Assembly: GCA_003433295.1 (NCBI GenBank)
Contig: CP016202.1
Coordinates: forward strand, 429,991 to 466,264
Reading direction: 5' to 3'
DNA length: 36,274 nucleotides
From: Eubacterium minutum ATCC 700079
GTDB taxonomy: Bacteria; Bacillota; Clostridia; Peptostreptococcales; Anaerovoracaceae
Shown: one piece after another, positions 1 through 36,274 of the stretch
Position numbering within the stretch: the stretch's first letter is position 1
Layout: each line of letters opens with the position of its first letter
Made by a program: the position numbers and the translations under genes
The notes under the pieces: generated by a model
What the model saw: the letters and a program-made list of their open reading frames with translations, nothing else
Told to the model about the DNA's origin: nothing
Databases searched by the model: none

Positions 1-1
1 A

Positions 2-2230
2 GTTCAGTCTTCCGGCAGAATCTATACGTGCGGACAACTTATACACAACGCCTCTGTCACTGACGATCTGGCAAAGCGCGGCGTGAATATCATCAGTTCG
101 CCTGAAGAAGCATCTTCCGGCGACACAATAATAATACGTTCACACGGTGAATCAAAGTCGTTTTACAAGCGGGCCGAAGAACTTGATTTAAACGTTGTCG
201 ACGCCACATGCCCTTTCGTCGCACGGATACACGAACTTGTTTCAGACGCATACAAATCGGGCAAAAACATAGTCATAGCGGGTGACCGCAATCATCCCGA
301 AGTCGTCGGCATAAACGGCTGGTGCGAAAATTCGGCTCAAATATTCATGTCAGGCGCGGAGGCGGAAAAATTCGACAAAGATTCCGCTTTCTTAGTGGCT
401 CAGACCACACTAACCGAAAAGATTTTTTCAGATGTGACAGCCTCTCTGGAAAAACAAGGGGTTAAACTTGAAATACAAAACACCATCTGCAGCGCGACGT
501 CTGAACGCCAGAGATCGGCATCCCGACTCGCTGAAACGGTCGATGCCATGGTAATAATAGGCGGAAAAAACTCTTCGAACACGCAAAAATTATATGAAAT
601 CTGTAAGAAAAAACAAAAAAATTCCTTCTCCGTCGAAGATATTGATGATTTACCGTTGAAAGAACTGAGAAAATGTAATACAATAGGAATTGCGGCAGGT
701 GCATCGACACCTGAACGCGTGATTAAGGAGGTTATTTCTACAATGAGTGAAAACATCACTAACGAAAACAACATTTCAATGGCAGACATCATGGAAGAAA
801 TCGATGCGACTTTGTCTTTGCCTCGCAACGGCGACATCGTTACCGGTAGAGTCGATCAGGTTACCGACAATGAAATCATCGTGAACATGGGCTGCAAAAA
901 AGACGGCATTCTTTCTGTAGACGAGATCTCTATGGAAGAGGGTCAGAAATTGTCCGACTTATTCCATGTCGGCGATGAAATCAAAGCTAAAGTAATCAAA
1001 ACCGACGATAACGACGGTGGGATTCTGTTGTCAAAGAAAAGATTGGAAGTCAGCGAACACTGGAACGAAATCAACGAAGCTTTTGAAAATAAAGCGACTA
1101 TCGATGTTAAGGTTATCAGGCCGGTAAGAGGCGGGGTTATCGCCGCTTACAAGGAAGTTTCGGGATTCATCCCTCTATCTCAGCTTTCAAATAAGTTCGT
1201 GGAAAATGCGGACGAATTTATCGGGCAGGTTCTTTCTGTAAAGATCATAAGAATCGATCAGAGAAGAAATAGGGTTGTCTTCTCCCATAAAGCGGTTCTG
1301 AGCGAAGAAAGACGCAAGCAGATTGACGAGATTTGGGAAACCCTCAATGTCGACGATATAGTCGAGGGTAAAGTTATGAGGTTTACCGACTACGGCGCTT
1401 TCGTGGATCTGGGCGGAATCGACGGGTTGCTTCATATTTCCGAGATTTCTTGGGGCAAGCTCAAGCATCCTACGGAAATGCTGGAACTGTCTCAGACGAT
1501 TAACGTCAGGATCCTTTCCATGAACAGAGAGAAAGGAAAGATTTCCCTCGGCTTGAAACAGACGACACCGGAGCCTTGGTCCATAATTGAAGACAAGTAT
1601 CATCCGGGGCAGATAATTTCGGGCGAAGTGGTTCAGCTTAAAGAATACGGTGCTTTCGTGGAAATCGAGCCAGGACTCGACGGACTTGTTCATATTTCGG
1701 AAGTTGCCAACAAGCGAGTGCTCAATATCGCCGATGAGCTTAAAGTCGGACAGAAGATAAAAGCGAAGATTCTCGGAATCGATACGGAAAGGCACAGAAT
1801 AAGCCTCTCGATCAAAGAAGCTTTAAATGACGGGGAATCGTTCGATATTGACGATGATGATTCCGAAACCTCTTCCGGCTCCTGCGACATCACTTCCCGG
1901 GATACCGATTCCGAAGACGATAAAGTATCGGCAAAATCCGATGAGTCGGATGCGCCTTCCGCCTCAAACGATGAAACGACGGCTGATGAAACAGCGGCTG
2001 ATGAAACAGCGGCTCAGGAAAATGAACCGGTTTCTTCGGAGGAAAGCTCAGTTTCAGAAGATGCAGTCACCTCCGGCGAGAGCGAAGAAGCCGAGAAATC
2101 TGTCGAGGAACCGGCAAAATCCGATGAGGAAGCTTCAACTTCCGACGATGATAAAGAAAAAGAGTCGGAAGAAGCGGTGGCGCTCCTTGAAGACGGCGAA
2201 AACTTCTGCGACGTGTACGGAGGCTGCTAA
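2..2230 (+). CDS. ispH-rpsA: IspH (HMBPP reductase) fused to ribosomal protein S1, 5' end outside window
   Basis: The frame is open from the first bases, so the start lies upstream. The first half is IspH, the [4Fe-4S] enzyme that reduces HMBPP to IPP and DMAPP in the last step of the MEP isoprenoid pathway. Visible are IYTCGQLIHN, RSHGES, DATCPFV (second cluster cysteine), NHPEVVG and TICSATSERQ (third cluster cysteine); the first cysteine is outside. After about base 743 come four S1 RNA-binding domains (roughly bases 830-1040, 1085-1300, 1350-1560 and 1605-1820), the last two typical with YGAFVDL/YGAFVEI and HISE. The final 130 residues are an acidic Ser/Glu/Asp-rich tail containing ADETAADETAA repeats. 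IspH-S1 fusions are known from Clostridia, so the fusion is not an assembly error. Four domains rather than six is the short Gram-positive form of S1. Confidence 0.95.
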   Translation, partial: VQSSGRIYTCGQLIHNASVTDDLAKRGVNIISSPEEASSGDTIIIRSHGESKSFYKRAEELDLNVVDATCPFVARIHELVSDAYKSGKNIVIAGDRNHPEVVGINGWCENSAQIFMSGAEAEKFDKDSAFLVAQTTLTEKIFSDVTASLEKQGVKLEIQNTICSATSERQRSASRLAETVDAMVIIGGKNSSNTQKLYEICKKKQKNSFSVEDIDDLPLKELRKCNTIGIAAGASTPERVIKEVISTMSENITNENNISMADIMEEIDATLSLPRNGDIVTGRVDQVTDNEIIVNMGCKKDGILSVDEISMEEGQKLSDLFHVGDEIKAKVIKTDDNDGGILLSKKRLEVSEHWNEINEAFENKATIDVKVIRPVRGGVIAAYKEVSGFIPLSQLSNKFVENADEFIGQVLSVKIIRIDQRRNRVVFSHKAVLSEERRKQIDEIWETLNVDDIVEGKVMRFTDYGAFVDLGGIDGLLHISEISWGKLKHPTEMLELSQTINVRILSMNREKGKISLGLKQTTPEPWSIIEDKYHPGQIISGEVVQLKEYGAFVEIEPGLDGLVHISEVANKRVLNIADELKVGQKIKAKILGIDTERHRISLSIKEALNDGESFDIDDDDSETSSGSCDITSRDTDSEDDKVSAKSDESDAPSASNDETTADETAADETAAQENEPVSSEESSVSEDAVTSGESEEAEKSVEEPAKSDEEASTSDDDKEKESEEAVALLEDGENFCDVYGGC
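724..745 (+). promoter_or_regulatory. Internal Shine-Dalgarno and in-frame ATG at the IspH/S1 joint
   Basis: TAAGGAGG (724-731) lies 11 nt before an in-frame ATG (743-745). This is exactly where IspH homology ends (AAGASTPERVIKEV) and the S1 leader (MSENITNENN) begins. It could allow S1 to be made alone as well as in the fusion. The motif is seen directly; its use is inferred. Confidence 0.5.
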
Positions 2231-2274
2231 TCGAGTTCAGTTCGATCTTTGCGCGCGTTAAGCCTGTGCGCTGC

Positions 2275-2311
2275 GAAAAGGGCTGTCGATTGTTAATCGA
2301 CAGCCCTTTTC
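2275..2311. terminator. Bidirectional rho-independent terminator between convergent genes
   Basis: A perfect 17-bp stem (2275-2291 with 2295-2311) has a 3-nt loop. A-rich and T-rich arm ends give a U run in either direction. It ends the ispH-S1 transcript on the plus strand and the tad operon on the minus strand. The stop codon of the minus-strand gene (2293-2295) overlaps the loop. Confidence 0.85.
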
Positions 2312-2853
2312 GGTATAGGTTCATCGACGATCGCCACATAATTATCATAGTACAGACGATTGAGTTTCCTGTATATGGATTTCAAATCCCCTCTGTTTCT
2401 TCTAAAAATCCTGTACGCCTGCGACGCCATCCCCCTGTCCCTCAGCTCTATTTTTTTCGAGAGCAGAATCAAAACTTCGGCTATGTCATCTGTAACCTGT
2501 CCTCTGTTTTTATAGATGAACGGCGAATACAAAAGAACCGCATCAGATGTTCCGGGATCGTACATGATATACTTTGACGCTATCCTGTATTCTCCTATAT
2601 AGAAATAACGATTTTCTGTCTCAAACATCTTCTCTATTATCGAAATAAGCAGAAGTACAGCTTTTTCGAAGCTTATACTTTCTACCGCGATTATCGGAAC
2701 ATACTCTGCCGTATCCACGACGGCAAGCGTTTCCCTCTTCAAATTCACAAATGACATAGAAAAAAACAGGCTTGCAATCCGCTGAGAAAGAATTTCCTTT
2801 TGAAACCGCTTGATTGAACTCTCTGAATATCTTAACTCCAAAAAACCGCTCAT
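2293..2853 (-). CDS. DUF6382-like protein, last gene of the tad operon
   Basis: A 186-residue protein of unknown function with no signal peptide or membrane segment. The pattern FLELRYSES...FQKEILSQRI, then a central YIGEYRIASKYIMYDP and LLYSPF, resembles the N-terminal domain called DUF6382. That domain is often joined to an FHA domain in proteins encoded beside clostridial tad loci; no FHA domain follows here. The start has a good Shine-Dalgarno (AAGGAG, 5 nt before ATG). It begins 34 nt after the preceding pseudopilin gene, so it is probably co-transcribed. A cytoplasmic accessory role in pilus assembly or signalling is inferred from position. The family call is from memory of its pattern and is moderate. 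Confidence 0.6.
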   Translation of the reverse strand: MSGFLELRYSESSIKRFQKEILSQRIASLFFSMSFVNLKRETLAVVDTAEYVPIIAVESISFEKAVLLLISIIEKMFETENRYFYIGEYRIASKYIMYDPGTSDAVLLYSPFIYKNRGQVTDDIAEVLILLSKKIELRDRGMASQAYRIFRRNRGDLKSIYRKLNRLYYDNYVAIVDEPIPKRAVD

Positions 2854-2887
2854 ACCCTCTCCTTCTCTATCTTTTTATATTTTCATC

Positions 2888-3706
2888 TTATCCGCCGCAG
2901 ATTCCGCACCTCCTGTATCCCTTTTCGATGGCGGAGTTTTTTCCGATCCCGATGTAATACTTGTCCACAGATCTGCAATCATGCAGGTGATAAGCCTCAC
3001 CCGAATTTTCAAAGCAGAATACAGGTGTGCCGTCTGGAACTTTTGAAGCGCCGCAGTTCCGGCACCCATGGAATCTGCTTCTGGTATTTCCGTTAAGGTA
3101 CACCTGATGGCATGCCGCTTTAAGATATCGACAGCTTTTGTTGTGATAATGCGTGCCGGCATCGGGAAAAACATAAACTGTCGGACCTCCGCTATCCTTT
3201 CCGCCGTAGTAGCTTCCCGTAAATGCTCTGCCCACAACGCTTCCCGAATATCTGATCGAACTTATCGCTCCCAAGGGGTTTTTCTCATTTATCTTTCCGG
3301 CGAATGATACACTTATCAGGTCATCTCCCCTAAGCGCTGAAGAAAATCCTGCTTTCTCCGAGTAAAGGTACCTGTATCCCGTAATCCTGAAAGATTCCAG
3401 CGAAGGGTTTTCCTTCCTTATCCTGAGATTAAGCGCGATTGGAAGCGCTGCGGGATTTTTTCTTAGAACATTTTTTGCCATTTCAAGACGCAATTCTTCT
3501 ACGACCCCGAAATTCATGTTTTCCCATGTCCTTATAGCCGGAATTATACTGATGAGCAACAACATGGCAATGATAAATGCCGGCAGAATTACTGCGGCTT
3601 CAACCATATAACTGCCTTTCCTGTTGATTTTCGCGGAACACGTTTTTCCCTTTTTCTCATCTTTATTCCCCTGTCCCTGCCTATCCATACGTCTTCTTAA
3701 AAACAT
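2888..3706 (-). CDS. TadE-like pseudopilin with two HCCC metal-site-like motifs
   Basis: A secreted or membrane-anchored protein of about 272 residues. Near the N-terminus, after a basic stretch, is KGSYMVEAAVILPAFIIAML: a Gly followed by Glu at +5 and a hydrophobic helix, the TadE-type signal cut by prepilin peptidase. The C-terminal 100 residues hold two copies of His-x3-Cys-x22-Cys-x2-Cys. The first is at about residues 188-218 (YHNKSC ... CRNC), the second at about 240-270 (YHLHDC ... CGIC), with identical spacing, suggesting two zinc- or iron-binding modules outside the membrane. ATG 3706 is preferred (GGTGA 5 nt upstream); GTG 3715 and ATG 3688 are alternatives. It overlaps the upstream gene by about 26 nt, which suggests translational coupling. 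Substrate and partner are unknown. Confidence 0.7.
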   Translation of the reverse strand: MFLRRRMDRQGQGNKDEKKGKTCSAKINRKGSYMVEAAVILPAFIIAMLLLISIIPAIRTWENMNFGVVEELRLEMAKNVLRKNPAALPIALNLRIRKENPSLESFRITGYRYLYSEKAGFSSALRGDDLISVSFAGKINEKNPLGAISSIRYSGSVVGRAFTGSYYGGKDSGGPTVYVFPDAGTHYHNKSCRYLKAACHQVYLNGNTRSRFHGCRNCGASKVPDGTPVFCFENSGEAYHLHDCRSVDKYYIGIGKNSAIEKGYRRCGICGG

Positions 3707-5048
3707 AGTTTTCACCGTTTATCTTCAATCTCACAGTCAATCCTCTATTGTAATCTTTAATCTTAAATCCGCCGTAGTATAAGATTTTCATGTTGATTTC
3801 AATCAGATCCATCATCCTTAAAAGCTTTACGTCGTTGTCTATAAGCATTATCATGCCCGATATATACTCTTCATATTTTTCCCCTCTTTTATTGTCGGGA
3901 TTTATATAAGGAACTTTGGAATCAAAATCCTTTGCGGTCAAACTTTTCCCGTCTTTTTCATCGGAATTTCTTCCGGGGTCCGCGGATTCCCCGTGGCTTT
4001 TGTCAATCCTTTTCTTCCCTTTTTCATCGACGGGTTTACGCCCTCCTCCGTTTCTCTTTTTATCTTTGCCCTTCTTCTCTTTCGCACTTTTAATAATTGA
4101 TTCGATATCCGTCGCCCATGAAGATGAATCCTTATAAAAAGGGACTTTCTCGCCATTTATCAGAAGATGATAATCATTTCTCGCTTCCGCAAGCGACCAT
4201 GCCGCCTGAATTGCCTTCTGCGTGGCAGCCGCCCACGGACCGGGCGTAAGCAATTCGGCGGCCGCCAGCGTTTCCGCGGATTTAACCTTATCACTTTGCA
4301 GATATATCATATTCATGACGCTTCTGAGAAGTATTATCTTTTTTTTGGTCGAACTTTCATTTTCTTCATCTGTATTTTTACCATTCAAAATATACTCCTG
4401 CTCGCATCTGAAAAAGGTTTTTCCAAGTTTTTTTTCATCGGCGCGATTCTTGAAGTATTTCTCAATGTACTTTCTCTGAAAGTATTTATCCGTTCCCGCC
4501 TTTATTAGTTCATCGAAGTTCTTTATATTCCTGAGAGTCTCTCTGAGGCGTTTTATCGAAAAGGCATCGGCGGAGCCATGCGACGGCAGATCCGAAAACT
4601 TTATGTTTTTGGGAGAAATCGTGTGAGCATCGTTTGCAGCTTTTATTTCTTTAATACCTCTGTCTTTGTTCAGAACAGCACACTTTCCTTCTTTTACTAT
4701 CTGTTCGTTAAAGCAAACGGTGCTTTCCAGTGAATGCGGATACAGATCACAGTCCACGTTTTCAACTTTTATGTACTTCTTGTTCCCGAATGAAGCCGTC
4801 GCGTAAAAATCAATCTTCTCGTTTATATCCTTTGCTATTCCGTTAAATCCAAAGATTCCGTATCTGCCCTGTAAATTCAGGTCGTATTCGCCCAAAACAG
4901 ATTCACACCACACCAACCCCAGTTCTTTTGCCGAACTTCTGATTCCGGCAGATTTCGCCGCCTTTACAAAGATCATAACCATTGATACCAAGGTTACAAA
5001 CAGAAGCATTATCAAAATCGTCGCAGAGCCTTTCCTGTTCCTCAACAT
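3681..5048 (-). CDS. DUF5702-like Tad-associated membrane protein
   Basis: A 455-residue protein with one N-terminal membrane helix (GSATILIMLLFVTLVSMVMI) followed by a large, mostly extracytoplasmic region. The pattern after the helix (KAAKSAGIRSSAKELGLVWCESVLGEYDLNLQGRYGIFGF, here about residues 29-68) matches the start of DUF5702 proteins found in clostridial tad loci, where it reads as ES/A-rich helix, EYN-like and EEYGLF. Residues about 300-370 are very Lys/Gly/Glu-rich and probably disordered. The helix follows a Gly but lacks Glu at +5, so it may not be processed like the neighbouring pilins. The start has AAGGA before ATG. It is encoded between two TadE-like genes and is likely a minor pilus component (inference). 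Confidence 0.6.
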   Translation of the reverse strand: MLRNRKGSATILIMLLFVTLVSMVMIFVKAAKSAGIRSSAKELGLVWCESVLGEYDLNLQGRYGIFGFNGIAKDINEKIDFYATASFGNKKYIKVENVDCDLYPHSLESTVCFNEQIVKEGKCAVLNKDRGIKEIKAANDAHTISPKNIKFSDLPSHGSADAFSIKRLRETLRNIKNFDELIKAGTDKYFQRKYIEKYFKNRADEKKLGKTFFRCEQEYILNGKNTDEENESSTKKKIILLRSVMNMIYLQSDKVKSAETLAAAELLTPGPWAAATQKAIQAAWSLAEARNDYHLLINGEKVPFYKDSSSWATDIESIIKSAKEKKGKDKKRNGGGRKPVDEKGKKRIDKSHGESADPGRNSDEKDGKSLTAKDFDSKVPYINPDNKRGEKYEEYISGMIMLIDNDVKLLRMMDLIEINMKILYYGGFKIKDYNRGLTVRLKINGENYVFKKTYG

Positions 5049-5131
5049 AGTATCCTTCTTTCAAAACAGCTTGAGCGAATCAATCATTTCCTTATTTCAA
5101 AGCAGAATAATGAATCCTCAGAAATACTTGT

Positions 5132-5566
5132 TCACCTTTCTTTACTTGCACCGAATCCCTTTTTCAGCCTTATGCTGTCAGCGGGATTGAGCATATAGCA
5201 TTTCCCCGATATTTCCCTCTTCAAAATCCCTCCGCTTATGCCTTTCAGTACCGTCTCGATATTTTGAGAATCATTTTTAATAGAAAATATCAGGTCGTTT
5301 TTCATCGCCTTACCCGACAGTTTTTCATGCAATCCCGTTTGGGCGTTCATGCCCTTGTGGAAATGAATCAGAAGAATTATCATGCTCAAAATCATAAGTA
5401 TGACTACCGGTATAACTATAGCGGCCTCCACGATGGATTCGCCACGTTTGTTACAGACTCTCCTATTTCCGGGTATGGATTCGCCACGTTTGCCACACAC
5501 TCTCCTATTTCCGGGTATGGATTCGCCGCCTTTGTCACACACTCTCGTTTTTCTGCAAACAGACAC
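5132..5566 (-). CDS. TadE-like pseudopilin with repeated N-terminal leader
   Basis: A 144-residue protein. After the leader comes RGESIVEAAIVIPVVILMI, a TadE-type processing site (Gly, then Glu at +5) and membrane helix, followed by about 80 polar residues. The leader contains nearly three copies of a 14-residue unit ending in GESI (RVCDKGGESIPGN, RVCGKRGESIPGN, RVCNKRGESIVEA); only the last runs into the helix. The likely start is GTG 5566 behind AGGTGA, which overlaps the stop of the small pilin gene, so the two are tightly coupled. A minor pilin role follows from family and context. The leader expansion may be recent slippage and its effect on export is unknown. Confidence 0.7.
   Translation of the reverse strand: MSVCRKTRVCDKGGESIPGNRRVCGKRGESIPGNRRVCNKRGESIVEAAIVIPVVILMILSMIILLIHFHKGMNAQTGLHEKLSGKAMKNDLIFSIKNDSQNIETVLKGISGGILKREISGKCYMLNPADSIRLKKGFGASKER
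5433..5557. repeat. 42-nt tandem repeat, nearly three copies, inside a pseudopilin gene
   Basis: Copies begin at 5433, 5475 and 5517, each with ATGGATTCGCC on the plus strand. The first two differ at only a few bases; the third diverges over its last third. The unit is a multiple of three and keeps the minus-strand reading frame, adding 14 residues per copy to the N-terminus of the TadE-like protein. Confidence 0.9.
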
Positions 5567-5571
5567 TTACG

Positions 5572-5730
5572 TCACCTTGAATTCAGGGTATTAAAGGTCT
5601 TGTTTATAAACGACGTGATTTCAGATTTGAATATAAGTCCAAGCGCTACCGCCAGTGCAATCAATATGGCCACCTGAACCATCTCCATGGGCATGATTCC
5701 GCCTCTGTTCTCTTTTAATTTCCTAAACAT
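5572..5730 (-). CDS. flp: Small Flp-type pilin, 52 residues
   Basis: This short gene was read directly. The protein starts MFRKLKENRGGIMPMEMVQV and continues into a hydrophobic helix (AILIALAVALGLIF), ending INKTFNTLNSR. It has a basic leader, Gly, then Glu at +5 and one helix, the layout of Flp pilins cut by a TadV/CpaA-type peptidase. It resembles the short Flp1-like proteins of Firmicutes, which lack the classic Glu-Tyr pair. The Shine-Dalgarno AGGAGG lies inside the last codons of the upstream tadC-like gene, and the start is 4 nt past that gene's stop, so translation is coupled. It is the best candidate in the operon for the major pilus subunit. Confidence 0.8.
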   Translation of the reverse strand: MFRKLKENRGGIMPMEMVQVAILIALAVALGLIFKSEITSFINKTFNTLNSR

Positions 5731-5734
5731 GCTT

Positions 5735-6742
5735 TCAACCTCCTTTTACCTGTAACATCGCCGGAAGCGCCGTCACTATGATAAGCACAACCAGCAGGAT
5801 TGCGAGCGGAAACGATAATTTGGATTCCGCAAGTTTTCCTTTTTCAACAGCTTTCTTCTTTCTTTCCTCCCATATCATTCCACCGTCACTTCTCAATTTT
5901 TCACGTAGATCAACTCCTTTCTTCTGATTATCGGCGATTAGTGATACCACTCTCGAAAACCACCTGTTTCCAATCTTGTCGGCGCTCTCCTGCAATATTG
6001 ATATTAAGTTCCTGTTGCTTTTTTCCGACTTTTCCTCAACGTCTGCCAGAACTTCTCCAAGATAATCTCCGTTTCTATTTTTCCTATATCCTCCTACGAT
6101 GGTTCTGAACGCATCGTTGAATATAAGACCACAGTTCAAAAGCATCAGCAGCTGATCGTTAAAGCCGGGGAGCGATCTGATAATCATTTCGTCCCTGCGC
6201 ACTCTCTTGTCATATTCCTTTTTTCTGATATCGAAGTACATGATAAATATAATCATGAACGGAATAACTATGAGTAAAACGGAATTGTAATTTCTCACTC
6301 TTTCCCAATATAATCGCGTGTCGTTCGAAACTTTCGCGGGCAGGATCACCGTCTTTTCTCCCGAGTCGCCGATCTTATCAACCGTACTTCTTATCACATT
6401 CGTCAGTTCGCTTTCCGGATCGGTTTTTTCAATGATTCTCTTCTCCTTATCGACTTTCCCGTTAAGCGTGACCGTTACACTTTCCTCTACGGCTTTTGCG
6501 CCTTTTTTCGCTCTGACCTTAAGCGGGTACGAGACAAAATCCTTGTTCGTTTTTCTCGTTATTCCGATTAGATTTCCTTTCTTGTCAACAATATATTTTT
6601 CTCCTCCGCTTGCGTCCTTATAAAACAATATCCCTATGACCACGAGAGTGCCCGCAATTAAAAGCATCAACTTACCCCGGGTTTCTTTTCTGCAAAGGAA
6701 TCTTTTCAGATTCTTCCACTCCGCCAAAACGTCCACTTTCAT
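5735..6742 (-). CDS. tadC: TadC-like inner-membrane platform protein (T2SSF family)
   Basis: Second platform protein of the pilus machine; with TadB it anchors the ATPase TadA in the membrane. From ATG 6742 it has about 335 residues. An N-terminal helix (KLMLLIAGTLVVIGILFYKD) is followed by about 115 polar residues, a second helix (SVLLIVIPFMIIFIMYF), a cytoplasmic T2SSF domain (RSLPGFNDQLLMLLNCGL...) and a C-terminal helix (LAILLVVLIIVTALP). The polar region between the first two helices is longer than in the TadC proteins I recall. ATG 6742 has AGGAG at good spacing. The frame stays open to a TTG at 6838, but that 32-residue extension is rich in Arg, Gly and Ser and has no clear ribosome-binding site. 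Confidence 0.75.
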   Translation of the reverse strand: MKVDVLAEWKNLKRFLCRKETRGKLMLLIAGTLVVIGILFYKDASGGEKYIVDKKGNLIGITRKTNKDFVSYPLKVRAKKGAKAVEESVTVTLNGKVDKEKRIIEKTDPESELTNVIRSTVDKIGDSGEKTVILPAKVSNDTRLYWERVRNYNSVLLIVIPFMIIFIMYFDIRKKEYDKRVRRDEMIIRSLPGFNDQLLMLLNCGLIFNDAFRTIVGGYRKNRNGDYLGEVLADVEEKSEKSNRNLISILQESADKIGNRWFSRVVSLIADNQKKGVDLREKLRSDGGMIWEERKKKAVEKGKLAESKLSFPLAILLVVLIIVTALPAMLQVKGG

Positions 6743-6841
6743 ACTTCTCCTCCGATCCCCGTCGCCACGTCTGAATCCTTTGCCTAAAATTCGGCTCGAA
6801 CTATTCCACCATTCTTCTACCGGCGCATACCGGCGCAAATT

Positions 6842-7603
6842 TTAAATTTCAATATCGGTAATCCTCTCCATCATCCTATATGCAGCAAACACGCCGCCCA
6901 AAGCCGCCGACATTGCAATTCTGCCTTCCGCTGTCTGATACATTACGGAAAGATATTCGGGAGAAAGAAGTCGTAAAAACAGAATCACGATTATGGGCAT
7001 GAACGTTATTATTCTCCCCTCAAACTTCCGTTGGCTCACAATCTGCTTTATTTCTTTCTCTATTTCAATCTTTTGACTTATAATATCCGATGTCTTGTGT
7101 ATGGCTGACACGAAATCTCCTCCGCTTCTAAGGCATGACTCATATACTCTGACAAATGTTTTGATATCTTCTATATCCGCCCGCCCGGCAAAATTACCGA
7201 GTGCTTCGGTAACACTGCCGTTCATACTTTCCACTTCCGCCAGCACGCGATTTATTTCTATGATGATCAGGTCTTTCCCGGAATATATTTTCAGCAATTC
7301 TTGTCTCGCTTCTCTAATTCCTTCTTCCATATGTCTTCCCGTTGATAGGGATGATGCGATGCACGACAGAAAATCTCTGAACTGTATAATCAATATTTCT
7401 TTGTTTTTCCGCAAAATCAAATCGTCCACATACCTTTGCGCCGGTCTGTACAAAACAATTGTAAATACCGCCGTCATAAACGTGTTGTAGAACAGTATTC
7501 CGATTCCCGCCGTGAAAAGCGCCAGCGCCACGATTACACACATCCTCCTTGCGGGCGAGGGATCAAGACCCGAAATTCCCGCTTTCACACACCTCTCACT
7601 CAT
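6842..7603 (-). CDS. tadB: TadB-like inner-membrane platform protein (T2SSF family)
   Basis: About 253 residues. Two N-terminal hydrophobic stretches (MCVIVALALFTAGIGILFY and MTAVFTIVLY) are followed by a helical cytoplasmic domain with QFRDFLSCIASSLSTGRHMEEGI and VYESCLRSGGDFVSAI, both typical of TadB, and two C-terminal helices. It forms the membrane platform that works with TadA. ATG 7603 is chosen because GAAGGGG lies 6 nt upstream and overlaps the tadA stop (7615-7617); the GTG at 7618 would overlap tadA. It is sandwiched between tadA and tadC, the conserved order. Confidence 0.85.
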   Translation of the reverse strand: MSERCVKAGISGLDPSPARRMCVIVALALFTAGIGILFYNTFMTAVFTIVLYRPAQRYVDDLILRKNKEILIIQFRDFLSCIASSLSTGRHMEEGIREARQELLKIYSGKDLIIIEINRVLAEVESMNGSVTEALGNFAGRADIEDIKTFVRVYESCLRSGGDFVSAIHKTSDIISQKIEIEKEIKQIVSQRKFEGRIITFMPIIVILFLRLLSPEYLSVMYQTAEGRIAMSAALGGVFAAYRMMERITDIEI

Positions 7604-7614
7604 AATTATCCCCT

Positions 7615-8817
7615 TCACAATCTGACACTTTCCGTCGGAGTTCTTAACATCAGCTTCTGTGTATTTATGAGTTCATTACCGGTACTGACGAGTTCTTTAT
7701 CTTTATTGAGCGCAAACAGCGGATTTAAAAGGTAGTTCCCCGCTTTGAATCCCGTAAGTTCCTGAACTTCCATCACTTTTCTTCTGCCGTCACAGAATCT
7801 TCCCAGGTGAACGAATATGTCCATGCCCTCTATTATCTGTGCTCTTATGGTATCTATAGGAAGTTCCGCGGACATCAGATACATCGTCTCAAGTCTCCTC
7901 AGCATCCCTTCCACGGAATTCCCGTGTCCCGTTGACATACTACCGTCATGACCCGTGTTCATCGCCTGCAGCATATCCGCAACTTCTTTCCCTCTCACCT
8001 CTCCCACTATGATTCTGTCGGGTCTCATCCTTAGACTGGTTCTTATCAACATGTCCATCGATACTTTTCCCTTGCCCAGTGTATTTGAATTGCGGCACTC
8101 CATCTGCACTATGTTTTCTATCTGAGAAAGATCAAGTTCGCGGGAATCCTCTATTACTATGACTCTCTCCTCCCTCGGTATATAGTCAGATAAAGCATTT
8201 AAAAAGGTAGTCTTCCCCGACGATGTGCCGCCGCTTATAAAGATGTTATATCCCGCTCTTACCAACATCTTGAGGAAGTCTCCACATTCGCGGGTCAACG
8301 TTCCGCTTTTCGTCATCGTCGCTATGGATATATGTTCTTTGGAAAATTTTCTTACCGTAAGAGATGCTCCGTCAAGTGATATGTTTCCAAATACGGCATT
8401 GACCCTTGAGCCGTCGGGCAGCCTCGCATCCAATATCGGATTCAGTTCATTTATCTCGCGATGAACGGAAGCCGCGATATTTCTCATTATCTCTTCAAGT
8501 TCTTCCTGACTTTCAAATACGGCGTCTTCTCTCCTTATTCCGTCCGCTCTTTCCGTGAATATCTCTCCGTAACCGTTCACCATCACTTCGCTGACCTTTT
8601 CATCCCTTATAAACGGTTCCAGTATCCCGAGTTTGCTTCTCATCCTGTATCGTATCCAGTTCGAGATCTCCCTGCATTCATTTACCGGCGTTTTGCCGTC
8701 TAAAATCGTCCTGTTTAAAAGCTCTTCGAATTCCGTGTCCGATATATCGGGGTTCTCTTTTACCGCCTCCGCCACAAGCCTGTACTTGACCGTCCTGTTC
8801 TCGTGTACGCCTTCCAT
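7615..8817 (-). CDS. tadA: TadA/CpaF-type pilus assembly ATPase
   Basis: A 400-residue hexameric secretion ATPase of the GspE/VirB11 superfamily that powers Flp pilus assembly at the cytoplasmic face. The N-terminal domain holds VSEVMVNGYGEIF and RLPDGSRVNAV. The Walker A is GGTSSGKTTF; the acidic box region is VIVIEDSRELDL; Walker B is RPDRIIVGEVRGKE; and the His-box-like motif is GHDGSMSTGHGNS. These match CpaF/TadA better than GspE, and the tetracysteine finger of many GspE proteins is absent. ATG 8817 has GGGAGAG upstream. It lies 14 nt after tadZ and runs into tadB. Confidence 0.95.
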   Translation of the reverse strand: MEGVHENRTVKYRLVAEAVKENPDISDTEFEELLNRTILDGKTPVNECREISNWIRYRMRSKLGILEPFIRDEKVSEVMVNGYGEIFTERADGIRREDAVFESQEELEEIMRNIAASVHREINELNPILDARLPDGSRVNAVFGNISLDGASLTVRKFSKEHISIATMTKSGTLTRECGDFLKMLVRAGYNIFISGGTSSGKTTFLNALSDYIPREERVIVIEDSRELDLSQIENIVQMECRNSNTLGKGKVSMDMLIRTSLRMRPDRIIVGEVRGKEVADMLQAMNTGHDGSMSTGHGNSVEGMLRRLETMYLMSAELPIDTIRAQIIEGMDIFVHLGRFCDGRRKVMEVQELTGFKAGNYLLNPLFALNKDKELVSTGNELINTQKLMLRTPTESVRL

Positions 8818-8831
8818 CTTCTCTCCCTTTA

Positions 8832-9869
8832 CTAAACGCCTGCGTTGAGTTTTTCAAACTTATACACGAAGTTCAGCATTCCTTTGCCGTATTCCGAATT
8901 TAAGTTCATTGCAATTCTGCCGTCAGTTCTTATGAATGCACTTCTGTCGTAAGGTATATTTTGACTCATTTCATAGCCGCAGAACTCGCCAACGGCATAA
9001 TTATTGATCTCCATCAGACGTACTCCCGCATTTTTCAAAATCGAGGTCACATCTTCCGACAATATATCGCAAGCGTTCATTTTGCCGCTTTTTACCATGA
9101 CGATACAGTCCGCCTTCTCGGCCGTTTCTCTGTTTCTACTTGAAAAATCACACCCGAAGTCCAGAAAGATGTAATTGTAGTTCATCTTCTCGTCTATGAC
9201 GGAAATCAAATTACAGATATCCTCACAGCCGGCATTTTCGATAAAGTCGTCCAAACGCCCTCTTATTATATGATCGGGTGAATCCCGGCTTATAAACTTC
9301 TCCGGTGCGAAGATTTTGTTCTCCTGAAGCATAAAAAACATTTCCTGAGAATTTCCCCCGCCTTGACGACGGAAATAGGTTTCGGATGTGTCGAGGCTCT
9401 GTAAATTGAAATACAGCGCTCTTTCTCCGAAATTTGCTCCCGCGATCGCGGCTATTGAAACGATTGACGATGTAACGCCGCAGCCCCCCGAACTTCCGAA
9501 AAAACCTATTACCTTTGTCCCCATGCGGTTATTGCGGGAAGTTTTAATTTTTCCGGATCCCGGAACGCTCATGTTCACATATCCGGTATCCGCAATCGTA
9601 AGTATCTTTCTCCTTATCTCTCTGCTATCCTCAAATTTATATATAAAGTTCGGTTTATCTGTACGGCTTGATATTTTTTCCGTAAGGAAAAGTGATTTCC
9701 CCTTGAAGTTCACATTTTCCGCTTCCGATTTGTCAGTAAGAAGTACGTCACATTCCCGCGCGTTCTCAACGTGAACCTGAAAATCTCCCCCTTGTCTTGA
9801 AATGCCCCTTGCCAGAGCAATGGCAAAATCTCTGTCCTTAAGTTCGATCCCTATATGTATAACTGCCAT
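8832..9869 (-). CDS. tadZ: TadZ/CpaE-like MinD-family ATPase
   Basis: A 345-residue protein with an atypical receiver-like N-terminal domain (about 1-110) and a C-terminal MinD/ParA-like domain starting KVIGFFGSSGGCGVTSSIVS. Its P-loop lacks the usual lysine signature (GSSGGCGVTS instead of KGGxGKT), as is common in CpaE/TadZ. NYIFLDFGCDFSSRNRE is the Walker B-like region. TadZ proteins place the pilus machine at the pole and recruit TadA. It is the first gene of the operon, and the ATG has AGAAGGA just upstream. The altered P-loop makes strong ATP hydrolysis uncertain. Confidence 0.85.
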   Translation of the reverse strand: MAVIHIGIELKDRDFAIALARGISRQGGDFQVHVENARECDVLLTDKSEAENVNFKGKSLFLTEKISSRTDKPNFIYKFEDSREIRRKILTIADTGYVNMSVPGSGKIKTSRNNRMGTKVIGFFGSSGGCGVTSSIVSIAAIAGANFGERALYFNLQSLDTSETYFRRQGGGNSQEMFFMLQENKIFAPEKFISRDSPDHIIRGRLDDFIENAGCEDICNLISVIDEKMNYNYIFLDFGCDFSSRNRETAEKADCIVMVKSGKMNACDILSEDVTSILKNAGVRLMEINNYAVGEFCGYEMSQNIPYDRSAFIRTDGRIAMNLNSEYGKGMLNFVYKFEKLNAGV

Positions 9870-10005
9870 TTCCTTCTACCTGTATAGCTGCGCTATCTAT
9901 GCTGACATTCTCACCGCACCGATGTTCCTGCCGTATATACGCCATCACTGCATCAATGTTCTTTCTGTATCCCCGTTCCGCTCGTGATACTGTCTTCCTG
10001 AATTC

Positions 10006-10034
10006 ACCTTAACAACTTCCCCATAGAGTGTCAA
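10006..10034 (-). promoter_or_regulatory. Candidate sigma-A promoter of the tad operon
   Basis: On the minus strand, TTGACA (10029-10034) is separated by 17 nt from TAAGGT (10006-10011). The -35 is perfect but the -10 matches at only three positions. It sits 137 nt upstream of tadZ, leaving a long leader in which I recognise no element. Confidence 0.35.
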
Positions 10035-10081
10035 CCATTATTTTCCATTAGATATATTTTCATACAATTCCCTTACGGGTA

Positions 10082-10110
10082 TTGACAAATATCCGCCGGA
10101 AGGTTAGAAT
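10082..10110 (+). promoter_or_regulatory. Sigma-A promoter of the riboflavin operon
   Basis: TTGACA (10082-10087) and TAGAAT (10105-10110) are separated by exactly 17 nt. Transcription would start near 10117, just before the conserved FMN riboswitch core. Confidence 0.85.
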
Positions 10111-10123
10111 TACGTCAGTTAAA

Positions 10124-10236
10124 TATCTTCGGGGCAGGGTGCGATTCCCTACCGGCGGTAAAAGCCCGCGAGCCTGCATGGCATGATTCGGTGAAATTCC
10201 GAAGCCGACAGTATAGTCTGGATGAGAGAAGAAATG
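10124..10236 (+). promoter_or_regulatory. FMN riboswitch (RFN element)
   Basis: The conserved blocks are in order: ATCTTCGGGGCAGGGTG, ATTCCCTACCGGCGGTA, AGCCCGCGAGCC, GAAATTCCGAAGCCGACAGT, and AGTCTGGATGAGAGAAG. This RNA binds FMN and shuts off riboflavin synthesis genes. A terminator hairpin follows before ribD, which fits control by transcription attenuation. Confidence 0.97.
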
Positions 10237-10259
10237 AAAAAGATGATGTTTTTGTCTGG

Positions 10260-10286
10260 CCTCGGAATCTTTCCGAGGTCTTTTTT
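10260..10286 (+). terminator. Riboswitch-controlled terminator before ribD
   Basis: CCTCGGAA (10260-10267) pairs with TTCCGAGG (10271-10278), followed by TCTTTTTT. It would form when FMN is bound, stopping transcription about 60 nt before the ribD start. Confidence 0.9.
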
Positions 10287-10344
10287 CTCACCCGAAGCTA
10301 TGGATTCCGGTCTTTTTATTTCTTTTTATTGAGTGGAGAATTTT

Positions 10345-11529
10345 ATGGAAACCGAAAAGAATAACGGACTATATGAACGGGAAGACGAAAAACTATATGA
10401 ACGGGAAAACGAAAAGTATATGGATTTTGCCGTAGAACTTGCAAAAAAAGGCGCAGGCGCGGTCAATCCCAATCCTCTTGTAGGCGCAGTCATAGTCAAG
10501 GACGGCGAAGTGATAGGAGCGGGATTTCACGAGAAATACGGCAGCCTGCATGCCGAGCGAAATGCCTTGCTTTCCTGCAAACAAAAGCCTGAAGGCGCAG
10601 TCATGTATGTGACTTTGGAGCCGTGCTGTCACCACGGAAAGACTCCGCCCTGCACTCAGGCGATAATCGAAAGCGGAATTTCCGAGGTCGTAATCGGTTC
10701 TTACGATCCAAATCCTCTCGTTTCGGGCGGTGGCATCAAAGTTTTGAAAGATGCGGGGATCCGTGTCACGACAGACTTTTGCCGTGAAAAATGTGACAAG
10801 CTTAATTCTGTCTTCTTCCACTATATTTCAACCAAAACACCTTATGTGACCTTGAAGTACGCCATGACACTGGACGGAAAAATTGCGACCAAAGCAGGAC
10901 TGTCAAAGTGGATTTCCTGCGAAGAATCGAGGATCCACACACATAGATTCAGAACCGAAAACATGGGGATAATGGTCGGAGTAAACACTGTTTTAAAGGA
11001 CGACCCCGAACTTACCTGCAGAAATTCCCCCGGTATTTCACCGATCAGAATCGTGTGTGACACACACCTGAAAACGCCTTTGACATCCAAGCTTGTGCAA
11101 ACAGCGGGTGAAGCTCCGGAGCAATGCCGAACCCCCCGCACCATCATAGCGACGGCAGTAAAAAATGAGAGCCTGCTGGCGCCGTACAAAGAGGCAGGCG
11201 TTGAAATTCTCCGGATTGAAGAAGATAAGGATAACCATATATCGTTGAAGTCTTTGATGCGACAATTGGGAGAAAGAAAAATTGACAGCGTAATTCTGGA
11301 AGGCGGCGGCACCCTCGCATGGTCTGCGCTCAACACCGGTATCGTGAACAGAGTTCAAGCCTATATTTCGCCGAAGGTATTCGGTGGCGATGCGGCGCCG
11401 ACTCCCGTTGCGGGTCGCGGCGTGACTCACCCCGATGATGCTTTTAAGTTTAAAAACATAAAAACCGAACAAATAGGCGACGACATTTTCTGGGAAGGAG
11501 AAATTGAGAATGTTTACGGGAATCATTGA
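10345..11529 (+). CDS. ribD: RibD, bifunctional riboflavin deaminase/reductase
   Basis: It catalyses two steps of riboflavin synthesis: deamination of the pyrimidine and reduction of its ribosyl group with NADPH. The deaminase domain has the zinc motif LHAERNALL and PCCHHGKTPPC. The reductase domain begins TPYVTLKYAMTLDGKIAT and contains VILEGGGTLAWSAL. About 394 residues. ATG 10345 is chosen for GGAG 6 nt upstream; a GTG at 10333 lacks a site. The usual family start corresponds to MDFAVELAKKGAG at 10420, so there is an N-terminal extension of about 25 residues built on a 24-nt tandem duplication (YEREDEKL/YERENEK). First gene after the FMN riboswitch; its end overlaps ribE by 20 nt. Confidence 0.95.
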   Translation: METEKNNGLYEREDEKLYERENEKYMDFAVELAKKGAGAVNPNPLVGAVIVKDGEVIGAGFHEKYGSLHAERNALLSCKQKPEGAVMYVTLEPCCHHGKTPPCTQAIIESGISEVVIGSYDPNPLVSGGGIKVLKDAGIRVTTDFCREKCDKLNSVFFHYISTKTPYVTLKYAMTLDGKIATKAGLSKWISCEESRIHTHRFRTENMGIMVGVNTVLKDDPELTCRNSPGISPIRIVCDTHLKTPLTSKLVQTAGEAPEQCRTPRTIIATAVKNESLLAPYKEAGVEILRIEEDKDNHISLKSLMRQLGERKIDSVILEGGGTLAWSALNTGIVNRVQAYISPKVFGGDAAPTPVAGRGVTHPDDAFKFKNIKTEQIGDDIFWEGEIENVYGNH

Positions 11530-12151
11530 AGAAGTGGGAACGGTAAAAGCCGTGCGGAGAGGTTCCGGCGAAGCGAAACTGGTGATTTCCTGCCGCACCG
11601 TATTGGGGAAAAAGCTCTCCATGGGACGTGCAAATACTATTGAATCCCCGACACACATCGGCGACAGCATCTCGGTCAACGGCGTATGCCTTACCGTCAC
11701 GGAGCTGAAAAGCGATACCTTTATCGCAGACGTCATGCCGGAAACTTTCTCAAGATCCAATCTCAACGATTTGCGTCCGGGCAGCAAGGTTAATCTTGAG
11801 CGAGCCATGCCCTGCAACGGACGATTCGGCGGACATATAGTTTCGGGACATATAGACGGTATCGGAAAAATATCCTCCATGACACGTGATAAAAATGCGG
11901 TTCTCGTGGGAATTACCGCTTCACCCGGGATAGTCAAATACATAGTTGAAAAAGGTTCTGTGGCGATCGACGGCATCAGCCTTACGGTGACCGAGGTTTC
12001 TCAGAAAGCTTCTCAGGGTGAATTTCGGGTTTCCGTCATTCCTCATACATTCTCTGAAACGTCACTTTCAGGGAAAAAACACGGAGACACGGTCAATCTG
12101 GAAACCGATATGATCGGTAAATACGTGGAACGGCTACTGCAGACAAACTAA
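11510..12151 (+). CDS. ribE: Riboflavin synthase, alpha subunit
   Basis: It dismutates two molecules of 6,7-dimethyl-8-ribityllumazine to riboflavin and a pyrimidine that is recycled. The protein starts MFTGIIEEVGTVK, the family hallmark, and has two homologous lumazine-binding barrels with ISVNGVCLTVTEL and VAIDGISLTVTEV, plus FGGHIVSGHIDGIG. 213 residues, slightly longer than the B. subtilis form, with an inserted segment around residues 42-50. ATG 11510 is chosen (AAGGAG 9 nt upstream, inside ribD); TTG 11504 is unlikely. It probably forms trimers that work with the RibH capsid. Confidence 0.95.
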   Translation: MFTGIIEEVGTVKAVRRGSGEAKLVISCRTVLGKKLSMGRANTIESPTHIGDSISVNGVCLTVTELKSDTFIADVMPETFSRSNLNDLRPGSKVNLERAMPCNGRFGGHIVSGHIDGIGKISSMTRDKNAVLVGITASPGIVKYIVEKGSVAIDGISLTVTEVSQKASQGEFRVSVIPHTFSETSLSGKKHGDTVNLETDMIGKYVERLLQTN

Positions 12152-12181
12152 TAGTAGACAACTGTTTACAATAGATTTTTC

Positions 12182-12276
12182 CGGTTAGCGCATGAACGGT
12201 AAGTATGATAGAGGTTTCTTGTCGGTTAGCGCATGAACGGTAAATGTGAAGGTTTCTACCGGTCAACACATTAATG
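12182..12276 (+). repeat. Imperfect ~41-nt direct repeats in the ribE-ribBA spacer
   Basis: CGGTTAGCGCATGAACGGTA occurs identically at 12182 and 12223, followed by similar GATAGAGGTTTCTT and GTGAAGGTTTCTAC tails. A third degraded copy (CGGTCAACACATTAATGG) is at 12259, running up to the ribBA ribosome-binding site. The copies are directly adjacent, with no spacers and no coding frame. Confidence 0.8.
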
Positions 12277-12289
12277 GAAAGGAAGAACG

Positions 12290-13510
12290 ATGAATACAAA
12301 AGGAAAAGAAAAATTTGAGTTCAGCAGCATCGAGGATGCTCTGAGCGATCTCAAAAAAGGAAAAATAATCATCTGCACAGATGACCCCGACAGGGAAAAT
12401 GAGGGTGACTTTATATGTGCGGGAGAATTTGCGACAACCGAAAACATCAACTTCATGGCAATGCACGGCAGAGGACTGATCTGCATGCCGGTAAATCGCG
12501 AGATATGCAATCAACTTAATCTCACGCAAATGGTATCGGAAAATACCGATAACCACGAAACCGCCTTCACGGTCTCAATAGATCACATAGATACGAGCAC
12601 AGGCATTTCCGCGGAAGAGCGCGGGCTTACCACCCGCATGGTGGCAAACGGGAAGTGCAAGGCCACGGATTTCAGGCGACCGGGTCACAACTTCCCTCTC
12701 CTTGCCAAGGATGGCGGTGTACTTGAGAGAAACGGTCATACGGAGGCTACCGTCGATCTGCTTCTGCTTGCGGGGCTCAAACCCTGTGGCATATGTTGTG
12801 AAGTCATGGACGACGACGGAACCATGATGAGGACGCCTAAATTAAAAAAGCTGGCTCAGAAGCACGATCTTAAGTTCATATCCATAAAAGCCCTTCAGGA
12901 TTACAGAAAAAAACACGACATTCTGGTCAAGAAGGTAGCGGATACCAAGCTTCCGACACGATACGGCGACTTCCGCGCCATCGGTTTTATAAATCGTTTG
13001 AACGGCGAGCACCACGTAGCGCTTGTCAAGGGCGATATAGGAGACGGCAAGGATGTGCTTTGCCGAGTACATTCTGAATGCCTTACGGGAGACGCTTTTG
13101 CTTCATCAAGATGTGACTGCGGTCAGCAGCTCGCCTCGGCTCTTTCCCAGATAGAAAAAGAAGGACGCGGAATTCTCCTGTACATGAGACAGGAGGGACG
13201 CGGCATAGGACTGATCAACAAATTGAAAGCCTATGAACTTCAGGATAAAGGCATGGATACAATGGAAGCAAACATAGCGCTCGGTTTCCCCGCGGATTTA
13301 AGGGAATATTACATAGGCGCCCAGATTCTGAGAGAACTTGGAGTCAAAACCATGCGTCTTCTGACCAACAATCCTGAAAAAGTGTATCAGCTTGAGGCTT
13401 TCGGCATCGAAATTATATCAAGAGTTCCAATTCAGATGGAGGCCACCGCCCACGATCTGTTCTATCTGAAGACCAAGCAGAAAAGAATGGGACACATACT
13501 GGACTATTGA
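12290..13510 (+). CDS. ribBA: RibBA, DHBP synthase / GTP cyclohydrolase II
   Basis: A bifunctional entry enzyme of riboflavin synthesis. The N-terminal half makes 3,4-dihydroxy-2-butanone 4-phosphate from ribulose 5-phosphate; the C-terminal half opens GTP. DHBP synthase motifs are [34 protein letters not shown] and [11 protein letters not shown]. Cyclohydrolase motifs are [19 protein letters not shown] (zinc cysteines) and RQEGRGIGL. 406 residues, full length. The start has GGAAAGGA upstream. The acidic loop reads DDPDRENEG where many homologues have DDEDRENEG, with the metal-binding Glu kept. It lies in the FMN-regulated operon behind a repeat-bearing spacer. Confidence 0.97.
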
Positions 13511-13580
13511 GACATCGGCAATCAATTTCCCTGATTTGCCGAACTCGCATCAATATATTTTAAACACACGGAGGTAGAGA

Positions 13581-14045
13581 ATGAAAATTTATGAAGGTAA
13601 ACTGGTATCCAAAGAGGCGAAGATAGCAATCGTCTGCGGCAGATTCAACGAACTTGTCACATCAAAACTTTTAAGCGGCGCCCTTGACGGACTGAAACGT
13701 CACAACGTGCCCGACACCAATATAGAAATCGCATGGTGCCCGGGAGCTTTTGAGATTCCGCTGATAGCCAAGAAACTCGCGATGAGCGGCAAATACGATG
13801 CGGTGATCTGTCTCGGCGCGGTAATAAGAGGAGCAACGTCTCACTATGACTATGTTTGTTCGGAAGTGTCAAAAGGCATAGCCAATGTGAGCCTTGAGAG
13901 CGGCGTGCCGGTAATGTTCGGGATTCTCACCACCGACAGCATAGAACAGGCCCTTGAAAGAGCGGGAACCAAGGTGGGTAATAAAGGTTTTGACTGTGCG
14001 GAAAACGCCATCGAAATGGTCAATCTGATCAATGAGATAAAATAG
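13581..14045 (+). CDS. ribH: 6,7-dimethyl-8-ribityllumazine synthase
   Basis: It condenses the pyrimidine product with DHBP to form lumazine, the substrate of RibE. 154 residues, normal length. Motifs are [51 protein letters not shown] (catalytic His in TSHYD) and [24 protein letters not shown] (phosphate-binding region). The start has GGAGG upstream. It ends 1 nt before thiN, so the two are translated together. Confidence 0.97.
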
Positions 14046-14046
14046 C

Positions 14047-14664
14047 ATGAACAAGGTCCTGATATTCACATCTTTCGTATACAACATCGCCAAAACGCGG
14101 ATCAAAGCGGACGAATTTGATTGCGTAATCTGCGCGGATGGCGGTCTTACCGTTGCGAAAACTCTGGGGATCACTCCGGACATCCTGATCGGCGACTTCG
14201 ATTCAACGAAACTGCCGCAATGCGACAATATAATCAGGCTTCCCATGGAAAAAAACATGACAGACACCGAAGCCGCGATCGATCTCGCAATCTCAAAAGG
14301 CTATACGGACATAACGATTCTGGGAGGTCTCGGCGGACGATTCGACCATACCATGGGAAATATAGGCATGCTCGCAAAGCATCTCGACAGGGATAAAAAA
14401 GTATGCATAGTAGACGGTTCCAACAAGGTATTCATGCTCCTTCCCGGAACGTACGACATAGAGAAAAGTTCCTATAAATATCTCGGACTTGTTTCCTACG
14501 GGAAAGAGTGTGAAAATCTCAGCATCTCGGGGGTAAAATATCCACTTGAGGATTACCGCCTGCCCAACGACACAACACTGGGTGTAAGCAATGAAATTCT
14601 TGAAAATACGGCGAGACTTTCGTTTACGTCGGGAAAACTTCTGCTCATTCAGTCAAACGATTGA
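14047..14664 (+). CDS. thiN: Thiamine pyrophosphokinase
   Basis: It transfers pyrophosphate from ATP to thiamine, giving TPP. 205 residues. Family motifs are CADGGLTVAKTLGITPDILIGDFDS, MTDTEAAIDLAISKG and ILGGLGGRFDHTMGNI, with the conserved acidic residues present. The start is 2 nt after the ribH stop codon and has no strong ribosome-binding site of its own, which points to coupling. No TPP riboswitch motif is visible. Its place at the end of the riboflavin operon suggests FMN-linked expression of this thiamine salvage enzyme, which is less usual than its common place near rpe/rsgA in Firmicutes. Confidence 0.92.
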   Translation: MNKVLIFTSFVYNIAKTRIKADEFDCVICADGGLTVAKTLGITPDILIGDFDSTKLPQCDNIIRLPMEKNMTDTEAAIDLAISKGYTDITILGGLGGRFDHTMGNIGMLAKHLDRDKKVCIVDGSNKVFMLLPGTYDIEKSSYKYLGLVSYGKECENLSISGVKYPLEDYRLPNDTTLGVSNEILENTARLSFTSGKLLLIQSND

Positions 14665-14665
14665 A

Positions 14666-14690
14666 CCTGACCGCAAATTCGCGGAGCAGG
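14666..14690 (+). terminator. Weak hairpin after thiN, possible end of the rib operon
   Basis: CCTGACCGC and GCGGAGCAGG can pair around a 6-nt loop, directly after the thiN stop. There is no T run, so rho-independent termination is doubtful. The rest of this spacer (to 14778) shows only a second CCTGACCGCA motif and no gene. Confidence 0.3.
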
Positions 14691-14778
14691 TCCCGGTAGC
14701 GGCGAAAGTTGCCTTTATTTTGCGGATTATCAGCGGTTTGGCAGATTTAGCCTGACCGCATCGTTCAGGAATCCGTTC

Positions 14779-14807
14779 TTGAAATACATCTCACAAAGTG
14801 TTATATT
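14779..14807 (+). promoter_or_regulatory. Sigma-A promoter of crt
   Basis: TTGAAA (14779-14784), 17 nt, then TATATT (14802-14807). Transcription would begin near 14814, about 80 nt before the crt start codon. Confidence 0.7.
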
Positions 14808-14896
14808 TATTGCGTGCAAGGCGGACTTTACACGAGCCGATCGCACACACCTTTTATACAGGTTATTTTACTTTTGTCCAGTAAAGGAGATATGAA

Positions 14897-15673
14897 ATGT
14901 ACGAAAACATCAAGTATGAAGTCAAGGGCAATATCGGATACTTGACCATCAACAGACCCAAGGCACTTAATGCACTGAATACAGATGTACTGAGTGAACT
15001 TTCTTCCGTCCTCGGTGAAATCGAATCAAACGACGATGTCAAAGCTGTAATCCTCACCGGTGAGGGCAAAGCGTTCGTTGCGGGCGCGGACATAGCCCAG
15101 ATGAAAGATCTCAATGCGGTCGACGGAAGATCCATGATGCTCGCCGGACATAAGGTGATGAATGCCATCGACAGAATGCCAAAACCGTTTATTGCGGCAG
15201 TCAACGGTTTTGCTCTCGGAGGCGGTTGCGAACTTGCTATGGCGTGCGATATCCGCATCGCTTCTGACAAGGCGAAATTCGGTCAGCCCGAGGTTGGACT
15301 CGGCATAATTCCGGGCTTTGGCGGAACGCAGAGACTTGCCCGCTTAGTCGGCAAAGGACTCGCGAAATATCTCATTTACACTGCGGAACTTATAGATGCC
15401 GATGAAGCCATGCGCATTGGACTCGTTGAAAAGGTTGTACCTGCGGAGGAACTCATGGCCGCAAGTGAAAAGGTGGCTTCCGCAATCGTTTCCAAAGCTC
15501 CTGTCGCCGTGGCTCAGGCGAAGGTTGCCATAAACGAAGGAATGGATATGAATCTGCATTCAGGCTGCCATCTCGAAGTTGAAGCCTCAACGGTCTGCTT
15601 CGGTTCTGAAGATAAATTTGAGGGAATGTCGGCATTCCTTGAAAAGCGTAAAGCCGAATGGAAAAATAAATAG
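14897..15673 (+). CDS. crt: Enoyl-CoA hydratase / crotonase
   Basis: A 258-residue crotonase-fold enzyme hydrating short-chain enoyl-CoA, most likely crotonyl-CoA/3-hydroxybutyryl-CoA in the butyrate pathway. The CoA-binding and oxyanion region is AFVAGADIAQM and GFALGGGCELAMACDIRIAS (catalytic Glu in CELA). The second Glu is in FGQPEVGLGIIPGFGGTQRL. Length and motifs match clostridial Crt closely. The start has AAAGGAG 7 nt upstream. It stands alone with its own promoter and terminator; the thiolase, hydroxybutyryl-CoA dehydrogenase and butyryl-CoA dehydrogenase that usually accompany crt are not in the window, so the precise substrate is inferred. Confidence 0.92.
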   Translation: MYENIKYEVKGNIGYLTINRPKALNALNTDVLSELSSVLGEIESNDDVKAVILTGEGKAFVAGADIAQMKDLNAVDGRSMMLAGHKVMNAIDRMPKPFIAAVNGFALGGGCELAMACDIRIASDKAKFGQPEVGLGIIPGFGGTQRLARLVGKGLAKYLIYTAELIDADEAMRIGLVEKVVPAEELMAASEKVASAIVSKAPVAVAQAKVAINEGMDMNLHSGCHLEVEASTVCFGSEDKFEGMSAFLEKRKAEWKNK

Positions 15674-15777
15674 CGGCTGCCCGATAAGTCCTCGCCGGAC
15701 TTATCGGGGTCGGGAGCAGCATATGTTCCCGACCCCGCAGGTTCATCACCGAATACAAATGAACCTGCGGCAGCCGC
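15673..15777. other. Four-helix cloverleaf-like palindromic element
   Basis: Four perfect helices fit end to end in 105 nt: a closing stem of 7 bp (15673-15679 with 15771-15777), arm 1 of 12 bp (15680-15691 with 15697-15708, loop 5), arm 2 of 7 bp (15709-15715 with 15727-15733, loop 11) and arm 3 of 12 bp (15735-15746 with 15759-15770, loop 12). Only one base of the junction is unpaired. It starts at the last base of the crt stop codon. It is not a tRNA: there is no T-loop and no 5-bp anticodon stem. Function unknown. Confidence 0.8.
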
Positions 15778-15785
15778 CTGAGCGG

Positions 15786-15827
15786 TGCCGGCACCCGTAA
15801 CCGATCAGGTGCCGGCATTTTATTTTG
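15786..15827 (+). terminator. Rho-independent terminator downstream of crt
   Basis: TGCCGGCACC (15786-15795) pairs with GGTGCCGGCA (15808-15817) around a 12-nt loop, followed by TTTTATTTTG. It lies just after the cloverleaf-like element and ends the crt transcript. Confidence 0.85.
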
Positions 15828-15901
15828 TCATCTTTACTTTACGCCGTTACTTCCGTTTCGTGATATGCAGCACCACTTCCGCTTCCGGGTGTCGGCGCTC
15901 G

Positions 15902-16351
15902 CTACATGTTTATCACTCCTATGGTCAGCATCATTACCAAGGCTCCCGCCGCGCAGACTCCCAAAAGGATCATGGGAACCGCATCTTTCAACCTCATCTC
16001 GAGCATTGCGGCGACCAGCGCCCCCGTCCATGCTCCTGTCCCCGGCAGCGGAACGGCTACCAGTATGAACAATCCCAGCTTTTCATACTTTCTCACCGTA
16101 TCGGCTTTACTGTCAGCTCTTTTTTCTATTTTCCTTATGAAGTCATCTATCTTATGATGTTTTTCCCTTAAAAACTTAAAGATCTCTCTTATAAAGACGA
16201 TGATAAACGGTACAGGTATCATGTTTCCGATCACAACCAGAACATATATGAGCCATGGATTGAGGTCGTGAGTAACGGCAAAGGGTATCGCAGCTCTCAG
16301 TTCAGCCACAGGAGCCATAGAAATCAGTACGGTCATCAGAATTTTATCCAT
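15902..16351 (-). CDS. Small multidrug-export-family membrane protein (COG2426-like)
   Basis: About 149 residues. N-terminal MAPVAELRAAIPFAV is the hallmark of the COG2426 / small multidrug export family. It is followed by a helix (WLIYVLVVIGNMIPVPFIIVF), a basic loop, a conserved LFILVAVPLPGTGAWTGALVAAM and a C-terminal helix. It resembles part of the DedA superfamily. The export function in the family name has little direct support. ATG 16351 is preferred (AGGAAG 7 nt upstream); ATG 16357 has too little spacing. It overlaps the upstream membrane gene by 8 nt, so both are co-translated. Confidence 0.8.
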   Translation of the reverse strand: MDKILMTVLISMAPVAELRAAIPFAVTHDLNPWLIYVLVVIGNMIPVPFIIVFIREIFKFLREKHHKIDDFIRKIEKRADSKADTVRKYEKLGLFILVAVPLPGTGAWTGALVAAMLEMRLKDAVPMILLGVCAAGALVMMLTIGVINM

Positions 16352-16967
16352 ATACATGCTTCCTGTTCGTTTTAATCTGAACCACCACTCCTACAATCAT
16401 CAGCACGAGGATCACACATGTGACAAGCATCGGTTCCTCTTTTGCAAAATCGACAAATATCTTGCGGTTTAAATGCTTTACCGTCGTCTGCGGCGAAGAT
16501 CCGATATTATTGCTCAACGTCCTGTAATTGAGAATCATATACATACACGGCAACGAAAACAGCGACGCGCCGTTTGCGGCGGTGGAAACCGTAATCATTA
16601 TATCCACCGATTTGAGAAACAGAATCACCATAGCAACTATTATCAGCGCAAAAACCGCATACTTATATTTTTCGATTTCCTCAGGCAAAAAAGGACTTAC
16701 CAGCCTCGCCGCTACGACGCCTGCTATAACTCCGAAAATGACAATGCCCGCCTTGATTATGAATCCCGTTATCAGCGCAACCACTGCCCCGCAAAGAGCC
16801 GCTATTATCAACTCCGAATTTTTCGTTCCGAGTTTTCCTATCACCATATTGAACGTAAACAGAAAGCAGCTCAGGGTCACCATGGGTTTAAACAGATCCC
16901 GCCCTTTAAAAAGCAGCAGTCCTCCAATTACGGTCAGTACCGCCGTATACAAAAATAATTCCAGCAT
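16344..16967 (-). CDS. Polytopic membrane protein, TM7S3/TM198-like
   Basis: A 207-residue protein with about six hydrophobic segments, for example LFLYTAVLTVIGGLLLF, LIIAALCGAVVALITGFII, IVIFGVIAGVVAARL, YAVFALIIVAMVILFL and LVTCVILVLMIVGVVV. Repeated small residues in the helices (Gly/Ala) and the overall layout recall the TM7S3/TM198-like (DUF4203) domain, but the match is weak. No catalytic motif is visible. It forms a two-gene unit with the downstream export-family protein. Function unknown. Confidence 0.6.
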   Translation of the reverse strand: MLELFLYTAVLTVIGGLLLFKGRDLFKPMVTLSCFLFTFNMVIGKLGTKNSELIIAALCGAVVALITGFIIKAGIVIFGVIAGVVAARLVSPFLPEEIEKYKYAVFALIIVAMVILFLKSVDIMITVSTAANGASLFSLPCMYMILNYRTLSNNIGSSPQTTVKHLNRKIFVDFAKEEPMLVTCVILVLMIVGVVVQIKTNRKHVYG

Positions 16968-17039
16968 TTCTACCCCTTTTAACCGTTTTTCAAAGAAACT
17001 TAACGCCGAAGCAGATGCTTCGTTTTGCGGTCGCCTTCT

Positions 17040-17085
17040 AAAAAAGCTGCAACACCGACCCGACGCAGGGCTATGTTACAGCTTT
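17040..17085 (-). terminator. Rho-independent terminator of hppA
   Basis: On the minus strand AAAGCTGTAACA pairs with TGTTGCAGCTTT (one wobble), with a nested GCCC/GGGT inner pairing and a TTTTTT tail (17040-17045). It lies 17 nt after the hppA stop and separates hppA from the two small membrane genes. A second hairpin, CGAAGCA/TGCTTCG at 17007-17022, is nearby. Confidence 0.8.
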
Positions 17086-17101
17086 AATCTCTAAAGGTTC
17101 G

Positions 17102-19117
17102 TTAACCTAAAATTCCGTTTCCGAACAGTGGCGCAAACACCAATGACACGATAGTCATGAGTTTGATCAGAATGTTTATGGACGGACCGGAAGTATCCTT
17201 GAAAGGATCGCCTACAGTATCGCCCACAACCGCCGCTTTGTGTGTTTCTGAGCCTTTACCGCCGTAATTGCCTTCTTCCACATACTTCTTTGCATTATCC
17301 CATGCTCCGCCTGCGTTTGCCATCATGATGGCGAGAAGAACACCTGATGCCAGCGCTCCGGCAAGCATGCCGCCGAGAGCATCCGAGCCGAGAATGAAGC
17401 CGACCGCCAAAGGAGATACGATTGCCATAAGTCCCGGAATCATCATTTCTCTCAGCGCCGCCGTTGTGGAGATGTCAACGCATCTCGTGTAGTCGGGTTT
17501 CGATGTGCCCTCCATTATTCCCTTATCCTCGCGGAACTGTCTGCGGACTTCTTCGATCATATTGTTTGCGGCCTTTCCCACCGAATTCATGGTGAGAGCC
17601 GAGAATATGAACGGAAGCATTGCCCCCACAAACAGACCTATGATAACTATCGGATTCAAAAGATCTATGGACTGAAGATGAGCCACCGCAGCAAACGATA
17701 CGAACAGCGCAAGCGCCGTAAGCGCAGCCGAACAGATTGCAAAACCCTTTCCTATTGCGGCCGTCGTATTGCCGACGGAATCGAGTTTGTCGGTGATGTT
17801 TCTCACTTCCTCGGGGAGTTCCGACATCTCCGCGATACCGCCGGCGTTGTCGGAAACAGGACCGTAAGCATCTACGGCAACGGTGATTCCCGTAATCGAG
17901 AGCATGCCCACAGCCGAAAGTGAAATTCCGTATACTCCCGCAAAGTGGAAAGCAACGTATATACCTATCGCAATACAGATTATAGGCCAGAGGGTGGACA
18001 TCATTCCCACTCCCAAACCGCTTATTATAGTCGTTGCGGAACCCGTCTGAGACTGATCCGCAATTTTCTTTACACTCCCGAAATCAGCCGATGTATAAAC
18101 CTCGGTCAACTTACCTATTGCCACGCCGACAACCAGTCCCGCGATAATTGCATACGCATAATTCATGCTTCCGAGCATATATCTGCTGAGGAATATCGAT
18201 GCGACGATAACTATTACGGCACTTATGTACGTGGCCATATCCAGAGCTTTTGCCGGATTTGAATTATTGTCACCGCCTCTTACGCAAAGAATCGCTACTA
18301 CGGAAGCCACAAGACCGATAGCCGCAAGGATCAGAGGAAACATCGCAGCCTGCGTCTCCGAGAAATTGCTTCCGATTCCCGCTTTTTTAACGGCAACCGC
18401 CGCAAGGGTAATCGCCGAAATGATCGAACCCACATACGACTCGAAAAGGTCCGAACCCATACCTGCGACGTCACCTACGTTGTCGCCCACGTTATCCGCG
18501 ATAACCGCAGGGTTCCTCGGGTCGTCCTCAGGTATTCCCGCTTCAACCTTGCCGACAAGATCGGCTCCGACGTCCGCGGCCTTTGTATATATACCGCCGC
18601 CCACTCTTCCGAAAAGAGCCATGGACGATGCGCCGAGACCGAAGCCCGTAACACATTCAACCAGGGTTGCCAGATCGAGAACGCACACGATCGCGCCAAG
18701 TCCCAAAAGACCCAGACCGGCAACGCAAAGTCCCATTACGGATCCGCTTCTGAACGCCACCTTGAGCGCCTTGGACATTCCCTTTTCCTGCGCGGCAGCG
18801 GCAGTTCTTACATTACCCAAAGTCGCGACGTTCATTCCAAAGAATCCCGCCAGTACGGAAAGCAGAGCACCGCACACATAAAGAATGCCGGTTTCTTTGT
18901 TTATGAACACTCCGAGAAGTACAGCCATGCAAACGATAACCACGAACATGAACTTGTACTCTCTCTTAAGAAATGCGAACGCTCCTTCTCTGATGAACCC
19001 GGATATTTCCTTCATCCTTTCATTTCCCTCATTGCACTTTTTTATCCAGCCGGCAAGACCAAAGGCCACAACCAGCGCAATCACGGCGCAAAGAGGGGCA
19101 ATAAACTTCAACTCCAT
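17102..19117 (-). CDS. hppA: Membrane-bound ion-pumping pyrophosphatase, potassium-dependent type
   Basis: It hydrolyses pyrophosphate and pumps H+ and/or Na+ across the membrane. 671 residues with about 16 helices. Substrate-site motifs are [55 protein letters not shown] and [17 protein letters not shown]. The [10 protein letters not shown] motif has Ala where potassium-independent enzymes have Lys (GNTTKA), so the potassium-dependent subgroup is predicted. The transported ion cannot be told from these motifs. The start has TAGGAGG 6 nt upstream in a leader with competing pairing. Last gene of the block that also holds glycolysis and secG; useful in anaerobes that recover energy from pyrophosphate. 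Confidence 0.97.
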
Positions 19118-19123
19118 ATAATA

Positions 19124-19172
19124 CCTCCTAAGATTTAACGCTATATAGGAGGAGCCAAATAAGCACCTCCTT
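19124..19172 (-). promoter_or_regulatory. hppA leader with competing Shine-Dalgarno pairings
   Basis: On the minus strand, in order: AAGGAGG (19166-19172), CCTCCTA (19146-19152) and TAGGAGG (19124-19130, the hppA ribosome-binding site). The middle element is perfectly complementary over 7 bp to the real site and over 6 bp to the upstream decoy. A minimal TTG frame after the decoy would encode M-A-P-P-I and then stop, covering the middle element. The pairing is seen directly; regulation is inferred. Confidence 0.45.
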
Positions 19173-19204
19173 GCGAAAAAAAATATAAACTTAATGAATA
19201 AAAA

Positions 19205-19438
19205 TTATCTGCCGACAGTTACGAGGATCAGCGACAGAACTATGAAGAGAACCGCCGTAACAATAGTGATCCTGTTCAGGATCCCCTGATAGCCGCGTCC
19301 CTTTTTCTTTCCGAAGAGCTGTTCAGCTCCGCCCGCGATGGAACCGGAAAGACCGTCACTGTTTCCTTCCTGAAACAGTACGCTCAAGATAAGTATAACG
19401 CTTACAACGGCAAGAATAACCATCAATACTGTATGCAT
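19205..19438 (-). CDS. secG: Preprotein translocase subunit SecG
   Basis: A 77-residue auxiliary subunit of the SecYEG channel. Two membrane helices (VLMVILAVVSVILILSVLF and ITIVTAVLFIVLSLILVTV) flank the conserved loop QEGNSDGLSGSIAGGAEQLFG. ATG 19438 is chosen because AAGGAG lies 7 nt upstream and this gives the usual SecG length; a GTG at 19468 would add ten unlikely residues. secG at the end of the glycolytic operon is a known clostridial arrangement. It may also have its own promoter. Confidence 0.95.
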   Translation of the reverse strand: MHTVLMVILAVVSVILILSVLFQEGNSDGLSGSIAGGAEQLFGKKKGRGYQGILNRITIVTAVLFIVLSLILVTVGR

Positions 19439-19471
19439 AAAAACACTCCTTATTTTTTCTGTAACCACATT

Positions 19472-19500
19472 ACAATATCACACCGCACTTTAAAAATCAA
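19472..19500 (-). promoter_or_regulatory. Candidate promoter for secG (and hppA)
   Basis: Minus strand: TTGATT (19495-19500), 17 nt, TATTGT (19472-19477). Each hexamer matches consensus at four positions. It lies in the short tpiA-secG spacer. Confidence 0.4.
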
Positions 19501-19531
19501 GTCCGGTAACAATATTTTGCGCTGAGATCCG

Positions 19532-20281
19532 TTAAAAATTAACAATATCCATAAATGTATCGGCTTTTAGACTTGCACCTCCGACCAACGCTCCGTCGAT
19601 TTCGGGCATATTCATTATCTCGGTCGCATTGTCCGGCTTGACACTGCCCCCGTACTGAATCGTAACCTTGTCACAGGTTTCTTCATCATATAACTTTTCT
19701 ATAGTTCTTCTTATATACGAGCACATTTCTTCAGCCTGCCCGGGTGTCGCCGTTTTGCCGGTGCCTATCGCCCATATCGGTTCGTAAGCAACCACCAATT
19801 TAGACACATCCTCGGCGGAAAGTCCGTTAAGATCCGCCTCAAGCTGTGCGAAAACCACCTCTTTTTCCCTGCCTGCCTCACGTTCCCGAAGTTTTTCTCC
19901 GACACAAAGGATGGGAACTATCTCACTGTCCCCGAAGATTTTTTTCAGTTTCCTGTTGACGGTTTCATCCGTTTCATTGAAATACTCTCTTCTCTCGGAG
20001 TGTCCCACTATACAATAGTCAACGCCCACATCCTTCAGCATGCGCAACGAAATTTCCCCCGTGAAGGCTCCCTCGTCCTCAAAATGCACGTTCTGAGCGC
20101 CGACTCCGACCCCTGTTCCCTCAAAAGCTTTCCTGAGGGTGTCCAACAAAGTGTATGGAGCGCATACGGCCGTTCGCACATCCGTATCCTTATAAATTTT
20201 TTTGAAACTCTCGGCAAACTGCAACGCCTCTTCTCTCGTTTTGAACATCTTCCAGTTTCCGGCTATGAATGGAATCCTCAT
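19532..20281 (-). CDS. tpiA: Triosephosphate isomerase
   Basis: It interconverts dihydroxyacetone phosphate and glyceraldehyde 3-phosphate. 249 residues, full length. Catalytic residues are visible: Asn/Lys in [10 protein letters not shown], His in [12 protein letters not shown], Glu in [18 protein letters not shown], and the phosphate loop [10 protein letters not shown] followed by GALVGGASL. It lies 15 nt downstream of pgk with AAGGAG before its ATG. Part of the gap-pgk-tpiA lower glycolysis unit. Confidence 0.98.
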
Positions 20282-20296
20282 GATAAAATCAGCTCC

Positions 20297-21481
20297 TTAT
20301 TTATCCTCTATAACATTTATTCCCGGAAGAACCTTTCCCTCAAGGAATTCAAGAGAAGCGCCTCCGCCCGTCGATATGTGCGACATCTTGTCCGCCAGCC
20401 CGAATTTCTCAACGGCCGCCGCAGAATCACCGCCCCCGATTATCGTTACGGCGCTGCTTTCGGCAAGAACTTCGGCAATGGCTTCGGTTCCCTTTTCAAA
20501 TGTCTTCATCTCGAACACTCCGACAGGACCGTTCCAGACCACGGTAGCGGCTTTCTTCAGTTTACTGCCGTAAAGTTCAATGGTTTTGGGACCGATGTCA
20601 AGCCCCATGTAATCCGGCGGAATCTTGTCAGCATCGAACACCGCCGTTTCCGCACCGTCGGAAAACTCCTTTGCGCACACGATATCGACAGGAAGCAGAA
20701 GCGGCACTCCCGCAGTCCTTGCTTCATCCATGAGTTTTTTCGCGAGATCTATACTGTCTTCATCGAGTATGGATTTTCCCGTTTCATAACCCATGGCCTT
20801 ATAGAATGTATACGACATTCCTCCGCCTATTATGAGCGTGTCCACATTTTTGAGCAGGCTTTTGATGACGGGAATCTTGTCTCCGACCTTTGCACCGCCC
20901 ATAACGGCAACAAAAGGCCGTTCGGGATTTTCAACGGCGTTGCCGAGGAACTTCACTTCTTTTTCTATAAGAAATCCCGAAACCGCGGGAATGTAATCCG
21001 CTATCCCCGCAGTTGAAGCGTGCGCTCTGTGAGCCGTTCCGAAAGCTTCCTGAACGAATAATTCGGCAAGCGACGCCAATTCTTTCGCAAATCCGGGATC
21101 GTTTTCGGTTTCCTCTTTCCGGAAACGTACATTTTCAAGCAAAAGTATTTCGCCCGGCTTTAACTCCGCGACTCTTTTTCTGACTTCATCGTCCACAACT
21201 CTTTCCGACGGCGCAAATCCCACCTTTCTTCCCATGCACTCCGAAAGTCTTTCGGCAACGGGTTTAAGTGAGAACTCAGCCTTCGGTTCTCCTTTAGGCC
21301 TTCCAAGGTGGGACAGCAGTATCACCGCAGCTCCGTGTTCAACCAGATACTCTATCGTCGGCAGAGCCGCTCTGATTCTCGTGTCGTCGGTAATTTCGCC
21401 GTCTTTCATGGGAACGTTGAAATCACAACGTACTATAACTCTTTTATTATTGACGTCAACATCTCTTACTGTTTTTTTCAT
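20297..21481 (-). CDS. pgk: Phosphoglycerate kinase
   Basis: It transfers phosphate from 1,3-bisphosphoglycerate to ADP, an ATP-yielding step of glycolysis. 394 residues, normal length. Motifs include [32 protein letters not shown], the hinge region [33 protein letters not shown] and the nucleotide loop [16 protein letters not shown], with [18 protein letters not shown] at the end. It has no unusual features. It sits 111 nt after gap and 15 nt before tpiA; the gap-pgk spacer shows no clear promoter or terminator. Confidence 0.98.
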
Positions 21482-21592
21482 AAATTTTCTCCCGAATAAT
21501 CTCGATATTCAATGCCTTGACGGCAAATTCCCGAAAGTGATTTTCCCATCGCGTCGAAACGCGGCATCGCACTGCCTGCGGAAATGTAGCCG

Positions 21593-22612
21593 CTATCTAT
21601 TATCAACCTCATACATGTGTCTAATCAACTCAAGGGTTTTGCATGAATATCCATATTCGTTGTCGTAATAGGCGATGAGTTTGAAAAATCTGTCGTTAAG
21701 TTCAATTCCCTCTCTCGCGTCGAAAATCGAAGTGTTGGGATCTCCTATAAAATCTCCGGAAACCACCTCGTCATCCACGTATTCTATAACACCGCTCAGG
21801 TAAGTCTTTGACGCCTCTTCGACCGCTTTCTTGATTTCCTCGTAAGATGTGGCTTTCACGGTTATCACATTGAGGTCCACAACGGACACATCTGCGGTAG
21901 GCACACGATATGAGATTCCCGTCATCTTGCCTTTCAATTCCGGAATCACAAGTCCGACCGCCTTTGCCGCACCCGTAGTTGACGGAATCACATTACCGAA
22001 AACACTTCTTCCCGTTCTCCAGTCTTTCTGTGAACGCGCATCCACAACCTTTTGCTTTGCTGTAGCCGCATGTATGGTAGACATCAGGCCCTGGTCTATC
22101 CCGAAATTATCGTTGATAACCTTGCAGAGAGGCGCAAGACAGTTTGTCGTGCAGGAAGCGTTCGAAACGACCTTCATATCGGATTTATATTCATCGGAAT
22201 TGACCTTGTAAACAAATGTCGGAGTTTCCTTGTCCTTTGCCGGCGCGGTGATTATAACCTTTTTCGCCCCTCCGTGATTTATGTGAATCATGCCCTTTTC
22301 CGTCGTGTTGTAGGCTCCCGTTGCCTCAACTATGTATTCCGCGCCGCAACTACTCCACGGAATATTCTGCGCTTCGGATTCGCTGAACACCGGCACTTTC
22401 TTTCCGTCTATTACAATTCCGTCTTCATATCTGTCCAACTCTCCCGGGAAACGACCGAATGTGGAATCATATTTGAGCATGTAAACCATGTAATCCAAAT
22501 CGGCATTCCTTACATTGATGCCGCAGATATCTATATCCGGCATGTCCATAGCCGCACGTACAATAACTCTTGCGATTCTCCCGAATCCGCTAATTCCTAC
22601 CTTAATCGCCAT
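21593..22612 (-). CDS. gap: Glyceraldehyde-3-phosphate dehydrogenase with atypical cofactor-site residues
   Basis: It oxidises and phosphorylates glyceraldehyde 3-phosphate. 339 residues. The catalytic Cys154 is in SNASCTTNCLAP and His181 in STIHAATAKQ; the sugar-phosphate loop is STTGAAKAVG. Three cofactor-site features differ from the NAD-type family: the glycine motif reads GFGRIAR instead of GFGRIGR, the Asp that contacts the adenosine ribose (AINDL) is replaced by Val34-Arg35 (GINVRN), and the DGPS/DLPH segment reads DARS, losing the Pro linked to NAD preference. NADP or dual use is therefore possible (inference). It directly follows rpoN and heads gap-pgk-tpiA. CggR, the usual repressor gene here in Firmicutes, is absent. 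Good AAAGGAG before the ATG. Confidence 0.96.
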   Translation of the reverse strand: MAIKVGISGFGRIARVIVRAAMDMPDIDICGINVRNADLDYMVYMLKYDSTFGRFPGELDRYEDGIVIDGKKVPVFSESEAQNIPWSSCGAEYIVEATGAYNTTEKGMIHINHGGAKKVIITAPAKDKETPTFVYKVNSDEYKSDMKVVSNASCTTNCLAPLCKVINDNFGIDQGLMSTIHAATAKQKVVDARSQKDWRTGRSVFGNVIPSTTGAAKAVGLVIPELKGKMTGISYRVPTADVSVVDLNVITVKATSYEEIKKAVEEASKTYLSGVIEYVDDEVVSGDFIGDPNTSIFDAREGIELNDRFFKLIAYYDNEYGYSCKTLELIRHMYEVDNR

Positions 22613-22684
22613 CTCAATTTTCTCCTTTCGGCATAAATAAAGTATTTAATATATCCATCCTATCCTTAAGGACATTCAGGCCAA

Positions 22685-24094
22685 TCAATAACGTCGCCTT
22701 TTTGAAGAAGACACTATTCCCAGTTCTTCCCTGTACTTTGCGACTGTCCTTCGAGAAATGTCGATCCCCCTGCTCTTCAGCAGATCTGCAATTTCCCTGT
22801 CACTGTAAGGTTTTTTCGGGTCTTCCCCGCAAACCACATCTTTCATTATAAACTTAACGCTGCTTGATGACAATCCCTCACCGTCACCTGCCGACGAAAT
22901 TTTGCTCGGAAAGAAATATTTTAATTCAAATACGCCCTCCGGAGTTTGAATGTATTTACCGTTTATTGCCCTGCTCACGGTAGATTCATGCATGTTCAGG
23001 CTGTTTGCGACCTGCTTAAGCGTAAGGCTCTTAAGGGATTCTTCTCCTCCATCGAAAAAATCCCTCTGGGCCTTCAGTATCTCCCCGGTAACTTTGAAAA
23101 GAGTTTCCCTTCTCCTCTGAATGTTTTTGATAAGCCACTGTGCGGAATTGAACTTTTCATTAAGATATTTGTTTAGAGCCCGGTCTTTCTTTGCGTTCAA
23201 GAGAAGGTCCTTATAATAGGCGCTTATTCTCAGTGTCGGCAGTTGTGAATCATTTACGGAAATCACATATTCCTCGTCGATCTTTTCCAGTTTGAGGTCG
23301 GGGATCACATATTTGATTTCCTCCGCAGAACCGGCAAAACTGCGTCCCGGTTTAGGTTCAAGGCTCTTGATAAGATCCACGGCAGACTGTGCTTCCTCAG
23401 GTTTTATCGCAAGTTCAGATGCGATCTTCGCTATCCTGTTTGCCGCAACGTCCTCCAGCATGTACCTTATTATATGAGATATTTCCTCCGTCAGTCCGCC
23501 CGTAACGGTAAGCTGTATTTCAAGGCATTCCTCAATACTGCGCGCTCCGACGCCGTAAGGTTCCATGTCGTGTATGTACTTCAGTACTTCTTCCACCTCA
23601 TCTTCCGAAACCCCGGCGATCCCGGCAATTTCGGCGTTCGAATCCTGCAAATAGCCGTTGTCGTCTATTTCTTCTATTATATAAACCCCTGTTCTCTTTT
23701 CCCTCTCATTCAGATCAAGAAAACTCAACTGTTCCAGTAAAAACTCGCGCAGATCCTGTCCCTGTGCGGATATACTCTCGACATAATAATTGTCTCCGCC
23801 GTCTTCACCCTTCGGCTCACCGCCGTCAAACCGGTAATCGTCAGGATTGTAATAGTCCTCATCCAAATCCTGCGGAATTTCGCTGTCTTCCGTATCCGGA
23901 ACTTCATCCTCGGCATTCCCGGCAGTTTCTTCCCTGCTTTCTTCTATGACCGGGTTTTCCAGCAATTCATTTTTTATATAATCCGCAAGCTCAAGGTTGT
24001 TCATCTGAAGAATCCTTATTCCTTGGATAAGTCTCGGCGTCATGGATAATTTTGCCTTTTGTTCTGTTGTAAGCTCGTAACCGATCTTCATCAT
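22685..24094 (-). CDS. rpoN: RNA polymerase sigma-54 factor
   Basis: It directs RNA polymerase to -24/-12 promoters, which need AAA+ activators to open. About 469 residues. Region I is AKLSMTPRLIQGIRILQMNNLEL; an acidic linker (about residues 55-100) follows. The core-binding region and HTH (VANSLNMHESTVSRAINGKY) are present. The C-terminal RpoN box reads SRRTVAKYREELGI, matching the family signature. ATG 24094 is chosen over GTG 24100 and ATG 24091, none having a strong ribosome-binding site. It lies 20 nt after nptA and 72 nt before gap. rpoN (sigL) beside gap is a known Firmicute linkage. No sigma-54 activator is encoded in the window. Confidence 0.96.
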   Translation of the reverse strand: MMKIGYELTTEQKAKLSMTPRLIQGIRILQMNNLELADYIKNELLENPVIEESREETAGNAEDEVPDTEDSEIPQDLDEDYYNPDDYRFDGGEPKGEDGGDNYYVESISAQGQDLREFLLEQLSFLDLNEREKRTGVYIIEEIDDNGYLQDSNAEIAGIAGVSEDEVEEVLKYIHDMEPYGVGARSIEECLEIQLTVTGGLTEEISHIIRYMLEDVAANRIAKIASELAIKPEEAQSAVDLIKSLEPKPGRSFAGSAEEIKYVIPDLKLEKIDEEYVISVNDSQLPTLRISAYYKDLLLNAKKDRALNKYLNEKFNSAQWLIKNIQRRRETLFKVTGEILKAQRDFFDGGEESLKSLTLKQVANSLNMHESTVSRAINGKYIQTPEGVFELKYFFPSKISSAGDGEGLSSSSVKFIMKDVVCGEDPKKPYSDREIADLLKSRGIDISRRTVAKYREELGIVSSSKRRRY

Positions 24095-24114
24095 ACTCAC
24101 TCAAAATCACTAAG

Positions 24115-25737
24115 TCACACTTCTTTAAAACCATACGCGAGGTTGATTCCGTGATCTCCGCATCTTTCCAGGTCGGTCACCATGTCACAGAAAACGACCC
24201 CCGCCATAGGTTCGCAATCCGAGGTCATGAGCCTTTCAACGTGGTTGCTCACAAGTCGTGTTTCCATGGAATCCACCTTATGCTCAAGTTCTTCCACTCT
24301 GTCGATAGCCGTGTAATCTTCACTTTCAAATATGTCCAGAGCCAGATCGACCTCTTCCAGAACATAGTCCGCCATCTGCTTGAGTTCCCGCCACGCAGCG
24401 TCGGTCATCACCACTTTCTTCCTGTTCATTTCTTCGGCATATTCGACGATATTTTCGGCATGGTCGGAAAGCCTTTCTATGTCGGTGATGGATATGGTCA
24501 TTACAGAAACCTTATGCATATTTTCGCTGTTAAGTTCCAACGCCTTAAATTCAACCATTGCGTCGGCTATGCTGTGGTTGAGTATATTTACGGTTTCTTC
24601 CCTCGCTCTTACCGAAGCGGCTTCTTCGGTGCTGTACTTAAAGAAGCATTTCAGCGAATTTCTCAGGTTTTTGGCCGCGATCCTTCCCATTCGCGTCACT
24701 TCTCTGTGTGCCTGGTCTATCGCCATTGAAATCGGCATCATCGACAGGTTTATCATGTACTTGATCTGTCTTTCCTCGTTCCTCTCATTTTCCACCGGAA
24801 GAACCGGAATGATTTTCTGTGAGAGTTTAATTATCCTGTTTGTAAACGGCAGTTCCACGATTACGGCGATGATGGCGAAGAACGTGTGTGTGTTGGCTAT
24901 CTGTCGTCCCACATCGTCCGGTGAAAGACTGCATATGAATTTCAGAGTGTCCGGAACCGCATTTATCAACGCAACCAGAATTGCCGCCCTGAAAAGGTTG
25001 AACATCAGGTTGAGAACGGCCGTTCTCTTACCGTCGCGGTTCGTGGTCAGAGATGCCAAAAGATTAGGCGTTACCGAGCCTATGGCAGCGCCTATCACTA
25101 AGTATACCGCCGTGTTGTAATCCAAAAGTCCTTGTATCGCAAAGGTTTGAAAAATTACCGTAGATGATGATGAACTCTGCAACAGAGCCGTAAACGCCAC
25201 GCCGAACAGTATGGAAAGCGCCGGATTGTCGAGGTTCGATATAAAATTTATAAATTCTTTGCTCTGAGAAAGAGGCGCTATGGCCAGCTTCATCGTTGCT
25301 ATTCCGACAAACAGCATTCCGAAGCCCATTATAATTTCGCCTATGTACTTGACCATGCTCTTCTTTATAAAAAGATACATTACCACGCCGAAAAACAAAA
25401 TCAAAGGAGCGTATGAGCTGAGATTGAATGCAGTTATCTGCGCCGTCACGGTGGTTCCTATATTCGCCCCCATGATAACGCCTATGGCTTGGGTAAGCTT
25501 CATAAGGCCCGCATTTACAAATCCTATTACCATTACGTCCGTTGCCGAAGAACTCTGGATCAGGGCTGTCATAAACAATCCCACCAGAACCGCCACATAC
25601 TTATTCGCGGTCGCCTTCTCCAAAATCGATTGCAGATTGCTGCCCGCCGCATTTCTAAGTCCCGATGACATGATGGTCATGCCGAACAGAAACAGACCCA
25701 CTCCGCCCAAAAGCGAAAAGATACCCAATATGGTCAT
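24115..25737 (-). CDS. nptA: Na+/phosphate cotransporter with C-terminal PhoU-like domain
   Basis: A 540-residue Na/Pi-cotransporter II family protein. The two inverted family repeats carry the QSSS motifs ALIQSSSATDVMVIGFV and ALLQSSSSSTVIFQTFA, each followed by a glycine-rich helix (GVIMGANIGTTVTAQ; VIGAAIGSVTPNLLAS). From about residue 330 a helical PhoU-like domain follows, with DIERLSDHAENIVEYA and TDLERCGDHGINLAYG. ATG 25737 (GGAGG 5 nt upstream) is preferred; a frame extension to 25788 lacks a site. First gene of the block leading into rpoN and gap. The link to phosphate-consuming GAPDH downstream is suggestive only. Confidence 0.92.
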   Translation of the reverse strand: MTILGIFSLLGGVGLFLFGMTIMSSGLRNAAGSNLQSILEKATANKYVAVLVGLFMTALIQSSSATDVMVIGFVNAGLMKLTQAIGVIMGANIGTTVTAQITAFNLSSYAPLILFFGVVMYLFIKKSMVKYIGEIIMGFGMLFVGIATMKLAIAPLSQSKEFINFISNLDNPALSILFGVAFTALLQSSSSSTVIFQTFAIQGLLDYNTAVYLVIGAAIGSVTPNLLASLTTNRDGKRTAVLNLMFNLFRAAILVALINAVPDTLKFICSLSPDDVGRQIANTHTFFAIIAVIVELPFTNRIIKLSQKIIPVLPVENERNEERQIKYMINLSMMPISMAIDQAHREVTRMGRIAAKNLRNSLKCFFKYSTEEAASVRAREETVNILNHSIADAMVEFKALELNSENMHKVSVMTISITDIERLSDHAENIVEYAEEMNRKKVVMTDAAWRELKQMADYVLEEVDLALDIFESEDYTAIDRVEELEHKVDSMETRLVSNHVERLMTSDCEPMAGVVFCDMVTDLERCGDHGINLAYGFKEV

Positions 25738-25850
25738 GATAACCTCCAGTGTTTTAAGGAAATGGTTTCCCGGTGTATTTTTAATCAAATAATCGGTTCA
25801 CAGCATACCGCCCCGCGAATTTCCGTGCAGCCGTGAATCAAACCACATAT

Positions 25851-25878
25851 ATAATAGCATAAATTGTATTTTAAGCAA
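25851..25878 (-). promoter_or_regulatory. Candidate promoter upstream of nptA
   Basis: Minus strand: TTGCTT (25873-25878), 16 nt, TATTAT (25851-25856), about 110 nt upstream of the nptA start. The region is AT-rich, so chance matches are likely. Confidence 0.4.
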
Positions 25879-25956
25879 TTTTATCTTTGCACCTTCTCAA
25901 TAAATCCACTTCGCACTTATTGTTCACGCATTAATTCATAACTCCTCTATAGTCCT

Positions 25957-26427
25957 CTATCTAAGGCGTGGAAAATCGAGTTGTCTTAACGCCTCAAAGA
26001 GGATAATATTTGCCGAGTTTGCGAGGTTCAGAGATCGTAGCCTCGTGTTTTCGCTCATCGGGATCCTGACCGCGAAATCTTTATTCTTTTCCACAAAATC
26101 CTTTGGAAGACCTTGCGTTTCCCGCCCGAACAAGATCATGTCGCCATCTTCATACTTAACATCCGTATATCTCTTTCCGCCTTTGGTTGTCGCCAAAAAC
26201 ATCCTTTTGTCCATGTGCTTTTTCAAAAACTCTTCCAGACTGTCATGAACTTCAAGTTTTACGAAAGGCCAGTAGTCCAGACCCGCTCTGCGAACCGCTT
26301 TGCTGTCTATGTCAAAGCCGAGCGGCCTTACCAGATGCAAAACCGAATCTGTCGCCGCACATGTTCTTGCAATATTCCCCGTATTGGGCGGTATCTCCGG
26401 TTCAACAAAAACTATATGAAATCCCAT
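25957..26427 (-). CDS. trmL: tRNA (cytidine(34)-2'-O)-methyltransferase TrmL
   Basis: A SpoU-family (SPOUT) enzyme methylating the ribose of the wobble base 34 in certain leucine tRNAs. 156 residues, the short YibK/TrmL form with only the knotted domain. Motif 1 is EPEIPPNTGNIARTCAAT; motif 2 is MILFGRETQGLP; motif 3 is RIPMSENTRLRSLNLANSANIILFEALRQ, forming the SAM-binding knot. The start has GAGGAG 8 nt upstream. It lies just beyond the tRNA cluster terminator, so it is separately transcribed. No leucine tRNA is present in the cluster. Confidence 0.93.
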   Translation of the reverse strand: MGFHIVFVEPEIPPNTGNIARTCAATDSVLHLVRPLGFDIDSKAVRRAGLDYWPFVKLEVHDSLEEFLKKHMDKRMFLATTKGGKRYTDVKYEDGDMILFGRETQGLPKDFVEKNKDFAVRIPMSENTRLRSLNLANSANIILFEALRQLDFPRLR

Positions 26428-26494
26428 TTTTCATTCTCCTCAATGTAATCCTGACTCACACGGCGACCGGCATGCCATCAAAGAAGCATGCAAT

Positions 26495-26534
26495 AAAAAA
26501 AGAAACCACCGAACTCAATGTTGGCAGTGGCTTC
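26495..26534 (-). terminator. Terminator of the tRNA operon
   Basis: Minus strand: GAAGCCACTG pairs with CGGTGGTTTC (two wobbles) around a 13-nt loop, then TTTTTTT (26495-26501). It begins 14 nt after the last tRNA gene. Confidence 0.85.
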
Positions 26535-26547
26535 CAATCCGTTAAGG

Positions 26548-26623
26548 TGGTGCTCAGTCTCGGAATCGAACCAAGGACACAGGGATTTTCAGTCCCTTGC
26601 TCTACCAACTGAGCTAACTGAGC
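26548..26623 (-). tRNA. tRNA-Phe (GAA)
   Basis: 76 nt with encoded CCA. The anticodon loop CTGAAAA gives GAA. The 7-bp acceptor GCTCAGT/ACTGAGC and the T-arm GGTTCGATTCC are intact. Last gene of the cluster. Confidence 0.97.
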
Positions 26624-26649
26624 ACAACAATAGCGTAAATATTAAACTT

Positions 26650-26726
26650 TGGTGGGCCACCAGGGACTTGAACCCGGGACCTGCCGGTTATGAGCCGGAT
26701 GCTCTGACCAACTGAGCTAGTGGCCC
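26650..26726 (-). tRNA. tRNA with CAT anticodon (Met or lysidine-modified Ile)
   Basis: 77 nt with encoded CCA. Acceptor GGGCCAC/GTGGCCC; loop CTCATAA gives anticodon CAT. The arm GGCTCATAACC resembles Ile2 tRNAs of Bacillus (modified by TilS) but also occurs in some clostridial elongator Met tRNAs, so identity is left open. It lacks initiator features such as the GGG/CCC pairs in the anticodon stem. Confidence 0.9.
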
Positions 26727-26737
26727 ACGTCATTTAA

Positions 26738-26814
26738 TGGTCGGGGTGGCAGGATTTGAACCCGCGGCCCACTGGTCCCAAACCAGTTGCGCTACCAAGC
26801 TGCGCTACACCCCG
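26738..26814 (-). tRNA. tRNA-Pro (TGG)
   Basis: 77 nt with encoded CCA. Acceptor CGGGGTG/CACCCCG; anticodon loop TTTGGGA gives TGG; T-arm GGTTCAAATCC. A 94-nt spacer separates it from tRNA-Trp and shows no recognisable feature. Confidence 0.97.
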
Positions 26815-26908
26815 AAAAATAATCGGTCAAGATCATCAAATACTCTTTACATATTGTTTTGTTATCGCTGATAGATTTACTTTGTGCAATTATGCTGTTT
26901 TAATCAAA

Positions 26909-26984
26909 TGGCAGGGGCAGAAGGATTTGAACCCTCGACACGTGGTTTTGGAGACCACTGCTCTACCAACTGAGCTATACCCCT
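26909..26984 (-). tRNA. tRNA-Trp (CCA)
   Basis: 76 nt with encoded CCA. Acceptor AGGGGTA/TGCCCCT (one wobble), anticodon loop CTCCAAA gives CCA, discriminator G as in bacterial Trp tRNAs. Confidence 0.97.
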
Positions 26985-26994
26985 ATAATAAATA

Positions 26995-27086
26995 TGGCGG
27001 AGAAGGCGAGATTCGAACTCGCGCGGCCCTAAACGAACCCTAACGGTTTAGCAAACCGTCCTCTTCAGCCACTTGAGTACTTCTCC
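26995..27086 (-). tRNA. tRNA-Ser (GCT)
   Basis: 92 nt with encoded CCA and a long variable arm (type II). Acceptor GGAGAAG/CTTCTCC; anticodon loop TTGCTAA gives GCT; discriminator G. Confidence 0.97.
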
Positions 27087-27121
27087 ACAGCTTATTATCG
27101 GCGCATAAACGACTCCGTTAA

Positions 27122-27207
<86 letters not shown>

Positions 27208-27231
27208 ATACGATCGGCATTCGTAAAATCT

Positions 27232-27307
27232 TGGTGACCCATCGGAGATTCGAACTCCGGACACCTTGATTAAAAGTCAAGTGCTCTGCCACCTGAGCTA
27301 ATGGGTC
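27232..27307 (-). tRNA. tRNA-Lys (TTT)
   Basis: 76 nt with encoded CCA. Acceptor GACCCAT/ATGGGTC; anticodon loop CTTTTAA gives TTT; discriminator A. Confidence 0.97.
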
Positions 27308-27313
27308 ATAAAC

Positions 27314-27388
27314 TGGCTGGGGTAGCGGGGATCGAACCTGCGCATAAGGGAGTCAAAGTCCCTTGCCTTACCACTTGGCTATACCCCA
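27314..27388 (-). tRNA. tRNA-Gln (TTG)
   Basis: 75 nt with encoded CCA. Acceptor TGGGGTA/TACCCCA; anticodon loop CTTTGAC gives TTG. It starts 6 nt before the Lys gene on this strand. Confidence 0.97.
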
Positions 27389-27427
27389 ACGATACCGCGT
27401 TCCAACATTATATTCTTAAGTAAAAAA

Positions 27428-27504
27428 TGGTGAGCCCGCAGAGATTCGAACTCTGGACACACGGCTTAGAAGGCCGATGCTCTATCCAGCTGAGCTACGA
27501 GCCC
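27428..27504 (-). tRNA. tRNA-Arg (TCT)
   Basis: 77 nt with encoded CCA. Anticodon loop CTTCTAA gives TCT. The acceptor GGGCTCG/CGGGCTC holds two G-U wobbles (positions 2-71 and 5-68), slightly unusual but compatible with function. Confidence 0.95.
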
Positions 27505-27516
27505 ACACACTTTTAG

Positions 27517-27590
<74 letters not shown>

Positions 27591-27595
27591 ATGAT

Positions 27596-27670
27596 TGGAG
27601 CGGAAGACGAGATTCGAACTCGCGACCCTCGCCTTGGCAAGGCGATGCTCTACCCCTGAGCCACTTCCGC
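27596..27670 (-). tRNA. tRNA-Gly (GCC)
   Basis: 75 nt with encoded CCA. Acceptor GCGGAAG/CTTCCGC; anticodon loop TTGCCAA gives GCC; discriminator U. It lies 5 nt from the other glycine tRNA. Confidence 0.97.
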
Positions 27671-27674
27671 AGAC

Positions 27675-27759
27675 TGGTCGAGGGAGATGGATTCGAACCA
27701 TCGTAAGCTCAGCTAACGGATTTACAGTCCGCCCCCTTTAGCCACTCGGGCATCCCTCG
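27675..27759 (-). tRNA. tRNA-Tyr (GTA)
   Basis: 85 nt with encoded CCA and a long variable arm. Acceptor CGAGGGA/TCCCTCG; anticodon loop CTGTAAA gives GTA. The 92-nt spacer up to tRNA-Thr contains two small hairpins (CTCCG/CGGAG; AAGTC/GACTT) and no gene. Confidence 0.97.
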
Positions 27760-27851
27760 AAATATTTAATGTATAAATGTATATATAAGAAGTCTTTACG
27801 ACTTTCTTTTGCCCTGTTCGGTCGCGCTCCGATCCGGAGCCGGTACATTTC

Positions 27852-27926
27852 TGGAGCTGGCGGAGGGAATCGAACCCCCAACCTGCTGATTACAAATCAG
27901 CTGCTCTACCGTTGAGCCACGCCAGC
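27852..27926 (-). tRNA. tRNA-Thr (TGT)
   Basis: 75 nt with encoded CCA. Acceptor GCTGGCG/CGCCAGC; anticodon loop TTTGTAA gives TGT. Confidence 0.97.
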
Positions 27927-27957
27927 GTAGTGTTTTTTTAAACTTATTTAAAAAAAT

Positions 27958-28034
27958 TGGCGACCAAGACGGGGCTCGAACCCGTGACCTCCAGCGTGAC
28001 AGGCTGGCATTCTAACCAACTGAACTACTTGGCC
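27958..28034 (-). tRNA. tRNA-Asp (GTC)
   Basis: 77 nt with encoded CCA. Acceptor GGCCAAG/CTTGGTC (one wobble); anticodon loop CTGTCAC gives GTC; discriminator G as expected for Asp. Confidence 0.97.
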
Positions 28035-28065
28035 ACATCCCGCACCGACGTGCTTTTAAAAAACC

Positions 28066-28141
28066 TGGTGGGCGCTATAGGGCTCGAACCTATGACCCTC
28101 TGCTTGTAAGGCAGATGCTCTCCCAGCTGAGCTAAGCGCCC
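28066..28141 (-). tRNA. tRNA-Val (TAC)
   Basis: 76 nt with encoded CCA. Acceptor GGGCGCT/AGCGCCC; anticodon loop CTTACAA gives TAC. First gene of the cluster, about 46 nt from the promoter -10. Confidence 0.97.
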
Positions 28142-28186
28142 AAATTTTTAAGTTCCGGTTCGTTTCTCTGCTCGACACATTTATAG

Positions 28187-28215
28187 ACTATACATTATCC
28201 AAAGTTCTTTGTCAA
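28187..28215 (-). promoter_or_regulatory. Strong sigma-A promoter of the tRNA operon
   Basis: Minus strand: TTGACA (28210-28215), exactly 17 nt, TATAGT (28187-28192). The near-consensus match fits a highly expressed stable-RNA operon. It lies right after the yigZ stop. Confidence 0.9.
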
Positions 28216-28243
28216 CTATTTTTTTTGGTTTTTTCTTTCACCT

Positions 28244-28882
28244 TTATTTCCCTGATATTGGTATTTTTACGGATTCAAAACCCCGGCTTATTATCCATTT
28301 TTCGTTCATGGCTATGCCGTTTATAATTTCTCTGCAAAACCCTTCTCTTTCCTTTCTGCATGCCACTTCAAAGCGGACCTGATCGGTGTATCGAACATTT
28401 CTTATTTGTTCATCGTCTTCAAAACGTACGGACGACAATTTGTTGAAGGTCTTATAATCCAGAATGCCTCCCATTACGACTCGCTCTTCCACATCGCAAA
28501 GGGTCGCGGCTTTTATAACGTCTTCCGCAGTCGCCGTATAGGCTCTTATCAGACCGCCCGTACCCAATTTTATTCCACCGAAGTACCTCGTCACTACAAG
28601 AGCAACATTGCATATATCCTGAGCAACCATCATGCGCACAATCGGCGCTCCTGCCGTTCCCTGAGGCTCTCCGTCATCGCTTCCCCATTGAATTTCAGAT
28701 TTGTCGCCTATCACCATCGCAGGGACATTATGTGTCGCGTCCTTATATCTGTTGCGGATATCATTGAAAAATGTCAATGCGCTTTCTCTGCTTTCGCATG
28801 GAATGACATTTGCGATGAACTTCGATTTTTCTATCACACGCTCGGCTTCCGCCGCTTTCATTACCGTTCTGTATGGTCGCAA
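28244..28882 (-). CDS. yigZ: YigZ/IMPACT family protein
   Basis: About 212 residues. The N-terminal UPF0029/IMPACT domain has EKSKFIANV, ATHNVPAMVIG, SDDGEPQGTAGAPI and VVTRYFGGIKLGTGGLIRAY, all hallmark segments; a DUF1949-like C-terminal domain follows. Biochemical role is uncertain; relatives affect translation control. TTG 28882 is preferred: AGGAGG lies 5 nt upstream, and PYRTV aligns with the conserved N-terminal Tyr of the family. ATG 28861, overlapping the hflX stop as TAATG, is the alternative. Last gene of the topA-hslVU-codY-hflX group. Confidence 0.93.
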   Translation of the reverse strand: MRPYRTVMKAAEAERVIEKSKFIANVIPCESRESALTFFNDIRNRYKDATHNVPAMVIGDKSEIQWGSDDGEPQGTAGAPIVRMMVAQDICNVALVVTRYFGGIKLGTGGLIRAYTATAEDVIKAATLCDVEERVVMGGILDYKTFNKLSSVRFEDDEQIRNVRYTDQVRFEVACRKEREGFCREIINGIAMNEKWIISRGFESVKIPISGK

Positions 28883-30216
28883 GGTTCCCTCCTGTAGGCA
28901 CGCAGCCTGCAATAATCCGTCTTTGAAAGTTCCACGTGGAATTCCGTTCCGTCTTCCTCATATTTCATTGAAATAACATTTGTCTTTTCACACAGATAAG
29001 AGGATATGTTCCCCTCGCTGTACGGGATCAGGAGTTTCACCCTTACGGTATCGAAAACGCCGCATTCTATCGCATCAAGCAGTTTATCAAAGCCTTCTCC
29101 CGTTTTGGCGGAAATATACAGTTTTTCTTCAGGCGCGGGAGTCGTCATAAGTCCCTTCATATTTTCTGTGACCGAAGCGGATTTTTTATTACCGTCCGCC
29201 GCAAAACAGGATTCCGCAATGTCCATCTTGTTAAACACCAGGATTCTCCCTGCGCCGGCCACTCCTATCTCATCCAGAACTCTGTTCGTGACCTCCATTT
29301 GAAAATGACTTTCTTTGAAACCCGCATCGACGACGTGCAGTATGAGATCCGCATATTTTATTTCTTCAAGTGTGCTTTTGAACGCGTCTATCAGATCGTG
29401 AGGCAATCGGCTCACAAAACCCACCGTGTCCGTAAGGATAAATTCACGGTTCGAGTTTAGTCGAATGTTTCTCTTTCTCGTATCAAGGGTAGCAAAGAGC
29501 ATGTCTTTCTCCCTGACCGATTTTTCTTCTTTCCGCGTAAGGCTCAGAATCCTGTTCATTATGGCGGACTTTCCCGAATTGGTATAACCCACCAGGGCGA
29601 CAACCGGCACTTCCGATTTACTCATTCTGTTTCTTTGCGTTTCTCTGTTACTCTTCGCCCTTTTCAGTTCCGCCTTTATGTCGTTCATCCGTCTTTCGAC
29701 GTGGCGCCTGTCGGTCTCCAGTTTCTTCTCTCCCGGTCCCCGCGTGCCTATGCCTCCCCCGGTTCGGGAAAGCGCCTTGCCGAAGCCTGTGAGTCTGGGC
29801 ATTCTGTATTTCAGCTGCGCCAGTTCAACCTGCAGTTTCCCCTCGGCGGAGTCAGCCCTTTCCGCAAATATATCGAGTATCAGAATCGTTCTGTCAATCA
29901 CTTTCACGTTCAAGGAGTCTTCAAGATTTCTCAGCTGCATTCCCGTGAGTTCGTCATTGAAAATCACCATGTCCGCTTCCATGTTCTTAACCATCTCGGC
30001 AACTTCCATGACTTTACCGCTGCCAATTAAAGTAGCGGCGTTCGGCTTTGACAAAGCCTGCACCGCTACTCCGATAACTTCCACAGAATCCGCTTCAGCC
30101 AGCCCTTTGAGTTCCTCCATAGAGTGAGAAATATCCTCGCCTCTCGTAAATCCTACAAGTACCGCTCTATGCCGTTCATGCTCAAGAACCCTGTTGTCTT
30201 CTGTGAATTTCAACAT
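28861..30216 (-). CDS. hflX: GTPase HflX
   Basis: A ribosome-associated GTPase that splits or rescues stalled 70S ribosomes, mostly under stress. 451 residues. The N-terminal HflX domain carries GSGKVMEVAEMV and VIFNDELTGMQLRNLE, and the signature LTGFGKALSRTGGGIGTRGPGE (about residues 140-161). G1 is GYTNSGKSAIMNRI, G3 DTVGFVSRLPHDL, G4 FNKMD and G5 SAKTG. The residue after GKS is Ala, where Thr is usual (GKST); this may slightly alter nucleotide binding. Its ATG overlaps the codY stop (TAATG), so it is translationally coupled. Confidence 0.95.
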   Translation of the reverse strand: MLKFTEDNRVLEHERHRAVLVGFTRGEDISHSMEELKGLAEADSVEVIGVAVQALSKPNAATLIGSGKVMEVAEMVKNMEADMVIFNDELTGMQLRNLEDSLNVKVIDRTILILDIFAERADSAEGKLQVELAQLKYRMPRLTGFGKALSRTGGGIGTRGPGEKKLETDRRHVERRMNDIKAELKRAKSNRETQRNRMSKSEVPVVALVGYTNSGKSAIMNRILSLTRKEEKSVREKDMLFATLDTRKRNIRLNSNREFILTDTVGFVSRLPHDLIDAFKSTLEEIKYADLILHVVDAGFKESHFQMEVTNRVLDEIGVAGAGRILVFNKMDIAESCFAADGNKKSASVTENMKGLMTTPAPEEKLYISAKTGEGFDKLLDAIECGVFDTVRVKLLIPYSEGNISSYLCEKTNVISMKYEEDGTEFHVELSKTDYCRLRAYRREPCDHTER

Positions 30217-30992
30217 TATATTTCGATTTTATCGATTTCGCTTCTGAGGAAGTCATTCGTAATCTTAATCCTCGTTCCTTTCATGCCCAAAGAACGCGAT
30301 TCGATTACGCCTGCACTCTCCAGCTTACGCAGCGCGTTTACGATCACCGATCTCGTTATTCCTGAACGGTCGGCTATCTTGCTTGCGACAAGCAACCCCT
30401 CTTTTCCGTCAAGTTCCATGAAAATCTTTGTCACTGCATCAAGTTCTGAATAGGAAAGCGTTTCCAAAGCCATAACGACAGTGCTTCTCTCTCTGGAATC
30501 AGCCTCTTCTTCCATGGTGATGCTTCTCGCAACTTCCAGACCTACCACCGTAGCGCCGTATTCGCATATAGCCACGTCCTCTTCGCTGTACGCCTTTCCC
30601 GGACGGGCGAGGAGCAGGGTCGCCATTCTCTTTCCTCCGAATATAATCGGAACTATTACGTGATACTTGTTCGCAAGCGCATAATCGTCACCGTAGACCT
30701 CCTTGATGCTGTCATAGATCAGGTTTGCCCTCGTTTCTCTGAATTCCATAAACTTGTCATTGTACTTTGCCGGCAGAACCACCTTACCGTCTTCTTCAAT
30801 AACCAGAGGCGCCTGTTCTTTTTCGTTGTACTTGGCCGCCAGAACCTTGCCTTTCTTATTCAAAACGTAAATGTTTGATTCCAGCATCTCTCCGATAACT
30901 TCGCACAACTCATCAAATGAAACGTATCCCGTTGCGCTTTCCGAAAGCATCCAATTCAGCTTTCTGATCCTTGTCAATAATTGTTCACTCAT
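30216..30992 (-). CDS. codY: Global transcriptional repressor CodY
   Basis: A GTP- and branched-chain-amino-acid-sensing repressor of nutrient-limitation genes in Firmicutes. 258 residues, normal length. An N-terminal GAF domain (MSEQLLTRIRKLNWMLSES ... LLARPGKAYSEEDVAICEYGATVVGLE) joins a C-terminal winged helix with VASKIADRSGITRSVIVNALRKLESAGVIESRSLGMKGTR (about residues 203-242), very close to the CodY DNA-binding motif. The start has AAAGGAG 6 nt upstream. The hslV-hslU-codY order is conserved in Firmicutes. Confidence 0.97.
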   Translation of the reverse strand: MSEQLLTRIRKLNWMLSESATGYVSFDELCEVIGEMLESNIYVLNKKGKVLAAKYNEKEQAPLVIEEDGKVVLPAKYNDKFMEFRETRANLIYDSIKEVYGDDYALANKYHVIVPIIFGGKRMATLLLARPGKAYSEEDVAICEYGATVVGLEVARSITMEEEADSRERSTVVMALETLSYSELDAVTKIFMELDGKEGLLVASKIADRSGITRSVIVNALRKLESAGVIESRSLGMKGTRIKITNDFLRSEIDKIEI

Positions 30993-31027
30993 GGTTTCTC
31001 CTTTCCAATCATATAAAAAACATAATT

Positions 31028-32473
31028 TTACAAAATATATTTATCTACATCGTCTTTACTGATGGTGTCAATAAACTTGTTCCTGACAAATTCCTTATCT
31101 ATGATGATTTTCCCGTTCTCATCATTTTTCGGTATTTCGAATGAAATGTCCTCAAGCAGCTGCTCAAGTATGGTGTGGAGGCGTCTTGCGCCGATGTTCT
31201 CGTTCTGTTCATTCATCAGAAATGACATCTCGGCGATCTCGTCGATGGAATCCTCCGCAAATTCAAGGTTTATCCCCTCCGTTTCCAGCAATGCCTGGTG
31301 TTGTTTTGTAATTGCATTCTCGGGAACGGTGAGAATCTTGACGAAGGCTTCCTTGTCCAGATTTTTCAGTTCCACACGAATCGGGAATCGCCCCTGGAGT
31401 TCAGGGATCAGATCGGTCGGCTTGGCTGTATGAAAAGCTCCCGCACCGATGAATAGAACATGGTCTGTCTTGAGTGGTCCGTACTTCGTATTCACGACGC
31501 TTCCCTCAACTATCGGAAGTATGTCTCTCTGCACTCCCTCTCGCGAAACGTCCGCGCCGGACGAGTACCTGCCGCCCGATGCTATCTTGTCTATTTCATC
31601 TATAAAGATTATACCGTTTTGCTCAGCGTTTTCAAGTGCTTCATCGGTAACCTGATCCATGTCCAGCAGGTTTTGCGCCTCTTCTTCTCTCAGTATTTTC
31701 CTGGCCTCTTTGACCCTTACCCGTCTGTGTTTAGTCTTCTGCGGAAGCATGTCTCCGAAAATGTTTCCGATTGCGATGCTCATTCCCTCATTGCTCATAT
31801 CGAGCTGGTTGGTCTTAGGCACATCTTTGATTTCTATTTCAACAAACTGTTCCTCTAAAAGTCCGTCCCTGAGCTGTTTTCTGACCTGTTCTCTCGCCAT
31901 CTCGGTATCCAGCGATTCATTTTCGGCTTCTTTTTCCTTTTCTTTCCGGTTCTCCTCATACTGCTGTTTCTGACTTACGTAGCCTCCGCTGTTCAGCAGG
32001 ATATCAAAAGGATTTGAGGATTTTTCATGTTCCTTTTCTTTCTTGTCGCCCGGAATCATCGCCTCCACTATCTTGTCTTCCGCAAGTTTCTCGGCAATCT
32101 CATACTTCTCTTCGAGTTTTCCCTGCTTGGTGATCCTCACGGAAGCTTCCGCAAGATCTCTTATCATGGAATCGACATCTCTGCCCACATAACCGACCTC
32201 CGTAAACTTGGTCGCTTCGACCTTGACAAACGGCGCTTTCATAAGCTTGGCAAGTCTTCTTGCTATCTCCGTTTTTCCGCAGCCGGTAGGCCCCATCATC
32301 AAAATGTTTTTCGGCGTTATTTCTTCCCTCATCTTATCGGGGAGAAGACTTCTCCTGTAACGATTGCGGAGCGCTATCGCCACGGACTTCTTGGCCTCTT
32401 CCTGTCCGATAATGTACTTGTCAAGTTCGGAAACTATTTCTTTGGGTGTCATGCTTTGCAGCTTCCCGGTCAT
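31028..32473 (-). CDS. hslU: HslU (ClpY), ATPase of the HslUV protease
   Basis: An AAA+ unfoldase that feeds substrates to HslV. 481 residues. It begins MTPKEIVSELDKYIIGQEEAKKSVAIALRNRYRR. Walker A is MGPTGCGKTEIAR; Walker B is GIIFIDEIDKIAS; the pore loop is in VGYVGRDVDSMIRDL; sensor II is in ENIGARRLHTILEQLLEDISFE. The intermediate (I) domain spans about residues 105-250 and is charged. The C-terminus is extended slightly past the usual IDTISKDDVDKYIL, as in other Firmicutes. GGGAGG precedes the ATG; 31 nt after hslV. Confidence 0.97.
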   Translation of the reverse strand: MTGKLQSMTPKEIVSELDKYIIGQEEAKKSVAIALRNRYRRSLLPDKMREEITPKNILMMGPTGCGKTEIARRLAKLMKAPFVKVEATKFTEVGYVGRDVDSMIRDLAEASVRITKQGKLEEKYEIAEKLAEDKIVEAMIPGDKKEKEHEKSSNPFDILLNSGGYVSQKQQYEENRKEKEKEAENESLDTEMAREQVRKQLRDGLLEEQFVEIEIKDVPKTNQLDMSNEGMSIAIGNIFGDMLPQKTKHRRVRVKEARKILREEEAQNLLDMDQVTDEALENAEQNGIIFIDEIDKIASGGRYSSGADVSREGVQRDILPIVEGSVVNTKYGPLKTDHVLFIGAGAFHTAKPTDLIPELQGRFPIRVELKNLDKEAFVKILTVPENAITKQHQALLETEGINLEFAEDSIDEIAEMSFLMNEQNENIGARRLHTILEQLLEDISFEIPKNDENGKIIIDKEFVRNKFIDTISKDDVDKYIL

Positions 32474-32504
32474 CTTTTACCTCCCTGTACTTTCATGCAC
32501 TTAT

Positions 32505-33044
32505 TCACAGTTTTTCAACCGTTATGTTGTCGTTGGTGTATACGCATATTGAGGATGCTACCTTAAGCGACTCGCGTACGATCTCCTCCGCCGGCATTTC
32601 AGTGTGGTTGAACAGTGCATTGGCGGCGGAATACGCGTAATTCCCACCCGAACCTATCGCAACAAAATCCTGATCGGGAGCTATCACCTCTCCGTTCCCC
32701 GAGATAATCAGCATCTCGTCTTTATCGACAACTATCATGAGAGCCTCAAGGTTTCTCATACCCTGATCTCCTCTCCAAAGTTGCGCCAGATCGACAGCCG
32801 CGCGTTTCAGATTGCCGCCGTGCTCTTCCAGTTTCTTCTCAAACTTCTCGGTCAGTGAAAAGGCATCCGCGACCGATCCCGCAAACCCGGTGAGGACCTT
32901 TTTATCAAATATTTTTTTTACCTTCACGGCTCCGTTCTTCATTATGGCCGTTTCACCCATCGTGACCTGACCGTCTCCACCGATCGCAACATCCTCCGGA
33001 CCGCGACGCACCGCACATATGGTGGTTGCGTGTAATTCTATCAT
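32505..33044 (-). CDS. hslV: HslV (ClpQ), proteolytic subunit of HslUV
   Basis: A proteasome-like peptidase forming double hexamers. 179 residues. The propeptide MIELHA precedes TTICAVRRG, so Thr7 should become the N-terminal nucleophile after self-cleavage. [30 protein letters not shown] and [16 protein letters not shown] are conserved blocks, the last forming a metal-binding loop. Some Bacilli use N-terminal Ser instead; the Thr form is retained here. AAAGGAG lies before the ATG. It lies between topA and hslU. Confidence 0.97.
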
Positions 33045-33062
33045 TCTATACTCCTTTGCTTC

Positions 33063-35120
33063 CTATTCTTTATAGCCGCACTCGGATTCGGAACACACCA
33101 AATGTTTTCCGTCTTTGGTCTTTTTCTCCACAAGCAACGCGCCGCACACCGGACATGTCTTGTTCACCGGTTTGTACCAGTACGACATGTCACAATTCGG
33201 GTATCCGCTACAGCCATAGAAAACTCTTCCGCGCTTACTCTTTTTCTTAACTATGTCTTTACCACATTTAGGACATTTTACACCTATTGTTTTTACTATA
33301 GGCTTAGTATTTTTGCATTCCGGATATCCGCTGCACGCTATAAAATCTCCATAGCGCCCGGCTTTGATTACCATCGGCTTTCCGCACAGTTCGCACATCT
33401 CGCCCGTAGGTTTGTCTTCAATCCTAACCTTTTCTATTGCGGCATCCGCTTTCTCAAGGTCTTTCCTGAACGGGTCGTAAAACTCTCTGATTATATTCTT
33501 CCATTCGGCGCCTTCAGCTTCCACGCCGTCGAGTTTATCTTCCATAGACGCCGTAAATCCGGCGTCAACTATGTCTTTAAAATATTCCTCAAGCAAGCCT
33601 ATGACATGAAATCCGAGTTCCGTCGGAAGCAGTGTTTTTTTCTCTCTTTTCACATACTTTCTGTCCGTCAGAGTTCCGACAATCGGCGCATATGTGCTCG
33701 GTCTTCCTATATTCCGTTCTTCCAGTTCTTTTACCAGACTCGCTTCGGTAAATCTTGCGGGAGGTTGTGTAAAATTCTGCTCTCCCTTTATACCTTCCAA
33801 ATCGACTTCCTGACCTTTTTCCAGGTGCGGAAGCATATTGTCCCTGTCATCGTCGGAGACACCGTAAACTTTCTGATACCCGTCAAACGTTCTCCTCGAG
33901 CCGCCGGCCCGGAAATTATACTTTCCGTTGACCACATCGACCTGCACGCTGTCGTACTTGGCAGCCGACATCTGACTTGCCACGAATCTGATCCATATGA
34001 GCCGATACAGCTTGAACTGATCTTGGGAAAGATACGACTTTATGTCCTCGGGCACAAGCGTTACATCGCTGGGTCTTATCGCCTCGTGCGCGTCCTGAAT
34101 GTCTTTATTCTTTCTCCCGAAGAAATTGTTTGCCGTGTATTCCTTGCCGAAATTGTTCTCTATGAAAGACAGGGCAGCACCTTTCGCCTCCGCCGAAATT
34201 CTCATGGAATCGGTTCTCAGATAAGTTATAAGACCCATGGTTCCGTTCTTCCCCACATCTATGCCTTCGTACAATTGTTGTGCGATCATCATGGTCTTTC
34301 TCGTGTTAAAGTTCAGTTTATTGGCCGCATCCTGCTGCAGGCTACTGGTAGTGAACGGCGCATAAGGCTTTCTCATGCGTTTTTTGTTCTGAATGTCCTC
34401 GATTATGTATTTATTCTTCCCGAGTTCGTCCAGTATGGCATCATTCTCTTCCTTATTCTTTATCACCACTTTCTTTCCGTCTTTGTGAGTAAGCTTTGCG
34501 GTGAAAGTACCGTTTTTTACGAAAGTTGCAAGTATTGTCCAGTATTCCTCGGGAACAAAAGCCTTTATCTCCCGTTCTCTGTCACATATAATTTTGAGCG
34601 CGGCCGATTGAACACGCCCCGCCGAAAGGCCTCTTCTTACCTTTCTCCAAAGCAACGGACTTATCTGATACCCCACGAGCCTGTCGAGAACGCGTCTTGC
34701 CTGTTGAGCGTCAACCAGATTGCGATCTATGGCTCTCGGAGTCTTTATCGCTTCCTTTATCTTGCTCTTTGTGATCTCGTTGAATTCTATTCTGCATGAG
34801 TCCGCCGGATCTATTCCGAGCAGAAATGCGAGATGCCACGAAATAGCTTCTCCCTCGCGATCCGGGTCGGTCGCAAGATATATTTTTTCCGCTTTTTTTG
34901 CTTCCTTCTTAAGTTCTTTAATCAAATCGCCTTTGCCGCGAATCGAAATGTACTGCGGGTCAAAATCGTTATCTATGTCAATGCCGAGTTTACTCTTGGG
35001 CAGGTCGCGCACGTGCCCGACGGAAGCCACAACCCTGTACTTCGACCCGAGATACTTGCCTATCGTTTTCGCCTTTGACGGCGATTCCACTATCACCAAC
35101 GTTTTCTTTGCGGTAGCCAT
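33063..35120 (-). CDS. topA: DNA topoisomerase I
   Basis: Type IA topoisomerase relaxing negative supercoils. 685 residues from ATG 35120, supported by GGAGG 4-5 nt upstream; frame extension to 35159 is not supported. The Toprim domain starts KKTLVIVESPSKAKTIGKYLG and contains ATDPDREGEAISWHL. The active-site Tyr is in MGLITYLRTDSMRIS. Three C-terminal zinc-finger-like modules follow (CELCGKP ... CSGYPEC; CPKCGKD ... CSGYPNC; CPVCGAL ... CSESEC). First gene of the hslVU-codY operon. In many Firmicutes trmFO and xerC lie between topA and hslV; both are missing here. Confidence 0.97.
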   Translation of the reverse strand: MATAKKTLVIVESPSKAKTIGKYLGSKYRVVASVGHVRDLPKSKLGIDIDNDFDPQYISIRGKGDLIKELKKEAKKAEKIYLATDPDREGEAISWHLAFLLGIDPADSCRIEFNEITKSKIKEAIKTPRAIDRNLVDAQQARRVLDRLVGYQISPLLWRKVRRGLSAGRVQSAALKIICDREREIKAFVPEEYWTILATFVKNGTFTAKLTHKDGKKVVIKNKEENDAILDELGKNKYIIEDIQNKKRMRKPYAPFTTSSLQQDAANKLNFNTRKTMMIAQQLYEGIDVGKNGTMGLITYLRTDSMRISAEAKGAALSFIENNFGKEYTANNFFGRKNKDIQDAHEAIRPSDVTLVPEDIKSYLSQDQFKLYRLIWIRFVASQMSAAKYDSVQVDVVNGKYNFRAGGSRRTFDGYQKVYGVSDDDRDNMLPHLEKGQEVDLEGIKGEQNFTQPPARFTEASLVKELEERNIGRPSTYAPIVGTLTDRKYVKREKKTLLPTELGFHVIGLLEEYFKDIVDAGFTASMEDKLDGVEAEGAEWKNIIREFYDPFRKDLEKADAAIEKVRIEDKPTGEMCELCGKPMVIKAGRYGDFIACSGYPECKNTKPIVKTIGVKCPKCGKDIVKKKSKRGRVFYGCSGYPNCDMSYWYKPVNKTCPVCGALLVEKKTKDGKHLVCSESECGYKE

Positions 35121-35263
35121 TAAACCTCCAACACTGCTCGATAACCGTTTACTGCTCAACCGGTCCCATAGGACTCACTGATTGCGCCCCGGCAAGTTCC
35201 GAACTTGATACTCTATTGGAAAATCAACATTTGGAGCCTACCCGGCGTGCATTAAATAAACGC

Positions 35264-35291
35264 ATTATAACACACTTTTTTGCTTCGTCAA
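35264..35291 (-). promoter_or_regulatory. Promoter of the topA-hslVU-codY operon
   Basis: Minus strand: TTGACG (35286-35291), 16 nt, perfect TATAAT (35264-35269) with an upstream TG (extended -10). It lies 144 nt upstream of the topA start, so the leader is fairly long. The leader shows no recognised riboswitch. Confidence 0.7.
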
Positions 35292-35442
35292 TATTCAAAT
35301 ACTTTATTTTTGAAAGAATCACGAGAATTACACATTCCATCAAGTTCTGTGACTGATCTGCACACTTTCAGTAAAATATCATAGAAAGCCGGAAAGCGGA
35401 CAAGACTTGGACAAATTGCGAGAAGGGATTTCAGACTTCCTC

Positions 35443-35536
35443 GTAAAATGCGGACATGGGTATCCGGCAAGTCCTCATCGCAGGCGATCGCACTCCTCAC
35501 CTGCTAAAAAACCTAATCCCCATGTCCGCATTTTAC
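35443..35536. repeat. 18-bp perfect inverted repeat enclosing 58 bp
   Basis: GTAAAATGCGGACATGGG (35443-35460) is the exact reverse complement of 35519-35536. The 58-bp centre contains GCGATCGC and a GCAGG/CCTGC pairing. No clear target duplication flanks it. It could be a small palindromic or MITE-like element, or a hairpin at the 3' end of the downstream minus-strand surface gene. The remaining spacer between 35292 and 35608 shows no convincing gene. Confidence 0.75.
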
Positions 35537-35608
35537 CGGAACTTACTTTGTAAATTTACCTGCTACTGCAACTTACGAACACACAATGTGTATCCCGCAT
35601 TTCTAATA

Positions 35609-36274
35609 TTACTTTGCCGCCTTAGAGTAAGCGCCGTAAACTCTCTTTCCGTTCACTTTCCTGAAGGCTCTCACCTTGTAGTAATATTTCCTGCCCTTGA
35701 CCTTCGTTTTGCCTTTTCCGACCTTGCGGTCGATGTACCTGACGATTCCGGCAGACTTCGCGCCTTTCGCAGTCCTGATCTTTGCAGTCTTTATCTTTGC
35801 ATTCTTTAAGCTTGCGATCCTGACATACCTGCCTTTTCTGCCCGTTCTTCTGTATACTTCATAGCCGCTCACTCCGGAAAGTCTCTTCCAGCTTACGACC
35901 GCTTTCTTTCTGCCGATCTTAACCTTAAGTTTTGTGACCTTGGCGAGCTTAGTTACGGCAGGCTTTATCAGACGGTCAAGCACGGATTTTACAGGGCTCT
36001 TCCGCGCAGTTTTATCTTTACCTGCATTATCTCCCGCATTTGCACCGCTCTTCGCCGTAATAACTCCATCCGCGCTCCCCTCGGTGGTTTTGATTTCAAC
36101 CTTGTGTTTGCCCGCAGCCAGCGTCTTAAGATACTCGTCTTTCAGCGTTATGTCGAATGCATCCGCAGAGGTGGCCGACGCGCCTGAAATCGAATAGTCT
36201 TCTTCATCAAGTACTTCTCCGTCTATCTTGATTTTCCTGAATGCATCCTTCTTCACATTGACGAATCTGATCAC
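35609..36274 (-). CDS. C-terminal part of a surface protein with fibronectin III-like end domain (5' end outside window)
   Basis: The frame is open to the window edge, so only the last 221 residues are seen and the first apparent codon is not a real start. Residues about 1-75 (KIKIDGEVLDEEDYSISG ... LKTLAAGKHKVEIKTTEG) resemble the X2-like/Ig-like module common in clostridial extracellular proteins. A Lys/Ala-rich linker follows, then a fibronectin type III-like domain (VKIGRKKAVVSWKRLSGVSGYEVYRR ... YYYKVRAFRKVNGKRVYGAYSK). The end domain is unusually rich in Lys and Arg, and no sorting signal follows it. Such domains often close secreted enzymes or adhesins; the enzyme or binding part would lie outside the window. 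Confidence 0.75.
   Translation of the reverse strand: MIRFVNVKKDAFRKIKIDGEVLDEEDYSISGASATSADAFDITLKDEYLKTLAAGKHKVEIKTTEGSADGVITAKSGANAGDNAGKDKTARKSPVKSVLDRLIKPAVTKLAKVTKLKVKIGRKKAVVSWKRLSGVSGYEVYRRTGRKGRYVRIASLKNAKIKTAKIRTAKGAKSAGIVRYIDRKVGKGKTKVKGRKYYYKVRAFRKVNGKRVYGAYSKAAK

Follow-up and report, generated by a model that had tools for sequence, protein, structure and literature searches.

Bacterial MITEs are short, non-coding and often intergenic elements that duplicate their target and whose transcripts would fold; one of them, QMITE2, has terminal inverted repeats of 23–29 bp (excerpts of PMC10969869). The bcr1–bcr3 sequences of the Bacillus cereus group are intergenic MITE-like repeats that often lie in UTRs (excerpts of PMC3446304), and Bcr1 is of a stem-loop type (excerpts of PMC2267715). 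REP/BIME–RAYT systems comprise extragenic palindromes at high copy number in the excerpts that describe them, and target recognition by IS608, of the IS200/IS605 type, proceeds by base pairing (excerpts of PMC5934647). The repeat analysed here resembles the bacterial MITEs in being short, non-coding, often intergenic, target-duplicating and foldable when transcribed. It differs in that the place of the QMITE2 terminal repeats is taken by two multi-hairpin leaves, whose closing helices measure ~7–10 bp, and in that no parent IS was found among the transposases and ORFs compared. It shares with bcr1–bcr3 an intergenic, MITE-like character but occurs in another host group, a comparison made by description only. 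Unlike REP/BIME–RAYT systems, it is accompanied by target duplication, and its main carriers have no Y1_Tnp. Such a repeat was not found described in the open-licence papers that we searched. The family is probably a structurally elaborate MITE-like element, and its carriers are Hornefia and some other members of the same bacterial family.

The window, by which we mean the whole stretch of 36,274 nucleotides analysed, contains a cloverleaf whose first base is also the third base of the TAA-type end of a crt-like reading frame, its stop codon (Table 1). The four helices and the single unpaired junction base that an earlier note had read from the letters were reproduced by DNA folding, in which 15734 is the sole unpaired junction base and arm 2 lengthens to 10 pairs around a loop of 5 nt; in the RNA minimum-free-energy (MFE) structure arm 2 has 13 pairs, and the junction is slightly moved. 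The RNA MFE is −74.4 kcal/mol, compared with −33.1 ± 3.6 in 200 shuffles (z −11.6), and the DNA MFE is −42.4 (z −10.4). In neither case was any of the 200 shuffles as low, which places the fold well outside chance. The note had recognised no known RNA family, and likewise Rfam yielded nothing above the gathering threshold at the element in the window or at the six loci scanned.

Table 1. Coordinates of the cloverleaf repeat, its helices and the adjoining features in the window
Feature	Position	Strand	Size	Evidence or remark
crt-like enoyl-CoA hydratase gene	14897..15673	+	258 aa	PRK05809.1, 367.9 bits (below the curated cut-off of 394); PF00378
Left flank TAAATA (fits TAANNA)	15667..15672	+		no matching right duplication
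Cloverleaf repeat, single leaf	15673..15777	+		RNA/DNA fold; covariance-model match
Closing helix	15673-15679 / 15771-15777		7 bp	fold
Arm 1	15680-15691 / 15697-15708	+	12 bp, 5-nt loop	GATAAGTCC..GGACTTATC
Arm 2	15709-15715 / 15727-15733	+	7 bp, 11-nt loop	
Arm 3	15735-15746 / 15759-15770	+	12 bp, 12-nt loop	AGGTTCAT..ATGAACCT
Terminator-like hairpin, T-rich tail	~15784-15826	+	12-nt loop	fold, -23.1 kcal/mol
Putative small multi-drug export protein gene, convergent to crt	15902..16357	-		PF06695, 144 bits

The covariance-model search for other copies proposed in the earlier note was run, and copies occur both in the same genome and in relatives, so the element is not unique. A DNA search of the 1.91-Mb genome that contains the window (G000) recovered another whole copy, 69% identical, with arms of different sequence that nevertheless pair, together with further short matches to arm 1. 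A cobalamin riboswitch lies near this second copy (L016 445–637, minus strand). A covariance model built from five copies (R1) gives the window copy 94.3 bits, this copy itself being among the five seeds. At E ≤ 0.01, R1 found 7 matches in G000 itself, no fewer than 54 in Hornefia butyriciproducens (G002), no fewer than 57 in its congener G008 and 2 in the congener G006; the counts for G002 and G008 are lower bounds, as 150 of 424 and 150 of 499 candidates, respectively, were scored. At the same threshold, the 13 others of the 17 genomes of the genus gave no match. Under stricter filters and E ≤ 1e-4, 6 of 296 genomes were positive in a family-level sample and 5 of 393 in an order-level sample, congeners being included in both; the carriers also comprise an uncultured Clostridia MAG (G186) and a Bacillota MAG (G226). 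Arm 1 still matches at the DNA level in relatives (TTAAGTCC..GGACTTAA), and GGTTC/GAACC of arm 3 is common to all seven own-genome copies. The members of this family are short, lack coding capacity, are present in multiple copies and are dispersed on both strands. Carriage by phage or plasmid was considered and rejected: the exact left end is absent from the viral contigs searched, the crt protein has no relative in them, and the plasmid search gave one match, which covers 14% of the query and lies inside a gene.

In its complete form, seen in the high-copy genomes, the element reads D–leaf 1–D′–leaf 2–D, where D′ is the 5-mer between the leaves, followed by GATGC. D is the duplicated target, of 5 bp (6 bp in two copies), and often lies within TAANNA. 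Leaf 1 is the cloverleaf, of ~103 nt (GTGTCTGC...GCAGACAC), and leaf 2 is a second multi-hairpin unit of ~150 nt (GATGCTTGTGCTCAG...CTGAGCACGCATT). They follow each other in this order in G002, G008, G006 and G186 and together measure ~254 bp in G002 and G008. A single leaf is closed by a helix of 7–9 bp. The full element has the outer ends GTGTCTGCTCATTAAG / GAGCACGCATT and carries TGCTCA near both of them in inverted order, with GTGTC before TGCTCA at the left and AATGCG at the right. Allowing at most one mismatch, the right-end 14-mer occurs 35 times in G002, 32 in G008, 23 in G186, 2 in G006, 2 in G000 and once in G226, whereas the control, the reversed 14-mer, gives 0 or 1 matches. The left-end 16-mer, at up to two mismatches, occurs 47 times in G002, 49 in G008, 25 in G186, 3 in G006, 2 in G226 and 0 times in G000, against 0–3 matches for its controls. 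Directly 3′ of the window cloverleaf, CTGAGC (15778–15783) looks like the beginning of CTGAGCACGCATT, the right-end motif of the full element; it may be the trace of a lost leaf 2, or it may be there by chance.

Identical 5-mers flank 25 of 59 left/right end pairs, compared with a mean of 4.0 and a maximum of 10 in 1000 shuffles of the right flanks, in a set that includes orthologous and tandem copies, which are not independent, and a few short pairs that may be chance. The remaining 34 pairs have no exact 5-mer match, and among the 59 two copies with 6-bp duplications were scored as mismatches. The duplicated 5-mers include AATTA, AATAA, AAATA, AATTC, AAAAA, AAGCA and AAACA, and because these letters vary they represent a duplicated target rather than a constant end. 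The left flank has the form TAANNA in 34 of the 59 end pairs of relatives. The window copy is flanked by AAATA on the left and CTGAG on the right and thus has no target duplication, and by eye none of the seven own-genome copies shows one, so the case for mobility rests on the relatives. With one leaf and no visible duplication, the window copy likewise owes its place in the family to its relatives.

Comparison of orthologous copies between G002 and G008 reveals how the elements decay. Their flanks can be aligned, but the copies are set apart by lost arms, a lost leaf or the loss of nearly everything (pairs L184/L102, L057/L063 and L053/L190). Remnants go down to 26 bp in L102 and 43 bp in L119 and still have both ends. 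The comparison of flanks between these two genomes yielded no clean empty site; the sites are shared, decayed or ambiguous. Tandem copies have one D in common, and a tandem array of the full element with a period of ~263 bp occupies L052 2639–3241 (G002:C26 from 118138). We consider it very probable that the window cloverleaf is one copy of a small, gene-less, structured, non-autonomous, MITE-like family of mobile DNA. Among the options raised in the earlier note was palindromic DNA that moves or is cut by a transposase, and dispersed copies, duplications, patchy distribution and tandem and deleted forms make it the best supported of them.

We examined pairing in an alignment of 100 matches (99 distinct) from 86 loci chosen against duplicates. 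Changes on both sides occur in 31 of 34 pairs, whereas the shuffled mean is 17.3 and none of 500 shuffles reaches 31, in an alignment that was fitted to R1 and is therefore biased towards the structure; slid controls are 28–37% paired. Pairing holds in 94.6% of cells in helix 2 (arm 1) and in 91.6% in helix 3 (arm 2), and in the latter all seven pairs show changes on both sides. Among the seven own-genome copies, mean arm identity and its shuffled counterpart are 0.61 and 0.50 for arm 1, 0.59 and 0.52 for arm 2 and 0.67 and 0.53 for arm 3, and the helices of these copies are for the most part intact although arm 2 is barely above its shuffled identity. Compensatory changes, by which the earlier note would have tested for a functional RNA, are abundant. 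Selection on one RNA strand would give more G-T than A-C mispairs. The counts are 254 G-T and 118 A-C over all columns, but 125 and 117 (p 0.65) once three columns are left out, two with G-T as the commonest state (59 and 65 G-T cells), which hold most of the excess, and a third with 49 non-pairs. As no strand asymmetry is seen with these columns left out, the covariation does not point to an RNA in particular. Selection on hairpin DNA during transposition would keep the fold, as would correction by template switching in replication, which has been put forward for RNA genes (excerpts of PMC8794818); both fit. Compensatory changes are often taken as proof of a functional RNA, and here they occur in what appears to be a mobile DNA repeat, in which selection for one strand as RNA is not evident. 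The family thus offers a natural test between hairpins kept by selection and hairpins kept by template-switch correction.

These observations bear on another reading, in which the element is a structured cis RNA at mRNA 3′ ends that keeps exonucleases off and makes the crt transcript and others more stable, its copies being kept for that purpose. The very stable fold, the pairs maintained by compensatory change and the raw G-T excess all favour it, as does the sense strand, which folds slightly better (mean 0.97 kcal/mol, p 0.013). Gene context adds to this: with ORFs called crudely, 85 of the 100 copies have an ORF on either side (8 overlap an ORF and 7 have no flanking ORF), and a same-sense ORF precedes 54 of these 85. 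Six of the seven own-genome copies are 3′ of a same-sense ORF, four of them at −1, 10, 13 and −15 nt from it. On the other side, the G-T excess vanishes once the three columns are left out, an antisense ORF precedes 31 of the 85 copies, target duplications and remnants point to mobility, and R1 detects no leaf at any of the remaining 16 crt loci in the genus. We therefore regard a family kept for its RNA as improbable, although an additional role at mRNA 3′ ends also fits the 54 of 85 and 6 of 7 copies after same-sense ORFs. That the structure is a chance fold or an assembly artefact without relatives has almost no probability, with no shuffle as stable, 100 covarying matches and an occurrence in several species and assemblies.

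The hairpin-rich ends also recall single-strand elements of the IS200/IS605 type, in which a Y1 (HUH) transposase would read the hairpins and D′ would serve as an internal guide that pairs with the target. Over 45 rows, the complement of D′ matches the left target in 186 of 225 letters, whereas shuffles have a mean of 163 and a maximum of 177 (0 of 2000 as high), statistics that, like those that follow, ignore the kinship of copies. Exact complementarity is found in 19 of 41 rows against 10.1 when shuffled (0 of 20000); the 41 rows omit both L031 rows, the L087 row and the second L039 row, with 6-letter flanks trimmed to their last five letters and an L111 flank of four letters. Rows with a D′ other than TAATT are exact in 6 of 19 cases against 2.1 (p 0.003), or in 4 of 16 against 1.8 (p 0.04) when G186 is also left out. 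Yet D is equal on both sides even where D′ mismatches, as in L025, L030 and L112, so D′ is not a strict dictator of D. No Y1 transposase was found in G000, G002, G008 or G186, and the target is duplicated here; the IS200/IS605 family is not known to duplicate its target. Movement as an IS200/IS605-type element is thus a doubtful explanation, somewhat less credible even than the cis RNA. The association of D′ with the target is itself unexplained: tolerant target guidance and later correction of D′ towards D both fit. It is a tentative and rather unlikely suggestion that D′ is an inverted copy of the element's own target placed between the leaves and able to pair with the left or right D. We would give no greater weight to the related suggestion that D′ pairing guides target choice or post-insertion fold repair even though the target is duplicated as by a DDE-type transposon. 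If true, this would be a new combination of target pairing with target duplication.

For a mobile, gene-less family, we searched the carriers for a mobilising enzyme. Y1_Tnp has 0 matches in G000, G002, G008 and G186, where the absence is weak evidence for G186 because that genome is 70% complete, and it has 2 matches in G006 and 1 in G226; a Y1/RAYT mobiliser was accordingly rejected for the main carriers. Transposases of the rve type occur in 5 of 6 carriers. DDE_Tnp_1 (PF01609) is present in 2 of 6 carriers and absent from 4. Three DDE_Tnp_1 groups of G008 match the IS1634 model, two of them above the cut-off. These IS1634-like elements (L194–L207) have copies that are 99.6–100% identical within each group, and, like the repeat, some copies of two groups show short duplications, here AT-rich and 6 bp long (by eye). 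They were rejected as the parent IS in view of their ends, CACTGAAAC, CCCGACTTTG and TAATAC, which are unlike those of the element. The search for an autonomous copy covered 40 of 42 listed regions around ends, with at most ~360 bases read per end. The sequences around unpaired ends hold 109 ORFs of 150 aa or longer, and the 20 that were scanned include no transposase; 14 belong to ordinary families and 6 are unmatched. Hence a parent IS with the element's ends was found neither among Y1 transposases nor among the compared DDE_Tnp_1 groups or the 20 scanned ORFs. The mechanism would involve a transposase supplied in trans and acting at GTGTC... and ...GCACGCATT, with the fold kept through recognition of hairpin DNA, template-switch correction in replication, or both.

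Comparison of crt loci places the window copy in this history. Orthologues of crt occur in 16 of 17 congeners, the own genome included, at 17 loci in total. With R1 at E ≤ 0.01, the leaf is absent from all 16 other loci, three of which are truncated at the edge of a contig, ahead of crt in L137 and L147 and ~500 bases past it in L146; the best match among them, in L140, has an E value of 0.12 and lies away from the crt end. The export gene, a marker of conserved gene order, was found by tblastn at 7 of the 16 other loci. It is located no more than ~55–235 bp from the crt stop in G016, where crt is 88% identical, and in G006, G002 and G008, and in these four genomes the gap holds a terminator-like hairpin (by eye). 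As the leaf is present only at the own locus and gene order is conserved, the leaf after crt is most easily explained by insertion in the lineage that carries it, more so than by loss elsewhere. The spacing after crt in G008 equals the filled length with no leaf detected by R1, so spacing alone is no evidence.

The separate terminator that the earlier note had placed after the cloverleaf was recovered by folding as a distinct hairpin with a T-rich tail. A terminator scan of 15600–15900 listed none under a rule that admits loops of 3–8 nt, which the larger loop of this hairpin exceeds. The hairpin is probably the original crt terminator. The window copy would then be an old single-leaf form, situated between the crt stop codon and the terminator and carried along as part of the crt mRNA, where it may have a secondary role as a stabiliser of the crt 3′ end.

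The window contains further structured or repeated sequences. At 2274–2312 lies an inverted repeat of 18 bp without mismatch, its arms 3 nt apart, to which the cloverleaf model gives no more than 11.1 bits (E 1.2), and a 21-nt inverted repeat, 95% complementary and with 52 nt between its arms, spans 35443–35536. A cluster of tRNAs (15 matches, minus strand) occupies 26551–28141. An FMN riboswitch (118.9 bits) is located at 10121–10237 on the plus strand, upstream of ORFs at 12290–14045, which are riboflavin-type genes.
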